A stretch of 64,000 bases of DNA from Desulfurivibrio sp. Its GTDB lineage: Bacteria > Desulfobacterota > Desulfobulbia > Desulfobulbales > SURF-16. Below the pieces are notes generated by a model. It saw only the letters and a program-made list of their open reading frames with translations. It was not told the origin of the DNA and ran no database searches. Shown here in pieces: positions 1-64,000 of the stretch. The position numbers were made by a program, and so were the translations under genes. Position 1 is the first letter of the stretch. Each line of letters opens with the position of its first letter. Location of the stretch: contig QZKJ01000060.1 of NCBI GenBank assembly GCA_003605035.1, forward strand, positions 1-64,000, in the 5' to 3' direction.

Positions 1-47
1 TGCGGGCCGCTTTTTTTTACAGCCTCTATGTAATGTTTGCAGCGGGC

Positions 48-1076
48 TTACTTGGAGATTTCTTCCAGCCTTTTTTTTGAGGCCTCGACCTGATCGCTTT
101 TCGGATATTCGTCAATAATCTTTTTATAGACGATTTTCGCCGTATCGTTGTCCTGCAGTTTTTCAAAGGCCATGCCCTGTTTGAATAACGCGGCAGGCGC
201 CTTGATGTGATTGGGGAAATCGGCTATGACATTCTGGTATTCCAGGATGGCCAGGGCAAATTCATTCTGGTTGAACAGACAGTCGCCCACCCAGAAGCGG
301 GCATTGACCGCCAGATCATCGTTCGGATTCTTTTTGATGAATTCGCTGAACAGATCCTGGGCTTCCTTATATTTTTTGGCCTTGAAAAGGTCCAGGGCCT
401 GATCATACATCTTCTGTCCGGTGGCGCTGCCCTTGCTCGGGGTCGGGGTCGGTTCGGGCGAACTGAACTCCTGGCGCGGCTGCGCTTTGGCTTCGACGGC
501 TGTTTTCTTTGATTTTTCTGGTGTTATTTCATGGGTCAGGGAGCTTCTGCTGGCAGCCTCCGCTTTCTTCCGGGCCTCTTCCGCAGCCCTGGCGGCGGCC
601 TGGGCCTGGGTTTCCTTGATGCCCACCAGGTTGGTATGCACCGATTCCAGGCGGGTGTCTATTTCACTGGTGCTTGATTCCACCGTGCCGATTCTTTCCT
701 GCAATTCAACGGTTTTCTGTTCGGTTTGCTGCTGCACCGTCTTCATTGCCTCCTGCAGGCGTTGATTTTCCTCCTGCAGACCGCGATAACGGTGGCGGGA
801 TTCGTCAAGCTGACCCTTGACCTGTAATAATTCGGTATTCAGGCGCTCCATGTTGCTGCTCAGCCCGGCCTGCTGTTTTTTCACCATCTCAACTGAGCCG
901 CCGCCCCTCTGCAGTACCTGGACATTATTCTCCATCTCCACCAGCCTGTTGTCCATACTGCGGACCTGCAGTTCAAGGCTGCGGAAATCCTGATCCGTCA
1001 CACAACCGGCAAGCAGGGGTAACAGGCCGGCAGCCAGAATAGAAAGATGATAGCAAGAACGATTTTTCTTCATCAT
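48..1076 (-). CDS. cpoB: Tol-Pal accessory lipoprotein CpoB/YbgF
   Basis: Periplasmic partner of the Tol-Pal envelope machine, linking outer-membrane constriction to peptidoglycan synthesis in characterised species. The 342-residue protein opens with a lipoprotein signal whose lipobox ends LLAGC (Cys25); Val at +2 predicts outer-membrane anchoring. Residues ~30-150 are a heptad-rich coiled coil, followed by an Ala/Lys linker and, from ~225, three tandem TPR units typical of YbgF (for example AVNARFWVGDCLF). It is longer than E. coli CpoB because of the coiled coil and linker. It is the last Tol gene here, 122 nt after tolB. Two adjacent ATG codons (1076, 1073) lie behind an AGAGGA motif, so the start is uncertain by one residue. 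Confidence 0.9.
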   Translation of the reverse strand: MMKKNRSCYHLSILAAGLLPLLAGCVTDQDFRSLELQVRSMDNRLVEMENNVQVLQRGGGSVEMVKKQQAGLSSNMERLNTELLQVKGQLDESRHRYRGLQEENQRLQEAMKTVQQQTEQKTVELQERIGTVESSTSEIDTRLESVHTNLVGIKETQAQAAARAAEEARKKAEAASRSSLTHEITPEKSKKTAVEAKAQPRQEFSSPEPTPTPSKGSATGQKMYDQALDLFKAKKYKEAQDLFSEFIKKNPNDDLAVNARFWVGDCLFNQNEFALAILEYQNVIADFPNHIKAPAALFKQGMAFEKLQDNDTAKIVYKKIIDEYPKSDQVEASKKRLEEISK

Positions 1077-1198
1077 ATCCTCTTTTTTGTTCTTTCATAA
1101 CCCATCAAAGGGAAATTAGGGGCCGTTACTCTTTACAATGGTACAGCTTTTTTGAACAACGGCTTCACGTCAATGCGACTTGGTAAACGCCAGACGGT

Positions 1199-2485
1199 TC
1201 AGTTTACCCGGTGTGACCACTGGGGGGTCGTCTGATTTCCGTCAAGCGAAAATAATTGGCGCATGTCCCTGCCACTCTGAGAAACAACATACAGCTTCTT
1301 CCTGCCGTTGACTGACCTGCTGAAAACAATCTGCCGTGAATCAGGCGACCAGCAGGGCGCCTCATGATCGCCGGCGGAGTTGGTCAACTGGATCGGGCTG
1401 CCACCCTCAGGTGAGATTTTAAACAGTTGATACTGGCCCTCGTATCTGCAGGTATAAACAATCCATTTACCGTCAGGAGACCAGGAAGGGGTCGTGTTTT
1501 CATTGCCCTGATAGGTGATCCTGCGGACGGAACCGCCGGCAAAGTCCATGATGTAAATCTGCGGTTCGCCGGTTCGATCGGAGACAAAAACAAGCTGCTG
1601 ACCGTCAGGGGAAAAACAGGGAGAAACATTAATGCCCGCATTGGCGGTGAGCCTGCGCACTATTGAGCCGTCCAGGTTGAGCTGGTAGAGGTCCGGATTG
1701 CCGTCTTTGCTCAAGGTGGCCACCATGGATCTGCCGTTGGGCGCCCAGGCAGGCGCCATGTTCAGTCCTGACCGGCGGGAAAGGGCCTGGGTCGTCTTGT
1801 CCTGGGCCAGATCGGTGATATAGAGGTTGGCGTTGCCGCGGTGATAGGAGGTATAGGTCAGTTTCGCGTTGTCAGGGGAAAAACGGGGGGAAACCGCCAG
1901 ATACTTATGCCGCGTCACCTGACGAACGGCATCGCCGAAAATATCCGCCAGGTAGATTTCCTTATTTCCCGTCGAATCGGAGACAAAGGCGATCTTGCTC
2001 TCACTGATGCCGGGAATGCCGGTCAGCTTTTCGATAACCTCATCACAGAATTTCAGGATCATCTTCCTGCCCTTGTTCATGGGGAAAGTATACTTGCGGC
2101 CGAGAATCATTTTCCCTTCCAGCACATTGTTCAAGCGTATTTCCATGACAACATTGCCGCCACTCACCTCATACTGGCCGATCACTGTGTAATCGGCGCC
2201 AACCGCCTTCCAGTCGGCGTCCTGGCGGGCGCCGTAGTTGGCAGCAGGTATGGTCTGGATAAAGCCATGAAAATCCAGGGCTTTGGCGGCCAGCTCGGCA
2301 AGGTCGCGGTCAGCCTGCTGCACTGCCTCCGGCCGGCTTTTATTGACAAAATAGGGCACCGCCACCGGAATCTTGCGAAATTCCGCCGAGGTGATATCAA
2401 GGTTCACCCTTTTGCCTGCCCAGGCATCGGCAAGGGAGAGAAGAACAAACAACATGGCCAGTAAGGTAATGAGTCTCTGTTTCAT
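1199..2485 (-). CDS. tolB: Tol-Pal system beta-propeller protein TolB
   Basis: Periplasmic protein that in characterised species shuttles between Pal and TolA. The 428 residues start with a Sec signal peptide (cleavage likely after Ala23, ADAWA), then a TolB N-terminal domain to ~150, then a six-bladed propeller of PD40 repeats (AWAPNGRSMV, CFSPDGQQLVF, SWSPDGKWIVY, CWSPDSRQIVF). Length and architecture match the family. It follows tolA by 15 nt on the same strand. The normal downstream partner pal is absent from the gap to cpoB. Confidence 0.96.
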   Translation of the reverse strand: MKQRLITLLAMLFVLLSLADAWAGKRVNLDITSAEFRKIPVAVPYFVNKSRPEAVQQADRDLAELAAKALDFHGFIQTIPAANYGARQDADWKAVGADYTVIGQYEVSGGNVVMEIRLNNVLEGKMILGRKYTFPMNKGRKMILKFCDEVIEKLTGIPGISESKIAFVSDSTGNKEIYLADIFGDAVRQVTRHKYLAVSPRFSPDNAKLTYTSYHRGNANLYITDLAQDKTTQALSRRSGLNMAPAWAPNGRSMVATLSKDGNPDLYQLNLDGSIVRRLTANAGINVSPCFSPDGQQLVFVSDRTGEPQIYIMDFAGGSVRRITYQGNENTTPSWSPDGKWIVYTCRYEGQYQLFKISPEGGSPIQLTNSAGDHEAPCWSPDSRQIVFSRSVNGRKKLYVVSQSGRDMRQLFSLDGNQTTPQWSHRVN

Positions 2486-2500
2486 ATTTTTGCGTTATCT

Positions 2501-3487
2501 TTATTGTAAGCCGCTGGGATGAAAAACAAGCCCGATTTCCAGGCTTGCTTCCTCCAGATCAGCGGGGAATGGGGGTAAAGGCAGCGATTCTTTCAATGTT
2601 TTTTCCACAAACTGATCAAAGAAAGGATTGCCTGATTTCTGTTCAAATTCATAGCTGGTTACCACACCGTCTCGGCGCACCTCGACTACAACCACTGTTT
2701 TCAGATCTTTTTTCCATTCCTGCAGTTCCGGCAGCACCCAGTGTTCATGGATTTTTTGTGAAACGGCCACATAGTAAAGGCGCAGGGCGGCATCGAGTTT
2801 GGCGTCGCCGCTGCCGCCGCCTGCACCGCTGCCGGCCGCGGAACTCGTCGATGATCGTGCGGCAGCGGAGGAGGCCGAGGACAGCTGCCGCTGGGCATGA
2901 ATCGAATCCCGTATCTTAGACACGGCATCATCAACCGCGGCAGCTGCTTCCGCCTGCATCTCCCGGGCTTTCTGCTGCGCCTGCCGCCGGTTGAGTTCAT
3001 TTTTTATGCGGTTAAGCGCCTGGTCAACCTTGACCTCGTCCTTCTTTTCAACCTTTTTTGGTTTGACTTCCTTTTTTACCAGACGCGGTTTGAGACTGAC
3101 CACCTCGGCAGGAACCTGGCTCTCTGTTTCTGTTGAAACGACTGGTTCCATTTTTTCCACCACTTCAGGTGGTTTTACCAGCTGGGGTTCAATTTTTTTC
3201 ACCTCAGGCGGGGGCGGCGGCGGAACTTCCTTCTTGACCGCTGGCGGAGGCTTGGCCGCTTCTTTCGCCGGAGGACCAGGCGCCATAGTATCAAAGAGAT
3301 TGACCGTGTAAATCTCTTCCCGGGTATGGAAATCAAAAAGCGAGGCAGGCACCAGCATGACCAGGACAATGACTAAGTGTACAGCTATGGCCAGCACAAG
3401 GGGTTTTCTCCCGTGCTCGGCGGTGTAACCCTCTATGGTGACGAATCCGCCGCCCGGCTCACAAGGTGCGTCTGCAAATGGTGACAT
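2501..3487 (-). CDS. tolA: TolA/TonB-type energy-transducing protein
   Basis: Inner-membrane protein carrying proton-motive energy from TolQR across the periplasm. The 328 residues have a short cytoplasmic N-terminus, one membrane helix (~31-48), a Pro/Lys-rich stretch (KKEVPPPPPPEVKK), an Ala/Gln/Arg-rich helical region (~150-200), a Gly/Ser linker and a C-terminal TonB-like domain (~235-325; HEHWVLPEL, VVVVEVRRDG). It starts 3 nt after tolR and leads into tolB. The Pro-rich segment is more TonB-like than E. coli TolA, but its position between tolR and tolB fixes the role as TolA. Confidence 0.88.
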   Translation of the reverse strand: MSPFADAPCEPGGGFVTIEGYTAEHGRKPLVLAIAVHLVIVLVMLVPASLFDFHTREEIYTVNLFDTMAPGPPAKEAAKPPPAVKKEVPPPPPPEVKKIEPQLVKPPEVVEKMEPVVSTETESQVPAEVVSLKPRLVKKEVKPKKVEKKDEVKVDQALNRIKNELNRRQAQQKAREMQAEAAAAVDDAVSKIRDSIHAQRQLSSASSAAARSSTSSAAGSGAGGGSGDAKLDAALRLYYVAVSQKIHEHWVLPELQEWKKDLKTVVVVEVRRDGVVTSYEFEQKSGNPFFDQFVEKTLKESLPLPPFPADLEEASLEIGLVFHPSGLQ

Positions 3488-3490
3488 GAC

Positions 3491-3916
3491 TCAGCGTTTC
3501 ATCTCCACAGGTATGGTAACCATGCCGAGCTTGTTAAAACCGGCATCCTTGACATCAGCCATTACCTGGGCGACGATACCATAGGGCACATTCTTGTCCG
3601 CCTTCAACAGGATTGTTCTGTCCTGATCCGTCTGCGACAGTTTCTGCAGTTCCTGGCGCAGAATTTTGCCGTCTGCCTTGATTTTCCCCAGAGCGATCCC
3701 GCCTTGCTCATCAATAGATATAATTACAGGATTTTCATCCTGACGCAAGGGCTTGGCCGTGGTTTCCGGCAGGTTGACATCAACACCCTGGGTCATCATC
3801 GGTGCAGTGACCATGAAAATGATCAGCAGTACCAGCATGACATCCACCAGCGGGGTGACATTAATGTCCGACACCAGCCCCCTTTTGCCTTTTTTTTGAA
3901 TAGGTCCCATTGCCAT
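3491..3916 (-). CDS. tolR: Tol-Pal stator subunit TolR (ExbD family)
   Basis: Small proton-channel stator protein working with TolQ. At 141 residues it has the family length: a cytoplasmic basic N-terminus, a single membrane helix (~21-40) opening with VTPLVDVMLVLLIIF, whose Asp25 is the conserved protonatable residue, and a periplasmic ExbD domain ending VTIPVEMKR. It sits 9 nt after tolQ and 3 nt before tolA, the canonical order. Confidence 0.95.
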   Translation of the reverse strand: MAMGPIQKKGKRGLVSDINVTPLVDVMLVLLIIFMVTAPMMTQGVDVNLPETTAKPLRQDENPVIISIDEQGGIALGKIKADGKILRQELQKLSQTDQDRTILLKADKNVPYGIVAQVMADVKDAGFNKLGMVTIPVEMKR

Positions 3917-3925
3917 ATTTTTTTA

Positions 3926-4618
3926 TCAACCGCGTGAAATAAGATCTCTTTCCACCAGATTCAGGAAATCAGCGGTAAAACTTTCCATCTTTCCTTCGAA
4001 GGTGTCAATCTGGTTTGAGTATAAGTTGTAGAAGATTACCGCCGGAATCGCTACCGCAAGACCTGCGGCCGTGGCAACCAGGGCCTCGGAAATGCCGGGG
4101 GCAACGACAGCCAGGGATGCCGACCCCCGAATGCCTATCTCCTTGAAAGACGCCATGATGCCCCAAACTGTTCCGAAAAGACCGATGAACGGCGTAGAAC
4201 TTCCCGCGGTGGCGAGGAAAGAGAGGGACTTGCTGAGTTGAAAGGATTCTCTGCCCACGGCTTTCTGCAAAACCCTCTTGAGGTTGTTCATGCCGGCCAG
4301 GCGCATCTCCAGGGTCTGCATCTCTTCGACGCTCTTTTTCTTGCCGATTTTCTGCAGCTCGGCATAACCCGACCTGAAAATGGCAGCCTCGGGGCAGAGA
4401 GAGGTCTCCAGCGCCGTCTTATAGGCCTCGGCAAGATTTTTACTGCTCCAGAAATTATCAAGAAACTGGCGCGACTCGTTGCGCACCTTCTTGAAGAGCA
4501 GAAATTTCTGAAAAACGATGGTCCAGGACATAACTGAAAAAAAGAGGAGCAGGAGCATGACGAATTTTACCACAAGTCCTGCATTCCAGAACATAGCGAA
4601 AATATTAACTTCTTGCAC
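3926..4618 (-). CDS. tolQ: Tol-Pal proton channel subunit TolQ (ExbB/MotA family)
   Basis: Inner-membrane subunit of the TolQR motor. The 230 residues have the three-helix MotA/TolQ/ExbB layout: helix 1 at ~14-36, a long cytoplasmic loop, then two helices at ~130-155 and ~170-195 containing TAGSSTPFIGLFGTVWGIM and AVAIPAVIFYN, the family signature. The start is a GTG with an AAGGA motif 7 nt upstream on the minus strand. First gene of the tolQRAB-cpoB operon; a promoter candidate lies at 4727-4754. Confidence 0.95.
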   Translation of the reverse strand: MQEVNIFAMFWNAGLVVKFVMLLLLFFSVMSWTIVFQKFLLFKKVRNESRQFLDNFWSSKNLAEAYKTALETSLCPEAAIFRSGYAELQKIGKKKSVEEMQTLEMRLAGMNNLKRVLQKAVGRESFQLSKSLSFLATAGSSTPFIGLFGTVWGIMASFKEIGIRGSASLAVVAPGISEALVATAAGLAVAIPAVIFYNLYSNQIDTFEGKMESFTADFLNLVERDLISRG

Positions 4619-4726
4619 GTTTCGTTCCTTTTAAAAACTATTTATTGATTTTGTGTGGAGATTATCGGAAATCAACTGAGGAAGGCTTTTCATATCAGGT
4701 TATCGACAGATTGAAATATTCCCTCC

Positions 4727-4754
4727 TATATATATACTTTTCCAACTATTTCAA
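4727..4754 (-). promoter_or_regulatory. Putative sigma-70 promoter of the tol operon
   Basis: On the minus strand TTGAAA (4754-4749) and TATATA (4732-4727) are separated by 16 nt, about 110 nt upstream of the tolQ GTG. The only promoter-like match I found in the tolQ leader; based on sequence similarity alone. Confidence 0.45.
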
Positions 4755-4964
4755 GCAAATTCTGCAAACAGCGAAAGGACTGGGAAAATGTCGGTAAAAG
4801 CAGGGGATAGTGACAATAAGGGCAACCCTGTTTACAAAAAATTCAGCCAGCAGGTTTTCTTTTATTTTGTTGGATGCGGAGAAAGAGGTGAGCGAGGACT
4901 CCCGGGAGAAGTGCGCGGAAGCTAACAGATGACCGGCAAGGGTTGTCGAAAGAGAGATGCCAGG

Positions 4965-5022
4965 ATATGACTGTGAAATCATCGCTTCCGTGTACACTTC
5001 GGCAAGGATTTCACAGTCATAT
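4965..5022. repeat. Perfect 16-bp inverted repeat with 26-nt spacer
   Basis: ATATGACTGTGAAATC (4965-4980) is repeated exactly as its reverse complement at 5007-5022. It lies in the 500-nt gene-free stretch between the cytochrome stop and tolQ. No T-tract follows on either strand, so it is not a standard intrinsic terminator. It could be an RNA processing hairpin, a paired operator or a relic of a small mobile element. Confidence 0.7.
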
Positions 5023-5043
5023 TTTACAGCCGGACAGACTGGC

Positions 5044-5070
5044 GCAACAAAACCGATTACTTTTTGTTGC
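5044..5070. repeat. 9-bp inverted repeat downstream of the cytochrome gene
   Basis: GCAACAAAA (5044-5052) and TTTTGTTGC (5062-5070) can form a stem with a 9-nt loop about 50 nt past the cytochrome stop codon on the minus strand. It may stabilise or end that transcript, although no strong poly-U run follows. The remainder of 4619-5118 shows no convincing gene. Confidence 0.4.
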
Positions 5071-5118
5071 CAACAGCAGACAGAAGCCTCTCATCAGGCT
5101 CCTGTCCGCCATCATAGC

Positions 5119-6462
5119 TTACCGCCATACCCACTCTGTCTTCAGATCGAGTTTCTTTTCCTCTTGAAAGAAGATAACCTCATGGCCTTCAAATTCGCCA
5201 AACGGCACATACCAGATTTTAACTTCGACAACAAGCTCATCATTCACCAGTTCCCTGGTCTTTTTGCCGCCCTTTTCCACATCCTTATAAGGATAAGGGA
5301 TTTCAAAGGTTTCATGTACGGTTTTCAGCGGCGGCAGACTCGTTTCACGCAAGAGGCCACTCTTCTCGTACGGTCCCCTGCCCATTTCCGAGCCTCGGCC
5401 CATGCGGCCGGGATACGGCATAAAAATAACCTGATCTTTGTAAACTTCTTTCCCATCCGTTGTTTTGGCAGTCACATCCAGGACCAGCCTATTGGGAGTG
5501 GGTCAGCCGTCAGGGATGGTGTGCCCGGTCTTGTTCTTCATTTCAACATTGATGATGCCCATGGGAATAACGCCGTCGGCGCTGTTCTTGCGCCAGAACA
5601 GGGAGCGGCCGTCCACTTCGACATCCATGGCCATCTTGATCATCTCCTCACTGTTATAGGACTGCATGTCATGACCGAGCCCGGATTTCTTCATGTGGCA
5701 ATCCTGGCAGGTTTCATGTCCGCCTTCCGCAGTATAGGCAAAGAGATAACTGCCGTATAAAGTGGCGCACTGGGAAGGATGAGCCAGCTCGAAATTGGGT
5801 CCGGTGCCATGGCATTGACCGCAGAAGATCGATTCACCCAGAGCCGGGGCTTGAGCCATTTTCGGGAACTTCTCATCTTCATGGTCGCCGTCATTGGCGC
5901 CGTAAACCGTGTCAGGCTGGGGATAACCATCGGCCCACTTATGAATGATGGCCATCTTGTTGTGGCAGACCCGGCAATTGATATTCAGGCTGGCAATGGT
6001 CGCTTCCAGTTCGTCAGCCTTGTCATCGTCTTCATCCTTTTTGGCCTTCTGCCATCCCTTGATGGTGGCGACAATTTCCCGCGCCACATCGTCGGTGGCA
6101 TCCTCAAGCTGAGGGAGATGACACTTGGTGCACATGCGAAGATGCTCCACCGTAATGTCCTTATCCTCTTTCACGCCGGAATAGGGGAAATTCTTCAGAC
6201 CCACTTCAATGGCGGTGATGATGGTCGGCGCCGTTCTCGGCGTGCCCAGAATAGAATGAGAATGCAAGGAGTTTTCCCACTGATCATGGATCTCCTGATG
6301 GCATTCGATACACCCGCTGGAATCATAACGGGCAACAAGTTCCTTGATGGTCTTTGCCTTTGGTTCCGCCTCCGGTTTAGGGCCGCCCGCGCTGTATGCT
6401 CCGGACGTCCATAACGCCGTCATGGCAAATAAAGACATGCCAATTGTTGCAACTTTCTTCAT
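5119..6462 (-). CDS. Multihaem c-type cytochrome, ExtKL-like, probable selenoprotein (internal TGA = Sec)
   Basis: Periplasmic electron-transfer protein. The start is the ATG at 6462, preceded by AAAAGGAGGATTC; it opens a Sec signal (MKKVATIGMSLFAMTALW). Five CXXCH haem sites follow: CIECH (51-55), CTKCH, CRVCH, CGQCH, CQDCH. After GHTIPDG an in-frame TGA (5503-5505, residue 320) interrupts the frame, which stays open for another 127 codons (PTPNRLVLDV onward) to TAA at 5119. Both parts are in the same frame, so this is not a frameshift. From memory, public annotation uses the name 'multiheme c-type cytochrome (seleno)protein ExtKL' for the Geobacter family in which the two halves were split at a TGA. 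Reading it as selenocysteine gives 447 residues. No Sec machinery gene and no porin or lipoprotein partner lies nearby. The alternative is a genuine nonsense mutation. Confidence 0.82.
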
Positions 6463-6559
6463 GAATCCTCCTTTTCTTTTAATATTATCCTTTACTTCCC
6501 ACCTCGCACTTTTTTTTATCTTTAACATTGAACAGTTATCACTGTACAATCATGAGTAA

Positions 6560-6571
6560 TTTTACGTAAAA
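6560..6571. promoter_or_regulatory. Perfect 12-bp palindrome TTTTACGTAAAA
   Basis: A self-complementary 12-mer in the 354-nt region between the divergent cytochrome and hom genes, about 100 nt upstream of the cytochrome start. It has the shape of an operator for a dimeric regulator; no regulator is identified. Nearby (6599-6622) ACAAAATGA is repeated. The rest of this interval holds only the hom promoter. Confidence 0.3.
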
Positions 6572-6711
6572 CTAGATGATCTTCTTTAGCCTGTCAACGA
6601 CAAAATGACAATGACAAAATGAGCAATTGCCAGCTTATCTGCAATATCCTGCAAAATGAGAGTAGGGTTTGCGTCTGTTTCATGTTTTTGCACCCTGGTG
6701 GATGATATTTT

Positions 6712-6740
6712 TTGACATCACTTATTAAAGCAGGTAATAA
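6712..6740 (+). promoter_or_regulatory. Sigma-70 promoter of hom operon
   Basis: TTGACA (6712-6717), a 17-nt spacer and TAATAA (6735-6740): a near-consensus promoter about 75 nt before the hom ATG. It probably drives hom, apgM-like and the thioesterase gene as one transcript. Confidence 0.65.
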
Positions 6741-6816
6741 TTTATGCTTTTTTACAGCAATCCGGACGGATCAACCTGACACACTAAAAAAACAGAGAAT
6801 AGACAACAGGATAGAT

Positions 6817-8127
6817 ATGAAGGAAATTCAGGTAGGGCTTATAGGCTTTGGAACTGTCGGCAGCGGCACGGCTCAGGTGCTCTATGAACAGGCTGAGCGC
6901 ATCAAAAAAAGAACGGGGGTGCCCATTGTTTTGAAAAAAGTGGCTGACATTTCGGTTGCGGCCCTGCCCGCCTATCTGGCCGCCACCGCCTTGACCCGCG
7001 ATGCCGGGGAGATCATCACTGATCCGGACATTGATATCGTCATTGAACTGATTGGCGGCACCACCCTTGCCAAGAAATTTATTCTCGCGGCCATCGCCCA
7101 GGGCAAACATGTGGTGACGGCCAACAAGGCCCTGCTGTCCGAACACGGCATGGAAATATTCCGGGCTGCCGCGGAGAAAAAGGTGGAAGTGGGCTTTGAG
7201 GCCAGCGTCGGCGGAGGCATTCCGCTGATCAAGACCCTGAAGGAGGGGCTGGTTGCCAACAGGATTCTGTCCATCATGGGCATCATGAACGGTACGGCCA
7301 ATTACATCCTCACCCAGATGACCGATCACGGCACCCCTTTTGAAAAAGTCCTCAAGGAGGCCCAGAAAAAGGGCTATGCGGAAGCTGACCCCACCTATGA
7401 TATCGAAGGAATCGATACGGCCCATAAGCTGGTTATCCTCATGACCCTGGCCTTCGGCATGGACGTCCGCCTGCAGGACATCAACTGTGAAGGCATTTCA
7501 CGCATTGAACCGATTGACATCCAGTTTGCCAGGGAATTCGGTTACCGCATCAAACTGCTGGCCATCAGCCGCAACCATGGCGACCACATCGAGGCAAGCG
7601 TGCACCCGACCATGGTGCCGGAACAGCACATGCTGGCCAATATCAATGGCGCCTACAACGGTTTCTACTTCACCGGGGACATGGTGGAGAACGTCCTGCT
7701 CTATGGCAAGGGGGCAGGGAAGATGCCCACCGGCAGCGCGGTTGCCGCCGATGTTGTTGACATCGCAAGAAACATTATGCATCAGGCAATCAACCGGGTG
7801 CCGAGTCTCTCTTATCTGCCGCAGTATATTGCGCCGCGCCCCATCACCCCGATCGAAGAACTGCGCTGCCCCTATTATTTCAGATTCACCACCCTGGACA
7901 AGCCCGGGGTCCTCTCCAAGATTTCCGGCATTCTGGGCAAACATGACATCAGCATCGAGTCGGTGATCCAGAAGGGCAGGGAAAATAAAAGCAAGGTGCC
8001 CATCGTCATGCGCACTTACGAGGCCCAGGAGTCGGCGGTGCGAAAGGCCTTAAGCGAGATAGACGCCCTGGATACGACCATGGCGGAAACAGTCAAAATC
8101 AGAATTCTGGTTAATGATGGCAAGTAA
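6817..8127 (+). CDS. hom: Homoserine dehydrogenase
   Basis: NAD(P)-dependent reduction of aspartate semialdehyde to homoserine, the branch point to threonine and methionine. Start taken at ATG 6817 (MKEIQVGLIG) because it places the Rossmann motif GFGTVGSG at the N-terminus, as in the family; an in-frame upstream ATG would add 35 unlike residues overlapping the promoter. The 436 residues comprise an NAD-binding domain (~5-135), a catalytic domain with GIMNGTANYILTQM and EADPTYDIEGIDTAHK, and a C-terminal ACT domain (~350-430; TLDKPGVLSKISGILG), indicating feedback by an amino acid such as threonine. It overlaps the next gene by 14 nt. Confidence 0.96.
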   Translation: MKEIQVGLIGFGTVGSGTAQVLYEQAERIKKRTGVPIVLKKVADISVAALPAYLAATALTRDAGEIITDPDIDIVIELIGGTTLAKKFILAAIAQGKHVVTANKALLSEHGMEIFRAAAEKKVEVGFEASVGGGIPLIKTLKEGLVANRILSIMGIMNGTANYILTQMTDHGTPFEKVLKEAQKKGYAEADPTYDIEGIDTAHKLVILMTLAFGMDVRLQDINCEGISRIEPIDIQFAREFGYRIKLLAISRNHGDHIEASVHPTMVPEQHMLANINGAYNGFYFTGDMVENVLLYGKGAGKMPTGSAVAADVVDIARNIMHQAINRVPSLSYLPQYIAPRPITPIEELRCPYYFRFTTLDKPGVLSKISGILGKHDISIESVIQKGRENKSKVPIVMRTYEAQESAVRKALSEIDALDTTMAETVKIRILVNDGK

Positions 8128-9343
8128 AGTGAAATTTATCATACTGGTCGGCGACGGCATGGGGGACCTGCCGCTGGACGAGTTGCACGGCATGACCCCT
8201 CTTGAATATGCCCATACCCCGGCCATGGATTTTGTGGCCGGCCACGGCATGCTTGGTCTGCTGCAAACCGTGCCGCCCGGTTTTCATCCCGGCAGCGACG
8301 TGGCCAATCTGTCTCTGCTCGGCTACAGGCCCGAAGAGGTCTACACCGGCAGATCGCCGCTGGAAGCGGCAAGTCTGGGGGTTGACCTGGCGGCAAATGA
8401 AATTGCCTTCCGCTGCAACCTGGTGAATATGACGCGAAAAGACGACATGGTCACCATGGTGGATTACAGCGGCGGACATATCGACACGGCTGAGGCGCGC
8501 CAACTGATTGAGGCCATCAACAGGGAAATCAGCAGTGACCTCTTCACCCTCTATCCCGGGGTCAGCTACCGGCATCTGTTTGTTTACCGAGGGGATGCGG
8601 CAGGGCTGGTCACGGTTCCCCCCCATGATTACACCGGCCGGGATGTGACCCGGTACTGGCAAAGATATGAACAGTACCCACCCTTGCGGCAATTTATCAG
8701 CAAGGCCTGCGAGATCCTGCAGAACCACCCGCTGAACCGGAAAAGAGAGCAGCAGGGCAAGCTTGCCGCTAATGGCGTCTGGCTGTGGGGCGAAGGCAAG
8801 GCCCCGACCATGAAAACCTTGAAACAGAATTTCGGTGTCAGCGGCGCCCTCATTTCCGCGGTGGATCTGCTGAAGGGAATAGGGGTTTATGCAGGCATGG
8901 AGGTGGTGCATGTCCCCGGCGCCACCGGTTATCTTGATACCGACTACCAGGGCAAGGTTGCCGCGGCTCTCAGTGCCCTTGCCCGGCATGACCTGGTGCT
9001 GGTGCATGTGGAGGCGCCTGATGAGACCGGCCATCAGGGACTGCTCAAGGAGAAAATTCAGGCCATTGAAGATTTTGACCGCCGGGTTGTTCAGAAAATT
9101 CTTGACGGGATGGAACATGGTCGGGATTTCCGGCTGGTGGTGTGCATGGACCATTTCACGCCGATCAGCATGAAAACCCATATCGCCGTCCCTGTCCCCT
9201 TTGCCCTGTTTGACTCCCGCAGCCCTGGCCGGAAGAATACCCTCACCTACAGCGAAAAAAACGGGGCGGACAGCGGCCTTCTTTTTGCCAATGGGGAGGA
9301 TTTCTTCAAATTTTTGCTGACCAACCACAACCCGTCGAAATAG
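8114..9343 (+). CDS. ApgM-family phosphoglycerate mutase-like protein (possible alternative homoserine kinase)
   Basis: 409-residue alkaline-phosphatase-superfamily protein of the ApgM group. Visible metal and catalytic motifs are LVGDGMGDLP near the N-terminus, HPGSDVANLSLLGY with the candidate nucleophile Ser, TGRSPLEAA, VHVEAPDETGHQG and VVCMDHFTP near the C-terminus. It starts inside the end of hom (ATG 8114 or 8117). In many genomes this subgroup sits next to hom or threonine synthase and was proposed to supply homoserine kinase activity; the sequence alone cannot decide between that and 2,3-bisphosphoglycerate-independent mutase. No thrB or thrC is in the window. Confidence 0.85.
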   Translation: MMASKVKFIILVGDGMGDLPLDELHGMTPLEYAHTPAMDFVAGHGMLGLLQTVPPGFHPGSDVANLSLLGYRPEEVYTGRSPLEAASLGVDLAANEIAFRCNLVNMTRKDDMVTMVDYSGGHIDTAEARQLIEAINREISSDLFTLYPGVSYRHLFVYRGDAAGLVTVPPHDYTGRDVTRYWQRYEQYPPLRQFISKACEILQNHPLNRKREQQGKLAANGVWLWGEGKAPTMKTLKQNFGVSGALISAVDLLKGIGVYAGMEVVHVPGATGYLDTDYQGKVAAALSALARHDLVLVHVEAPDETGHQGLLKEKIQAIEDFDRRVVQKILDGMEHGRDFRLVVCMDHFTPISMKTHIAVPVPFALFDSRSPGRKNTLTYSEKNGADSGLLFANGEDFFKFLLTNHNPSK

Positions 9344-9814
9344 ATGTCATCCCTAAAGATCAGCCTCACCGAGCCGGCTCACCTCTGCTCCTACCGTGTT
9401 CTCTACGGCGATACCGATGCCGGCGGCGTGGTCTATAATGCCAATTACCTCCGTTTTTTTGAACTTGGCCGGACAAGTTTCATGAGGCAGTTTGTCGCCT
9501 CCTACCGGGAAATTGAAGAGGCCGGCTTCATTCTGCCGGTGGTGGAATCCTATCTGCGCTATAAGGCGCCGGCACGCTATGACGACCTGCTTACCATCAA
9601 AACCTCCCTGCAGCAGATTTCCGAGTACTCCTGGCGCTTCAATCACCACATCCTGCTTACCGCAAACGACAGGCTGCTGGTCAAGGGCTTTACGGTCCAT
9701 GCCTGTGTAACCAAAGCAGGAAAACTTGTCAAACTGCCAGCCGCATACCTCGACAGGCTTGCCGGGGTTGCCGCTGCCCCTGCCCATAACCCAGGGCCCT
9801 CCCGCAATTTTTGA
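9344..9814 (+). CDS. YbgC-like acyl-CoA thioesterase (hotdog fold)
   Basis: 156-residue single-hotdog thioesterase. The segment YGDTDAGGVVYNANYLRFFE contains the catalytic Asp and the YNANYL helix of the 4-hydroxybenzoyl-CoA thioesterase/YbgC group; LRYKAPARYDDLL is the second typical strand region. Its ATG directly follows the TAG of the ApgM-like gene, so it is probably translated from the same message. YbgC usually sits in tol operons; here it is 5 kb away from tolQ on the other strand. Substrate unknown. Confidence 0.85.
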   Translation: MSSLKISLTEPAHLCSYRVLYGDTDAGGVVYNANYLRFFELGRTSFMRQFVASYREIEEAGFILPVVESYLRYKAPARYDDLLTIKTSLQQISEYSWRFNHHILLTANDRLLVKGFTVHACVTKAGKLVKLPAAYLDRLAGVAAAPAHNPGPSRNF

Positions 9815-9903
9815 AGAATAGTCTGCAGTTAGCAGGATGTTCACCTCGAGCCGCCGCTCGCCGCAACTTTATAATTAATTCCATCACCACCCTGTAACAT
9901 TTG

Positions 9904-9932
9904 TTGACACAGCAAACTCTTTGCAGTAAATG
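9904..9932 (+). promoter_or_regulatory. Possible promoter of the TorD-molybdoenzyme operon
   Basis: TTGACA (9904-9909) followed after 17 nt by TAAATG (9927-9932), about 65 nt upstream of the TorD-like start. The -35 is perfect, the -10 weak; nothing else in 9815-9995 looks like a promoter. Confidence 0.4.
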
Positions 9933-9995
9933 TATTGCATTTGTGTCCAAACAGATATAGATATTACCAATGGAACTCATCGAAACAACAAATGA

Positions 9996-10559
9996 ATGAA
10001 TGAAGCTACCCGGATCTCCATGGCGGATATATTCCGTTTTCTTGCCCAGGCGATGCGCTATCCTGCGGCAGAGTGGTTCAACGACGATTTTCAGTCAGTC
10101 CTGTTGCAGCTGCTTAACGAGCTGCACTGGCAGGAAGAGCAGGAAGAGTTGCGCCTGGCCATGGCCCGGGCGGAGAATTTTCTCGAGGATGTGCAGATTG
10201 AACATACCCGGCTCTTTATTAATGCGATTCCCCATGTGGCAGCCGCCCCCTATGCCTCGGTGCACTATAAAGGGGACGGCACCCTGTATGGAGCCATTGC
10301 TGAACAGACGAAGAAATTTTACCGCAGCAAGGGTTTTACCCTGGCCAGGGAAAACGATCTTCCTGATCATCTCGTTTATGAGCTGGAATTTCTGGCTTTA
10401 CTTGCCAAGGAAGATCCTGACGGGCAGCGGGAATTTCTGTACAGCCTGTTCACCCCGTGGTTTGACATTTTCAGAAATAAGGTTTTGAGGGAGGCTCACC
10501 ATCCTTATTATAGGATCGTGGTGAATTTAATTGACTTTTTTACGAGGGAGGAGCTGTAA
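9996..10559 (+). CDS. TorD/DmsD-family molybdoenzyme maturation chaperone
   Basis: 187-residue all-helical cytoplasmic chaperone that binds a Tat signal peptide and the apo-molybdoenzyme during cofactor insertion. Family marks are the EHTRLFINAIPHVAAAPYAS segment and DHLVYELEFLALLA. It ends one base before the ATG of the molybdopterin subunit, whose ribosome-binding site GGAGGAG lies inside its last codons. The gene order chaperone–catalytic subunit identifies the client. Confidence 0.9.
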   Translation: MNEATRISMADIFRFLAQAMRYPAAEWFNDDFQSVLLQLLNELHWQEEQEELRLAMARAENFLEDVQIEHTRLFINAIPHVAAAPYASVHYKGDGTLYGAIAEQTKKFYRSKGFTLARENDLPDHLVYELEFLALLAKEDPDGQREFLYSLFTPWFDIFRNKVLREAHHPYYRIVVNLIDFFTREEL

Positions 10560-10560
10560 C

Positions 10561-12792
10561 ATGTCTTTTAAGGTGACACGACGCAAATTCCTGCAAACCG
10601 CATCGCTCGCTGCCGCCACTTTACCACTTGCCAAAGTGGTGTCAGCAGAAACAGGGTTTGTCAGAGATCCCTTTACACCCCCGGGAAGTTTTGCGGGTAC
10701 GCAGACGGTAACCGGCGGCGTCTGTGAAATGTGTTTCTGGCGCTGTCAGCTGGTGGGGAAGGTCCGTGACAAGAAACTTGTCAAACTGGAAGGCAATCCG
10801 AAAAGCATTGATAACGGCAAATCAATCTGCGCCCGCGGTAATGCCGGCATCAAACTGCTGTATGACCCGGACCGCCTGAAATTCCCCTTGAAAAATATCG
10901 GGGAAAGAGGCAAGCCGGTCTGGAAACAGATTTCCTGGCAGGAGGCGCTTGACGAATGCGGCGCCAGACTGAAGGCTGTGCAGGAAAAATACGGCAGCCA
11001 CAGCATAGCCATGTTTCCCCATGGCGCCTCAGCCAAATATCCCATGGATTTCTTTGAGAAGGTAGTCGGCACCCACAATGTGAGCGAGGCCTCATTCTTC
11101 CAGTGCCGCGGCATCCGCGACAGCGCCTATATGGCAACGTTCAGTGTGCCGCCGGACGAGAGTGTTGACATGGCCAATGCCAAGGCCATTCTCTTGATCG
11201 GCTGTCATTTCGGGGAGAACGTGCATGTCTCCCACGTCAAGGCGTACCTCAAGGGCCTGGAAAATGGCGCCAGGCTCGTTGTTGTTGACCCGCGTTATTC
11301 CGCCTCAGCGGCAAAATCCCATATCTGGGTGCAGATCAAACCGGGAACAGATACCGCCTTTCTGCTTGCCGTCATGAACTACCTGGTGACAAAGGACAAA
11401 TATGACAAAAATTTTGTCAAGGCCCACTGCGTAGGGTTTGCCGAGTTTAAACAAGGCATCGCCCATGCCTCACTGGATTGGGCGGCAAAGATCTGCGATG
11501 TCCCGGCCCAACAGATCCAGGAGGTGGCTGAACTGCTGGCGGCCAATGCCCCCAACGTTTCCATCCATCCGGGGCGGCATGTGAGCTGGCATGGCAACGA
11601 TTTTCAACGTGTGCGCGCCCAGGCCTGCCTGACCGCTCTGCTTGGCGCAGTCGGCGTCAAGGGAGGGTTCGTCAAGCCGAAAGGGGTCAAGGTCAAGGGG
11701 ATCAGCTGGCCGGGCAGTGAACATGGCGGAGAATATAATCTGCGCCTGCTGGCTGACAAACACCATTACGCGCCCCCCGGGACACCGACCGAGTTGATCC
11801 GCGATGCCTGCATTTCGGGCAAGCCCTACCCGATCAAGGGTTGTGTGGTCTGGGGCCAGAATCCCATCCAGACCATTCCCAATCCGCAGAAAACCATCGC
11901 GGCCCTGCAGCAGATGGATTTTGTCATGTGCGTGGATATCATGCCCACCGACATCACCATGTATGCCGACATCCTGCTGCCGGAGCCCTGTTATCTGGAA
12001 AAATATGATTTCATCAAAACAGGCACCCAGTGGAATTTTGCCGACAAGCATCAGCAGTACATCGCCCCCAGGATGCCGCTGGTGGATGCCATGTTCGAGC
12101 GCAGGGACGGCGTCTGGATCATGAATGAAATTGCCAGGCGCATGGGCCATGGGGACAAGATTCCCGTCAACAGCGTGGAAGAAAAGGTCAACAAGGAGCT
12201 CGCCGCGGTCAATCTTTCCATTGACCAGCTGAAAAAAGAAGACGGCATTCATATTCAGGACGGCAAGGATCCCTATGGCGTGGAAGAGGACTTCGAGGTT
12301 CTGCTGTACAATGAGGATCTGGAGGACAACGGTTATCCGGCGGTGCCCACCTACATCGCGGTCGACGATGCGCCGAAGGGGTTTGCCCGGCTGGTTTACG
12401 GCCGGGCGCCGGTGCATACCTTCAACCGCAGCCAGAACAATGTCTGGCTGCATCATGCCATGCCGGTGAATCCTCTGTGGCTCAATGATGAAATTGCCAG
12501 GGAAATGGGCCTGCAGGATGGCGATGAGATTGAACTGGTCAACAGCGAAGGCGTCAAGTCATCCTCCAAGACAGTGGTCAAGGTTACCCCCGGCATCCGT
12601 AAGGATACCGTATATATGGCCCATGGCTATGGTTCCAGAAATCCCCTGTTGACGCTTGGTTTCCACGCCGGCGCTGATGATCAGGAACTGATCACCAGGC
12701 TGGCGATTGATCCGGAGACTGGCTGCAACGGCATGCGCAACAATTTTGTCAAAATTGTTAAAGATGGAAAAGCACTTGATATCCCAGCATAA
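10561..12792 (+). CDS. Tat-exported molybdopterin oxidoreductase, PsrA/PhsA-type catalytic subunit
   Basis: 743-residue bis-molybdopterin enzyme of the DMSO-reductase superfamily. The start at 10561 gives a Tat signal (TRRKFLQTASLAAATLPLA); an ATG 30 nt upstream would bury it. Cys55, Cys58, Cys62 and Cys90 form the N-terminal [4Fe-4S] site. Cys182 in SFFQCRGIRD is the likely Mo ligand, as in polysulfide/thiosulfate reductases. The C-terminal cofactor-binding domain spans ~610-740. With the ferredoxin subunit downstream it should form a periplasmic AB enzyme acting on an inorganic sulfur compound or similar oxyanion. No NrfD-type membrane subunit is present. Substrate (polysulfide, thiosulfate, tetrathionate, other) is not resolvable here. 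Confidence 0.9.
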   Translation: MSFKVTRRKFLQTASLAAATLPLAKVVSAETGFVRDPFTPPGSFAGTQTVTGGVCEMCFWRCQLVGKVRDKKLVKLEGNPKSIDNGKSICARGNAGIKLLYDPDRLKFPLKNIGERGKPVWKQISWQEALDECGARLKAVQEKYGSHSIAMFPHGASAKYPMDFFEKVVGTHNVSEASFFQCRGIRDSAYMATFSVPPDESVDMANAKAILLIGCHFGENVHVSHVKAYLKGLENGARLVVVDPRYSASAAKSHIWVQIKPGTDTAFLLAVMNYLVTKDKYDKNFVKAHCVGFAEFKQGIAHASLDWAAKICDVPAQQIQEVAELLAANAPNVSIHPGRHVSWHGNDFQRVRAQACLTALLGAVGVKGGFVKPKGVKVKGISWPGSEHGGEYNLRLLADKHHYAPPGTPTELIRDACISGKPYPIKGCVVWGQNPIQTIPNPQKTIAALQQMDFVMCVDIMPTDITMYADILLPEPCYLEKYDFIKTGTQWNFADKHQQYIAPRMPLVDAMFERRDGVWIMNEIARRMGHGDKIPVNSVEEKVNKELAAVNLSIDQLKKEDGIHIQDGKDPYGVEEDFEVLLYNEDLEDNGYPAVPTYIAVDDAPKGFARLVYGRAPVHTFNRSQNNVWLHHAMPVNPLWLNDEIAREMGLQDGDEIELVNSEGVKSSSKTVVKVTPGIRKDTVYMAHGYGSRNPLLTLGFHAGADDQELITRLAIDPETGCNGMRNNFVKIVKDGKALDIPA

Positions 12793-12886
12793 TCTGCGTT
12801 TGAGTCCACCGGAAGCTTACGTTTTCCGCCTAAATAGTTTATAGAGACTCTAACGACTGATACGTCATCAAGGAGGTATAAACCTT

Positions 12887-13693
12887 ATGCAGTACGGAAT
12901 GATTATCGATTTAGATAGATGTGTGGGATGTCATGCCTGCACAATTGCCTGCAAGGCGGAATGGGACGTCCCGGCCGATAAGGAACGTAACTGGGTCAGA
13001 CGTCTTGGCCCGGCCAATACGCCGGAAGGTCTTGCCTCAACCTATTACCCGGGTTTATGCAATCACTGCAATGAGCCTTCCTGTGTGCCTGTCTGTCCGG
13101 CTGATGCCATTGAGAAAACCTTCACGGACGGCAAAACCGGCCAAACCAAAACCATGGAGGTTGCCGCCACCTACAAGGATCCCTTTAACGGCACCGTGCA
13201 GATCGACCAGGACCGCTGCCTCGGCTGCGGCGCCTGTGCCGATGCCTGCCCTTATGGGGCACGCTATGTCAACACCGATATCAAGAATGAGGAGATCGGT
13301 GGAGAGGGCATCGCTGACAAATGCACCTACTGCATGCCGAGGGTGGCCAAGGGTCTTGAACCCTCATGCGTACAGACCTGCCTGGCTAATGCCCGCATTT
13401 TCGGCGACCTTGACGATCCCAACTCGGAGGTGGCCAGGTATGTGAAAAAAGGCGCCAAGGGGCTTACTTCAGCGGCCGTCAATATCAGACCGAACAGCCG
13501 TTATTATGGCAACAGGAAGGATATGCATCTGCTGACCACCACCAGCACGCCAACCGAGATGCCGGCCGCTTCGCTGCGCCGGAGCCTCATGGCCCGGCTG
13601 AAACCCGAGCTGCGCAAGGTGAAAAACCTTGGCCTGCTCGGCCTGGCCGGCGCCGTCCTGGTTGCTGGTTCCGATGAAGGCAGCAATGAGTAG
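12887..13693 (+). CDS. Four-cluster ferredoxin-like electron-transfer subunit of the molybdoenzyme
   Basis: 268-residue DmsB/PsrB/NrfC-type iron-sulfur protein that passes electrons to or from the molybdenum subunit. Four Cys groups are visible: CVGCHACTIAC (12-22), CNHCNEPSCVPVC, CLGCGACADAC and CTYC with CVQTC. It has no export signal of its own, as expected for a partner carried by the Tat-signal subunit. The C-terminus has a short hydrophobic stretch (NLGLLGLAGAVLVAG) that might contact the membrane. AAGGAGGT lies just upstream of the ATG. It follows the catalytic gene by 94 nt and ends at a strong terminator. Confidence 0.93.
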   Translation: MQYGMIIDLDRCVGCHACTIACKAEWDVPADKERNWVRRLGPANTPEGLASTYYPGLCNHCNEPSCVPVCPADAIEKTFTDGKTGQTKTMEVAATYKDPFNGTVQIDQDRCLGCGACADACPYGARYVNTDIKNEEIGGEGIADKCTYCMPRVAKGLEPSCVQTCLANARIFGDLDDPNSEVARYVKKGAKGLTSAAVNIRPNSRYYGNRKDMHLLTTTSTPTEMPAASLRRSLMARLKPELRKVKNLGLLGLAGAVLVAGSDEGSNE

Positions 13694-13710
13694 TTGCATT
13701 GCCTGGACAT

Positions 13711-13746
13711 AAAAAAAGCCCGCCGTTAACCAGGCGGGCTTTTTTT
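13711..13746. terminator. Bidirectional intrinsic terminator
   Basis: AAAAAAAGCCCGCC, loop GTTAACCA, GGCGGGCTTTTTTT: a GC-rich stem flanked by A and T runs, so it can end transcripts from both sides. It lies between the ferredoxin subunit and the convergent diguanylate cyclase gene. Confidence 0.92.
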
Positions 13747-13762
13747 ATGCAAATCCACAGGA

Positions 13763-15415
13763 TTATATTCTTTTTCTTTTTTTAGACAGATACATCAGCT
13801 TGTCGGCCCTGGCGATGAGCTCCTCAATTTCACACGGTTTGTGATTGTCATAGGCGACAACGCCGAAGCTGATGCCAATGACAAAACCGAGTTCCTTTTT
13901 TTCATTTTCTTCCTGCAGCAATGTCTCGAACCTGTCTGAGATTTTTTTCTCCTCCCCGGTTCGCGAACTGTCAGAAAGCAGAACGGCGAACTCGTCGCCG
14001 CCGAGACGGGCAATAATATCCGAGCGCCGAAAGGAAGCGAGCAATTTCGCTACCTTGACCAGCAGCATATCGCCAATGTCATGTCCATAGGTGTCATTCA
14101 CCCATTTCAGGTTATCCACGTCGGCAAAGAGTAAAAAGAGTTTTCCCTGGTTACGGTCGGCAATACGCAGCTGCTTCTTGGCCATCATCATGAAACCACG
14201 TCGATTCAACAGGCCGGTCAGCTCATCGGTGATGGATAATGAATGCAGTTTATTCTCAAGTTTTTTCTGTTCGGTGATATCCAGGAAACTTTCAACAATA
14301 TACTGTCTTTCATTAATCATGCAGACAGTGGCTGTTTTGAGAATATGCATGGTTTGGCCAGTACGTTTCTTGACCGCCTGGGTGGTCAGGTGGGTCGATT
14401 TCCCCTTTTGTAAAACCGGACAGGTTTCGTGCTCAGACGGGGGACAGAGCAGGTCCCGGCAGTCGTGGGCCAGCAGATCCGTCCTGGTAATGCCAAACAA
14501 CTCAAGGGCGCGGGGATTGGCATCAATGATTGTTTTTGATTCAACATCAACGACAATAATCCCCGCCTGCACGGAATTGAAAATTGAATGCAGGTACTCT
14601 TTTGTTTCCCTGAGACGTTCCTCGGCAATCTTTGTTTTGCTGATATCCTTGATGATCGCCACCACTGTGGCGCTCTGCCGGTCATGGACAGGAAGAAAAC
14701 TTATGGCAACCTGCTGGCGGTTGAACACCACCGGATCCTCGTCGCTGATCTGCCGGGGCAGGCCATCTTTTCGTTGCAGCAGCTCCTGAATACGGATCCG
14801 GTCATTGCCTGAAAAAAGCTGCGTAAAATCCCAGGCCAGCAACCTTTCCCGGGCCAGGCCGGCCAGCTGTGCCGCCGCCGGATTGGCAAAAATTATCCGG
14901 TTATCGGCGGCAAGCTCGACGATCCCCTCGCTCATGTTGTTCAGCACTACCTGCAAATGCCGGTTGGCGGCCAGCAGTTCCTTGGAGATTTCCCGCGGAA
15001 AAAGATCTTCGGTGCCGAGAACATGATGCATGCCAGGTTTGATAAAATCACCCGTTGATATTTTTCTTGCGACATCAAGGACATGGGATACCAGATGCGG
15101 CCCCTTGGCAATACAGGCGTGCACCCCCTGCAGCTCGCATTCATCGCCGGCTTCGACCGCCACGCCGGAGATGACCACAATCCTGGTATGCTCCAGGCCT
15201 TTTCTGCCGGATATCATCTGACAGAACTGTTCGCCGTTGATATTGGGCATGATGAGATCAAGAAAAATGATATCCGGGGCAAATCTATCCAGACAATCAA
15301 AGGCGGAAAGACCGTCTTCAGCGCACTCGACCTGGAATTTATCTTTTTCCAGCGCCGCAGAGAGCATTTTCCTGATGACCGGATTGTTATCAACAATGAG
15401 AATTTTATTCATCAA
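13763..15415 (-). CDS. REC–PAS–PAS–GGDEF diguanylate cyclase
   Basis: 550-residue cytoplasmic response regulator predicted to make cyclic di-GMP. Residues ~3-115 are a receiver with phospho-acceptor Asp53 (IIFLDLIMPN). Two PAS domains follow (~150-260, NNMSEGIVELAADNRIIFAN; ~275-375, FNSVQAGIIVVDVESKTIID). The GGDEF domain starts at DELTGLLNRRGF (~390) and keeps an intact GGDEF signature. An RxxD inhibitory site (RRSD) lies five residues before it, predicting active synthesis with product feedback. Monocistronic and convergent with the molybdoenzyme operon; no cognate kinase is adjacent. Confidence 0.93.
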   Translation of the reverse strand: MMNKILIVDNNPVIRKMLSAALEKDKFQVECAEDGLSAFDCLDRFAPDIIFLDLIMPNINGEQFCQMISGRKGLEHTRIVVISGVAVEAGDECELQGVHACIAKGPHLVSHVLDVARKISTGDFIKPGMHHVLGTEDLFPREISKELLAANRHLQVVLNNMSEGIVELAADNRIIFANPAAAQLAGLARERLLAWDFTQLFSGNDRIRIQELLQRKDGLPRQISDEDPVVFNRQQVAISFLPVHDRQSATVVAIIKDISKTKIAEERLRETKEYLHSIFNSVQAGIIVVDVESKTIIDANPRALELFGITRTDLLAHDCRDLLCPPSEHETCPVLQKGKSTHLTTQAVKKRTGQTMHILKTATVCMINERQYIVESFLDITEQKKLENKLHSLSITDELTGLLNRRGFMMMAKKQLRIADRNQGKLFLLFADVDNLKWVNDTYGHDIGDMLLVKVAKLLASFRRSDIIARLGGDEFAVLLSDSSRTGEEKKISDRFETLLQEENEKKELGFVIGISFGVVAYDNHKPCEIEELIARADKLMYLSKKRKRI

Positions 15416-15516
15416 CGGAAAGATTTCAGCTGAAGTGGAAGGGCCTACATTGATTTATTATTAAAATTACCACGTTACCAGCGGAGGGTAAAGAAAAAAA
15501 CATGTTAGGAGAAAAC

Positions 15517-15987
15517 TCAGCCCTGCTGACGCAATGCCTCGAACAAGACAATGCCGGCAGCCATGGCCAGGTTGAGACTTCTGATATGGGGATTGGACAT
15601 GGGAATGGAAAAGCAGCGGTCATGGTACAATGCCAGTATCTCTTCGGAAATCCCCTTGGTTTCCTTGCCGAAGATAAGAAAATCCCCGGGCTTGAACCGG
15701 GCTTGCGTGTAACGCCTCGGGGCTTTCTTGCTCAGGAAAAACAGCCTGTTTTCATCCTGGGCCTGCAGGAACGCCTCCAGGTTATCCCAATAGACGATCT
15801 GCACAAACTGCCAGTAATCGAGGCCGGCCCGTTTGAGGTGTCTGTCGTCCGTGCTGAAACCAAGCGGCCTGACCAGGTGAAGGATGGAGTCTGTTGCGCC
15901 GCAGAGCCTGGCAATACTGCCGGTGTTGGGCGGGATCTCCGGCTCCACCAGGACAATATTGAATGGCGGCCTCATTATGCCGGGCAT
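15517..15987 (-). CDS. trmL: tRNA (cytidine(34)-2'-O)-methyltransferase TrmL
   Basis: SPOUT-fold methyltransferase acting on the wobble base of leucine tRNAs. The 156 residues have the family motifs: NIVLVEPEIPPNTGSIARLC at the N-terminus, FGKETKGI in the middle and the trefoil-knot SAM site IPMSNPHIRSLNLAMAAGI near the C-terminus. Its ATG shares one base with the TGA of the upstream peptidase gene (TGATG), suggesting translational coupling. Confidence 0.94.
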   Translation of the reverse strand: MPGIMRPPFNIVLVEPEIPPNTGSIARLCGATDSILHLVRPLGFSTDDRHLKRAGLDYWQFVQIVYWDNLEAFLQAQDENRLFFLSKKAPRRYTQARFKPGDFLIFGKETKGISEEILALYHDRCFSIPMSNPHIRSLNLAMAAGIVLFEALRQQG

Positions 15988-17306
15988 CAGAGCATGGTCA
16001 ACTGTTCATCAGGTTTGATCAGCAGATGGCGGACATAAAGGAGATCAGGGGTGGGTGACGTTTCAATCAAACCGGTAAGGGCGGCTATGTGACTTTTAAA
16101 CATGGCAAGCTTTTCACCCTGCAATGTCGATTTCGGCTTCAGATCCAGACTGAAGGGGTCATGAAAGTTGCCAAGCTGCTGGACACGGTAATCAAGATGC
16201 GGACCAGTGGAAATTCCTGAAGATCCCACATAACCGATAATCTGCTTCATGGTGACGTCACTGCCCCGCTTCAGCCCTTTTCTGAAGCGGGAGAGATGCC
16301 CGTAATAGGTTTTATAGCCGCCGGGATGGGAAATGATGACCTGCCGGCCGAAGCCGCCTTTGAAGCCGACATAGGAAACAGTACCATCCGCGGTTGCCAT
16401 GACCGGCGTGCCGACCGGAGCGGCGAGATCGACCCCCAGATGCGGCCGCACGCGCCCGGAAATCGGGTGAATGCGCCGGGAGCTGAAGGTGGAGGTGACC
16501 CTGCCCAGGGGAACAGGTGATTTAATGAAAGAGGTTCCCAGTTCCTCACCGTCTGCCTCAAAATATGAGCCCTCTTTGGCGGCATCGGGTTGATAAAAAA
16601 AGCCTTCAAAGGTCTGGCCTTTTTCCTGCTGATAACGGGCATAGAGGATGTTGCCATAGCCGACGAATTCATCGTCCTTGAAATATTTTTCCACAACAAG
16701 CCGAAAGGTATCGTCTTTCTGTAATTCCGTGTTGAAATCGATGCGGGATGAGAAGATGTCGGCAAAAGCGTATACCAGGGGCGCCTTCATCTGATTTTTC
16801 GCAAAGGCGTCAAACAGGGAGGTCGAGATGGAATCCTCAATCATACAGGTCTTGATTGACACATTAATGGCATCTCGCTGGGCCACAAAGGTGTCTTCGT
16901 TTCTGGTTACTGAATAGGACTCCAGCGGGCCGGTTTCATATTCACAGCGCATAAGCTGCCCCTGATCGTCCAGGAAAACACGATATTTATCCTTTGGCCG
17001 TAACCGCCGGAAATCAAGACAGCTGGACAGATTGTCCAGGATCTGCTGCTGTACCTCTGGATTGATGTTATAGCGCGACAGTGATTGACTCAGGGTGTCG
17101 CCGGATTGCAACTCCCCCTCAACCAGGGTGTAAAACATATCCGTTTCGTTGTCATCCTGCTTACTGTCGCAGGAAACGGACGAAACGGCTGCTGAGGAGG
17201 GGATATTATCGCTGTTATCAGGCGTGGCAAGGTATAAAAAAAAAGCAAAAAGAGCGGAAAGGGAAAAGGTGGAGCCGAGAATTATAATTTTTCTTGCTGA
17301 TGTCAT
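15987..17306 (-). CDS. M23-family (LytM) cell-wall endopeptidase, MepM-like
   Basis: Predicted periplasmic peptidoglycan peptidase, 439 residues. An N-terminal membrane anchor or uncleaved signal (~6-27) precedes an OapA/LysM-like region (LQSGDTLSQSLSRYNI) and a C-terminal M23 domain (~285-390) with RRIHPISGRVRPHLGVDLAA (the HxxxD zinc motif) and the late motif GPHLDYRV. The usual HxH is HxD here, a variant I recall from other proteobacterial homologues, so activity is still plausible. Co-transcribed with trmL; diverges from lysC. Confidence 0.88.
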   Translation of the reverse strand: MTSARKIIILGSTFSLSALFAFFLYLATPDNSDNIPSSAAVSSVSCDSKQDDNETDMFYTLVEGELQSGDTLSQSLSRYNINPEVQQQILDNLSSCLDFRRLRPKDKYRVFLDDQGQLMRCEYETGPLESYSVTRNEDTFVAQRDAINVSIKTCMIEDSISTSLFDAFAKNQMKAPLVYAFADIFSSRIDFNTELQKDDTFRLVVEKYFKDDEFVGYGNILYARYQQEKGQTFEGFFYQPDAAKEGSYFEADGEELGTSFIKSPVPLGRVTSTFSSRRIHPISGRVRPHLGVDLAAPVGTPVMATADGTVSYVGFKGGFGRQVIISHPGGYKTYYGHLSRFRKGLKRGSDVTMKQIIGYVGSSGISTGPHLDYRVQQLGNFHDPFSLDLKPKSTLQGEKLAMFKSHIAALTGLIETSPTPDLLYVRHLLIKPDEQLTML

Positions 17307-17655
17307 GATTACCCTTGGAGAAAATTGTCAACCGGAATTAGCCTTTGCCAATACAACTTTCTTTCGTTTTTTTGTAACAAAACCCCTGAGTTATTACAAG
17401 GTTTATTCTGCCTGTGATTTTTTTTTTTTACGCTTGCTATTCGGTGTCGTTTCTTGTTATTTTTTTTATTTGGTTATTTTTATTGGCTGCATTATGCAGC
17501 AAATTTCATACCCTGTTACGAGCAGCCTGCTGCTCATACCCTACTTACCTTTACGGACACAAAGAAAAAAATAAAAAACATTATCGTCAAGCCAGCCTGT
17601 TTTTTTTCTTTGTGATTCACTTAATTACCTTACTGCAACTGGAGTGTTTGAATAA
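17307..17655. other. AT-rich divergent intergenic region upstream of lysC
   Basis: 349 nt with long T and A runs and no convincing gene. It contains two short dyads: GCTGCATTATGCAGC (17486-17500) and GAGCAGCCTGCTGCTC (17520-17535). An imperfect TTGTAA…TTACAA pair lies near 17370-17400. I could not recognise a lysine riboswitch. It probably holds the divergent promoters of the M23 peptidase and lysC. Confidence 0.5.
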
Positions 17656-18894
17656 ATGGCACTAATTGTTCAAAAATTTGGCGGCACCTCGGTCGCTGAT
17701 TCTGACAAGATCAAAGCTGTCGCCGGCCGGGTGATGGAATTGCGCAAACAAGGCCATCAGATGGTGGTGGTTCTCTCGGCCATGGCCGGTGAAACCAACC
17801 GCCTGGTGGACCTTGCCCACAAAATGCAGACCATCCCGGACCAGCGGGAAATGGATGTCCTGCTGTCCATCGGCGAGCAGGTCACTGTCGCCCTTTTTGC
17901 CATGGCGGTAAAGGAGGCTGGCCTGGACGCCGTCTCCCTGCTCGGTGATCAGGTGAAAATCAGTACGGACGCCATGCATACCAAAGCCAGGATCAAATCG
18001 ATCAACGCAGAGCTGATCAAACGCCATCTGGATGAGGGGAAAATTGTCGTGGTGGCGGGATTTCAGGGGGTGTCGGAGGATGGCGACATCACCACTCTGG
18101 GCCGCGGCGGCTCCGATACCACCGCCGTTGCCCTGGCGGCCGCCCTGTCGGCGGACCAATGCGAAATCTTTACCGATGTGCAAGGGGTGTATACGACAGA
18201 TCCGAATATCTGTCCTTCGGCCCGGAAAGTAGATCGCATCACCTATGACGAAATGCTCGAACTCGCCAGCCTGGGGGCCAAAGTGCTCGACATCAGGTCG
18301 GTCAGTCTGGCCAAAAGATACAAGGTCCCGGTTCATGTCCGGTCAACCTTTACCAATACAGAAGGAACATGGGTTGTTGAGGAGGATAAAATAATGGAAT
18401 CCATGCTGGTCTCCGGCGTTACCTATAATAAGAATGAAGCACGTATCACTTTTGCGAAAGTGCCGGACAAACCCGGCATTGCCTCGCGCATTTTCAATCC
18501 CATCTCCGATGCGGGCATTGTGGTGGATATGATTATTCAGAACACCCGGGAAGGGGACATGACCGACATGACCTTCACCGTGCCCAAAAGCGATTTTGAG
18601 CGGGCCATGAAGATCATGCAGAAAACCGCCGAGGAGATCGGCGCGGAAAGCGTCTCAGGCGACACCAAAATCGCCAAGGTTTCCATTGTCGGAGTAGGCA
18701 TGCGCAATCATTCCGGCATTGCCACCACCATGTTCCATATCCTTTCCAGGGAAAATATCAACATCTTGATGATTACCACCTCGGAAATCAAGATCTCCTG
18801 CGTGATCGAGGAGAAATATACCGAGCTTGCCGTGCGCGCTCTGCATGACGCCTTTGAGCTCGACAAGACCAATCTGCCGTTGGAAGAAGCCTAG
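17656..18894 (+). CDS. lysC: Aspartate kinase
   Basis: Phosphorylates aspartate, the first step toward lysine, threonine, methionine and diaminopimelate. The 412 residues have the amino-acid-kinase domain (~1-245; [39 protein letters not shown]) and two C-terminal ACT domains (~265-405; [28 protein letters not shown]), the usual length for a lysine/threonine-inhibited enzyme. The start is ATG 17656 behind GGAG. It heads a run with cimA 14 nt downstream. Confidence 0.97.
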
Positions 18895-18908
18895 GAAAGC
18901 GATACGCC

Positions 18909-20513
18909 ATGAGCAAACAGCTGACCATCTACGATACAACCCTGCGTGACGGAACCCAGGCCGAGAATTTCAACCTGACCGTTGAAGACAAGGTGAGGGT
19001 AAGCCTGAAACTGGACCAGCTCGGCATTGATTACATCGAGGGCGGCTGGCCCGGTTCAAACCCTTCGGCCACCAGATTTTTCGAAGAAATCAGGAACTAT
19101 GAGCTGAAACACTCCCTGCTGGCCGCCTTCGGCAGCACCAGACTGTTCAGTAATTCAGTCGAGACGGACGGCAATCTGCAGGCCCTGGTTGCGGCCCAGA
19201 CCCCGGTGATCACCATTTTCGGCAAGAGCTGGGACATCCATGTCCACGAGGCCCTGCGCATCAGCCTTGAGGACAATTTCGTCATTATCGAGGATTCCCT
19301 GGCCTATCTGCGGCCCCATGTCAAACATCTGTTTTACGATGCCGAACATTTTTTCGACGGCTTCAAGAACAACAAGGAATATGCCCTGGCCACCCTTGAC
19401 CGGGCTGTCAGGGGAGGGGCCGAAATGCTGGTGCTGTGCGACACCAACGGCGGCACCCTGCCCACCGAACTGCCGGATATCCTTGTGCAGGTGAAAAACC
19501 ACCTCAAACAGAGCGGCCACAAGGTGGGAATCGGCATCCATGCCCATAACGATTCGGAAACCGCGGTAGCAAACTCGCTGGTGGCCATTTCCATGGGCGC
19601 CACCCAGGTGCAGGGGACGATCAATGGCTACGGCGAACGGTGCGGCAACGCCAACCTGACCTCCATCATGCCGGCCCTGGCCCTGAAAATGGGCTGCACC
19701 TTCAATGCGGCGCATCATCTCAAGAAACTGAGTGAAACATCACGCTATGTCAATGAGCTGGCCAACCTTCCCCACAACAGGTACCAGCCCTTTGTCGGGG
19801 CCTCCGCCTTTGCCCATAAGGGCGGCATCCATGTCAGTGCGGTGAAGCGCAATCCCTTGACCTACGAGCATATTGAACCCGAGCGGGTGGGCAATGTCCG
19901 CCGCATTCTCATCTCCGACCAGTCGGGACGCAGCAATGTCCTGCACAAGGCCAAAAAATTCGGCATTGATCTGGACAGCAAGGACCCGGTGGTCACCTCC
20001 ATCCTGAAGGAGTTGAAAACCCTGGAGAATCAAGGGTTTCAGTATGAAGGTGCTGAGGCATCCTTTGAACTGTTGATGCGCCGCGCCCTGGGGGCTCAGC
20101 GCCGCTATTTCAACCTGCTCGGTTTCCGCGTCATCAACCAGAAATCCGACATGGATCAGCCCCCCCAGGCTGAGGCGACTATTCGGCTGGAGGTCGGCGG
20201 GGAGATGGTGCACAGCGCCGCCCTGGGTGATGGCCCGGTCAATGCCCTGGATAATGCGCTGCGCAAGGCCCTGACCCAATTCTATCCTTCCCTGTCGGAA
20301 ATGTGGCTGGATGATTACCGGGTGCGGGTGCTGGCCAGCGACCGCGGCACCGGCGCCAGGGTCAGGGTGCTGATCGAATCACGGGATGGCGACTCGGAAT
20401 GGGGAACCGTCGGGGTTTCCCATGATATCCTTGAGGCAAGCTGGCAGGCGCTGGTGGACAGCATCACCTACAAGCTCATGAAGGATGAGAGAAAGAAATC
20501 TTCACAGCAGTGA
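18909..20513 (+). CDS. cimA: Citramalate synthase
   Basis: Condenses pyruvate with acetyl-CoA to citramalate, the threonine-independent route to 2-oxobutyrate and isoleucine. The 534 residues begin LTIYDTTLRDGTQAENFN (HMGL signature with the metal-binding Asp), include GIHAHNDSETAVANSLVAI with metal-binding His residues, and end in a LeuA-type allosteric dimer domain (~410-520). The length and FNLTVEDKVRV region match the CimA group rather than 2-isopropylmalate synthase. 14 nt after lysC; its last 29 nt overlap the next ORF. Confidence 0.93.
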   Translation: MSKQLTIYDTTLRDGTQAENFNLTVEDKVRVSLKLDQLGIDYIEGGWPGSNPSATRFFEEIRNYELKHSLLAAFGSTRLFSNSVETDGNLQALVAAQTPVITIFGKSWDIHVHEALRISLEDNFVIIEDSLAYLRPHVKHLFYDAEHFFDGFKNNKEYALATLDRAVRGGAEMLVLCDTNGGTLPTELPDILVQVKNHLKQSGHKVGIGIHAHNDSETAVANSLVAISMGATQVQGTINGYGERCGNANLTSIMPALALKMGCTFNAAHHLKKLSETSRYVNELANLPHNRYQPFVGASAFAHKGGIHVSAVKRNPLTYEHIEPERVGNVRRILISDQSGRSNVLHKAKKFGIDLDSKDPVVTSILKELKTLENQGFQYEGAEASFELLMRRALGAQRRYFNLLGFRVINQKSDMDQPPQAEATIRLEVGGEMVHSAALGDGPVNALDNALRKALTQFYPSLSEMWLDDYRVRVLASDRGTGARVRVLIESRDGDSEWGTVGVSHDILEASWQALVDSITYKLMKDERKKSSQQ

Positions 20514-20898
20514 GGCCAGCGGCGGCAGGGATTACCGCATCCTGGTGCTGCTGGTTGCCGGTTTCCTGCTCGGCGCAAGCTCCTTTGCCCTGGAAAAGAC
20601 GGGGACGGACCAGAGGTCCCCTGAGCAGGACCGGCAAGCCGCCGGCTGGGCGGCCAGTCTGCACTCCGGGGCCGGCATATCTGTGGAAATGAGGCCGTTT
20701 GTCTTTCTGCCGGTGCCGATTAACAGTGCTGACGCCAGGCTGCTGGAGACGATTCCCGGCATCGGTCCCAGACTGGCCAAGCGAATTATCGACCTGCGCA
20801 ACCAGAGAAAAAAATTTCACGATATAGACGAATTGCTGGCAGTGGAAGGCATCGGCCCGCAGAAGTTTGCCGCCATCAAGCAGTACTGTACCCTGTGA
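20485..20898 (+). CDS. ComEA-like helix-hairpin-helix protein
   Basis: 137 residues: a short N-terminus, one hydrophobic segment (~18-36; RILVLLVAGFLLGASSF), a variable linker and a C-terminal double helix-hairpin-helix DNA-binding domain (~77-137; INSADARLLETIPGIGPRLA and AVEGIGPQKFAAI), as in ComEA. This suggests a membrane-tethered DNA-binding protein, possibly for DNA uptake. The ATG at 20485 lies inside the end of cimA, with AAGG directly before it, so the start is uncertain. Confidence 0.75.
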   Translation: MRERNLHSSEASGGRDYRILVLLVAGFLLGASSFALEKTGTDQRSPEQDRQAAGWAASLHSGAGISVEMRPFVFLPVPINSADARLLETIPGIGPRLAKRIIDLRNQRKKFHDIDELLAVEGIGPQKFAAIKQYCTL

Positions 20899-20906
20899 AG
20901 CCTCTC

Positions 20907-21557
20907 TCAGCTGAGAGCGGCGACAAAATCCGCCATGTCCCGGCGGATCTGCTCATAGCGCTCCTGGCTCAGACCGGCGCCGAGGGCCACCATCCTGGCC
21001 ATCTCCGAAGTTAAAAAATCCCCGGGTCCATGGGCATCGGCGTTGACCGCCAGCCTGGCGCCGCACAGCTCAGCGATTCTGGCCACATGGCCGTTGGTCA
21101 GCGAATGGCCCTTACGTCCTGACAATTCCAGCATAATGCCTTTCTCAGCAGCCAGCCGGGCATCTTCCAGAGTAATAAAACCAGGATGGGCCAGCAGATC
21201 AACCCCTGCCTCCAGCGCCGCCCGGTTGGTGCCCGGCCGCACCGGTTCAACCACCGTCTCTCCATGGGCCACCACGATCTCGGCGCCAAGTTTTCTGGCG
21301 TAGCGGGTCAGTTCAGCCAGCAGTTCCAGCGGCACATGGGTCAGTTCAACGCCGGCCAGCAGCCTGGTTGAGGTAAAAGGGTTCATGTCAGCCGCCGCCT
21401 TGATGATTCTGGGCAGAATGAAATCAATATTCGATGAGTCGGCATGGTCGGTAATGGCAATTGCCTGATAGCCGAGCACCTCGACCCGACGGACATGCTC
21501 GGCTGGAACCAGCTCACCGTCACTGAAAAAACAATGGGTATGCAGATCAATCATCAT
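20907..21557 (-). CDS. PHP-domain phosphoesterase
   Basis: 216-residue PHP metal-dependent hydrolase. Motifs are the N-terminal DLHTHCFFSDGELVP (HxH), ITDHAD, AGVELTHV, IVVAHGETV, LLAHPG and the late NADAHGPGD, which together supply the trinuclear metal ligands. These match proteins annotated as histidinol-phosphatase-like PHP proteins, but no his genes are nearby and the substrate is unknown. It is the last gene of the minus-strand purB–DUF4911–tolC–miaB run, 24 nt after miaB. Confidence 0.8.
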   Translation of the reverse strand: MMIDLHTHCFFSDGELVPAEHVRRVEVLGYQAIAITDHADSSNIDFILPRIIKAAADMNPFTSTRLLAGVELTHVPLELLAELTRYARKLGAEIVVAHGETVVEPVRPGTNRAALEAGVDLLAHPGFITLEDARLAAEKGIMLELSGRKGHSLTNGHVARIAELCGARLAVNADAHGPGDFLTSEMARMVALGAGLSQERYEQIRRDMADFVAALS

Positions 21558-21581
21558 AAGTATCTCCAGACAAATCCTTTT

Positions 21582-22916
21582 TCACATCGATAATTCGCCG
21601 CGTAATGAGTGCAGACAGGCCTCCCGGATGACGGCCTGCACCAGTTGCCCCGGCACCAGGGCCACCTGGCTCTCAAAATTGACAATATGGTTGGTGACGC
21701 TTCGTCCGGACCACTGCCCCTCGGCAGCCCGGCTTTCCCCCTCCACCATGAGTTCCAGCCGGCGGCCGAGGTATTCCCTGTTTCTTTCCAGGGTAATCTG
21801 CTGCTGGAGTGCCTGCAGGACTGCCAGACGCCGCTCTTTTTCCTCCCTGCCTACCGAATCGGCGAACTGGCATGATTTTGCCGGGGGGCGGTTCGAATAC
21901 TTGAAGGAAAAGGCACTGTGATAGCGGACTTTTTCAATGAGAGCCATGGTGGCCTGAAAATCTTGTTCAGTCTCATCCGGGAAACCGACGATGATGTCGG
22001 TGGTCAAGGCAATCTCCGGGCAGCAACCGCGCAGTTTGGCAACCCGGTCCAGATAATGTTCGATGGTATATTTGCGGTTCATGCGTTGCAGAATGGCATT
22101 TGAGCCGGACTGCACCGGGAGATGAAAATGGGGGCAGAGCTTGGCCAGATCGGTAAAGCATTGCATCAATTCCTCGGAAAGATCCTTGGGGTTTGAGGTG
22201 GTGAAGCGCACCCTTTCCAGGCCTTTTATTTCCGTGACCCGCCTGAGCAGAGAGGCGAAACTGGTTCTGCTGCCCACAGGGTGATCATTGCCATAGGAGT
22301 TGACGTTCTGGCCGAGCAGCGTGACCTCCTTGACCCCGCCCGCCGCCAGATGGGTGATCTCAGCCAGAATATCTTCAGGTTTTCTGCTGATTTCCCGGCC
22401 CCTGGTATAGGGCACGATGCAATAGGTGCAGAAATTGTTGCATCCCTGCATGATGGTGACAAAGCGCTTGTGCGGATTACCCTGTTGCAGGGAGGGCAGG
22501 AAAGGGGGGATATGAAAGGATCGCGCCATCTCCGTTGCCACGATGCCTTGCCTGAACTGCCGGGCCTTGTCAAAAAGTTCCGGCAGCTGGTAGATGTTCT
22601 GAGGTCCCACCACCAGGTCCACATGGGGCATGCGGGAAAGCATTCTGGCCCCCTCCTGCTGGGCGACGCAACCGGTGGCGGCAATGATCAGGTCCGGCTT
22701 GTCCCGTTTCCTTTTGCGCAGGGCGCCAAGCAGGCTGTAGGCCTTCTGCTCGGCCTTGTCGCGGATGCTGCAGGTGTTGACAATGATGGCATCCGCGGCC
22801 CCGATGACATCGGTAGGTTCGTATGCCTTGGCCAGCAGTTGCCGCATGATTTCCGAATCACGGTCGTTCATCTGGCAACCGAAGGTCTCTATGTACAGTA
22901 ATTTTTTCCCGTTCAT
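21582..22916 (-). CDS. miaB: tRNA-2-methylthio-N6-dimethylallyladenosine synthase MiaB
   Basis: Radical SAM methylthiotransferase modifying A37 of tRNAs already carrying isopentenyladenosine (made by MiaA, encoded 5 kb away). The 444 residues have the UPF0004 domain with three cluster Cys (TFGCQMNDRDSE, NTCSIRDKA, ATGCVAQQ), the radical SAM motif GCNNFCTYCIVPYTRGRE, and a C-terminal TRAM domain (~375-440). It starts within the last codon of the TolC-like gene (ATGA overlap). Confidence 0.97.
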   Translation of the reverse strand: MNGKKLLYIETFGCQMNDRDSEIMRQLLAKAYEPTDVIGAADAIIVNTCSIRDKAEQKAYSLLGALRKRKRDKPDLIIAATGCVAQQEGARMLSRMPHVDLVVGPQNIYQLPELFDKARQFRQGIVATEMARSFHIPPFLPSLQQGNPHKRFVTIMQGCNNFCTYCIVPYTRGREISRKPEDILAEITHLAAGGVKEVTLLGQNVNSYGNDHPVGSRTSFASLLRRVTEIKGLERVRFTTSNPKDLSEELMQCFTDLAKLCPHFHLPVQSGSNAILQRMNRKYTIEHYLDRVAKLRGCCPEIALTTDIIVGFPDETEQDFQATMALIEKVRYHSAFSFKYSNRPPAKSCQFADSVGREEKERRLAVLQALQQQITLERNREYLGRRLELMVEGESRAAEGQWSGRSVTNHIVNFESQVALVPGQLVQAVIREACLHSLRGELSM

Positions 22917-24211
22917 TTAGCGTAACGCTGTCCAAATAATCCCTTGGATTTATCGATTGCCGCCAGGGCGAGCTGGTAACCATACAGGGCATCATAATAA
23001 TTGGTCATAGCCTCGTTCAGGAGAGTCTGGGCATCCAGCACATCAGTGGAAGTTGCCAGCTGGGCCTGGTACTGGGCCTGGTTGATGCGGTAATTCTCCC
23101 TGGCATGTTCAATCGCCTTTTCAGATACCTTAATTCTTTTGGCAGCCTGTTCAAGGCGGAGATAGGAATTCCTGGCATCCAGGGTAACTTCATTGACTGT
23201 TCTGTCGACCGCTTTTTTGGCTTTCTGCAGATTTTTTTCAGCGGCATACACCTCATCACGTTCCTTCAACCAGGTCCAGAGTTGCCAGGTGGCAACAGCC
23301 TTGATGGATTTCACCTCACCGGGAAAGCCCTGACCAGCAGGCGCGGCACCTGGCTCATCGCCCACCCTGTCATAGCTGGCGGAGAGGGTAACCGAGGGCA
23401 GATAGGGTGCTTTTTTGAGAATAATATCATTTTCAGCAAGCTGCACCGCCTTATCAGACTGGGCAATCTCAGCCCTGTTTTCTCTGGCCTTGGCAATGAC
23501 CTCATCCCAATTGATATCCTGAATGACATAATCACTATGATCCTCAACGTTCAACAGGGCGCCTACCGGGCGCTGCATCAGCACATTGAGGCGGGATTTG
23601 GCCATGGCGGAGGCATTTTCCGCATCAACGAGATCCTGCTCACCCTGGGCAAGCTCAACCTCGCTCTGCAGCATGTCATTTTTAGGGATAAGACCCGCCT
23701 CATAAAAGGCCTTGGCATCCTTGCTGTGGGACTGCAGGCGCAGGACGGACTGCCGGGCCTCATCCTCAAGTTTTAAGGCCCGAAGAAGTTCATAATAACG
23801 GCCATATACCTCAAAAACCAGGGTATTGGTGAGCTGCTCAATGGCAAGCTGCGAGGATGCACGGGATAATTCAGCCTGCTTGACTGAGGTGATGAGAGAT
23901 TTCCCTTTATAAAGGGGCTGTTGGGCCGTTACCCCATAGGTGAAGAAATCAGGCAGCGTATACACTTCATCCGGTTGATGCAGATAGCTGTACTGGGCGG
24001 AGAGGGTAGGGTAGAGGTCCTTTTTGGAACTGTTCAATAAGGCCTCACGGTTTTCCAGGTCAGCCCTGGCCATGGCAAGTTCGGGATTATTGGCAACAAC
24101 AATTTCAATGCATTCTTCCAGGCTCAAGGTACCGTCATTGGTATCAGCAGCCAAAGAAACGACTGGACAAATACAGAAAAAAGCACACAAAATTGACAAT
24201 ATAAGTTTCAT
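22913..24211 (-). CDS. TolC-family outer-membrane efflux protein
   Basis: 432-residue outer-membrane channel of type I secretion or RND-type efflux. A Sec signal (~1-22) precedes two repeated halves of the OEP fold with long alpha-barrel heptads (LTNTLVFEVYGRYYELLRAL; YDALYGYQLALAAIDKSKG). No periplasmic adaptor or pump gene is adjacent, so the partner is encoded elsewhere. It sits 14 nt after the DUF4911 gene and overlaps miaB by 4 nt inside an otherwise metabolic operon. Confidence 0.9.
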   Translation of the reverse strand: MKLILSILCAFFCICPVVSLAADTNDGTLSLEECIEIVVANNPELAMARADLENREALLNSSKKDLYPTLSAQYSYLHQPDEVYTLPDFFTYGVTAQQPLYKGKSLITSVKQAELSRASSQLAIEQLTNTLVFEVYGRYYELLRALKLEDEARQSVLRLQSHSKDAKAFYEAGLIPKNDMLQSEVELAQGEQDLVDAENASAMAKSRLNVLMQRPVGALLNVEDHSDYVIQDINWDEVIAKARENRAEIAQSDKAVQLAENDIILKKAPYLPSVTLSASYDRVGDEPGAAPAGQGFPGEVKSIKAVATWQLWTWLKERDEVYAAEKNLQKAKKAVDRTVNEVTLDARNSYLRLEQAAKRIKVSEKAIEHARENYRINQAQYQAQLATSTDVLDAQTLLNEAMTNYYDALYGYQLALAAIDKSKGLFGQRYAK

Positions 24212-24225
24212 ACTTAAAATTCTCT

Positions 24226-24444
24226 TCAGGGTTGACGTGTGAGATCTGCCGCCAGATCTGCCAGCAGCTCAAAGAGAACAGCCTGAACATCACCGGGATA
24301 GCGGATGAGCACCAGGCCGGCATGCGCATCGATGGTGGAAAGGATGGCCAAACCGTCATAACCTTCCAGCAGAAACTTTAAATAAACAATCCGGCGGGGG
24401 TCGATGCGCAGATACAGTTTACTGGTCTCAGACAAGTATGTCAT
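24226..24444 (-). CDS. DUF4911-domain protein
   Basis: Small 72-residue protein of unknown function. The sequence (LYLRIDPRRIVYLKFLLEGY, followed by a conserved-looking Asp-Gly and two further strand-like segments) matches my recollection of the DUF4911 family found mainly in Deltaproteobacteria. The ATG overlaps the TGA of purB by 4 nt, so translation is probably coupled. No signal peptide, membrane segment or catalytic motif is visible. Confidence 0.75.
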   Translation of the reverse strand: MTYLSETSKLYLRIDPRRIVYLKFLLEGYDGLAILSTIDAHAGLVLIRYPGDVQAVLFELLADLAADLTRQP

Positions 24445-25886
24445 ACCTTGAGTTCACTATCAACATTTCCTAACAGCTCCCGGTAAGACGCCAGGCGCGG
24501 TTCGACAATTTCCGCAAGAAATTCATCAGTCTGTTCGGCAGCCCGGCCGGTAAACCCCTGGCCGCTGCCAACCATGGCCTCAAGATCGGCGGTGGGGAAG
24601 GGGATAAGCGGGTCTTCACCGAGACGGCTCAGCAGATCATTATCACGGCCTTCTTCCTTCACCACCTTGCCGGCGGCAATGGAGTGTTTTTTGATGATCT
24701 CATGCATTTCCTGGCGGCTTTGTCCCTTCTCAACACAGGCCATGAGGATTTTCTCCGTGGCCATGAAGGGCAGTTCCATGCGCAGGTGGCGTTCAATTTG
24801 TTTCGGAAAAACAACCATTCCGCTGGTAATATTGAGATAAAGCCTGAGTATCGCATCGGTCAGGAGAAAGGCCTGGGGAATATCCATGCGGCGGATGGCG
24901 GAATCATCCAGGGTGCGCTCAAACCACTGGTTGGCAAAGGTGGCGGCAAAGTTGGCCGGCAGTCCCATCAGTTTACGGGCAAGGCCGGTCATACGTTCAC
25001 TGCGCATGGGGTTTCTCTTGTAGGCCATGGCTGAACTGCCCACCTGGTCCCTGGCAAAGGGCTCCTCCTGTACCTTGAGATTTGACAGCAGACGCAGATC
25101 AACGGCGAACTTGTGGGCCGAGGCGCCGATGCCGGCCAGGGTTTCCGCGGTTTTCATGTCCAGTTTGCGGGTATAGGTTTGGCCGGTAACGGCAAAAATC
25201 TGATCAAAACCAAGCTTCTGCGCCACCAGCCGGTCAAGCTGCCGGACCTTGTCATGATCGTTCTTGAACAGTTCGATAAAGGTGGCCTGTGTGCCCACCG
25301 TACCCTTGACCCCCCGGGCCTTGAACTGCTTCTCCAGGGCCTCGATATAATCAAGATCCATGATAAGATCCTGAATATACAGGGTATGCCGTTTGCCGAC
25401 CGTGGTGGGCTGGGCCGGCTGGTAATGGGTATAGCCAAGGGTGGCCAGGCTTTTATGTTTGCGGCAGAAGGCGGCAAGATTGGCGATGACGTTCACCAGC
25501 GCTTTTTTGATCAAGGCCAGGGCTTGACGCTGCAGAATAAGATCCGTATTGCAGCCGACAAACTGCGAAGTGGCGCCGAGATGTATAATGGGTTCAGCCG
25601 TCGGGCACTGCTGGCCGTAAGCATAAACATGGGCCATGACATCATGGCGGATTTCTTTTTCCTTGCGGGCCGCCACCGCGAAATTGATGTCTGTCTCAAA
25701 CTGCTTCAGTTCATCCACCATGGCCCGGGTGACAATATCCGTGAGACCCAGTTCATGCTGGGCCTCGGCCAGGGCAATCCAGCAGCGTCTCCAGGTGGCA
25801 AATTTTGACTGTTCAGAAAAGATCTTCTGCATTTCAACGCTGGTGTAACGGCTGACAAGCGGTTCCTGATAAAATTCCCTGGTCAT
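24441..25886 (-). CDS. purB: Adenylosuccinate lyase
   Basis: Cleaves SAICAR and adenylosuccinate in purine synthesis. The 481 residues contain the fumarase/aspartase-superfamily signature SSAMAYKRNPMRSER (~300), the catalytic-region HLGATSQFVGCNTD and GYTHYQPAQPTTVGKR, and the long helical bundle core. Length fits the longer PurB subgroup. First gene of a five-gene minus-strand run ending with the PHP gene. Confidence 0.96.
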   Translation of the reverse strand: MTREFYQEPLVSRYTSVEMQKIFSEQSKFATWRRCWIALAEAQHELGLTDIVTRAMVDELKQFETDINFAVAARKEKEIRHDVMAHVYAYGQQCPTAEPIIHLGATSQFVGCNTDLILQRQALALIKKALVNVIANLAAFCRKHKSLATLGYTHYQPAQPTTVGKRHTLYIQDLIMDLDYIEALEKQFKARGVKGTVGTQATFIELFKNDHDKVRQLDRLVAQKLGFDQIFAVTGQTYTRKLDMKTAETLAGIGASAHKFAVDLRLLSNLKVQEEPFARDQVGSSAMAYKRNPMRSERMTGLARKLMGLPANFAATFANQWFERTLDDSAIRRMDIPQAFLLTDAILRLYLNITSGMVVFPKQIERHLRMELPFMATEKILMACVEKGQSRQEMHEIIKKHSIAAGKVVKEEGRDNDLLSRLGEDPLIPFPTADLEAMVGSGQGFTGRAAEQTDEFLAEIVEPRLASYRELLGNVDSELKV

Positions 25887-25990
25887 TATTTCATGATCTC
25901 CATCCAGGCAGAGGTTGGCGGTAAGGCATGGGCAAAGGACCTATATTTATCACTCATTAGATGAAAAGAAAACCCCATATTCAAATGTCG

Positions 25991-26006
25991 CATAATGTAT
26001 ATTATG
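25991..26006. promoter_or_regulatory. Palindrome CATAATGTATATTATG upstream of purB
   Basis: Six-base arms CATAAT/ATTATG around GTAT, roughly 105 nt upstream of the purB start in the AT-rich gap to recJ. It is shaped like an operator; no regulator can be named. Otherwise 25887-26157 shows no gene. Confidence 0.3.
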
Positions 26007-26157
26007 TTTAGTTTAATTAATAACTGTAAAATCAAATGGATGCATTAGCCCTCTTCCGTGCATCGGTTTGTGAATTGATTATTTTGGTGATGCTGGTAAA
26101 TTCGGGATTACTGACAAGGAAAGCCTGGGAAAAACTGAACGTAGCTGCTTATTTGGG

Positions 26158-27936
26158 TTACTGAGGTTCGGCATACTCGATCAGCAGCTGCAGATTTCGC
26201 TGCCCCCTGAAGTCATTCAACTTGAGCTTGTAAGCGCATCGTATTGTAGTTCCTTCATTAATTGCTTGCTGCTCCCCGGGACTTTCCAGGGCATTAAACC
26301 AGATACCCTGAAATTCCCTGCCATTATTCTCTAGCTTTACGGCAAGATGCACCGGCTCAGCCCCCACAATGCGGGTTTTGGTTACCGTGAAAATTCCGGC
26401 AAAGGCAGGCTCCTCGAATTCTCTGCCGTAGGGTTCGAGCTTCTGCAGTTCAGCCAGGGTCTGCAGGTTCAACAGGTCAACCTCCAGGTCCCCGTCGGTC
26501 ATGATGACCGGTTCAAGGTTCCTGTTGTGGATCTCTTCCTGCACCGTTTCCTCAAAGGCGGCGCAAAAGAGATCCAAATCCTTTTTTTTGATTTTCAACC
26601 CCGCCGCCCCGCTGTGACCGCCGAATGACAGAAAAAGATGCGGATGCCGCTCATTGATCTTCTGCAGGACCTTCAGCAGATGCACTTCGGGAATCGTCCT
26701 GGCGGAACCGGACAGGACATCGCCGGCAAGCACCGGGCTCAGCACCACCGCCGGCTTGCCGAAGCCGTCCACCAGTCGCGAGGCGACGATGCCCTGCACG
26801 CCGGCATGGAAATCACCATCGGAAACCACGAGAGAGCTTTTCCGGGATTCATTGAGTTTTCCGGCAAGCCGCCTGGCTGTTTTCACCATATGGCGCTCAG
26901 TGATTTTTCTTTCCTCGTTGTTCTTTTCCAGGCGCTGCAGATGTTCATCCGCCCGGCGGACATCCCCGGCCATGAAAAAATTCAGGGCCGCATAAGGATC
27001 TGCCATTCTGCTCCGCGCATTGATTCGTGGCGCAACCTGATAAGCCAGATCCTCCACGGTAAAAGGATTTTTCTGATGTTTTCCCAGTTGTTTCGCCAGC
27101 ACCGTCCATGCCGGTTTCGTCAGCTGGTTGATGACCTGCAGACCGCTGTTGACCACCGCCCTGTTGGTCGGACTGGTAAAGGTTACGGCATCAGCCACGG
27201 TGCTGAGACATACAAAATCAAGCAGCCAGCTGAGTTTTGCCGTGTCATCGGCCAGCATGCCGCAGCCGATCAGCCGGCTGCGCACCAGACACATCAGCAG
27301 CCAGCTGACCATGCAGCCTGAGATGAATTTATCCGGATAGAGACAATCCTGGCGGCTGGGATTAATGGTGGCCAACGCGGAGGACGGCACCCCCTCGACA
27401 GGAATGGTATGGTGGTCCGTGACAATCACGGCTATGCCATGGGCTTTCAGCCGGCTGATCTGCGGCTCATCGGATGATCCGCAATCCGCGGTAATGATCA
27501 GCTCCGGAGTTTTGTCCAAGGCCAGTATCCTGTCAACCAGACTGGCGCTGATGCCGTAGCCGTCCTGCATTCTGTGGCCGATGAGACTGACCAGACTGGC
27601 CTCGCTTACGGCAAAATGGCGCAGGGATTGATGGACCACCACATGGGAACAGATGCCGTCCACATCATAATCGGTGAGAATGCCGATCCGTTGCCGCCCT
27701 CTGATGGCCTCCACAATAAAGTCAGCCGCACTGCCGCAGTCCTGCAGCAGTTCCGGGTGATGGAGGTTTTTCAGGGCCGGAAACAGGACGTTTTCCAGAT
27801 TGCCGTAACCACCCTGGCCATTTGCCCTGCCGGCAATGATGCGGGCCTGCAGGGCGGAAAACCCCAGTTCCTGCGCTCCCCTGAAAATCTGCGGGTTCTG
27901 GCTTCTGGTTCTGATCTGTTTGCGAATGGGGCTCAT
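26158..27936 (-). CDS. recJ: Single-stranded-DNA-specific exonuclease RecJ
   Basis: 5'-3' single-strand exonuclease of recombination and mismatch repair. The 592 residues have the DHH phosphoesterase motifs GILTDYDVDGICSH (motif I), ITADCGSSD, IVTDHHTIPVEG (DHH motif), the DHHA1 domain with SFGGHSGAAGLKI (~430) and a C-terminal OB-like domain (~480-590). Size matches the family. Downstream of miaA by 75 nt on the same strand. Confidence 0.95.
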   Translation of the reverse strand: MSPIRKQIRTRSQNPQIFRGAQELGFSALQARIIAGRANGQGGYGNLENVLFPALKNLHHPELLQDCGSAADFIVEAIRGRQRIGILTDYDVDGICSHVVVHQSLRHFAVSEASLVSLIGHRMQDGYGISASLVDRILALDKTPELIITADCGSSDEPQISRLKAHGIAVIVTDHHTIPVEGVPSSALATINPSRQDCLYPDKFISGCMVSWLLMCLVRSRLIGCGMLADDTAKLSWLLDFVCLSTVADAVTFTSPTNRAVVNSGLQVINQLTKPAWTVLAKQLGKHQKNPFTVEDLAYQVAPRINARSRMADPYAALNFFMAGDVRRADEHLQRLEKNNEERKITERHMVKTARRLAGKLNESRKSSLVVSDGDFHAGVQGIVASRLVDGFGKPAVVLSPVLAGDVLSGSARTIPEVHLLKVLQKINERHPHLFLSFGGHSGAAGLKIKKKDLDLFCAAFEETVQEEIHNRNLEPVIMTDGDLEVDLLNLQTLAELQKLEPYGREFEEPAFAGIFTVTKTRIVGAEPVHLAVKLENNGREFQGIWFNALESPGEQQAINEGTTIRCAYKLKLNDFRGQRNLQLLIEYAEPQ

Positions 27937-28011
27937 ATATATTCCGACTTAATTTCCCGGATCATTTAAGATAAATATCTTCTTGATTTATCGATATTTT
28001 AATGATGAGCA

Positions 28012-28965
28012 TTACCTGTGCCTGACAAACTCATTTATGATGATCCTGACCGCTTCACTGTCATCCGGCCTGAACCAGCGAATCTCCTCATCCCGGCCGA
28101 ACCAGGTCAGCTGTCTTTTGGCATAGCGCCGGGTATCCCGGGCCAGACAGGCAAGCGCTTCGTCCCACTGCCATATTTTATCGATATAGTTGATCATATG
28201 CTTATAGCCGATGGACTGCAAGGGGTTGAGCTCTCTGGCGTAGCCCAGGGCCAGCAGATGTTCGACCTCCTGCAGAATCCCCTGCTCCACCATGATCTCC
28301 ACCCTCTGGTTGATCCTGGCGTAAAGTTCGGTGCGGTCCCGGTTGAGCCCGATTTTCAGCACCGCATACCCTGCCCTCTGCCTGGCCCTCTCCTGCTGCT
28401 CGCCGTGCAGATGACGGCTCCAGGGCAGGCCCGTGGCCCGCCAGATCTCCATGGCCCGGGTCAGCCGCTGACTGTCATGGGGGTGGATTCTGGCCGCACT
28501 CTCAGGATCAACTTCTGCAAGTTCAGCGTGCAGCTGCGCATGCCCCTTTTCCTGCAACTCAGCCTGCACCCTGTCCCTGATTTCCCGGGGTACCTCCGGC
28601 AGCTCGAAAATACCGTCCAGCAGTCTTGTCATGTAGAGCCCGGTGCCGCCCACCAGCATGGGCAGGCGGTTTCTGCCGGCAATCTCCCTGATGACCCTCC
28701 TGGCATCGCTGACATAACTCCCTACATTATATAGTTCAGCAGGATCGACAAAATCCAGGAGATGATGGGGCACGCGCCGGCGTTCCGCAAGGGTGGGCTT
28801 GGCCGTGCCGATATCCATATATTTATAGATCTGCATGGAATCCATGGAGATGATCTCGCAGCCGAATTCTTCGGCCATGGCCAGGGAAAGCTCGGTCTTG
28901 CCGACGGCGGTCGGGCCGGCCAGCACGACAAGCTTCTGTTTGGGATCTGTTGAGCTAGCGAACAT
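28012..28965 (-). CDS. miaA: tRNA dimethylallyltransferase MiaA
   Basis: Adds the dimethylallyl group to A37 of tRNAs reading UNN codons, the substrate-forming step for MiaB. The 317 residues have the P-loop GPTAVGKTELSLAMA, SMDSMQIYKYMDIGTAKPT, LVGGTGLYM and the late SIGYKHMINY region, as in all MiaA. Divergent from serC. Confidence 0.97.
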   Translation of the reverse strand: MFASSTDPKQKLVVLAGPTAVGKTELSLAMAEEFGCEIISMDSMQIYKYMDIGTAKPTLAERRRVPHHLLDFVDPAELYNVGSYVSDARRVIREIAGRNRLPMLVGGTGLYMTRLLDGIFELPEVPREIRDRVQAELQEKGHAQLHAELAEVDPESAARIHPHDSQRLTRAMEIWRATGLPWSRHLHGEQQERARQRAGYAVLKIGLNRDRTELYARINQRVEIMVEQGILQEVEHLLALGYARELNPLQSIGYKHMINYIDKIWQWDEALACLARDTRRYAKRQLTWFGRDEEIRWFRPDDSEAVRIIINEFVRHR

Positions 28966-29424
28966 GTTGTTTATTCGTAATTATCCAGCCTCGGACGAAA
29001 AACGTTCGATCGGTCCGGTGCTGCAGCTATTCAGCAGTGCCGCAGATGCGCCGGTAAGCGCAGACACCGAGAGAGGCCTGGCCGCTCTACATGGGGTATG
29101 CGGCCAGGCCGATGACAAAGCAGATGCGGTGCTGCTGGATAGCTACGTTTATTCTGTAAATTGCAGTAAGTAGATGACAGAGTTCCTTATTTACACTATT
29201 ATTGCTGATTTTTCAGCCAGGGATTTCGTTTTTGCTACACTAATTCAAGTTTGCCAGGTGTTCAGCAATGTCACCGAAAATCCCCGTCAACCTCCCAGGG
29301 CGGCATCGGCGGCCTGAAAAGGGCCGGCATCATTTTATAGGTTATTTGAGAGAATTTATTCAATTTTACGCCAACATACATTATGAGTCGCCGGACAGCA
29401 AACCGGTTAAGAGGAGATCACATC
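28966..29424. other. 459-nt divergent intergenic region with a GC-rich hairpin
   Basis: No convincing gene between miaA and serC. GGCCTGGCCGC (29075-29085) and GCGGCCAGGCC (29100-29110) form a perfect 11-bp stem around a 14-nt loop with no T-tract. The remainder is AT-rich and presumably holds the two divergent promoters, although I see no clear -35/-10 pair. Confidence 0.5.
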
Positions 29425-30504
29425 ATGCCAGACAGAATTTATAATTTCAGCCCCGGACCAGCCACCCTGCCCGTTGAAGTTCTGCAGCAGGCGGCCATAG
29501 ATATTGTCAACTACAACAACAAGGGTATCGGCCTCATTGAAATGAGTCATCGCAGCAAGGATTTCATGGCCATTGTCGCAGAGGCGGAAAACCTGATCAG
29601 GGAACTGCTGAACGTGCCGCAGAACTACAGGGTGCTTTTCCTGCAGGGCGGCGCCTCCACCCAGTTTGCCATGGTGCCCATGAACCTGCTGGGGCCCGGC
29701 AAACAAGGCGCCTACCTCAATACCGGGGTGTGGGCCAAGAAGGCGATCAAGGAGGCGAAGATTGTTGCCAGCGCCCAGGTGGCCTATTCCAGCGAGGAAT
29801 CGAAATACGACCATGTCCCCGTTGACGGCGACTATACGGTTGACCCGGCTGCCGAATATCTCTACTTTGTCTCCAACAACACCATCTACGGCACCCAGTT
29901 TCAGACCATGCCGAAGTCTGGCAAGATGCTGGTCTGCGATATGAGTTCGGACATCATGTCCCGTCCCTTTGATATCACTTCCTTTGGCCTGGTGTTTGCC
30001 GGGGCCCAGAAGAACATCGGCCCGGCCGGCGCCACCCTGGTCATTGTCAGGGAAGACCTGCTTGACCGGGTGCCCGAAACCGTGCCGACCATGTTCCGCT
30101 ACAAGACCCACGCGGAAAAGGGTTCGATGTTCAACACCCCGCCCTGCTTTGCCGTGTACACCATCGGTCTGGTCTGCAAATGGTTGAAAAAAATCGGCGG
30201 AGTGCCGGCCATTGAAAAGATCAACCGGGAAAAGGCCGCCATTCTCTATGAGGCCATTGACAGTATGGATTTTTACCGGGGCCATGCCAGAAAGGACTCC
30301 CGTTCGCTGATGAACGTCACCTTCAACCTGCCGACCCCCGAGCTTGAGGCCAGATTTGTCCAGGAAGGGGCCAGGCGCGGGCTGGACGGCCTGAAGGGAC
30401 ACCGCTCCATCGGCGGCATCCGGGCCTCCATCTACAATGCCTTCCCGAAACAGGGGGTCATTGAACTGGTCGAGTTCATGAAGGAATTTGCCAGGACCGC
30501 CTGA
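29425..30504 (+). CDS. serC: Phosphoserine aminotransferase
   Basis: PLP-dependent transamination of 3-phosphohydroxypyruvate to phosphoserine in serine synthesis (also used in pyridoxal phosphate synthesis). Start set at ATG 29425, behind GAGGAG, giving the family N-terminus RIYNFSPGPATLPVEVL. The 359 residues contain FLQGGASTQFAMVPMNL, SSDIMSRPFD and the PLP-lysine region VFAGAQKNIGPAGATL. 5 nt before the radical SAM gene. Confidence 0.97.
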   Translation: MPDRIYNFSPGPATLPVEVLQQAAIDIVNYNNKGIGLIEMSHRSKDFMAIVAEAENLIRELLNVPQNYRVLFLQGGASTQFAMVPMNLLGPGKQGAYLNTGVWAKKAIKEAKIVASAQVAYSSEESKYDHVPVDGDYTVDPAAEYLYFVSNNTIYGTQFQTMPKSGKMLVCDMSSDIMSRPFDITSFGLVFAGAQKNIGPAGATLVIVREDLLDRVPETVPTMFRYKTHAEKGSMFNTPPCFAVYTIGLVCKWLKKIGGVPAIEKINREKAAILYEAIDSMDFYRGHARKDSRSLMNVTFNLPTPELEARFVQEGARRGLDGLKGHRSIGGIRASIYNAFPKQGVIELVEFMKEFARTA

Positions 30505-30509
30505 TCAAC

Positions 30510-31379
30510 GTGCATTACGAAGGCATGATCATCCGGCCTCCCAGCGAGGCCGACTCCATCATCCTGCAGGTCACGGTGGGCTGCTCCCACAACAAATGCA
30601 CCTTCTGCGGCACCTATAAGGGTGTCCGTTTCCGGCTGAAAAAGGATGAAGTGGTGGATCAGGATATCGATTTTGCCGCAACCTGCTGCAAACGGCAGAG
30701 GCGAGTCTTTCTGGCGGACGGGGATGCCCTGATCATCCCCCAGCGTCGTCTGGTCGACCTGCTGACCCGCATACGGAAAAAGATCCCCTGGGTGAACCGC
30801 ATCAGCCTGTACGGCAACGCCAAGTCTGTTCTGCTGAAATCACCTGAAGAGCTGCGGGAACTGAAAAGCCTCGGCCTTGACCGGGTTTATATGGGGCTGG
30901 AAAGCGGTTCGGACCGGATTTTACAAAACATCCGCAAAGGCGCCGATGCCGCCAAAATGATCAGGGCCGGCCAGCGGGTCAAAGAAGCCGGCCTGTTTCT
31001 GTCACTGACGGTTCTGCTCGGCATCGGCGGCACAGACTTTTCCGCGGAGCATGCGCAGGAAACCGGCCGGGTGGTGTCCGCCATGGCGGCCAACCAGATC
31101 GCCGTGCTGACCCTCATGCTTCTTCCCAACACTGAACTTTATCTTCTTGAAAAATCGGGGAAATTTATATTACCAAACCAGATGGAGATGCTTCGTGAAC
31201 TGCGGCTGCTGGTGGAAAACATCACCAGCAGCCGGGCGCAGTTCCAGGCCAATCATGCCTCCAACTATCTGCCGCTCAATTGCCGTTTAAGCCGCGACAA
31301 GGCGATGGTGCTGGCCGCCATAGATCAGGCCTTGGCCGGCGAGAAGAGCTTGACGCCCGAGTATCAGCGCGCCCTGTAA
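30510..31379 (+). CDS. Radical SAM protein of unknown specificity
   Basis: 289-residue radical SAM enzyme. The cluster Cys triad sits in VGCSHNKCTFCG and is spaced CX4CX2C rather than the common CX3CX2C; KGVRFR follows. The core barrel (~18-220) includes LYGNAKSVLLK, VYMGLESGSDRIL and LTVLLGIGG. There is no SPASM or B12 domain. Its GTG start follows serC by 5 nt, so the two are probably co-transcribed, but I see no functional link to serine synthesis. I do not recognise the substrate. Confidence 0.85.
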   Translation: MHYEGMIIRPPSEADSIILQVTVGCSHNKCTFCGTYKGVRFRLKKDEVVDQDIDFAATCCKRQRRVFLADGDALIIPQRRLVDLLTRIRKKIPWVNRISLYGNAKSVLLKSPEELRELKSLGLDRVYMGLESGSDRILQNIRKGADAAKMIRAGQRVKEAGLFLSLTVLLGIGGTDFSAEHAQETGRVVSAMAANQIAVLTLMLLPNTELYLLEKSGKFILPNQMEMLRELRLLVENITSSRAQFQANHASNYLPLNCRLSRDKAMVLAAIDQALAGEKSLTPEYQRAL

Positions 31380-31413
31380 CCTGCGGCCAGAACCCTGATT
31401 TTTTTCCCTCCGC

Positions 31414-32607
31414 TCAGCCGGGCAACAGGACCTCAAAACGGGCGCCCCGGCCCGGAGAATTGATCAGGACCAGATCCCCGTCAAATTTGAGCATCAGCTG
31501 CCTGGAGATGCTCAGACCGAGTCCGGTCCCCTGCCCTGCCGGCTTGGTGGTAAAAAAGGGTTCAAAAACATATTCCTCGGCCATGGGCTCAATGCCGCCG
31601 CCGTTGTCTTCGATGGCCAGACAGACCTTGTCATCTTTGCGGCAGACCGCAATGTTGACCACGGGTTTGAAAACGGCATCCCTCCCCTTCTTTTCCGCCA
31701 GGGCGTACCTGGAATTTGACAGGAGATTGAGCAGAACCTGCTCGAACTCCGCCTGCACGGCTTTGACAGGCGGAACATTGTCATCAATCTCCAGATTGAT
31801 GGTGATGCCGTGGTTGAGAAACTGCATGCGGCAGAGGGACAGGGCATCTTTCAGGACGTCCTGCAGATAAAAACTGCCGATATCCTGGGACGGATGCCCC
31901 AGGGTGCGGACATGATCGATAAGCCGGGTGATGCGGGTGACGTTATCAAGCAGAATCTGCACGTCCCCGAGCATCTTGTCCGTGGTCAATACCCCGCGTC
32001 TGTGCAGAAGCTGCCAGCCCTGGAGGGTAATGGAGATGACATTGAGGGGCTGGTTTATTTCATGGGCCATAGAGGTCGCCATTTCGCCCAGTGCGGCAAG
32101 CCTGCCGCTGTGTATCTCAACAGCCTGACGGAACTCGCTTTCCTTCTTGGCCTGCAGAAGCTTCAAAGCCTTGTACAGGTCCCGGGTCCGTTCCTCCACC
32201 ATTTTCGCCAGATGCTCCCGGTGCCGTTTCAATTCCAGATGGGTGCGCACCCGGGCTTTGACAATGGCCGCGCTGACCGGCTTGATCAGATAGTCCACCG
32301 CGCCCATGGCCAGGCCTTTTTCTTCATCTTCCTCGTCAGCCCTGGCAGTGACAAAGATTACCGGGATGTATCGAAATTTTTCATCCTGTTGCAGCAGTCT
32401 GCACAGCTCATAACCGTTCATCACCGGCATCATGATATCGAGCAGAATAAGATCCGGCGGCTCGGTCCGGATCATCTCAAGCGCCGTGACGCCGCTGGTC
32501 GCAACCAGCACCTGATAATCTTCCGCCAGGCTGTTGGCCAGGATTCTGACACTTGCAGGAAAGTCATCAATAATGAGTATTTTTTCCCTGGACGACTCCT
32601 GATTCAC
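31414..32607 (-). CDS. REC–histidine kinase (N-terminal receiver)
   Basis: 397-residue soluble sensor kinase with an inverted hybrid layout. The receiver is at ~9-125 (LIIDDFPASVRIL; phospho-acceptor in LILLDIMMPVMNG), a coiled linker at ~130-175, HisKA with H-box SMAHEINQPLN (~185) and HATPase_c (~285-395; NNGGGIEP-type N and G boxes, GQGTGLGLS). The GTG start is supported by AGAGGT upstream. No transmembrane segment, so it probably senses through its receiver input from another kinase. Divergent from the adjacent response regulator. Confidence 0.92.
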   Translation of the reverse strand: MNQESSREKILIIDDFPASVRILANSLAEDYQVLVATSGVTALEMIRTEPPDLILLDIMMPVMNGYELCRLLQQDEKFRYIPVIFVTARADEEDEEKGLAMGAVDYLIKPVSAAIVKARVRTHLELKRHREHLAKMVEERTRDLYKALKLLQAKKESEFRQAVEIHSGRLAALGEMATSMAHEINQPLNVISITLQGWQLLHRRGVLTTDKMLGDVQILLDNVTRITRLIDHVRTLGHPSQDIGSFYLQDVLKDALSLCRMQFLNHGITINLEIDDNVPPVKAVQAEFEQVLLNLLSNSRYALAEKKGRDAVFKPVVNIAVCRKDDKVCLAIEDNGGGIEPMAEEYVFEPFFTTKPAGQGTGLGLSISRQLMLKFDGDLVLINSPGRGARFEVLLPG

Positions 32608-32858
32608 GGGGGCACCTCTGCTAACTTATTGAAAACACATTGTTTAATCTTTTAATTATCAGATAAAATTTGAACCATGTCATGATGTTAGAAGCTGTTT
32701 GCCACTGACATTAACGTGAATTTAACTTGTAATGAACGAACAGGTTCAATATCATTGAATTCAGTAAGCCATGATAGCAGCCAGTAACAGCATAGCATAT
32801 TAAATTTACATTAGTTTTATATTTCACTTTAATTCTGCCAGTGCCGGCCTGGAATTTT

Positions 32859-33290
32859 ATGCTTCCCGAACAATACCGAATCATGGTAGTTGATGATGAA
32901 CCTGCAATAGCAGAAGGAATTGCCGACACCCTTGCCGCGCTGACCGGCCACATCTATCATCCTTTCAGTGACGCCTTGCAGGCATTGGCCGCCTATACAG
33001 CCCGGCCGTACAACCTGGTGCTGACGGACGTGACCATGCCGGGTCTCAGCGGCTTTGAGCTGGTGGCAAAGATGAAAATCGCTCATCCTGGTACTGATTT
33101 TATAGTCATTACCGCGCATAAGTCAAAGGATGTTGTCTACCAGGCCCACATTCTCGGCGCAGCCAATATCTTATATAAACCACTCAACATGGAAGAACTG
33201 GAAACGGCGGTGCATGACTGCCACCGGAAATTTCTGACCTGGCAAGGGCGTTTCCAGGAAGTTTCCTTTATTAATCAAAATTTTACATAA
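32859..33290 (+). CDS. Single-domain response regulator
   Basis: 143-residue CheY-like receiver with no output domain. It shows VVDDEPAIAEGIAD, the phospho-acceptor in LVLTDVTMPGLSG, the switch Thr in FIVITAHKSKD and the conserved Lys in NILYKPLN. The ATG at 32859 is preferred over an in-frame GTG 18 nt upstream. It may be the partner of the divergent REC-kinase and runs straight into rlmN 21 nt downstream. Confidence 0.88.
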   Translation: MLPEQYRIMVVDDEPAIAEGIADTLAALTGHIYHPFSDALQALAAYTARPYNLVLTDVTMPGLSGFELVAKMKIAHPGTDFIVITAHKSKDVVYQAHILGAANILYKPLNMEELETAVHDCHRKFLTWQGRFQEVSFINQNFT

Positions 33291-33311
33291 CCCCTCCCCT
33301 TTTCTGACACT

Positions 33312-34370
33312 GTGCCCGACCACGCCTCTTCCCGACAAAAAGTTGATCTCAGGAATCTCACCAGAGCCGAGCTGACCGCCTTTGCTGCTGCCCATGGGCT
33401 GCCCGCCTTTCGCGCCAAACAGATTTTTTCCTGGCTGTATCGCCCCGGCATTTCCTCCTTTGCCGAGATGACCGATCTGTCCAAAGAGCTGCGGGAGTCA
33501 CTGGCAAAGGAGGCATTCTTCAGCCGCCTGACCCCGGCAGTTAAGGAAGTATCAAATGATGGCACCATCAAGTATGGCTTTCGCCTGGACGACGGGAAGA
33601 TGATCGAATCCGTGCTGATTCCGGAAGAGGAGAGGAATACCCTGTGCATTTCCTCCCAGGTGGGATGCGCCATGGCCTGCGCCTTCTGTCTGACCGGCAC
33701 CATGGGATTTTCCAGGAATCTGAGCTGTGCGGAGATAGTGGATCAGGTTTGCGCGGTGAGCAACGATTTGCGGGAGCATCATCTGGGGGTGGTCAACAAC
33801 CTGGTCTTCATGGGGATGGGGGAGCCCTTGGCCAATTTTGACAATCTCATCAAGGCGCTCACCATTTTACAAGATGAACTGGGCCTTCATTTTTCCGAGC
33901 GCAGAATCACGGTGTCCACCTGCGGTCTTGCCCCGCAAATCATTGAACTGGGGCAACGGCTCAAGGTGAATCTGGCCGTCTCTCTGCATGCGGCTGACAA
34001 TGAAACCCGCAACCGGCTGATGCCGATCAATCGGCGTTACCCGCTGGAAACCCTGCTCGATGCCTGTCGGGAATTTTCCCTGCCCCGCAGAAAGAGAATC
34101 ACCTTTGAATATGTGCTGCTGAAAGGCATCAATGATTCGGATCAGGACGCGGTAAAGCTGGCAAAACTGCTGCACGGCATCCAGGCCAAGATAAACCTGC
34201 TGCCGTGCAATGAGGCGCCCGAACTCCCCTTTGCCAAACCAGGCCAGCAGCGCATCGACTCTTTTCAGAACATCCTGAAAAAGAGGGGCTACACGGTTCT
34301 GGTCAGGGCCAGCCGCGGGGCGGATATTTCCGCCGCCTGCGGCCAGCTCGCCGCCAAGTCATCTGCCTGA
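33312..34370 (+). CDS. rlmN: Dual-specificity RNA methyltransferase RlmN
   Basis: Radical SAM enzyme making 2-methyladenosine at A2503 of 23S rRNA and A37 of some tRNAs. The 352 residues start at GTG and show an N-terminal accessory domain (LPAFRAKQIFSWLYRPGI), the cluster motif CAMACAFCLTGTMGF, VFMGMGEPLANFDN, and the late catalytic region VLVRASRGADISAACGQL containing the methyl-accepting Cys. Confidence 0.96.
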   Translation: MPDHASSRQKVDLRNLTRAELTAFAAAHGLPAFRAKQIFSWLYRPGISSFAEMTDLSKELRESLAKEAFFSRLTPAVKEVSNDGTIKYGFRLDDGKMIESVLIPEEERNTLCISSQVGCAMACAFCLTGTMGFSRNLSCAEIVDQVCAVSNDLREHHLGVVNNLVFMGMGEPLANFDNLIKALTILQDELGLHFSERRITVSTCGLAPQIIELGQRLKVNLAVSLHAADNETRNRLMPINRRYPLETLLDACREFSLPRRKRITFEYVLLKGINDSDQDAVKLAKLLHGIQAKINLLPCNEAPELPFAKPGQQRIDSFQNILKKRGYTVLVRASRGADISAACGQLAAKSSA

Positions 34371-34406
34371 CCGACGGCTTTCAAGTGAGATCGGAAAGGT
34401 TCCGCC

Positions 34407-34850
34407 TTAGCGCCAATGGCGATGATGATCTCTGTAGCTCCTATGGCCTCCGTCCCATCTTGACGGCCCGTGATGATGACGGCCGTACCCGGGGACTACC
34501 ACCACCTCAACCGGCCGGTAATAAGGGCGGTAATAAGGGACGACCACAGGTGGAGGCGGTGGCATGTATACCTCCCGATATACGGCCACCGGCGGAGGCG
34601 CCACATAGCCGCCGCCATAATAGGCCGGCCGTGCATGATAACCGCCGTCCATGCCGCTGCCGACAATGGACCCGACCACGCCGCCGACGACGGCGCCAAG
34701 CACGGTGCCCTCCGTATTATGACCGATGGCCTGACCGACGACAGCGCCCCCGGCTGCCCCTGCCAGGGCGCCGACAGCGGTATTGTCCGCTTCGGCATTT
34801 GCTGTTGCGCAGAGCAGAAGAAGGGAAGCGAAAACGATGAATTTTTTCAT
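34407..34850 (-). CDS. Secreted glycine-zipper protein
   Basis: 147 residues: Sec signal (~1-19; FIVFASLLLLCATANA), a glycine-zipper membrane segment (~28-68; AAGGAVVGQAIG, VVGGVVGSIVG) and a Pro/Tyr-rich, then His/Arg-rich tail (YRPYYRPVEVVVVPGYG, GPSRWDGGHRSYRDHHRHW). Such proteins are usually envelope-associated and stress-related; no specific function is known. GGAG lies upstream of the ATG. The 173 nt upstream carry repeated CCCGACATG-like units near 34955-34980 and no gene. Confidence 0.78.
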   Translation of the reverse strand: MKKFIVFASLLLLCATANAEADNTAVGALAGAAGGAVVGQAIGHNTEGTVLGAVVGGVVGSIVGSGMDGGYHARPAYYGGGYVAPPPVAVYREVYMPPPPPVVVPYYRPYYRPVEVVVVPGYGRHHHGPSRWDGGHRSYRDHHRHWR

Positions 34851-35023
34851 GATGATCTCCTTTGATGGCCTCCTGAACTTTTCATAATTTTTTATTCATC
34901 TTGATGCAAGAGTAAAACGAAAAATGATGAAAAAATAGAGGACATCGGGGCAAACCCGACCCGACATGACCCGACATCGACCAGATATGGCTTTCATTTC
35001 GCTAAGATAGCCAGGCAGATCAG

Positions 35024-35308
35024 CTAGTCTTCAATATGATAGGAGGCCATGCTGATATGGCCTCCCTTGCAGCGCGGACAGCGGCCGGGACGGGTGAAAC
35101 GATGCCGCTCCTTGAAAGAAAAGCCGCATTTCATGCAGGCATACGGCCTGACCAGCAGCTTTTTTCCCTGGGACGCCAGAGTCCGGCTGATATGCTCAAG
35201 ATGTTCATACACCTCCTTTTCCCGGATCGACAGCAGCTGGGAAATTTCCAGGGCATTGACCTCTTCATTGCATAACAGGGCAATTATCTGCTGCCGGATT
35301 GTCGCCAA
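35024..35308 (-). CDS. HTH / zinc-ribbon transcriptional regulator
   Basis: 94 residues. The N-terminal half is a winged-helix-like HTH (MATIRQQIIALLCNEEVNAL, ISQLLSIREKEVYEHLEHI); the C-terminal half is a zinc ribbon with CMKC and CPRC pairs. This matches the predicted HTH–Zn-ribbon regulator family COG3357 as I remember it. It is the last gene of the rtcB run, 5 nt after the unknown protein, and may control that operon. Confidence 0.82.
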   Translation of the reverse strand: MATIRQQIIALLCNEEVNALEISQLLSIREKEVYEHLEHISRTLASQGKKLLVRPYACMKCGFSFKERHRFTRPGRCPRCKGGHISMASYHIED

Positions 35309-35313
35309 TGCGC

Positions 35314-35676
35314 TTACATCCTGATTTTTGCCTCAGTCTTCTTCGGATTCTTTTCCAGATGCCGGTAGTGCTTCACCGCTGTTTCCGTAAAACGGGAAAC
35401 CACATTGGGCAGATCCGAGCTGTTCCAGATCGAGGAGAAATCTTCCTTATCATTTAAACCGCTGCTGATGACAAAGGATGGTTCCCGGTCAGGCACCAGG
35501 GCGATGTCATCATTGCCGGGATCGATTCTGCCGGCAAAGACCTGACGAATGAGATCCCGCATGGTATAGACATAGAATTTTTTCACATCCTCGGTGGATT
35601 CGGCGGAACCGATTTTCCTTCTGTATTCAGGAAGCAGTTCATTCTCAATTTTCGAAAACGAAAGTTGCGTTGTCAT
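35314..35676 (-). CDS. Unknown protein in the rtcB operon
   Basis: 120 residues from ATG 35676, chosen because AAGGAG lies 9 nt upstream (an ATG 18 nt earlier would place that site inside the gene). I do not recognise the family. It is soluble and mixed charged: a helical N-terminal half (SFSKIENELLPEYRRKIG; VYTMRDLIRQVFAG), a middle with DPGNDDIALVPDREPSF, and a basic tail. It is not archease, the usual RtcB partner, judged by length and motifs. It lies between rtcB and the HTH/Zn-ribbon gene on the same strand. Confidence 0.75.
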   Translation of the reverse strand: MTTQLSFSKIENELLPEYRRKIGSAESTEDVKKFYVYTMRDLIRQVFAGRIDPGNDDIALVPDREPSFVISSGLNDKEDFSSIWNSSDLPNVVSRFTETAVKHYRHLEKNPKKTEAKIRM

Positions 35677-35718
35677 GCCATATTCTCCTTGCAAAGGTTC
35701 ATCTGCTTATGTGTCTCT

Positions 35719-36891
35719 TCATCCTTTGATGACGGCCAGAGGCCGCAATGCAACAATAACTTCTACCAGATCAAGCTGATTTTCAATTACCTCGTCAATA
35801 TTTTTGTATGCCCCGGCAGCTTCGTCAAGGTCACGCACATGCCGAATGGAGTGAATGATCCCCTGTTCCTCAAGTCTTTTCTGCTCCTCGGCCAGATTCA
35901 GCTGGCGCTGGGCCTGTTTGCGGCCCAGCTTGCGTCCCGCGCCATGGGCGCACGACTGGAAACTTTCCACATTGCCCTGGCCCCTGACAATATAACTCGG
36001 ACTGCCCTGAGACCCGGGGATGATGCCGATCTCCCCTTCCCTGGCGCTGGTCGCCCCCTTGCGATGCACCATGACATTGTGGTGAAAGTGCATCTCGAGC
36101 GCGGCATAGTTATGGGCGATGTTGATGATCGGGTCAAAGGTGACAAGGGGGACCACGGCCACCAGGGCGTCTTTTACCCGCTCCATCATCAGTCTCCGGT
36201 TGGCATAGGCAAATTCAACACAATAGCGCATCTCCCGCAGGTACTTCTGTCCAGCGGCATTTTCAACAGGGAGAAAAGCCAGTTGCCATTTTTCCGGGAT
36301 CTTTGATCCCCACTTGCGATTCAGCTCAATGGCCAGCCGGTTATAATGATTGGCCACCTTGTAGCCGAGGTTTCTGCTGCCGGAATGGATCATCAGCCAG
36401 ATGTGGCCGTCGCTGCCTTTCTGGATTTCGATGAAATGATTGCCTCCGCCCAGGGTGCCCAGCTGGGTGAGGGCATTGGTGTACTCCTCCATGATAATGG
36501 GGAAATCGGCGAGCGGACGGCCCGCGGTTGCCGGCATTAACGAGGGATCCTGTTTTTTTTTGTGATGCTGGAAACCAAGGGGCACGGTTTTTCTGATGCC
36601 CGACAGCACAGCCTTGATCTGGTCGGTGGCAAGCGTGGTCAGCGAGGTTTTCACCGCGCACATGCCGCAACCGATGTCGACTCCAACGGCATTGGGAATG
36701 ACCACCTCTTCAGTGGCCATTACCCCGCCGATGGGCATGCCGTAACCCTGGTGCGCATCGGGCATCACGGCGATATGTTTGAAAACGAAAGGAAGATTCG
36801 CCAGATTGCGGGCCTGCTCAAAGGCGCCTGCTTCGATATCGTCGAGCCAGAGTTTGATAGGCAGCTTTTCGCTGGTAATGATTCGTCTCAT
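35719..36891 (-). CDS. rtcB: RNA-splicing ligase RtcB
   Basis: GTP- and Mn-dependent ligase joining 2',3'-cyclic phosphate and 5'-OH RNA ends, used in RNA repair. Start placed at ATG 36891 with AGGAGG upstream, giving 390 residues; an earlier ATG would add 29 residues covering the ribosome-binding site. Motifs are MPDAHQGYGMPIGGV, GVDIGCGM (metal Cys), GGGNHFIE, HSGSRNLG and the guanylylated-His site SCAHGAGRKLGR. It heads a three-gene run without rtcA. Confidence 0.95.
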   Translation of the reverse strand: MRRIITSEKLPIKLWLDDIEAGAFEQARNLANLPFVFKHIAVMPDAHQGYGMPIGGVMATEEVVIPNAVGVDIGCGMCAVKTSLTTLATDQIKAVLSGIRKTVPLGFQHHKKKQDPSLMPATAGRPLADFPIIMEEYTNALTQLGTLGGGNHFIEIQKGSDGHIWLMIHSGSRNLGYKVANHYNRLAIELNRKWGSKIPEKWQLAFLPVENAAGQKYLREMRYCVEFAYANRRLMMERVKDALVAVVPLVTFDPIINIAHNYAALEMHFHHNVMVHRKGATSAREGEIGIIPGSQGSPSYIVRGQGNVESFQSCAHGAGRKLGRKQAQRQLNLAEEQKRLEEQGIIHSIRHVRDLDEAAGAYKNIDEVIENQLDLVEVIVALRPLAVIKG

Positions 36892-37129
36892 GCGGTAAGC
36901 CTCCTCCTCAGATGCAATGCCCCGGCAGACAGCAAGCCGGGCATTTCCTGCGTTGCGGCACTGGCCGGAAATCGTCAAAAAACCATGAAACGACGTTTCT
37001 CGCTCCCCAGGGATTCTTCATCTTTATCTAATACATATGGCTGAATGAGGAGTCAGGCAAGGCTTCATCATTAAAAAAATCATAACATATATTTTAAGCG
37101 GAGCCAGCAAAACTACCGAGATTTACCTG

Positions 37130-39334
37130 TCAGGCAAAAATGAGCTGATAAATGATTTTCCAGATGATCATGGACCCGCCCTGCTGGCCGACAAAGAACA
37201 GATGAGGCTGCGAACCCCTGGCCAGGCAGCGGAGGCCGTTGCCCCTGGCGTCAAGCATTGCCACCACCTCATCGCTGATCAGGTCCCGGATGCGGATCAT
37301 GTCATCCAGGCCGGCGGAGACGAGATGGCGGTTGTCATCCAGCACCAGCACCAGGGTTCTGCCGCCGGGATGGCCCGGCAGCTGCTGCAGACACTGGCCG
37401 CTGTGGATGTCCCACAGCTTTATTTCTTCCCCGCCGGCCGAGACAAAAAAATCCCCCTGCGGCGCCACGGCCAGGGAGTCTACCGGCCCGGCATGGGCCG
37501 CCAGCCGATGGAGGCATTTTTTCCCCCGGGCGGCCCAGATCTTTATTTCGCCGGCATCACTGCCGGTGACCAGATCAAGCCCCCTGCCCACAAAGGAAAG
37601 ACGGACCATCCGTTGGTCGTCCCAGGCCGTCACCGTTTTTTCCCGGCCCGTAGCGATGGTGCGGATCACCATGGCGCCGTCTGCCCCGCCGCTGGCAAAA
37701 AATCGGCCGTCACGGCTGAAGCAAAGAGCATTGACCGGGCCATGATGAAGATGGGACCGCCACAGCTCTGCATGACCTGCCCTGCTCTGCCAGAAGACGA
37801 CTTCGCCCTCCTCGGTCCCGGCGGCGATGATCCTGCCGTCGGGCGAGACGGCAAGCCCGCTGACAGCCTGCCCCCCGGTGCTGATGGTCGAGACCTTGCT
37901 GCCGCGGCCGTAATTGCGGATGCGAATGCGGTCATCCCCTCCTGCGCCGGCAATTTTTCTGCTGCCTGGCAGATAGACCAGATGCTCCACGGCGCGATCC
38001 GGGCTCGGCAAGGTCGCATAGCGCTGCACCCCGGCAATTTCCCGCTTATCGCCTTTGGGAAGCAGGCGATCGTAAATGCCGGCAAGAAAGGGATCCTTGA
38101 CAAATCTTTTCTCCCGCCAGGCCGCCAGCAGCGACTTGAGACAGGTTTCGTAGTGCAGCTGCTGGAGGTGATCTGTGATTTCTCGCTGCTTCTGCAGCCG
38201 CTGCCGGTCCTGCCGGTAGAGAGCAAGGGACTGCGGCGAGGAGCAGAGCAGAAAGCAGGGCAGGGAGGTCCGCTGTTGCCGGCTTTTCTCGAGCAGGTTG
38301 CGCACCTGCACCTTCAGCACAGCCAGCTGATCAGTCACGGAGCTGTCCACCATGGCCGCGTCAATCATCACCAGAATCCTTTCCAGGGGAAACAGGCCGG
38401 AATGGAGCTTGGCGAGAATCAGATTGTACACCGCCTCGGGCAGTCTGTCGTTTACCAGCAGGGCGTGCTGCAGCTTGATCAGACCCTCCCGCAACCTGCC
38501 GGTGGCAAAGCAGACAACCGCCTGGTTGTTGCAGGTCTCCGCCCGCAGATCGGTTTCAAGGCTATAATAGGGACAGTCAAGACCGTATGCCAGGCGATAG
38601 ATCCGGTTGACATCATGGCGCAGCGCGGTGACGTCCGGATAGCATTTTTCTGCCGGCGCCGCACATCTCTCCAGCACAGCCAGCAGCAAAGCCCCCTGGT
38701 TACGCAGATGATCCGGCAAGTGGGCGGCCTTCTGCTTGTCGCCTGCCCCTGGCTCACCTGCGAGCATGCTGCGCAGCAGGCCGCCCAGGCCCCTGACATC
38801 AGAGCCTCGGCCCTGTTCCTTGCCAGGCGCCTCCGGCCGGACGACCTCCTTGATTTTTGCCAGTGAGCCGTGGGTGATGATAATCCGCTCAGGCAGCAGT
38901 TGCTGATGTGCCAGGCCGTGGGCGTGGAGATATTCAACCCCGTGACAGAGCTGCATGAAAAGGGAGAGGATGCTTCTCAGGCTGGTTTGTCCGGCCCTGA
39001 TCCAGTCGGTCAGGGTGACGCCTTTGATTTCCTCCAGGAAATAGGCCGAGGCATCACCGGGAATAAGGCCGAAGCAGGCCTCCACATGGGGATGCATGCC
39101 GAGACGGACCCACTGGTGAATCCGTGTGGCAAAAGATTGCTGCTCCTCTGCTGTTCTGAACTGGGTGGCAAAGGGAATCCTGACCACCAGCTTTTCCTGC
39201 CGGCGGTGCAGAGAAAGACTATATTCGCTGTGCAGGGGGGCCAGGCGGATGCCGCTTACCACAAAAAAACCAAATATTTTGCGGCCGACAACCCAGTCGA
39301 TGCCGTCCCGGTTACAGAGATACGGACCTGTCAT
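37130..39334 (-). CDS. Degenerate protein kinase fused to a WD40 propeller
   Basis: 734-residue cytoplasmic protein. Residues ~25-215 have a protein-kinase-like layout (YLHAHGLAHQQLLPERIIIT aligns with the catalytic loop), but HRD is HQQ, the following Lys and Asn are Leu and Arg, the beta-3 Lys is Arg52 (KLVVRIPF) and no DFG motif is visible: a pseudokinase. A helical/TPR-like middle (~250-430) leads to seven WD40 blades (~440-734), for example FFASGGADGAMVIRT and DLVTGSDAGEIKIWA. Probably a scaffold, not an enzyme. It starts 22 nt after the M48 peptidase gene. Confidence 0.8.
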   Translation of the reverse strand: MTGPYLCNRDGIDWVVGRKIFGFFVVSGIRLAPLHSEYSLSLHRRQEKLVVRIPFATQFRTAEEQQSFATRIHQWVRLGMHPHVEACFGLIPGDASAYFLEEIKGVTLTDWIRAGQTSLRSILSLFMQLCHGVEYLHAHGLAHQQLLPERIIITHGSLAKIKEVVRPEAPGKEQGRGSDVRGLGGLLRSMLAGEPGAGDKQKAAHLPDHLRNQGALLLAVLERCAAPAEKCYPDVTALRHDVNRIYRLAYGLDCPYYSLETDLRAETCNNQAVVCFATGRLREGLIKLQHALLVNDRLPEAVYNLILAKLHSGLFPLERILVMIDAAMVDSSVTDQLAVLKVQVRNLLEKSRQQRTSLPCFLLCSSPQSLALYRQDRQRLQKQREITDHLQQLHYETCLKSLLAAWREKRFVKDPFLAGIYDRLLPKGDKREIAGVQRYATLPSPDRAVEHLVYLPGSRKIAGAGGDDRIRIRNYGRGSKVSTISTGGQAVSGLAVSPDGRIIAAGTEEGEVVFWQSRAGHAELWRSHLHHGPVNALCFSRDGRFFASGGADGAMVIRTIATGREKTVTAWDDQRMVRLSFVGRGLDLVTGSDAGEIKIWAARGKKCLHRLAAHAGPVDSLAVAPQGDFFVSAGGEEIKLWDIHSGQCLQQLPGHPGGRTLVLVLDDNRHLVSAGLDDMIRIRDLISDEVVAMLDARGNGLRCLARGSQPHLFFVGQQGGSMIIWKIIYQLIFA

Positions 39335-39356
39335 GATGCGGGGTGCGGAACATTAT

Positions 39357-40796
39357 TCAACTGTCTTTTTCAATCTTTCTTATCCTTTCGAGAATTTCCT
39401 GTGTTTCCCTTATGTCATGGCCTGAGGTGGAAAGGGCCAGCGCCTTTTTCAGGTGAAAGGTGCTGGTGGTGAAATTGCCTTCATAAAAGAAATTCTTGCC
39501 CAGATAGAGATGGGAAAGGGCCTGATTCCCCTTTTTGGACTCGATCTGGGCGAGCTGGAAATAGGCCTTGGGATAATCAATGCTGCTGTCCAGCACCTGC
39601 CTGTACAGGACCTCGGCCCGCTGGTCATTGCCGGACTGCTGGAGAGCCAGGGCGAGATAGAAGGTGCTGTACCAGCTGCCCGGATCCTTATTGCGGGCAT
39701 CTTCCAGATACATCAGCGCGGTTTCGAGCTGTCCCCATTGCAGATAGATCAGGCCCAGGTCGGCGAGGAGAATAGGCTGGTCCGGGTAATGCTGCATGAC
39801 CTGCCGCATCTTCTCCACGGCCTGCTCATAATTGCCGGTGGCTCTGTCCGCCAGAGCCAGGCCGTAGACGGCCATCAGTCTGACATCCTCGTCCGTCGCC
39901 TCCCTGACTTCTTTCCGATATTTGCCATACAGTTTCTGCGGCTCCAGGGTCAGGGAAGCCACCCTTTTCTGCATGCGGCGAAAGGCAAACTGATCGAAGC
40001 TGCGAAACTCCGCCTCACCCTTGACATGGATCAGATCCTCAACATATCCCATGCGGAGCTTGGGCTGGGGATGGGTCAGCAGATACGGCGGGACATTGCC
40101 CATCCTGATTTTTGATTCCTTGTACATCTTGTTCAGCATGGTGAGCATGTCACGGGGGTTGCGCTGCTGACTTTCCATCAGATTGAAACTGATGCGGTCC
40201 GCCTCCTCCTCGTCCTGCCGGGTAAAGGCCAGGCTCATGGCGGCGCCGGTGGCCATGCCACCGGTGACCAGCGCCTGGGAGAGCGCGCCGCCGCCAAGGG
40301 CGATGCCCGCCAGCATCAAGGCCAGGGTGCTGGCGGTGATCTTGGTTGACTTTTCTATGCGATCGGCAATGTGGCGGCTGATGACATGGCCGCACTCATG
40401 GGCCAGGACGCTGACGAATTCACCTTCAGTATCCATGGAGTTGATAATGCCCGAGTGAAAAAAGATCAGGCCGGAAGGGGTGGCAAAGGCGTTGAATTCC
40501 TTGTTGTCGATGACATAGAAATGATAATCGAAGAACTGCGGACCGGCATGGGCGAGAATGGAATCGCCAAGCTGATTGACATACTGGCTGACGTCAAGCT
40601 CGTCAATCAGTTTGAGTTCCTTGCGGATAATGGCCAGCATGTTTTCGCCATACTCCTTTTCCTCCTTGATGGAAAAGGCATGCGCAGCAGACGGTGAGAA
40701 CAGGGTCAGACAGTTAGCCGGGAAGAAGAGCAGCAGGATAACCAGGGCGACAAAACGCTTAAAGGCGACAAATGAATGAATGGTTAATATCGACAA
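39357..40796 (-). CDS. M48 metallopeptidase with TPR domain (BepA-like)
   Basis: 479-residue periplasmic protease/chaperone similar to BepA/YfgC, which works on outer-membrane protein assembly. Signal peptide at ~15-41, then the peptidase M48 domain with HECGH (zinc site, ~130) and the third ligand region EEEADRISFNLM, and TPR repeats from ~300 to the end. The active-site residues are intact. First gene of an apparent two-gene operon with the pseudokinase–WD40 gene; divergent from recN. Confidence 0.9.
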   Translation of the reverse strand: MSILTIHSFVAFKRFVALVILLLFFPANCLTLFSPSAAHAFSIKEEKEYGENMLAIIRKELKLIDELDVSQYVNQLGDSILAHAGPQFFDYHFYVIDNKEFNAFATPSGLIFFHSGIINSMDTEGEFVSVLAHECGHVISRHIADRIEKSTKITASTLALMLAGIALGGGALSQALVTGGMATGAAMSLAFTRQDEEEADRISFNLMESQQRNPRDMLTMLNKMYKESKIRMGNVPPYLLTHPQPKLRMGYVEDLIHVKGEAEFRSFDQFAFRRMQKRVASLTLEPQKLYGKYRKEVREATDEDVRLMAVYGLALADRATGNYEQAVEKMRQVMQHYPDQPILLADLGLIYLQWGQLETALMYLEDARNKDPGSWYSTFYLALALQQSGNDQRAEVLYRQVLDSSIDYPKAYFQLAQIESKKGNQALSHLYLGKNFFYEGNFTTSTFHLKKALALSTSGHDIRETQEILERIRKIEKDS

Positions 40797-40866
40797 TTGC
40801 AGCGGCCTTTTTGATGGGGGAAAAATTAAGAAAGGCTCGGGGAAAAAGGATTATTGGCAAATGAAA

Positions 40867-40896
40867 TTGACAACAACTCAGTAAAAAATGTATTTT
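40867..40896 (+). promoter_or_regulatory. Possible promoter upstream of recN
   Basis: TTGACA (40867-40872), an 18-nt spacer and TATTTT (40891-40896), about 165 nt before the recN ATG. The -10 is weak. I could not identify a LexA box, although recN is SOS-controlled in many bacteria. The rest of 40797-41062 shows no gene. Confidence 0.35.
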
Positions 40897-41062
40897 GTTG
40901 TTTTACCATTTGACTGTCTCGCAAAAAGCCGCTCGACAGCCGAGCAGTGCATGATAAGTTACTGATTTATCGTCACGAAAATTCGGCGCCAGGACTTTTT
41001 TGCGAATCCATCACCATGTCAAACGATTATCAATGAACAATCATCATTTGTCAATTTAAAAA

Positions 41063-42727
41063 ATGCTCCGCGAGCTGCACATCACCAACCTGGCCCTCAT
41101 CGAAAAACTGTCGCTGGTCTTTGCCGGCGGCCTTTCCGTGCTTACCGGCGAGACCGGCGCCGGCAAGTCCATCATCCTGCAGGCCATCCATCTGTTGTCA
41201 GGCGGCAAGGGCTCTGCCGCCTGGGTCAGAAGCGGCACCGACAGCACCACCATCGAGGCCCTTTTCGAGGTTGGCGACGATCATTCCCAGGTCCTGGAAA
41301 AACTGCGGGAGCAGGGATTTGAGACAGACGGCGCCATCGTCATCAAGAGGGTGCTGTCGGAAAACGGCCGCAGCCGCTTTTATATCAACGGCAGCCCGGC
41401 CACGGCCAGGATCACCGGCGAACTGGCGGAAAACCTGTTCAGCGTGGCCAGCCAGCACGATCATCAGCAGCTGCTCGCCGGCCGTTATCATCTTGATTTC
41501 ATTGATGCCGTGGGCGGCCTCTGGCAGCAGCGTCTCGATTTTTCCAAGCAATACGACGAGTGGCAGCAGAAAAAAAATGAATATGAGGATCTCCACCGCA
41601 GAGAAAGGGAAAAGGAACAGCGTAAGGATTTTCTCTCCTTCCAGGTACGGGAGATCACGGACGCCAGAATCATCCCCCAGGAAGATGACAGGCTGGTCAT
41701 GGAAAAACAGCGGCTCAAGAGCGCTGACGACCTGAACCGGCTGGGCAGGAAAAGTTATTCACTGCTCTACGACGCCATCGACCCCTTGGCGCAGATGCGT
41801 AAAAATCTGGCGCAGATGACCGAACTTGACCCGGGCGTCGCCGCCCTCTCCGAGGAGGTCGCCGGCCTCACCTATCAGCTGGAGGAAAAACTGACGGCAC
41901 TGCGTGATTACCTCGATGCCATCACCGACAACCCCCAGGCCCTGGAGACGGTCATGGCCCGCCTTGATGTGCTGCAGCAGCTGAAAAGAAAATACGGCCC
42001 TGAACTTGCCGACGTCATCAGCTACGGCAGCAACGCGGCAAGGGAGCTGGAGGAACTGGAGGCCCTGGATGTCCGCCTGGAAAAACTGGCCAGGGAACGG
42101 CAAACCATGGAAGAGGCGCTGCTCAAAGCCGCCGGCCAGTTGTCCGGGGCGCGGCGCAAAACAGCGCTGGAACTGGAAGTAACCATCAGAAACGAACTGC
42201 AGTCCCTCTGCCTTGACCGCGCTCTGTTTACCATACAATTTGCCGAGGGCGAACCGGACCTCGCCTCCCTTGGCCGCACCGGTGGCGACCGGCCTGCCTT
42301 CATGTTCTCGGCCAATCCCGGGGAGCCGGTCAAACCAATTGCCCAGATCGCCTCAGGCGGTGAGTTATCACGCCTGCTGCTGGCCCTCAAATGCCTGCTG
42401 GCCCGCAGGGACCAGGTGGAAACCGTCATCTTTGACGAGGTGGACACCGGCATCAGCGGCAAGGCGGCGGAGTCGGTGGCCAGAAAAATCAAGGAACTGG
42501 CCAGCCATCATCAGGTGATCTGCATCACCCATCTGGCCCAGATCGCCTCCTGCGCCCATGACCATTACCGGGTGAGCAAGCATGTCAGCAATGACCGGAC
42601 CCACACCGCCATTGTTCTTCTCGATGAAGCGCAGAAAGTGACGGAACTTGCCGGCATGCTCGACGGTGATTCAGTCACCCCGCGGACCCTGGCCTATGTC
42701 ACGGAACTGATCAACCGCAACCAATAA
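41063..42727 (+). CDS. recN: DNA repair protein RecN
   Basis: SMC-like ATPase of double-strand-break repair. The 554 residues have an N-terminal Walker A (GETGAGKSIILQAIHLL), a central coiled coil (~155-365), the ABC signature ASGGELSRLLLALKCLL, Walker B VIFDEVDTGISG and the late CITHLAQIA. Length is as expected. Followed by the PP-loop gene after 17 nt. Confidence 0.97.
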   Translation: MLRELHITNLALIEKLSLVFAGGLSVLTGETGAGKSIILQAIHLLSGGKGSAAWVRSGTDSTTIEALFEVGDDHSQVLEKLREQGFETDGAIVIKRVLSENGRSRFYINGSPATARITGELAENLFSVASQHDHQQLLAGRYHLDFIDAVGGLWQQRLDFSKQYDEWQQKKNEYEDLHRREREKEQRKDFLSFQVREITDARIIPQEDDRLVMEKQRLKSADDLNRLGRKSYSLLYDAIDPLAQMRKNLAQMTELDPGVAALSEEVAGLTYQLEEKLTALRDYLDAITDNPQALETVMARLDVLQQLKRKYGPELADVISYGSNAARELEELEALDVRLEKLARERQTMEEALLKAAGQLSGARRKTALELEVTIRNELQSLCLDRALFTIQFAEGEPDLASLGRTGGDRPAFMFSANPGEPVKPIAQIASGGELSRLLLALKCLLARRDQVETVIFDEVDTGISGKAAESVARKIKELASHHQVICITHLAQIASCAHDHYRVSKHVSNDRTHTAIVLLDEAQKVTELAGMLDGDSVTPRTLAYVTELINRNQ

Positions 42728-42744
42728 CCGGATTTTTCACAGCA

Positions 42745-43758
42745 ATGGACAAGCAAGCGACGGCGATCGCCCTCTTTTCCGGCGGTCTGGACAGCATCCT
42801 GGCCTGCCGGGTGGTGGCGGCCCAGGGAGTCAGGGTCAGGGCCATCAAATTCGTCACCCCCTTTTTCGACCACGACCTGCTTGCCGCAACAGGGCAATAC
42901 AGTAAAAAAATCAAAGAAAAATATGATATCGAGGTCGACATCAGAGATATCACCGATCCCTATCTCGACATGCTGCACGATCCGCCCCACGGTTTCGGCA
43001 AGCACTTCAATCCCTGCATCGACTGCAAGATCCTCATGCTCAGCGAGGCCAGAAAACTGCTGGCCGAGCATCATGCCTCGCTGATCATCACCGGCGAGGT
43101 GGTCGGCCAGCGGCCCATGTCACAACGCAAGGATACCCTGCGCGTCATTGAACGCGACAGCGGCACCGATTCTCTGCTGCTGCGGCCCCTCTGCGCCAGG
43201 AGCCAGAAACCGACTGCAGCCGAACTCTCCGGCATCATCGACCGGGAGAGGCTGCCGTATTGCAGCGGCCGGGGCAGAGCAAAACAGATCGAACTGGCCG
43301 CCTCCTTCGGCATAAGCGACTACCCGAATCCGGCCGGCGGCTGCGTGCTGACCGACCCCAATCTGGCCAGGCGGGTCAGGATGCTCTACCGGCAGAAAGG
43401 CCTGGTCAACCGGGACAATGTCCTTTTCCTGCTGGTCGGCCGGCAGTTCAGACTGCCCCATGGCGGCTGGCTCGCCATCGGCCGCAGTCAGGAAGAAAAC
43501 GCCGTGGTCCAGCAGCTTCGCCGGCCGGGGGATCTGCTTTTAACGCTTACCGACCGGCCAGGCCCCACCGCCCTGCTGCGTTATGCGGCTCACCCCGAGG
43601 ATATCAACCTCAGCGCGGCGCTGGTTGTCCGCTACGGCAGGAAAATCCCCGGCGGTCCGCTGGCAGCAGAGGTACAAGTGAGCCGGGATCAGCAGGTTAC
43701 CTTGCTGCGCACCCCTCCCCTGCCTGACGAACAACTTGCCGGCTTAACCATTATTTAA
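42745..43758 (+). CDS. PP-loop ATPase related to tRNA thiolation enzymes
   Basis: 337 residues with an N-terminal PP-loop (LFSGGLDSILACRVV) and adenylation core (~1-180) resembling ThiI/MnmA-type thiouridylases, including HFNPCIDCKILML and LIITGEVVGQRPMSQ. CIDC and the later GGCVLTDP supply Cys residues that could bind a cluster or carry sulfur. The C-terminal third (~220-337) is a separate domain. Homologues are often labelled tRNA thiouridylase-like without proof. Follows recN by 17 nt, so probably co-transcribed. Confidence 0.72.
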   Translation: MDKQATAIALFSGGLDSILACRVVAAQGVRVRAIKFVTPFFDHDLLAATGQYSKKIKEKYDIEVDIRDITDPYLDMLHDPPHGFGKHFNPCIDCKILMLSEARKLLAEHHASLIITGEVVGQRPMSQRKDTLRVIERDSGTDSLLLRPLCARSQKPTAAELSGIIDRERLPYCSGRGRAKQIELAASFGISDYPNPAGGCVLTDPNLARRVRMLYRQKGLVNRDNVLFLLVGRQFRLPHGGWLAIGRSQEENAVVQQLRRPGDLLLTLTDRPGPTALLRYAAHPEDINLSAALVVRYGRKIPGGPLAAEVQVSRDQQVTLLRTPPLPDEQLAGLTII

Positions 43759-43769
43759 TAAGAGAAATC

Positions 43770-43798
43770 TTGACACCCTGTGCTCCAATTTGCTAAAA
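43770..43798 (+). promoter_or_regulatory. Putative tRNA-Thr promoter
   Basis: TTGACA (43770-43775), 17-nt spacer, CTAAAA (43793-43798), 14 nt before the mature tRNA 5' end; position and -35 fit, -10 is weak. Confidence 0.45.
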
Positions 43799-43812
43799 GA
43801 CGGCAACCTGAG

Positions 43813-43888
43813 GCCACCTTAGCTCAGTTGGTAGAGCATCGGATTCGTAACCCGAAGGCCGCCGGTTCGATCCCGGCAGGTGGCTCCA
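43813..43888 (+). tRNA. tRNA-Thr (CGT)
   Basis: Folds as a 76-nt cloverleaf: acceptor GCCACCT/AGGTGGC, D-arm GCTC…GAGC, anticodon loop TTCGTAA with anticodon CGT (reads ACG), T-arm GCCGG-TTCGATC-CCGGC, encoded CCA. The anticodon stem TCGGA/CCCGA closes on an A·C mismatch next to the loop. It marks the left edge of the AT-rich island. Confidence 0.95.
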
Positions 43889-43949
43889 TTCGTAAAATCA
43901 ACAAGTTATGATACAAGTATAAAGCAGCTTTTATGGGCAATATTCTTTA

Positions 43950-43971
43950 TTTCCCCACATCTTTCCCCACA
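43950..43971. repeat. Direct repeat TTTCCCCACA x2
   Basis: Two exact 10-mers (43950-43959, 43962-43971) separated by 2 nt, 62 nt past tRNA-Thr. Such short direct repeats near a tRNA 3' end could be arm-type integrase binding sites; no integrase gene is present and I found no second copy of the tRNA end downstream. Confidence 0.4.
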
Positions 43972-43984
43972 CTCCAAACACAAA

Positions 43985-44013
43985 AAAGCGGCACCCACTT
44001 AGTGGATACCGCC
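43985..44013 (-). terminator. Terminator of the TAC operon (copy 1 of a repeated hairpin)
   Basis: On the minus strand GCGGTATCCAC, loop TAA, GTGGGTGCCGC followed by TTTTTT: an imperfect 11-bp stem plus U-tract. It closely resembles the terminator at 45638-45670. Confidence 0.7.
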
Positions 44014-44046
44014 TTCATGTGTGACTGAATGTCGCAGATTGATTTT

Positions 44047-44151
44047 TTACGACTTACATATACCGCAAGGTTTATACCCGGCGCTGATAGCTGCGTTTCT
44101 GTCTTGAAAATTCACGGTACAGTTTCGGCAATCGTAATATTTGCAACCAAC
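44047..44151 (-). pseudogene. Remnant of an Ada-like zinc-finger domain
   Basis: After the SecB-like stop (TGA) and a TAG two codons later, the same frame stays open for 34 codons to TAA at 44047. It encodes VGCKYYDCRNCTVNFQD, RNAAISAGYKPCGICKS, matching the pattern of Ada-type or nuclease-tail zinc fingers (C-x4-C-x2-C … AGY-PC-x2-C). No start codon or ribosome-binding site is evident, so it looks like a stranded C-terminus rather than a gene. Two stops separate it from the SecB-like ORF. Confidence 0.5.
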
Positions 44152-44160
44152 CTAGACAAA

Positions 44161-44652
44161 TCAACTATCCTTAGAAACTGAAGATGTTTTTTTAACTCTT
44201 ACTTTCTTCGGCTTCCTAATGGACTCTTTTTTTGAATCATTCGTAACTGCCTTTCGATCCGCATAGTCTAGAAGAAAGGAGTATGTTGGCAATGTGTAAC
44301 AAGGCCATGGACCTCGGGATGTAATTGTTATCAAGAACTCTCTGGCAGCAGCGTATATGATGGACGCCCCATTTATTTTTAGCAACTTTTCTTTATCTGG
44401 CCAGTCATCAGCTACTGAAAACATCCCTATCGCAACTAAATGTATGATATAAGGAATAGGTTTTTCTTCGTTTTTTGGTTCGACAAAAATATTAATTGCG
44501 AGTTGAAAATTATTAGGCTTATCTGTTTCCTGAAGTTCCGACTGGACCAAGGGAAAAGTTACTTCATCAGTTTCTGAACCAACATATTCCGGATCTGCAG
44601 TAACCGAAACGTGAGGGAAGAAATAATGATCAAGACGCAATGGCGTATTCAT
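44161..44652 (-). CDS. SecB-like chaperone of a toxin–antitoxin–chaperone (TAC) module
   Basis: 163 residues with the SecB fold pattern: strands FQLAINIFVEP, PYIIHLVAIGMFSVAD (compare SecB 'GIFSI') and then INGASIIYAAAREFLITIT followed by SRGPWPCYTLPTYSF, the helix and LPT-type segment of SecB. The tail is Lys/Ser-rich. It overlaps the antitoxin gene by 23 nt, AAGGA upstream of the ATG. In known TAC systems this chaperone protects the antitoxin's C-terminal extension from degradation; that role is inferred from family and gene order. Confidence 0.85.
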   Translation of the reverse strand: MNTPLRLDHYFFPHVSVTADPEYVGSETDEVTFPLVQSELQETDKPNNFQLAINIFVEPKNEEKPIPYIIHLVAIGMFSVADDWPDKEKLLKINGASIIYAAAREFLITITSRGPWPCYTLPTYSFLLDYADRKAVTNDSKKESIRKPKKVRVKKTSSVSKDS

Positions 44653-45046
44653 TGGAATTTTCCTTCAGTGAATTTGAGTTGGTTTCTGAATGATCTGTTG
44701 CGGCCCAACGGCCTACCTGCTCAGGGCGCTGCCGCTTACCGTCTCCTCCCCTAATCACTCTGTACCATGCTACATTTTCCTCTTGAGGAATAATCTGTAT
44801 TTCCAAACCACCATCAAGGGCTCTCGTAAGCTTGACCATGGTTTCTATTGTAAAATTTGCATCTCCTCGCAAAACCTTGGTAATATAGGCTTGGCTTGTA
44901 CCAAGTTTGTCGGCAAATTGTTTTTTGGAAATATCTTTCTTTTTTAAAAGTCGATAAAGTTGATTAGTGAATTTGAGGATTGTTTCTTGGGTCCAGTAGG
45001 AATCAGTCTTTTGGGCCTCATTAAACAAATCGTCAAAAGTTTTCAT
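44630..45046 (-). CDS. HigA-type antitoxin with chaperone-addiction extension
   Basis: 138 residues. An XRE-type HTH (~35-92: LLKKKDISKKQFADKLGTSQ, ITKVLRGDANFTIETMVKLT) is followed by a ~45-residue C-terminal extension rich in Trp, Arg and Asn (VAWYRVIRGG; VGRWAATD), longer than stand-alone HigA. Such extensions are the chaperone-addiction region in TAC antitoxins. GGGAGG precedes the ATG. It lies 15 nt after the toxin gene and overlaps the SecB-like gene. Confidence 0.87.
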   Translation of the reverse strand: MKTFDDLFNEAQKTDSYWTQETILKFTNQLYRLLKKKDISKKQFADKLGTSQAYITKVLRGDANFTIETMVKLTRALDGGLEIQIIPQEENVAWYRVIRGGDGKRQRPEQVGRWAATDHSETNSNSLKENSNEYAIAS

Positions 45047-45061
45047 AGTGTCGCCTCCCGA

Positions 45062-45463
45062 TCAGTCTCCATATTCGATATCACCATTTTTTTTATCATG
45101 GAAATATTTTTTCCGTAGACTTATCGCCCTCTCCTTTTGGATTTTTGGTGTTGTATTGGTCTGTTTTAAAAAGACTCCGGTGCAAACAATTAGTTTTCCT
45201 TCATCATAAAACCATAACACTCTAAATCTTCCTGATCTGAACTCCCAAATCTCATTGTTTTTGTCGATCTGGTGAGAAATTCGGTCGTTAAATTGTTGAG
45301 GTCCTTCTTGGCTTGTCTGACAAAAGATAGCCAGTAGCCTATCTCTGTATTTAACCATATTGTGTTGCACATTTGACAGAAAATCAGATAGTTGACAGTT
45401 CCCGCTGTTATCACACACAGCATACACCCTCCACTTGTCATCTCGTATTTTCTTTAGGCGCAT
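45062..45463 (-). CDS. RelE/HigB (Gp49-like) toxin
   Basis: 133-134 residues of the RelE/HigB ribosome-dependent mRNA-interferase family. The core IWEFRSGRFRVLWFYDEGKL, VCTGVFLKQTNTTPKIQKER is the typical Gp49-like strand–strand–helix ending. First gene of the toxin-antitoxin-SecB operon (toxin first, as in HigBA). The ATG at 45463 is preferred; a GTG directly before it is possible. Confidence 0.87.
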   Translation of the reverse strand: MRLKKIRDDKWRVYAVCDNSGNCQLSDFLSNVQHNMVKYRDRLLAIFCQTSQEGPQQFNDRISHQIDKNNEIWEFRSGRFRVLWFYDEGKLIVCTGVFLKQTNTTPKIQKERAISLRKKYFHDKKNGDIEYGD

Positions 45464-45466
45464 CAC

Positions 45467-45482
45467 TTAACTTATAGGTTAA
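45467..45482. promoter_or_regulatory. Operator-like dyad at the TAC promoter
   Basis: TTAACTTATAGGTTAA, 14 of 16 positions dyad-symmetric, sits directly before the toxin start. TTGACA-type -35 elements lie just upstream on the minus strand. It is the natural candidate for autorepression by the antitoxin HTH. Confidence 0.5.
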
Positions 45483-45637
45483 TTGTTGTCAAGATGTTTG
45501 TCAAATATCTTTGCGAGATTTTTTAAAAATCAAATTTAAAAAGAATATCCCATCAACCGTATTTTTTTGTATTACTACCCCCAATACATTATTATGCAAG
45601 GATAAGTTTTGTGATAGGAAAAAATTTAGGCACAAAA

Positions 45638-45670
45638 AAAGCGGTACCCACTCCCAGGTGGATACCGCTT
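45638..45670 (-). terminator. Terminator of the small secreted-protein gene (copy 2 of a repeated hairpin)
   Basis: On the minus strand AAGCGGTATCCAC, loop CTGGGA, GTGGGTACCGCTT followed by a T-run: 13-position stem with one mismatch. Nearly the same as the hairpin at 43985-44013, although the genes they close are unrelated. The rest of 45483-45724 is AT-rich with no gene. Confidence 0.75.
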
Positions 45671-45724
45671 GGTCTACTCATAAAAAAATGCTTTAAAGTG
45701 ATCTGCTCATCCTGGCATTTGGTT

Positions 45725-46114
45725 TCAGCGCCGTACACACTTGAATGTGATATATTCAACATCCATTTCCTCATATTCACCATTTTCATTTTTGTGAAAA
45801 AATTCGGGCTGCGTGGCGGCATTTAGCGCCCATGAAAGGGCACCCCCGCCCTTTGATTTAGTGTTTACCCAGCACCGTCCTTTTCCTTCGTTGTACTCGC
45901 TAACTTCGCTGTAGCACTCCTTAACCGTATACAATTTCCCTTCATCGCCTTTTACAGCATCTACCGTGATAAATTTGCATGACTCGATAACAAAACCAGT
46001 ACAGACCTCTCCCTCTATTTTTCCAACAGCACAGTATTCGGCACGGATGGATATCGGCGCAAGAATAAAAAAAGTGACTAAGACAAGTATATAATTATTG
46101 TTCAGATTATTCAT
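45725..46114 (-). CDS. Small secreted protein, unknown function
   Basis: 129 residues with a Sec signal (~8-25; ILVLVTFFILAPISIRA) and a Cys-containing mature part (AEYCAVGKIEGEVCTGFVIE, CWVNTKSKGGGALSWALN, FKCVRR); four or five Cys could form disulfides. I do not recognise the family. AT-rich like the rest of the island. It follows the next small gene by 14 nt and ends at the repeated hairpin terminator. Confidence 0.7.
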   Translation of the reverse strand: MNNLNNNYILVLVTFFILAPISIRAEYCAVGKIEGEVCTGFVIESCKFITVDAVKGDEGKLYTVKECYSEVSEYNEGKGRCWVNTKSKGGGALSWALNAATQPEFFHKNENGEYEEMDVEYITFKCVRR

Positions 46115-46128
46115 CGCTTACTCCTTTA

Positions 46129-46380
46129 TTATCTTGGGTAAAGTCTATAGCACGCAACCTGAATATATTTCGCGCCCCAAGGGCTTGAAACATCCTTCCC
46201 ATATTTCAGTACGCATTCTCCGGCAGTTTTTATACCGATAACCGGTGTTTTCTTCTCTACTGCAGGATTACTCGGAAATTTTTTACGACACTTTCTCATC
46301 ACCTCAAAGGCAGCCGGGTCGTTTTTTACTCCTGGCATTTCGTCTAAAATGCATTCATAAAAATGTCTGAGGTGGCTCAT
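46129..46380 (-). CDS. Small Cys-containing protein, possibly 5'-truncated by the IS
   Basis: 83 residues from ATG 46380 (a TTG 18 nt earlier is the only other start). It has the paired-Cys pattern ECILDEMPGVKNDPAAFEVM, CRKKFP, GECVLKYGKDVSSP, ACYRLYP, which I associate with short secreted proteins that normally carry an N-terminal signal. None is present, and the left IS end lies about 20 nt upstream, so the signal-encoding part may have been cut off by the insertion. Could also be an intact cytosolic protein. Confidence 0.55.
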   Translation of the reverse strand: MSHLRHFYECILDEMPGVKNDPAAFEVMRKCRKKFPSNPAVEKKTPVIGIKTAGECVLKYGKDVSSPWGAKYIQVACYRLYPR

Positions 46381-46449
46381 TTTGTCTGGACAGATCAACG
46401 TCGTTTATAAGTGGATTGCCGCTCCGGTTCCTTGTGAACTCCCAAGCAA

Positions 46450-46521
46450 GCCATAACAAAAGCCTAATCGGAGAATGGGCCCTCCAGTTTGCTCGTCGGA
46501 GGGTCAGGGTATTGTTATGGC
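46450..46521. repeat. Long hairpin-forming element inside the IS left end
   Basis: GCCATAACAA (46450-46459) pairs exactly with TTGTTATGGC (46512-46521); pairing continues with two mismatches, and an inner stem CCCTCC/GGAGGG caps it. It resembles a folded attC-type site in outline, but the core sites do not fit the consensus. Its place between orfB and the IS end makes an IS-borne structure more likely. Confidence 0.6.
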
Positions 46522-46544
46522 GGGTTTCATGAGAGAAACCTTAC

Positions 46545-47372
46545 TCAGGCAGCCTCCTTATGTTCCAATGTGCTCCAGTAAACCTCATCTGGTGTTTTCC
46601 GCTCAAGATTCTGGTGCCAGCGCCGCTGATTGTAGAAGTCGAAGTACTCCTTGAGAGACTTCCTGGCTATGGAAATTGAATCGTAGGCTTTGAGATAGAC
46701 CTCCTCATATTTAACGCTTTTCCAAAGTCTTTCAATGAAAACATTGTCTACCCAGCGACCGCGGCCATCCATGCTGATGCGAATGTCATGCTCTTTTAGC
46801 ATTTTTGTAAAAGAATCGGAGGTAAACTGGCTGCCCTGGTCGGAATTGAAGATTTCAGGGGGGCCGTATTTGCTTATCGCCTCCTCCAACGCCTCGAGAC
46901 AAAATGACGTATCCAGGGTATTTGATAACCGCCAGGAAAGCACCTTGCGGCTGGCCCAGTCCATGATGGCAACCAGATAGACAAATCCCTGTGCCAGCGG
47001 AAGATAGGTTATGTCCGTTGCCCATACCTGGTTGGCCCTGTCTATTGTCTTGCCGCGCAGCAGGTAGGGATAGACCTTGTGCCCTGGGTGTGGCTTGGAA
47101 AGGCGAGGTTTTCGATATAAAGCCTCAATACCCATTTTCTTCATGAAGCGGCTCACCTGGTCTCGGCTGAGATAAAAGCCGTTATCTTCCAGTTCATCAC
47201 GAATCCGGCGGCTTCCATAGAATGGATAGCGAAGATGGATTTCGTCGATGAGGGACATGATATCCAGATCCTCTTTCCTGATCGGCACAGGCTGATAGTA
47301 GATGCTTGACCGCGACAGGTCGAGGATTTGGCATTGCCGGACTACCGGCACCTTATGGGTCTTGTTTATCAT
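46545..47372 (-). CDS. IS3-family transposase OrfB (integrase core)
   Basis: 275 residues: N-terminal HTH_21 region (LSRSSIYYQP, YGSRRIRDEL), then the rve/DDE catalytic core with Asp in VWATDITYLPL, Asp in FNSDQGSQFTSD and Glu in IERLWKSVKYEEV. All three catalytic residues are present and the ORF is intact. It starts with ATG overlapping the orfA stop (ATGA). With orfA broken, a full OrfAB transposase cannot be made from this copy. Confidence 0.93.
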   Translation of the reverse strand: MINKTHKVPVVRQCQILDLSRSSIYYQPVPIRKEDLDIMSLIDEIHLRYPFYGSRRIRDELEDNGFYLSRDQVSRFMKKMGIEALYRKPRLSKPHPGHKVYPYLLRGKTIDRANQVWATDITYLPLAQGFVYLVAIMDWASRKVLSWRLSNTLDTSFCLEALEEAISKYGPPEIFNSDQGSQFTSDSFTKMLKEHDIRISMDGRGRWVDNVFIERLWKSVKYEEVYLKAYDSISIARKSLKEYFDFYNQRRWHQNLERKTPDEVYWSTLEHKEAA

Positions 47373-47672
47373 CTTTTGGCGCTCGGATCGTTTATGCGCC
47401 CGAGCGCTTTGGATAAAAAATCGTTTTCCATGGTGAGCTGGCCTATCTTGGCATGTAATTGCTCATCGCTTGACCCTTGTTGGGCATTCTTGCCGTTGCT
47501 GAAGACATGGTCAGCGTTTTACAGGAGTTGTTTTTTCCAATCCGCTATCTGATTGGGGTGAACATCAAATCGTTGAGACAGTTCTGCCAGAGTCTGCTCA
47601 TTTTTTTATCGCTTCTATGTCCACCTTGGCCTTGAATGCTGGCGAGTGATTTCTGCGGGGTCGTTTTGCCAT
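47369..47672 (-). pseudogene. IS3-family orfA, frameshifted and with a nonsense codon
   Basis: Starts ATG 47672 behind AGGAG and encodes the HTH_8 protein N-terminus MAKRPRRNHSPAFKAKVDIE. A run of seven A's (one too many) shifts the frame after AIK; the +1 frame continues NEQTLAELSQRFDVHPNQIA up to a TAA, after which the same frame resumes through the leucine-zipper region (KIGQLTMENDFLSKALGRI) to TGA. Length 304 nt is one base off a multiple of three. The frameshift is early, unlike the late slippage that makes OrfAB. Confidence 0.85.
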
Positions 47673-48000
47673 GTTATGCTCCTTTCTGTTTCGAAAATGT
47701 TAACAGATTGGAGCGGCTTTTTCACTTATCTCCCTGTACAGTTTTTCCAGCCAGCTCTGTTTTGATTGCTCCCTGAGTCTGGAGAGGGGGAGCAGCCAGT
47801 TCCTTCAGACTTTCCTCGTCATACCGCCATTGATGTTGCAACCCGCGTCCGCCACATCCCTGCCTGCCCTGTTGAAAAAAAAATTGAAAAAAATCCGTGA
47901 AAAAAATCCCCGGTCACCCAATAATTGTATTATGTTCATATATAGTTATGTGTTGTGGTTGACATCTTATCATCATCAAAACTTGAAGGACTCGGAAGCC

Positions 48001-48120
48001 ATGAGCAAAGCACAGGACAGCAAAAAGGAAAGCAAAAAGAAACCGGCAAAAACCATAAAAGAGAAAAAAATGGCCAAAAAGGTCAAAAAAGAAGAGAAAA
48101 AAGGCATCGGCGGCTCGTGA
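48001..48120 (+). CDS. Possible small lysine-rich protein
   Basis: 39 residues (MSKAQDSKKESKKKPAKTIK, then more Lys and Glu) from an ATG at 48001 with GGAAG-like sequence upstream. The composition is that of a nucleic-acid-binding tail or a disordered peptide. A longer in-frame ORF extends upstream to 47830 but looks non-coding. Low certainty. Confidence 0.3.
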   Translation: MSKAQDSKKESKKKPAKTIKEKKMAKKVKKEEKKGIGGS

Positions 48121-48229
48121 AACCAGACACCTGGTGAGTTGCCACGGGAAGGCAGGCAACATGACGGCCCGGCGCAGCCGGGACTGATGGCGGTGATCGT
48201 GCCAATGGCCGGCAGGGGAAAGAAAATTC

Positions 48230-49144
48230 ATGAAAAAAATGGTAGCAAAAGAGGGAATGAGTCTTCTTTCGTTTTTGACCGAATGCGGGTATTCGAAAAA
48301 AAAGGTGAAACAGCTGGTCAAGCATCGGGCGGTCCTGGTCAGCTTCATGACGGCCAAACGGCATGATCACCCCCTGTTGCCGGGTGATGAGGTTATCGTT
48401 AAGACGGAAAAGGAGATGAGCCAGGAGGGCCACCAGTGTCCCGGTCTGGAGATTGTCTATGAGGATGAGGATGTTATTGTCATCAACAAACCGGCCGGGC
48501 TGTTGACCATTGCCACGGAAAAGGAAAAAATCAGAACCGCCTATTACAAACTCACCGCCTATCTCCGGGAACGGAGCGGCTCCCGGGAGCAACGGATCTT
48601 CATTGTCCACCGACTGGACCGCGACACCTCCGGCCTGCTGGTATTTGCCAAAAACGAAAGCGCCCAGCGGACGCTGCAGGATAACTGGCCGGCGGTTGAC
48701 AAAAAATATGCCGCCATTGTCGAGGGCGTCCCCAAAGAAAAGACAGGACAGGTGGCCAGCCACCTGCGTGAGGCAAAATCCTTGCGGGTCTATTCGGTCC
48801 GGGACAGCGATGAGGAGAGCAGATACTCGGTGACCAGCTATGAGGTGATGAAGGAGGGCAGCGACTGCGCCCTTCTCGACATCGCTCTGGAGACCGGCAG
48901 AAAAAACCAGATCCGGGTGCACATGGCAGACATCGGCCATCCGGTGGTGGGTGACAAGAAATACGGGGCCAAGACCGACCCCCTGGGACGTCTTGGCCTG
49001 CACGCCTATCACCTGGCTTTTGACCACCCGACCATGGGCAAACGTCTGGAGTTTCAGATCAAAATGCCCGGCAAATTCTCCATGCTCTTTCCGAAAAAAT
49101 CAGAAAGCAATGGTGATGCCCCCAAAAGCCCTGCAGCAATTTAA
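48230..49144 (+). CDS. RluA-family pseudouridine synthase
   Basis: 304 residues with an S4-like N-terminal domain (~8-60; SLLSFLTECGYSKKKVKQLV) and the RluA catalytic domain (~75-285), including the signature HRLDRDTSGLLVFAKN with catalytic Asp, INKPAGLLTIA and TGRKNQIRVHMADIGHP. It modifies rRNA or tRNA; the exact uridine cannot be assigned. Located between the IS-bearing island and the initiator tRNA. Confidence 0.9.
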   Translation: MKKMVAKEGMSLLSFLTECGYSKKKVKQLVKHRAVLVSFMTAKRHDHPLLPGDEVIVKTEKEMSQEGHQCPGLEIVYEDEDVIVINKPAGLLTIATEKEKIRTAYYKLTAYLRERSGSREQRIFIVHRLDRDTSGLLVFAKNESAQRTLQDNWPAVDKKYAAIVEGVPKEKTGQVASHLREAKSLRVYSVRDSDEESRYSVTSYEVMKEGSDCALLDIALETGRKNQIRVHMADIGHPVVGDKKYGAKTDPLGRLGLHAYHLAFDHPTMGKRLEFQIKMPGKFSMLFPKKSESNGDAPKSPAAI

Positions 49145-49147
49145 CGC

Positions 49148-49175
49148 TTGACTTTAAAAAAAAATGTAGTAATAT
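49148..49175 (+). promoter_or_regulatory. Promoter of the initiator tRNA gene
   Basis: TTGACT (49148-49153), 16-nt spacer, TAATAT (49170-49175), 13 nt before the tRNA 5' end. Confidence 0.6.
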
Positions 49176-49188
49176 AGTTCGGATAAGC

Positions 49189-49265
<77 letters not shown>

Positions 49266-49273
49266 GAAAATTC

Positions 49274-49311
49274 AAAGGATTACAGGCAATCTGCCTGTAA
49301 TCCTTTTTTTT
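49274..49311 (+). terminator. Intrinsic terminator after tRNA-fMet
   Basis: AAAGGATTACAGGC, loop AATCT, GCCTGTAATCCTTTTTTTT: perfect 14-bp stem followed by a T-run. Confidence 0.92.
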
Positions 49312-49494
49312 GTTTGCCGCCCTGCTCCTGATTTCTGCAGTCAACCGCACAATTTCCCCCCTTCCTGATATCCATCAGTTTTTCCGCCACCCTGACATTT
49401 GCGTTTGATAACTGCTCCTTGCCTGTGATAAGTTAAAATTAAAACAGATAATTATTTTCATTGCGGCTATACCTGCTGGAGGATGTTGGCACGG

Positions 49495-51576
49495 ATGAAT
49501 ACCATCGGAGTTCAGCGTCTACTCTCCACTCTTGCACTCACCATCATGGCCCCTTCCGTTCTTTATGCCCAGCATGAAGATGTTGCCGGCCTTGCCCGCC
49601 AGGAAAAGGAGATGCTTGACCTCTTCTACGAGACAAGCAGTCTGGCGACCAGAACACCCCAGCCCGTCAGCGAGACCCCGGCGCTGGTCCACGTCATTAC
49701 CGCCGAGCAAATCCGCAATATGGGCGCACGCGATGTGCGGGACGTGCTGGCCCATACCCCCAATGTGCAGATCGGCATGGTCGCGGTAGGCACCCCGCAG
49801 ATCACCATGCGCGGCATGCAGTCGAGCGGCGCGGAAAAGGTCAAGATCCTGGTGGACGGCCATGATGTCGCCAGCCCTCTCACCGGCGGCGGCGCCTCAT
49901 TTTTCCTCGATATGCCGGTGGATTATATCCAGAAAATCGAGGTGCTGCGGGAGCCCGGCTCAACGCTTTACGGCAGCGACGCCCTTATCGGGGTCATCAA
50001 CATCGTCACCACCCGCTCCCTGCAGTTTGACAGAACCATCGCCTCCTCCAGGTTTGATACCTTTGACAGCCAGCGCCTCAATGTCGAGCACAGCAGATCC
50101 GCGGGCAATCTGCACCTGTGGGGCAATGTCAACTACTTCAACACCAACGGCCCCGACGTGGATATTGCCGCGGATGCCCTGTCGGCAACCCCGAATGCCG
50201 CCATCAGCAACGCCCCCTCATCCACCAGCGAATGGCAGGAAAGGTCCGATTTCTCCCTGGCCGCCAACACCGATGCCGTTCGCTTTCAATGCCAGTACAT
50301 CAGCCAGCGGGATGGCGGGTATTTCAATCCCGGCATGTCCCTGTCCGACAACACCAACATCGCCATGGATTATTTCTGGAGCGACCTGGCCTACGAAACC
50401 TCATTCTGGCAGGACATGCTCTCCCTGCAGACCAAGCTGATCTACAATCATTACGATCACGATTACCGGATCAATCTGCAGCCGACCGGCTTCAGAAATG
50501 AGAACGGCATCTATGCTGACGGCATCTATTCCTTCCAGCAGGCAATCATTGACGAATATGGCGCCGAACTCCAGCTTGACAGCAGTTTCTTTACCGATCA
50601 CCTGCTGACCTTCGGCAGTGAGATCAAAAAAAGCAGGCTGCACGACGTCGACCATCTGGCCAATTACAACCCCGCGCCGCTGCCCGCCGTCATTGACGTA
50701 TCCGACGCCTTCAACTGGATGGAAAGCGCCGACCGTTTCTTTTACAGCTTTTTTCTGCAGGACCAGTGGCAGATGGCAGAGAATATCCTGCTGGTCCTTG
50801 GCAGCCGTTTTGACGACTACAACGACGTGGGCAATGCCCTGAGTTCCAGCCTTGGCATATCCTATCGTTTCCATCCCCAGTACCGGCTGAAGCTGCAATA
50901 CGGCGAGGGCTTCCGCGCCCCGAGCTTTCGCGAACTCTACAAGCTGCCGGCCGGCTCCCCCCTGCGCGGCGACACGAACCTTGAGCCCGAGTCCAACCGC
51001 ACCTGCCAGGCAAGCATCGAATGGCGGAAGAATGACAGCCTCAAGGTCGAGCTTGCCGGCTTTGTCAGCAAGGCTGATGATGTGATCAGCAAGGAATATG
51101 AAGTTTCCCAGTCAACCGCAAATTCCTTCACCAACGGCGGCACCTATGACAGCAAAGGGGTGGAACTCAGTTTCAGCGGCAGAATCAGCCCGCTTGAACT
51201 GTCCGCGAGCATTTCCTACACGGACAGCGTCAATGACAGCGGAGACGATGTCCCCGGGGTCGCTCCCTGGCTCGCTTCGGCTGTCATCAACTACCCCTTT
51301 GCCGGCTACTGTAATCTCAATGCAAGTTTTTCGTACACGGGTGAAACAACAGCCGCGGCCGATGATGCCCGCGGGGAGGTTGACGATTACCTGCTCACCG
51401 ACATGGCCTTCACCATCAGGGACGCTGCGGGTCATTTCCCGGGTCTTGAAATTATTGCCTCTGTCCACAATCTCTTTGATGTGGACTACGCATATCCGGA
51501 ATATTCCGGCAAACTCGTCAATCACTATCAGAGACCGGGCATCAGCGCAGACCTCTGGCTGCGTTATCGCTTCTAG
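49495..51576 (+). CDS. TonB-dependent outer-membrane receptor
   Basis: 693 residues: signal peptide (~8-25), plug domain (~60-170; VHVITAEQIRNMGARDVRDV, ITMRGMQSSGAEKVKILVDG, VEVLREPGSTLYGSDALIGV) and a 22-strand barrel ending in the C-terminal aromatic LWLRYRF. Ligand unknown; plug and length are like siderophore, cobalamin or small-organic receptors. ATG 49495 is preferred, since GGAGG directly abuts the ATG at 49483. It heads a run with a substrate-binding protein and a hybrid kinase. Confidence 0.92.
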   Translation: MNTIGVQRLLSTLALTIMAPSVLYAQHEDVAGLARQEKEMLDLFYETSSLATRTPQPVSETPALVHVITAEQIRNMGARDVRDVLAHTPNVQIGMVAVGTPQITMRGMQSSGAEKVKILVDGHDVASPLTGGGASFFLDMPVDYIQKIEVLREPGSTLYGSDALIGVINIVTTRSLQFDRTIASSRFDTFDSQRLNVEHSRSAGNLHLWGNVNYFNTNGPDVDIAADALSATPNAAISNAPSSTSEWQERSDFSLAANTDAVRFQCQYISQRDGGYFNPGMSLSDNTNIAMDYFWSDLAYETSFWQDMLSLQTKLIYNHYDHDYRINLQPTGFRNENGIYADGIYSFQQAIIDEYGAELQLDSSFFTDHLLTFGSEIKKSRLHDVDHLANYNPAPLPAVIDVSDAFNWMESADRFFYSFFLQDQWQMAENILLVLGSRFDDYNDVGNALSSSLGISYRFHPQYRLKLQYGEGFRAPSFRELYKLPAGSPLRGDTNLEPESNRTCQASIEWRKNDSLKVELAGFVSKADDVISKEYEVSQSTANSFTNGGTYDSKGVELSFSGRISPLELSASISYTDSVNDSGDDVPGVAPWLASAVINYPFAGYCNLNASFSYTGETTAAADDARGEVDDYLLTDMAFTIRDAAGHFPGLEIIASVHNLFDVDYAYPEYSGKLVNHYQRPGISADLWLRYRF

Positions 51577-51591
51577 GAGCAGAGAGACAGT

Positions 51592-52557
51592 GTGAGAATC
51601 AACCTTGCAATTTACACGATTTCACTCCTGTTTTTTCTCCTGTTCCCATCTCAGCAGTCAGCGGGAGCGGAGGCGAGCCCCGTTGCCCTCGTCTATCGGC
51701 AGGATCTGCCCCTGCACCGGCAGCTTGCCGGGCAGATAAACCGCGCCCTTGCCGAAGAGGACCCGCCCATCCCCACCGTCGACCTGCCGCTCTCCTCGGC
51801 CTGGTCCCCGGAAAACGAAAAGGACTTTGCGGACAAAAAACCATTCTTTGCCATTGCCTTCGGCGATGTTGCCCTGACCTTCTGCCGCAAGGCCCTGCCG
51901 GATCTCAACGGTTTTTTTCTGCTGGTCAGCAGCCAGGAACAGGTGGCTGAGGCGGAAAGCTCCGGCCGCTGGACAGGGGCCGGGCTCTGGGTCAAACCGG
52001 AAAAGCAGCTGGAGAAATTCCGTGAACTTTTCCCCGGCGCCCAAACCATCGGCAGCGTGGTTTCGGCAGGTTTTTTCAGCCGTGAACAGCTCGTCGCCCT
52101 GCGGCAGACAGGGGAACGGTTCGGCTTTGCCCTTGATATTGTTGAAGTGGGGCAGCGCCGCGACATCCTTGGGGCAATTGCCCAGGTCTACAAGAGAAGC
52201 GATGCCTTCTGGATGATGCCCGACCCGCAGCTGCTCAATGAAATCACCCTGGCAGAGATGCTGCGGCTGCAGACCGCCCATGCGCGCCCCCTGCTTGGTC
52301 TTTCTCCCCGCTTTGTCCAGCTGGGCGCCCTGCTGTCGGTCAATACCTCCCTGGGCGAATTGGCCAAGCAGGCTGTCGTCATGTCACGAAAATTTGCCGG
52401 GTCCCGGCACCAGGGCCACCAGGGGCCCTTGCCGGACAGCTGCTATATCGTTCATGTCAATGCCGATGTTGCCGCAAAACTGCACTTCAAGACGCCTGCG
52501 GCCATATCGGCATCCTATGATTTTATTTCGCCGGCCGGCGAGGAGGGCAGACCATGA
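51592..52557 (+). CDS. ABC-type substrate-binding protein, orphan
   Basis: 321 residues from a GTG start: Sec signal (~1-24; LLFFLLFPSQQSAGA), then a periplasmic-binding-protein fold of the ABC_sub_bind (TrpX/YncJ-like) group (VALVYRQDLPLHRQLAGQIN; GSVVSAGFFSREQLVALRQT; FWMMPDPQLLN; LGALLSVNTSLGELAKQAV). No permease or ATPase gene accompanies it. It lies 15 nt after the TonB receptor and overlaps the kinase start by 4 nt (ATGA), suggesting a periplasmic sensor subunit for that kinase. Confidence 0.82.
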   Translation: MRINLAIYTISLLFFLLFPSQQSAGAEASPVALVYRQDLPLHRQLAGQINRALAEEDPPIPTVDLPLSSAWSPENEKDFADKKPFFAIAFGDVALTFCRKALPDLNGFFLLVSSQEQVAEAESSGRWTGAGLWVKPEKQLEKFRELFPGAQTIGSVVSAGFFSREQLVALRQTGERFGFALDIVEVGQRRDILGAIAQVYKRSDAFWMMPDPQLLNEITLAEMLRLQTAHARPLLGLSPRFVQLGALLSVNTSLGELAKQAVVMSRKFAGSRHQGHQGPLPDSCYIVHVNADVAAKLHFKTPAAISASYDFISPAGEEGRP

Positions 52558-55034
52558 AGCCCTTCCTCCTCAGGCTGCTGCCGAAAACTCTGCTGGGCCA
52601 GATCCTGGCAGGCTTCACCGTTGTTATTCTCAGCTATTCCCTGATCATTCTTTCCACCCACTCCTTTTTTGAGGGCCGCTTCTTCCTGACCCTGCAGCAG
52701 GAAACCGGGGAGCAGCATGTCACCTTCCTGTCACGATTTGCCGCCACCGGACTCTACACGGAAAATCCTCTGCATCTTCGGGAACCGATCAAGGCCATCA
52801 TGGACCGGCCCGAGGTAGCGGCTGTGGCCATTTACCGCCAGGACGGCAACCTGTGGATCAAGGAAAGCAAGGCTGATTTCACCTTTGCCAGCCAGTCCCC
52901 TGACGCCGTTCTTGCCTTCCTGGCAAAGAGCCGCCGGGGCCAGCGGCTGGAGCCGGTTATTACATCCCGGATATGTGATTTCATCGCCCCAATCACCATC
53001 ACCCGTTTTGAGGAATTTGCCGAATCCCCGCCAGCCGCTGAGGAGCAGGTGATCATCGGTCTGGCCGAGGTGCAGCTTTCCCCGGCATACCGACAGGCCC
53101 AGGTCAGACGGGTGCAGCTCTTTGATCTGGCCGTCACCTCCCTGTCGATCCTCCTCTCCGTCATTGTCGGACTCTGGCTTTCGCGCCGGCTTTCCGCGCC
53201 GGTCAGGGCCCTGACTGCCGGCGCTAAACAGGCGGCTGTCGGCCAGTTCCCTGAACCGATCGAAAATTCCGCCACCGGCGAGCTGGCCGACCTCACCCGG
53301 GCATTCAACCGGATGATCGTGGCCAGAAAGGAGGCTGAAGCCAATCTTTACCAGGAACTGATGCTCAATGAAGGGCTGGCCAAACTCTCCAGAGAATTGA
53401 TTTCCTCCACCGATTCCATCGAAAAAATCGCCCATTTCGTGCTCATCATGGCCCGGCAGCTCACCGGCAGCAACCATGGCTTTGTCTCCTCCATTGACCA
53501 GAAAACAGGGGGAAATGTCTGCCACACCCTTACCGAGATGATAAAAGACCAGTGCGAAATCAAACCGGACAGGCAGGAAATCACTTTCAGCCACGACCGC
53601 CAAGGGAAATACCAAGGGCTGTGGGGCCATGTCTTAAACAGCAGAAAATCACTCTACAGCAATGATCCGGCTGCCCATCCGGCTTCCGCCGGGGTGCCGG
53701 CCGGCCACGTCAGGATCGACAAATTCCTTTCCGTGCCCGTCATCTTCCACGGAGAACTTGTCGGTCAGATCGCCCTGGCCAATCCCGGCCGGGACTACAC
53801 CGAGCATGACGTGGCCAATATCGAACGGCTGGCTGATCTCTATGCCCTGGCCGTCAACCGCCATCGGGCCCTGCAGGAACGGGAAAAATTGCTGGCAGAC
53901 CTGCGCCAGGCGCAGAAAATGGAGGCCATCGGCACCCTGGCCGGCGGCATTGCCCATGATTTCAACAACATCCTCAGCGCCATCCTCGGCTTTACGGAAA
54001 TTTCCCTCATGCAGGTCGACAAGGGTTCAAAACTTCATCATAATCTTTCCATGGTGCAGAAGGCGGGCGACCGGGCGCGTGACCTGGTCGCCCAGATCCT
54101 CACCTTCTCCAGACGCAGCCAGGCGGAACGCCATCCGATCCTGGTGGCCCCCATCATCAAGGAGGCGCTGAAGCTGCTGCGCGCCTCCCTGCCGTCCAAC
54201 ATTGAAATCCGTCAGGATATTCAGCCCGGCAGCGGCAAAGTGCTGGCCGATCCGGTGCAGATCCATCAGATCATGATGAATCTCTGCACCAACGCCTTCC
54301 ATGCCATGGGAGGAAAAGGCGGCGTGCTGGAGATCATTCTTGCGGAAGAGGAAATTGACAGAAAGCAGGCTGAGCTGGACAGAGACCTGCATCCCGGACC
54401 ATATCAGCGGCTGTCGATCAGAGATACCGGTTCCGGCATCAGACCGGAGATTGTCGACCGCATCTTCGACCCCTTCTTCACCACCAAGGAAAAGGGACAG
54501 GGAACGGGCATGGGACTTTCCATGGTGCACGGCATCATCAAGGAATATAACGGGGCGATCAAAGTGCGGAGTGACGTGGGACAGGGAACAGTGTTTGATC
54601 TCTACTTCCCGCTGATCCGTGACACCGTCAACCAGGCGGATAGCAGCAAGCCCCCGCTGCTGGTCAGAGGAAAAGGGCGCATCCTCTTGGTCGATGATGA
54701 AAAGGATCTGGCGGAGATGGGCCGCAAGCGGCTGGAAATGCTCGGCTACGATATCGTCAGTTGCACCGGCAGCATGGAGGCCCTGGAAATTTTCAAAAAG
54801 GAGCCGGACAGTTTCGATCTGGTGGTCACGGATCAGACCATGCCGGCGATGAGCGGCGTGGAATTGGCCAGGGAGATCATGCGCATCAGGCCGCAGCTCC
54901 CTGTCTTCCTCTGCACCGGCTACAGTTCCTTCATCACGGAACAGGATGCCAAGGAGCTGGGCATCCGCGAGTTTTTCCTCAAACCCGTTTCCACCGAAGA
55001 ACTGAGCAGGGCGATTCAGCGCCATCTCTGCTAG
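52554..55034 (+). CDS. Membrane hybrid histidine kinase (HAMP–GAF–HisKA–HATPase–REC)
   Basis: 826 residues: membrane helix ~14-36, periplasmic sensor region ~37-185, helix ~188-210, HAMP ~210-262, GAF ~275-440, HisKA with H-box GGIAHDFNNILSAILGF (~465), HATPase_c (~570-690; DTGSGIRPEI, GQGTGMGLSMV) and a C-terminal receiver (~705-822; LVDDEKDLAEMG, DLVVTDQTMPAMSG, FFLKPVS). All phosphotransfer residues are present. Its start overlaps the substrate-binding protein stop; no DNA-binding output protein is next to it. Confidence 0.93.
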   Translation: MKPFLLRLLPKTLLGQILAGFTVVILSYSLIILSTHSFFEGRFFLTLQQETGEQHVTFLSRFAATGLYTENPLHLREPIKAIMDRPEVAAVAIYRQDGNLWIKESKADFTFASQSPDAVLAFLAKSRRGQRLEPVITSRICDFIAPITITRFEEFAESPPAAEEQVIIGLAEVQLSPAYRQAQVRRVQLFDLAVTSLSILLSVIVGLWLSRRLSAPVRALTAGAKQAAVGQFPEPIENSATGELADLTRAFNRMIVARKEAEANLYQELMLNEGLAKLSRELISSTDSIEKIAHFVLIMARQLTGSNHGFVSSIDQKTGGNVCHTLTEMIKDQCEIKPDRQEITFSHDRQGKYQGLWGHVLNSRKSLYSNDPAAHPASAGVPAGHVRIDKFLSVPVIFHGELVGQIALANPGRDYTEHDVANIERLADLYALAVNRHRALQEREKLLADLRQAQKMEAIGTLAGGIAHDFNNILSAILGFTEISLMQVDKGSKLHHNLSMVQKAGDRARDLVAQILTFSRRSQAERHPILVAPIIKEALKLLRASLPSNIEIRQDIQPGSGKVLADPVQIHQIMMNLCTNAFHAMGGKGGVLEIILAEEEIDRKQAELDRDLHPGPYQRLSIRDTGSGIRPEIVDRIFDPFFTTKEKGQGTGMGLSMVHGIIKEYNGAIKVRSDVGQGTVFDLYFPLIRDTVNQADSSKPPLLVRGKGRILLVDDEKDLAEMGRKRLEMLGYDIVSCTGSMEALEIFKKEPDSFDLVVTDQTMPAMSGVELAREIMRIRPQLPVFLCTGYSSFITEQDAKELGIREFFLKPVSTEELSRAIQRHLC

Positions 55035-55168
55035 CGCTATCCTGACCGCTGCAAATATTATTTTGACATTTCAGCAAGTTTTCTGTAGGTTCTTTAATGA
55101 TAACTAATTAATTTCCATAAATAATCTTTATACCTGACCTTGCCGGCTCACACCCGAACCGGGAAGAA

Positions 55169-56752
55169 ATGACAATGACAAAAAAAACAGCACAGCACCG
55201 CATGAGAAATTCAGCCCCCGATTCCGCCGCAACCTTCACGGTTGAAGGCCCGATTTTCGGCCTCAACGTCGTCAAGGACGGCAAATCCTCAAGCTTTGAC
55301 CGTTCCAGGGCGAAAAAAAGCGCCGCCCCCAGGGAACGGCCGGAAAGAGAGCGGGAGCGTCCGCCCCTGCCGGCTGCTGCCGAGCAGGAACAGGTACAGG
55401 TACCGGAACCTGAACGGGGGCCGGCACGGGAGGAGCGGCCTACACCTGACGACTCGTGGGACATTTCCCTGTTTGATGTGCCGCCGGTGGAGGGCAGAGT
55501 CAGGTTTCATGATTTTGCTATCCCGGCAAGCATCATGCACGGCCTGGCCGATCTCTCCTTTAATTACTGCACCCCCATCCAGGCGGCGGTCATCGAGCAT
55601 ACCTTGAACGGCGGTGATGCCACCGGCCGGGCCCAGACAGGCACCGGCAAGACCGCGGCCTTTCTGATCACCGTGCTGACCCGCCTGCTGCGCTTCCCGC
55701 GGCAAACCAGGCGGACAGCCAGCCCCAGGGCCCTGATCATTGCTCCCACCCGGGAACTGGTGCTGCAGATCGCCGATGACTGCGATACGCTCAGCCGCTA
55801 TACAGGGCTTACGACCGTGGCTGTCTATGGCGGCATGGATTACCAGAAGCAGCTTGCCAGGCTGGTCGGCAAAGAGGTGGATATCGTGGTGGCCACTCCG
55901 GGACGGCTGCTTGATTTCCAGCGCCAGCAGGCCATCCACCTGGGACAGGTGGAGATCTTCGTGATTGACGAGGCGGACCGCATGCTTGATATGGGCTTTA
56001 TCCCGGATGTCAGACACATCATCTACAGCCTGCCGCCCAAGACCAAACGACAGACCCTGCTCTTCAGCGCCACCCTGACGCCGGAGGTGACCAACCTCTC
56101 TTCCCAGTGGACCCGGGAACCGGTCATCGTGGAGATCGAACCGGAACAGGTGACGGTGGAGACGGTGGAAGAGCTTGTCTACCTGGTCACCGCTGAACAG
56201 AAATTCGCCCTGCTCTACAATATCATCAGCCGCCAGAACCTGGACCGGGTGATTATCTTCGGCAACCGCCGGGACGAGACAAGAAAACTCGCAGACATGC
56301 TCGGCCTGTGCGGCATCAAGTGCGATCTTCTTTCAGGCGACGTTGATCAGAAGAAGAGGATGCAGACCCTGGACAGCTTCAAGGCCGGCAAGTTCCGGGC
56401 CCTGGTTGCCACCGATGTGGCGGGCAGGGGAATTCATATTGAGGATGTCAGCCATGTCATCAACTACACCCTGCCCTATGATCCGGAGGATTATGTCCAC
56501 CGCATCGGCAGGACCGGCAGGGCCGGCAAGACCGGCACCTCGATCAGCTTTGCCAGCGAGGAGGATTCATTCTACATCCCGGATATCGAAGGGTACATCG
56601 GCCATAAGCTGCACTGCAAGTACCCTGATGAAGAGTGGCTGAAACTGCCCGAGACAATTGACAAGGAGAAGCTGAAGAGCAGCCGGCCGAAAAACAGACC
56701 CCGATCATCATTCCGGTCGAAATCCCGGGGCAGAAGCAACGGGAAAAAATGA
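55169..56752 (+). CDS. DEAD-box RNA helicase (RhlB/RhlE-like)
   Basis: 527 residues: a ~95-residue low-complexity Arg/Glu/Pro N-terminus, then a DEAD core: Q motif (CTPIQAAVI), motif I AQTGTGKTAAF, Ia PTRELVLQ, GG, TPGRLL, motif II IDEADRMLDMGF, III FSATL, and the helicase C domain (ATDVAGRGIHIEDV, HRIGRTGRAGKTG). A basic Arg/Ser tail follows. Resembles RhlB in the core, but the N-terminal extension is atypical. Likely RNA remodelling or decay. Monocistronic. Confidence 0.92.
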   Translation: MTMTKKTAQHRMRNSAPDSAATFTVEGPIFGLNVVKDGKSSSFDRSRAKKSAAPRERPERERERPPLPAAAEQEQVQVPEPERGPAREERPTPDDSWDISLFDVPPVEGRVRFHDFAIPASIMHGLADLSFNYCTPIQAAVIEHTLNGGDATGRAQTGTGKTAAFLITVLTRLLRFPRQTRRTASPRALIIAPTRELVLQIADDCDTLSRYTGLTTVAVYGGMDYQKQLARLVGKEVDIVVATPGRLLDFQRQQAIHLGQVEIFVIDEADRMLDMGFIPDVRHIIYSLPPKTKRQTLLFSATLTPEVTNLSSQWTREPVIVEIEPEQVTVETVEELVYLVTAEQKFALLYNIISRQNLDRVIIFGNRRDETRKLADMLGLCGIKCDLLSGDVDQKKRMQTLDSFKAGKFRALVATDVAGRGIHIEDVSHVINYTLPYDPEDYVHRIGRTGRAGKTGTSISFASEEDSFYIPDIEGYIGHKLHCKYPDEEWLKLPETIDKEKLKSSRPKNRPRSSFRSKSRGRSNGKK

Positions 56753-56830
56753 AGACAGAATAGGTAGTTAGACTGCAGTCTGTTAGTCGGCTCAAGAGCT
56801 AAATCCCTACAGACTAAACACCTGCTGTTT

Positions 56831-57214
56831 CTATTGCGCCAGGGGCAGAATAATTTCAATGAGATGGTCAAAATCCACCGGCTTGGGGATAAAGCCATCC
56901 ATGCCGGCATTATCGCATTGCAGCCGGAAATCGTTATAGGCGCAACCTGATATGGCAAAAATGGGGGTGTAGGCCCTGCCCTCATCCTTTTCCCGGCGGC
57001 GGATGATGCGGGTGGCCTCCAGTCCGTCCAGTTCCGGCATCTTGATATCCATGAGAATGGCGGCAAAATCATGCTGTTCCCACTTCCGGATGGCTTCCTT
57101 GCCGTTCATCGCCTCTTCAACCGGCAACTCATGAATGTTGAAGAACTCTTTCAGGAAAAAACGAATCAACTTCTCATCGTCAACCACCAGAAATCGTTTT
57201 TTCGTACTTGTCAC
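56831..57214 (-). CDS. Single-domain response regulator (paralogue A)
   Basis: 127 residues from GTG 57214, chosen because it matches its paralogue's length; an in-frame TTG lies 36 nt upstream. CheY-like receiver: FLVVDDEKLIRFFLKEFF, phospho-acceptor in AILMDIKMPELDG, FAISGCAYNDFR, GFIPKPVDF. No output domain. Closely similar to the gene at 57488-57871 (shared EA-NGKEAI-KWE, MDI-MPE-DGL-ATRIIR, FAISGC). Confidence 0.9.
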   Translation of the reverse strand: MTSTKKRFLVVDDEKLIRFFLKEFFNIHELPVEEAMNGKEAIRKWEQHDFAAILMDIKMPELDGLEATRIIRRREKDEGRAYTPIFAISGCAYNDFRLQCDNAGMDGFIPKPVDFDHLIEIILPLAQ

Positions 57215-57487
57215 TTTGGGTTCCCCGTCTTGTCGGCATTTAATGGACAACAGCTTTTCAATTGCACATCATTATCATCTTACTATTGACTTCCACTTGG
57301 AAAATACGACGATATCCATGTTATTTCAAGCAAAATATCTACATCTGATTGTTATTGCCGCCAGGGGGCAGAAATCCGCCCAAAGCAGCGGTGCCATGGC
57401 GGGGTGACCTTCGGTCTGTCAGATGTTTTTTGGGGAAATTACGGGGAATAAACAGGATATGGCCGGGAAAAGGGCGCGGGGTAAAAC

Positions 57488-57871
57488 TTACTGCGCCAGG
57501 GGCATGACGCATTCAAGCAGCTTGTTGATGACCACCGGTTTGGCGATGAAGCCGTCCATGCCGGCCTGTTTGCAATACTCTTCCGGATTGAGCAAGGTAC
57601 AGCCTGATATGGCGAAAATCGGGGTATAGGTCCGCTCATGCTCCTTTTCTTTCTGCCGGATGATGCGGGTGGCCTGCAGACCATCCATTTCAGGCATTTC
57701 GATATCCATGAGAATGGCGTTAAAGTCCTCATTCTCCCATTTCTCAATGGCCTCCTTGCCGTTCACCGCCTCCTCGCAGTCAAGGTCATAGTATCTGAAA
57801 AGATCTTTCAGAAAAGAACGGATCAGGTATTGATCGTCAACTATCAAAAATCGTTTCGCCATGATGAACAT
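57488..57871 (-). CDS. Single-domain response regulator (paralogue B)
   Basis: 127-residue CheY-like receiver: FLIVDDQYLIRSFLKDLF, phospho-acceptor in AILMDIEMPEMDG, IFAISGCTLLNPE, GFIAKPVVI. Either of two nearby ATG codons (57871, 57862) could start it. Sister of the gene at 56831-57214, presumably by tandem duplication; the 273-nt gap between them holds no gene. Both lie downstream of the sigma-54 activator and kinases on the same strand and may be phosphorelay intermediates. Confidence 0.9.
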   Translation of the reverse strand: MFIMAKRFLIVDDQYLIRSFLKDLFRYYDLDCEEAVNGKEAIEKWENEDFNAILMDIEMPEMDGLQATRIIRQKEKEHERTYTPIFAISGCTLLNPEEYCKQAGMDGFIAKPVVINKLLECVMPLAQ

Positions 57872-57914
57872 GATTTTCTGCCCGGGTTAATAATAACAAA
57901 GGCGGTGAGGCCTG

Positions 57915-58244
57915 TTACGCGGAATAACATCTTCTCGTACCGATGATAACCTTACTGATTTTCCAGTTTTTCCTGCTGTCGGACAGATGGTGCTTGGTGA
58001 TGGCCACGATCGGTTCCGGACTCACCTGCGGGTAATCAGCATAATCCGCATTGGAAAACGGGTCGTTCATATCCTCGTTGATCTCGGGATCGGACAGCTC
58101 AATTTCCAACAGAATATCTTCAATATTTCCATCAAGAGATTGCGGGGCATGTTTCGAAGCAGTCGAGATCAGATCACCTTTACCTTCCATGCGCAGCAGA
58201 TCAATGAGGAAACGTTGTCCTATTTCTTTTTCATCAACTATCAT
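57915..58244 (-). CDS. Hypothetical protein upstream of the receiver pair
   Basis: 109 residues from ATG 58244 with AAGGATGAG upstream. Acidic centre (DILLEIELSDPEINEDMND) and a basic C-terminus (KNWKISKVIIGTRRC). The first ten residues (MIVDEKEIGQ) faintly recall a receiver N-terminus, but the phospho-acceptor region is missing. I do not recognise a family. It precedes the receiver gene by 43 nt on the same strand, so co-transcription is likely. Confidence 0.5.
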   Translation of the reverse strand: MIVDEKEIGQRFLIDLLRMEGKGDLISTASKHAPQSLDGNIEDILLEIELSDPEINEDMNDPFSNADYADYPQVSPEPIVAITKHHLSDSRKNWKISKVIIGTRRCYSA

Positions 58245-58729
58245 AGTCTTCTCATCCTTGAATATGGTGAATAAAATATGAGCTTCCTATTTGGTTCATA
58301 AGCATATGGAATTTTCGTGCCATCATCAGGCGGAACGAAAAAAATGTGAAAAAAACCACAATCAGCGTTTTTTGCCGAACCCCTGAAAGTCTGGGGCAAC
58401 CCGGCTTCCCGTTATTTTGCCGAATGCACCGGAATCACGTCATTTTCGGATGGCTCCAACCAGGCTGGCCCCTGGCCGCGGCTTATTCCGCCATGGCTGG
58501 AGCCGCGGCAAACACTTGTTGGCAGCCCGTTTATTCCAGCCTGGAGAACAAGGTTGCCACGCGGAACACGGATCGTTCAATCTCCGCAGGATATCCTGAC
58601 AGAGCTGACAAAGCCATGCAGGAAAGCCTGGTTATCCCTGAAAAAACGGGGGGAAGGACAGAGGAAGGAATTACGAACAGCGCAATTTTTCTTGCGGTGC
58701 TTTCAGGCGGGAAAGCGACCCGGCGGCGG
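58245..58729. other. 485-nt interval without a supported gene
   Basis: Both strands have short open frames but none has a ribosome-binding site or recognisable motif. The GC-rich half (58380-58729) may be decayed coding sequence. The AT-rich half next to 58244 probably contains the promoter of the small-gene run. No strong terminator for the sigma-54 activator is apparent. Confidence 0.4.
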
Positions 58730-60166
58730 TCAGCCCTCTGAAGCGGGATGGGACAAGGGAATATCGTTGTTGCGGATGAACTGACTCAGCGACTGGCGGG
58801 TCAGGCCGATCAGCCGGGCGGCGATGCTGATATTGCCGCCCGCCCTTTTCAGGGCCTCCCTGGCCAGCTGGTAGCGCACCTCTTTCATGGACGGCAGCTC
58901 ATCACCGAAACTGACGGCCCCGGCGTCCGCATCCCCTTTGTCCCTGGCATCCTTTGGCTCATTTAAGCCCATGTTTACGGCAAACGGCTCAAGCCCCAGG
59001 ATGGTCCCCTCCTGCCGGCTCACGGCGTCAAAGATCATGGCCTTGAGTTCCCGGATGTTGCCGGGAAAAGAATAATTTGCCAGCAGGGTGTAAAGCTCGG
59101 CAGGCACGCTGAACTGCTTTTTGCCGAATTCTGCCGCCGCAAGTTTGACAAAATGGGGGATCAGCAGCGGCAGATCATCATAGCGCTCGCGCAGGGGCGG
59201 CAGGTGCACATGATGGGCGTTCAGCCGGAAGTAGAGATCCTTCCTGAAGGCGCCGGCCACGAGCATTTCCTCGATATTGCGATTGGTGGCCACGATGATG
59301 CGGGCGTCACTGGTCTGGGGGATATCCGCGCCCAGCGGGTGGAATTCCTTTTCCTGCAGCAGACGCAGCAGTTTAACCTGGGATTTCATGCTGAGATCGC
59401 CGATTTCATCAAGAAAAAGGGTGCCGGAGGCGGCCTTGACGATCTGCCCTTCCCTGTTGCCCGTGGCGCCGGTATAGGCCCCCCTGACATGGCCGAACAG
59501 GGTGTCGGCGAAGACGTCATCATCAATGCCCGCGGCGTTGACCGCCACAAATCGGCCGCTTCTGCCGCTGGCCCGGTGAATGGCGCGGGCGGCAAGCTCT
59601 TTGCCGACCCCGGTTTCGCCGCTGATGAGCACCGGCTGGGCGCTTGGTCCTATCTGTTCAATATAATGAAAAATATTCAGGACTTCCCGGTTGCCGGTCA
59701 CCGAGTCGTGAAAGAGATCCGGCTGCCGGGGCTGGTGGTCCTGTTCCTTGCCGCGCAGGGCTTCATTTTCCCGGCGCAGCTCCCGCACCTCCAGGGCGCC
59801 GCTGATGCAGGCCAGCAGACGCCCGCTGTTGAGTGGCTTGGTGATATAGTCAAAGGCCCCTTTTTTCATGCAGCCCACCACCATGTCGACCGATTCCGTG
59901 GCCGTGGCCATGATGACGGGCAGGTGGGGATAGTGGGCTACGATCTCCTGCAGCAGTTCGTCGCCCTGCATATGGGGCATGGTGATATCCAGAAAAACCA
60001 GCGAAGCCCCCTTTTCCTGGAGGAAGGGCAGCACCCTGCGGCTGTCGTTGACGGCGATGACGTTGTTATAGCCGTTGATGGTCAGGATCCGGGCCACCGC
60101 CCTGGAGACATCCACATCGTCATCGACCAGGACGATGGGCGCGTCCGGCTGGAGCAGTTCATTCAT
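58730..60166 (-). CDS. NtrC-family sigma-54-dependent response regulator
   Basis: 478 residues: receiver ~10-125 (VLVDDDVDVSRAV-type start; phospho-acceptor in LVFLDITMPHMQG), AAA+ sigma-54 activation domain ~155-390 with Walker A SGETGVGKELAARAI, the sigma-54 contact loop GAYTGA (Tyr replaces the usual Phe), Walker B GTLFLDEIGDLSM, and a Fis-type HTH at the C-terminus (~430-475; ISIAARLIGLTRQSLSQFIR). It activates sigma-54 promoters upon phosphorylation. 74 nt downstream of the REC-GAF-kinase gene, its probable partner. Confidence 0.94.
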   Translation of the reverse strand: MNELLQPDAPIVLVDDDVDVSRAVARILTINGYNNVIAVNDSRRVLPFLQEKGASLVFLDITMPHMQGDELLQEIVAHYPHLPVIMATATESVDMVVGCMKKGAFDYITKPLNSGRLLACISGALEVRELRRENEALRGKEQDHQPRQPDLFHDSVTGNREVLNIFHYIEQIGPSAQPVLISGETGVGKELAARAIHRASGRSGRFVAVNAAGIDDDVFADTLFGHVRGAYTGATGNREGQIVKAASGTLFLDEIGDLSMKSQVKLLRLLQEKEFHPLGADIPQTSDARIIVATNRNIEEMLVAGAFRKDLYFRLNAHHVHLPPLRERYDDLPLLIPHFVKLAAAEFGKKQFSVPAELYTLLANYSFPGNIRELKAMIFDAVSRQEGTILGLEPFAVNMGLNEPKDARDKGDADAGAVSFGDELPSMKEVRYQLAREALKRAGGNISIAARLIGLTRQSLSQFIRNNDIPLSHPASEG

Positions 60167-60240
60167 TTTTCCGCCATTCCTCCTGTTTTCGTTTTCCCGG
60201 CACAGCCCTGTTGTCCCATCCCCATCATGATAACGCGGCC

Positions 60241-62127
60241 TCAGGCAATACGATCGGCGGTTTCCACCGGGATGTAAACCCTGAAGGTCGCCCCTTCCCC
60301 CTCCGTGCTTTCCACGGTAAGATGAAAATTCAGCTCGCGGATGATGCCGAGGGTGACGGAGAGACCGAGACCGGTGCCTTCGCCCACCTCCTTGGTGGTG
60401 AAAAAGGGCTCCAGGCAGCGCTTCTGCACCTGCTGGTTCATGCCGATGCCGTTATCCTTCACCTCAAGGACGATCACCTGGCTGGAGGTTGTCTCGCTTT
60501 TCCTGAAGTGCATGGCGGCAAGTTCCTCATCCGGGAGATTCCGCCAGGTCAGGGAGATGGCGATTTTCTTGGCAATGGCCGGGTTCTGCCGCTGCTTCTT
60601 TTCCACGGCGTAGCGGGCATTGGACAGCAGGTTGACGACAATCTGCTCAAATTTCTGGCTGTCGGTCCGCACCAGGGGCAGGTCGGGGCTGACGGACTCA
60701 CTGTATTCGATCATGTGTAGCCGGAACTGCTCCTTGAAAAAGGTCATGGCCTCCTGCAGGGGCCACTGCAGGCTGACCTTTTTCCAGTCACCGGAGGAGG
60801 CCCGGGAAAAGGAGCGCATGCTGTTGATGATATTGGTGATTTTTTTGACGTTGCTGCGCATCTCCAGGGCTGCCTCGGCCGCCGGACAATGGGGATCATG
60901 CCTGTCAAAATAACTCTTGCAGGTCTCGGCCCCGAGATTGATGACGGTAAGCGGCTGATGGATCTCGTGGCCGATGCCGGAGGCCATTTCGCCCAGGGCC
61001 GTCAATCTGCCGGCATGGGCAAGCTGGGCCTGGTGGGCCGCCAGGCTCTGTTCCACGCTCTCCCGCAGGATGGCCGTGCCGAGCAGGCTGGCCGCCGTTT
61101 TCAGGGCGTCAAGCTCGGGGCTCGGCCATTCCCGGTCATTCAGGCAGTCTTCAAAACCGATCATCCCCCAGCAGGAATCGTTGACCATGATGGGCGCCAC
61201 GGCAATGGATCTGATGTTGTAACTGCGCAGAAAGGAGATGATATTCGGCTCGGTGAAGCTTGAGACATTGCCGCAGACCAGTTCTCCCTGCAGGAAGGCC
61301 CTGCGCCAGCTGTCGAAGTGGTATTTTGTGTAGGAAAGCGCGGCGGGCAGGGGATCATGGATCTCCGGCGGCGTTCCCTCGCTGGCGACCCAGCGGAATC
61401 TGGGCCTGGCCAGCAGTTCGCCGCTGTCGTCCACCTGGTGCTGCATGATATGGATGCGGCTGACCCCCATCACCAGCCCCATTCTGCCCAGCAATTCCTC
61501 GATGTAGACCTGCCAGTCCCGGTTCAGCAGCAAGGCCTTGGCCATGTCATTGACCGCGGCAAGCACCATGTCGCGTCTGAGCAGAATAGCCTCCAGCCGC
61601 TTGCGCCGGGCCACGTCGGACTCCAGCTGCCGGTTCTTGTCGTTCAGCTCCTGGAGCAGGCGCTTGTTTTCCCTGGTGAGCAGATAGACCTCGCCTGCCT
61701 TGTGCAGCAGCTGCAGCAGCTCATCCTCCTCCCAGGGCTTGATGATATAATGGTAGATTTTCCCCTTGTTGATTGAATCGAGAATGTCGGCCACATCGGT
61801 ATAGGCGGTGAGGATGATGCGCACCACATCAGGCTCCACGGCCCTGATCTGGCGCAGCAGCTCCACGCCGGTCATGCGGGGCATGCGCTGATCAGCCACC
61901 ACGATGGCGATATCCGGCGTATTCTCGAAGATTTCCAGGGCCGCGGGCCCGGAATCAGCAGTGAAAATGGTGAAATAACGCTTGAAGGCGATGGAAAAGT
62001 TGATCAGGTTCGCCTTTTCATCATCCACATAAAGAATCTTCAGTTTTTCCAAAGTAGCCCCCGCTTCCAGGTGATCAGCTCCGCCAGTGTACCTTTTACC
62101 ATACAACAACTCCCCGTCCCATTTCAA
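60241..62127 (-). CDS. REC–GAF–histidine kinase
   Basis: 628 residues, no transmembrane segment. An N-terminal receiver (~30-145; ILYVDDEKANLINF, VVADQRMPRMTGVELLRQIR, IIKPWEEDELLQL), coiled linker, GAF (~200-360), HisKA with H-box SGIGHEIHQPLTVIN (~395) and HATPase_c (~500-625; DNGIGMNQQ, GEGTGLGLSV). The TTG at 62127 overlaps the TGA of the upstream kinase, but a second TTG at 62052 behind GGGGG is also possible, so the start is unsettled. Likely links the membrane kinase to the sigma-54 activator in a phosphorelay. Confidence 0.9.
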   Translation of the reverse strand: MKWDGELLYGKRYTGGADHLEAGATLEKLKILYVDDEKANLINFSIAFKRYFTIFTADSGPAALEIFENTPDIAIVVADQRMPRMTGVELLRQIRAVEPDVVRIILTAYTDVADILDSINKGKIYHYIIKPWEEDELLQLLHKAGEVYLLTRENKRLLQELNDKNRQLESDVARRKRLEAILLRRDMVLAAVNDMAKALLLNRDWQVYIEELLGRMGLVMGVSRIHIMQHQVDDSGELLARPRFRWVASEGTPPEIHDPLPAALSYTKYHFDSWRRAFLQGELVCGNVSSFTEPNIISFLRSYNIRSIAVAPIMVNDSCWGMIGFEDCLNDREWPSPELDALKTAASLLGTAILRESVEQSLAAHQAQLAHAGRLTALGEMASGIGHEIHQPLTVINLGAETCKSYFDRHDPHCPAAEAALEMRSNVKKITNIINSMRSFSRASSGDWKKVSLQWPLQEAMTFFKEQFRLHMIEYSESVSPDLPLVRTDSQKFEQIVVNLLSNARYAVEKKQRQNPAIAKKIAISLTWRNLPDEELAAMHFRKSETTSSQVIVLEVKDNGIGMNQQVQKRCLEPFFTTKEVGEGTGLGLSVTLGIIRELNFHLTVESTEGEGATFRVYIPVETADRIA

Positions 62128-63866
62128 TCCATCTTCATGGGGAAGATGGGCGGAGAAACCGGCAGGATCACCTCGAAAACCGTGCCCTCGCCCACCTTGC
62201 TTTCCACATTGATCCTGCCGCTGTGCTGCTTGATGATGTCATAGGAGATGCCGAGCCCCAGCCCGCTGCCCTTGCCCACCTCCTTGGTGGTGAAAAAGGG
62301 GTCGAAAATCCGGTTGATCAGATCCTTGTCAATGCCGCAGCCGGTATCGGCAAAGCGGACATGCACCTGGCCGTTTTCCTGCCAGGTGCTGATGGTCAGC
62401 ACGCCCTTGCCGTTCATGGCCTGCACGGCGTTCTGCATGATGTTGAGAAAAACCTGGCTGATCCGGCCGGCCAGACAAGTCACCGGCTCAATGTCGCCGA
62501 ATTGTTTTCTGATCTCCACCCCCTTCATCTGCCTGCTGTCGATAAAGGGCACGGAGGATTCGATGATGCTGTGGATATCCGCTTCCTTGAACTTCTCCGC
62601 CCCCTGCCTGGTGAAGATCTTCAGGTCCTTGATGATGCGGGTGGTGCGCGTGGTCCCTTCCTCGATATTGGCCAGCAGCTGCTCAAAGGTGGCAAAAATG
62701 CCGGCAAATTCGATGTCGTTTTTCAGCTCGTGAATGGCTGCGATATTGCCGCGGCGCTCGTCGCCGTTCGGCATCCCCTCCAGCTCCTCGTAGCTGGCCA
62801 GCAGCTCCTTGAGGTCACCCAGCAGTCTTTTCACCGAGGGCAGGGCGCCGGAAATGAAGTTGACGCTGTTATTGATCTCATGGGCCACCCCGGCCACCAT
62901 CTGCCCCATGGCAGCCATCTTTTCTGACTGAATGAGCTGCTGCTGCGCCTCCTGCAGTTTGGCCAGGGTTTCCGACAGTTTGAGGTTGGCGGTCTCCAGC
63001 TGGATCTGGCGGTCGGACAGTTCCCTGGTCCGTTCGACCACCTTCACCTCAAGCCCGTCTTTCAGTTCCTTGATGGTTTCAAAGGATTGCTCCAGTTCCC
63101 GGAGCATGCCGCCATAGGTTTCGGAGAGCAGACTGAGATCGTCGCGCACCAAGGCGCCGCCGGTGTTCTCCCTGACCTTCTTCAGTATGTTGCTGAGCGG
63201 CCTGGTCATGTGCCGCACCACCACAAAGGACATGGCCAGGCCAGCGGCGAGGAAGCAGACGACGATGACGCCGGTGTTGACCAGGATATGCCGGATCCCC
63301 TCGGTGAAGGACTGCTTGGAGATGACCAGCGCCGCGTAGCCGATCAGTTCCTCGGCCGCCGGTTCAACCTCCGTTTCAAAGAAAAGACTCTCGTCACTGC
63401 CAGTGGCGGTGTTGAAATAGACCGGCCACCAGAAGATGAAGCTGTTCGGGGTCTGCCAGTGCATCTCTCCGGATTCCTTGATGTTTTTAAAAATAGTGGC
63501 CAGGTGTTCCGGATTGTCCAGGATCTGGGACAGGGAATTTTCCTGCTTTTTCCGGCTGAACAGCATGGCGCCCTCGTGGTTGAAGATGTCCGCCTCCACC
63601 ACATCCTCATGACTCAGGATGGAATTGACCGGCATGATGAAATCCTGATTGTTCTCCGAGAAGACGGCGATTCTCACCGACTGGGCCAGCAGCCTGACCA
63701 GGGCGAGGCCGTGCTTGATGTTCTCCTGCTCATAGGCCCTCTGCTGGAGCCTGATCAGCATCAGGTCAAACAGCACCGCCAGCACCACGACCACGGCCAC
63801 CAGGGTCAGGCTGATTTTGGCGACAAAGCTTTCCCTGATCCTATGAAAGGGTCTCCACCTGTTCAT
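62124..63866 (-). CDS. Membrane sensor histidine kinase
   Basis: 580 residues: helix ~17-38, periplasmic sensor ~40-200, helix ~203-228, HAMP-like region, coiled coil (~270-325), HisKA with H-box VAGVAHEINNSVNF (~335) and HATPase_c (~450-570; FADTGCGIDKDL, GKGSGLGLGISYDI). No receiver. It starts inside the stop of the truncated substrate-binding-protein gene (ATGA) and overlaps the REC-GAF-kinase, so three proteins appear translationally coupled. Confidence 0.93.
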   Translation of the reverse strand: MNRWRPFHRIRESFVAKISLTLVAVVVVLAVLFDLMLIRLQQRAYEQENIKHGLALVRLLAQSVRIAVFSENNQDFIMPVNSILSHEDVVEADIFNHEGAMLFSRKKQENSLSQILDNPEHLATIFKNIKESGEMHWQTPNSFIFWWPVYFNTATGSDESLFFETEVEPAAEELIGYAALVISKQSFTEGIRHILVNTGVIVVCFLAAGLAMSFVVVRHMTRPLSNILKKVRENTGGALVRDDLSLLSETYGGMLRELEQSFETIKELKDGLEVKVVERTRELSDRQIQLETANLKLSETLAKLQEAQQQLIQSEKMAAMGQMVAGVAHEINNSVNFISGALPSVKRLLGDLKELLASYEELEGMPNGDERRGNIAAIHELKNDIEFAGIFATFEQLLANIEEGTTRTTRIIKDLKIFTRQGAEKFKEADIHSIIESSVPFIDSRQMKGVEIRKQFGDIEPVTCLAGRISQVFLNIMQNAVQAMNGKGVLTISTWQENGQVHVRFADTGCGIDKDLINRIFDPFFTTKEVGKGSGLGLGISYDIIKQHSGRINVESKVGEGTVFEVILPVSPPIFPMKMD

Positions 63867-64000
63867 GGTGACGCGTCTTCAGGGATGACCAGCTGCAGTT
63901 TTCTGGCCACCGTGGGATTGACAATGGTTTTCACCCTGGTGATGTCCGCCGGGGGCACGCCGCTCACCGGGGAGCCCAGCAGGATACGGGCGGCCATCAC
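63863..64000 (-). CDS. ABC-type substrate-binding protein, C-terminal end (cut by window)
   Basis: The last 45 codons of a gene entering from beyond the window: VMAARILLGSPVSGVPPADI, then VNPTVARKLQLVIPED. This is the usual C-terminus of ABC_sub_bind-family binding proteins (pattern 'aaril.G..pa.iP … lviN..tA..L.l.iP'). Its TGA overlaps the kinase ATG. Same arrangement as 51592-52557 with 52554-55034. Confidence 0.75.
   Translation of the reverse strand: MMAARILLGSPVSGVPPADITRVKTIVNPTVARKLQLVIPEDASP

Follow-up and report, generated by a model that had tools for sequence, protein, structure and literature searches.

A stand-alone ExtKL-family pentahaem cytochrome of Desulfurivibrio sp. with a well-supported selenocysteine codon and a putative SECIS

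The best described relative of the gene analysed here is ExtKL of Geobacter sulfurreducens (GSU2937-GSU2936), a putative pentahaem selenoprotein (PMC5877670, PMC6148476). The family was flagged in 2007 for its in-frame TGA, the meaning of which was then unknown (PMC1914089), and it is listed among the predicted families in a 2026 review of selenoproteomes (PMC13188914). In Geobacter, extKL is part of the extHIJKLMNOPQS cluster, and the link to selenite comes from the operon, from an extI mutant, and from a preliminary remark of the authors on extKL itself. According to PMC11976967, the pentahaem cytochrome c552 of Thermochromatium tepidum (5ZE8) is related to ExtKL in structure. Additionally, the PDB holds sequences of MccSep, a "multiheme cytochrome c selenoprotein" (9WT8, 9WTA, and 9WTB), together with its U325A mutants (9WT9 and 9WTC); no publication on MccSep was found in a literature search.

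The window, that is, the whole stretch of 64,000 nucleotides analysed (contig QZKJ01000060.1 of a Desulfurivibrio sp. assembly), carries an ExtKL-like gene on its minus strand (Table 1). The sole stop inside the frame that runs from the ATG at 6462 to the TAA at 5119-5121 is the TGA at 5503-5505, codon 320 of 447, after which 127 sense codons follow; the frame, its single break, and the length beyond it were thus reproduced exactly as the original prediction gave them. The ATG is preceded by a strong Shine-Dalgarno-like stretch (AAAGGAGGATTC), and the signal-peptide-like N-terminus (MKKVATIGMSLFAMTALWTSGAYS) suggests that the product is exported to the periplasm. The read-through protein matches the NCBI family NF040886, "(seleno)protein ExtKL", with 592.6 bits against a cut-off of 250 (E 3.2e-178), and the match is one stretch that spans the TGA and covers profile positions 10-423 of 423. 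The likeness to Geobacter ExtK/ExtL given in the original prediction is therefore correct, as are the other main points of that prediction, and it extends to the five CXXCH motifs, the Sec/TGA at the same place, and the same C-terminal domain. We conclude with very high confidence that this is an ExtKL-family gene for an exported cytochrome with five haems, and that its UGA 320 is read as selenocysteine; this confidence covers the selenoprotein identity and the family membership, not the substrate. The family itself is already known and the window gene is a further member; what is new here is the putative SECIS, the exchange counts at the Sec column, and the stand-alone context.

Table 1. Coordinates of the ExtKL-like gene and its features in the window
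Feature	Positions	Strand	Basis or remark
extKL-like gene	5119..6462	minus	periplasmic pentahaem c-type cytochrome selenoprotein, 447 aa, Sec at 320, TAA 5119-5121
Shine-Dalgarno-like stretch AAAGGAGGATTC 5' of ATG	6463..6474	minus	sequence
N-terminal signal-peptide-like stretch MKKVATIGMSLFAMTALWTSGAYS	6391..6462	minus	sequence; helix 2-21 in AlphaFold model
Haem motif 1, CIECH, residues 51-55	6298..6312	minus	invariant among 71 sequences
Haem motif 2, CTKCH, residues 111-115	6118..6132	minus	invariant among 71 sequences
Haem motif 3, CRVCH, residues 163-167	5962..5976	minus	invariant among 71 sequences
Haem motif 4, CGQCH, residues 214-218	5809..5823	minus	invariant among 71 sequences
Cys232 outside the haem motifs, may form a selenenylsulfide with Sec320 (inferred)	5767..5769	minus	invariant, 71/71 sequences
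Haem motif 5, CQDCH, residues 252-256	5695..5709	minus	invariant among 71 sequences
His314 of GH-IPDGU, six positions ahead of Sec; probably a distal ligand of a haem	5521..5523	minus	71/71 sequences; ligation inferred
In-frame TGA = Sec codon 320, motif GHTIPDGU-PTPNR	5503..5505	minus	of 136 homologous frames, 122 have TGA and 11 have Cys
Putative bacterial SECIS, GGC-(bulged U)-GGUCC-loop UGGAU-G-(U)-GACU-GCC	5467..5489	minus	comparative + thermodynamic; apical loop 22 nt after UGA

The AlphaFold model of the read-through protein has a mean pLDDT of 92.6 and stays at high confidence across the TGA junction. A Foldseek comparison of this model with the PDB (library to April 2026) gave partial matches to the beta domain only, and 9WT8 was absent among the matches listed; Pfam recognised only general haem-cytochrome domains. 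At the level of sequence, the MccSep entries match window protein residues 34-439 with E about 1e-153. MccSep comes from another organism. A non-standard residue stands in it at the position of residue 320, replaced by Ala in the U325A mutants, and this is the strongest outside evidence for selenocysteine in the ExtKL family. Cytochrome c552 of T. tepidum is a remote relative (profile E 6.7e-20) that shares the haem part and the H-xxPxG-x-P loop, with a His aligned to His314; it differs in having Ala at the Sec position, and two partial stretches alone align.

The search for homologues covered 395 genomes from the phylum, 258 from the order, and 41 from another class; it yielded 136 member frames. 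At the column of the in-frame TGA, 122 of them carry TGA, 11 Cys (encoded by TGT in those printed), one Ile, and one Val, and one frame is cut off before the column; neither TAA, TAG, nor TGG was seen there in any of the 136. The frames continue past this column, and the U/C exchange that was to be expected of a selenoprotein is thus present, while the opposite outcome, homologues that stop at this position, did not occur. A number of the members with Cys, Ile, or Val occur as paralogues beside the TGA form in one and the same genome. Two paralogues have Ile or Val, so the residue at this column is dispensable in some of them. The dN/dS of the window gene against seven relatives, two of which (L051 and L086) gave identical values and represent the same genome, was 0.05-0.15 after the TGA versus 0.06-0.10 before it. 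Purifying selection is hence as evident 3' of the TGA as 5' of it, which indicates that the downstream part is translated protein and goes beyond an open frame kept by chance. Together with the TGA/Cys exchange, these values bear out the preference for selenocysteine over decay.

Some members of the alignment depart from the common pattern. Tandem non-Sec paralogues occur in G027 (L054:2884-5641) and G203 (L070), where one copy has Ile or Val and PDS replaces PDG-U; in G027, the copy next to the PDS-type paralogue carries Cys. Two members (L112 and L125) each contain a second in-frame TGA where Sec is not conserved; point changes or assembly errors are the probable cause. A Cys-bearing member (L069, G289 contig C11) has an in-frame TAA upstream, which suggests either a broken gene or an error in the sequence, and a TGA-bearing member (L072, G088 contig C8) is split in two frames just past the Sec codon, probably by a frameshift or an assembly error.

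The sequence that follows the TGA shows the strongest synonymous constraint in the gene. Third-base entropy was computed for 121 distinct TGA members at 105 fourfold-degenerate columns, and the five lowest values belong to codons +6, +7, +8, +10, and +11 after the TGA (0.00, 0.57, 0.21, 0.29, and 0.47 bits, respectively; the median over the gene is 1.80). Among the 13 members without Sec, codons +6 and +8 stand at 1.85 and 1.50 bits, while codon +7 (nine sequences) stays low. The constraint coincides with a hairpin at 5489-5467 (-8.4 kcal/mol, loop UGGAU, bulged U at 5486), whose core pairs 21-36, 22-35, 23-34, and 24-33, counted from the T of the TGA, are all kept in 113 of the 121 TGA members versus one of the 13 others. 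Synonymous constraint and stem are thus largely lost in non-Sec members. In two members, G-C replaces C-G at pair 24-33, with both sides changed; as the stem is almost invariant, mutual information between its columns tells little. Of the 121 TGA members, 117 have G at base 27, all have G or U at base 28, and 119 have A at base 29, a pattern that agrees with the G[G|U] signature published for the loop.

The window hairpin shares with the bacterial SECIS model, i.e., the bSECISearch constraints as reviewed in PMC13188914, all four limits: a loop of 5 nt (UGGAU) whose second base is G, an upper stem of 5 bp, a spacing of 22 nt, and the folding energy of -8.4 kcal/mol. Against synonymous-codon shuffles, the lowest mean z of 38 folding windows (-0.97) was found for the one that starts with the TGA. 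Base-pair probabilities are about 0.6 in longer context, so that the fold of the single sequence is in itself modest evidence; it is the comparison of homologues that gives the putative SECIS at 5489-5467 strong support. An Rfam search of 5430-5520 matched no family, which means only that no curated family covers the hairpin. As to the original prediction, which had noted a weak hairpin AGG-CUGGU-CCU downstream of the TGA and left the SECIS unproven, a downstream hairpin is predicted and conserved, but the structure named was the wrong one: it differs from the fold of lowest energy and is also missing from the three folds listed within 1.5 kcal/mol.

The genome that contains the window (4.2 Mb, 118 contigs, 93.6% complete) has the full Sec machinery. 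selC scored 71.1 bits, with anticodon TCA according to ARAGORN, and selB (362.9 bits), selA (620), and selD (379.6) are likewise all above cut-off, so the absence of such genes, which would have spoken against selenocysteine, was not encountered. The selD gene (L018:1501-2427) has itself an in-frame TGA, as known for selenoprotein SelD. In the phylum sample, selA is present in 40 of the 40 genomes with full ExtKL and also in 315 of the 355 others; with a base rate of 355 in 395 genomes (90%), the co-occurrence of ExtKL and selA provides weak support. One TGA-bearing genome (G506) gave no selA match, yet it has a tRNA-Sec.

Two explanations of the TGA other than selenocysteine have to be weighed. 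The codon could be a true stop, either because the gene is decaying or because ExtK and ExtL are separate genes, with a downstream frame that is separately started or dead. A GTG at 5475 could indeed open a frame of 118 aa, and two locus tags, with the separate names ExtK and ExtL, are in use for the Geobacter gene; nevertheless, TGA in 122 of 136 frames at a single column with Cys in 11, the purifying selection 3' of the TGA, and the synonymous constraint specific to TGA members are grounds to reject decay or two genes as an explanation, and the confident single model over the junction and the single chain in the solved MccSep speak against it as well, so we consider it very improbable. Even less credit can be given to the reading of UGA as an ordinary amino acid, by a suppressor tRNA or a reassigned code. 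The frame would be open whatever residue the TGA encodes, but such readthrough is at odds with the full Sec machinery in the genome, the confinement of the SECIS-like constraint to TGA members, the usual replacement by Cys, and the non-standard residue at this site in MccSep; readthrough as Trp in particular predicts an exchange with TGG that was not seen. The annotation-breaking TGA is thus settled as a Sec codon and a putative SECIS is supplied that no RNA library covers, which makes split ExtK/ExtL gene models correctable in many genomes.

In contrast to the Geobacter gene with its ext neighbours, the window gene is a solitary one, flanked by hom and tolQRAB. The same neighbours flank the relative L051, which belongs to the same genome as G620 by the dN/dS values, while other members of the genus and family of L051 have different ones. 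Most close relatives looked at are also devoid of ext neighbours; two members (L180 and L181) lie within an ext cluster, and the neighbours of L181 are ExtH, ExtI, ExtM, and ExtN/ExtO according to NCBIfam. No porin and outer-surface cytochrome of a porin-cytochrome conduit were found adjoining the window gene. A profile made from two ExtI sequences, which matched both genomes of origin (E 1e-261 to 1e-263) and a third genome (E 3e-173), detected nothing in the 93.6%-complete genome, from which a contig may be missing. The absence of adjacent conduit genes, pointed out beforehand as a difference from Geobacter, is therefore borne out and, for ExtI, holds for the whole genome as assembled. Location in an ext operon (selenite/tellurite reduction) is a feature of Geobacter, not required by NF040886. 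Stand-alone members without ExtI imply that ExtKL need not depend on the ExtI porin. No plasmid-borne relatives were found.

From these observations, a mechanism may be proposed. On comparative grounds, the hairpin that starts 13 nt after the UGA would recruit SelB with Sec-tRNA. Sec320 belongs to the conserved loop GH-IPDG-U, where the C-terminal beta domain begins, and is six residues from His314; this probable ligand would place it beside a haem, and electrons could pass along the haem chain to the haem-adjacent selenol and on to a small oxidant such as selenite, another oxyanion, or a metalloid. In the genome of the window, ExtKL would act in this way without the ExtI porin. A function as a periplasmic reductase of a small oxidant by means of selenol and haem has, in our estimate, about an even chance of being correct. 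A selenol beside a haem chain would be unusual chemistry, and the existing solved structure of MccSep makes it testable.

The main rival to such a selenol-reductase function is a selenoprotein whose Sec is structural or ligates a haem, and which would serve as a plain electron shuttle to other cytochromes or extracellular acceptors. Pentahaem cytochromes of this kind have been proposed for extracellular electron transport, and only three His outside the motifs (His67, His264, and His314) are invariant in the 71-sequence alignment, so that with five haems, one of them could take another ligand. On the other hand, H174 and H194 are found in 56 and 59 of the 71 members, respectively, and both are present in the window protein, which makes five His ligands available; the replacement of Sec by Ile or Val in paralogues and the lack of conduit genes nearby and of ExtI in the genome also weigh against a shuttle, and we regard it as rather unlikely. 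Going further than the selenol reductase as such, one may speculate that ExtKL, where it lies outside the ext operon, works independently as a periplasmic selenoenzyme that has a substrate of its own and an active site made of Sec320 with Cys232 or with the haem of His314, and that an arsenic-linked paralogous clade acts on arsenic species; this broader proposal is tentative and, as a whole, improbable.

The clade in question (L177, L178, L179, L182, L187, L190, L191, L192, and L193) is a distinct ExtKL-like group with the loop PDGU-P[ST][RK], and its members are 32-39% identical to the window gene. Genes for the transport or reduction of arsenic (ACR3, ArsP, and ArsC) occur within ~10 kb in nine of 11 loci looked at. 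In the clade of the window gene, all three are absent from the eight loci that lie outside the ext cluster, though one of these loci (L077) has an ArsM-like match. Elsewhere in the window, positions 9996-13693 hold a chaperone-like gene, a molybdopterin oxidoreductase, and a 4Fe-4S ferredoxin subunit, which from their translations look like a respiratory operon.
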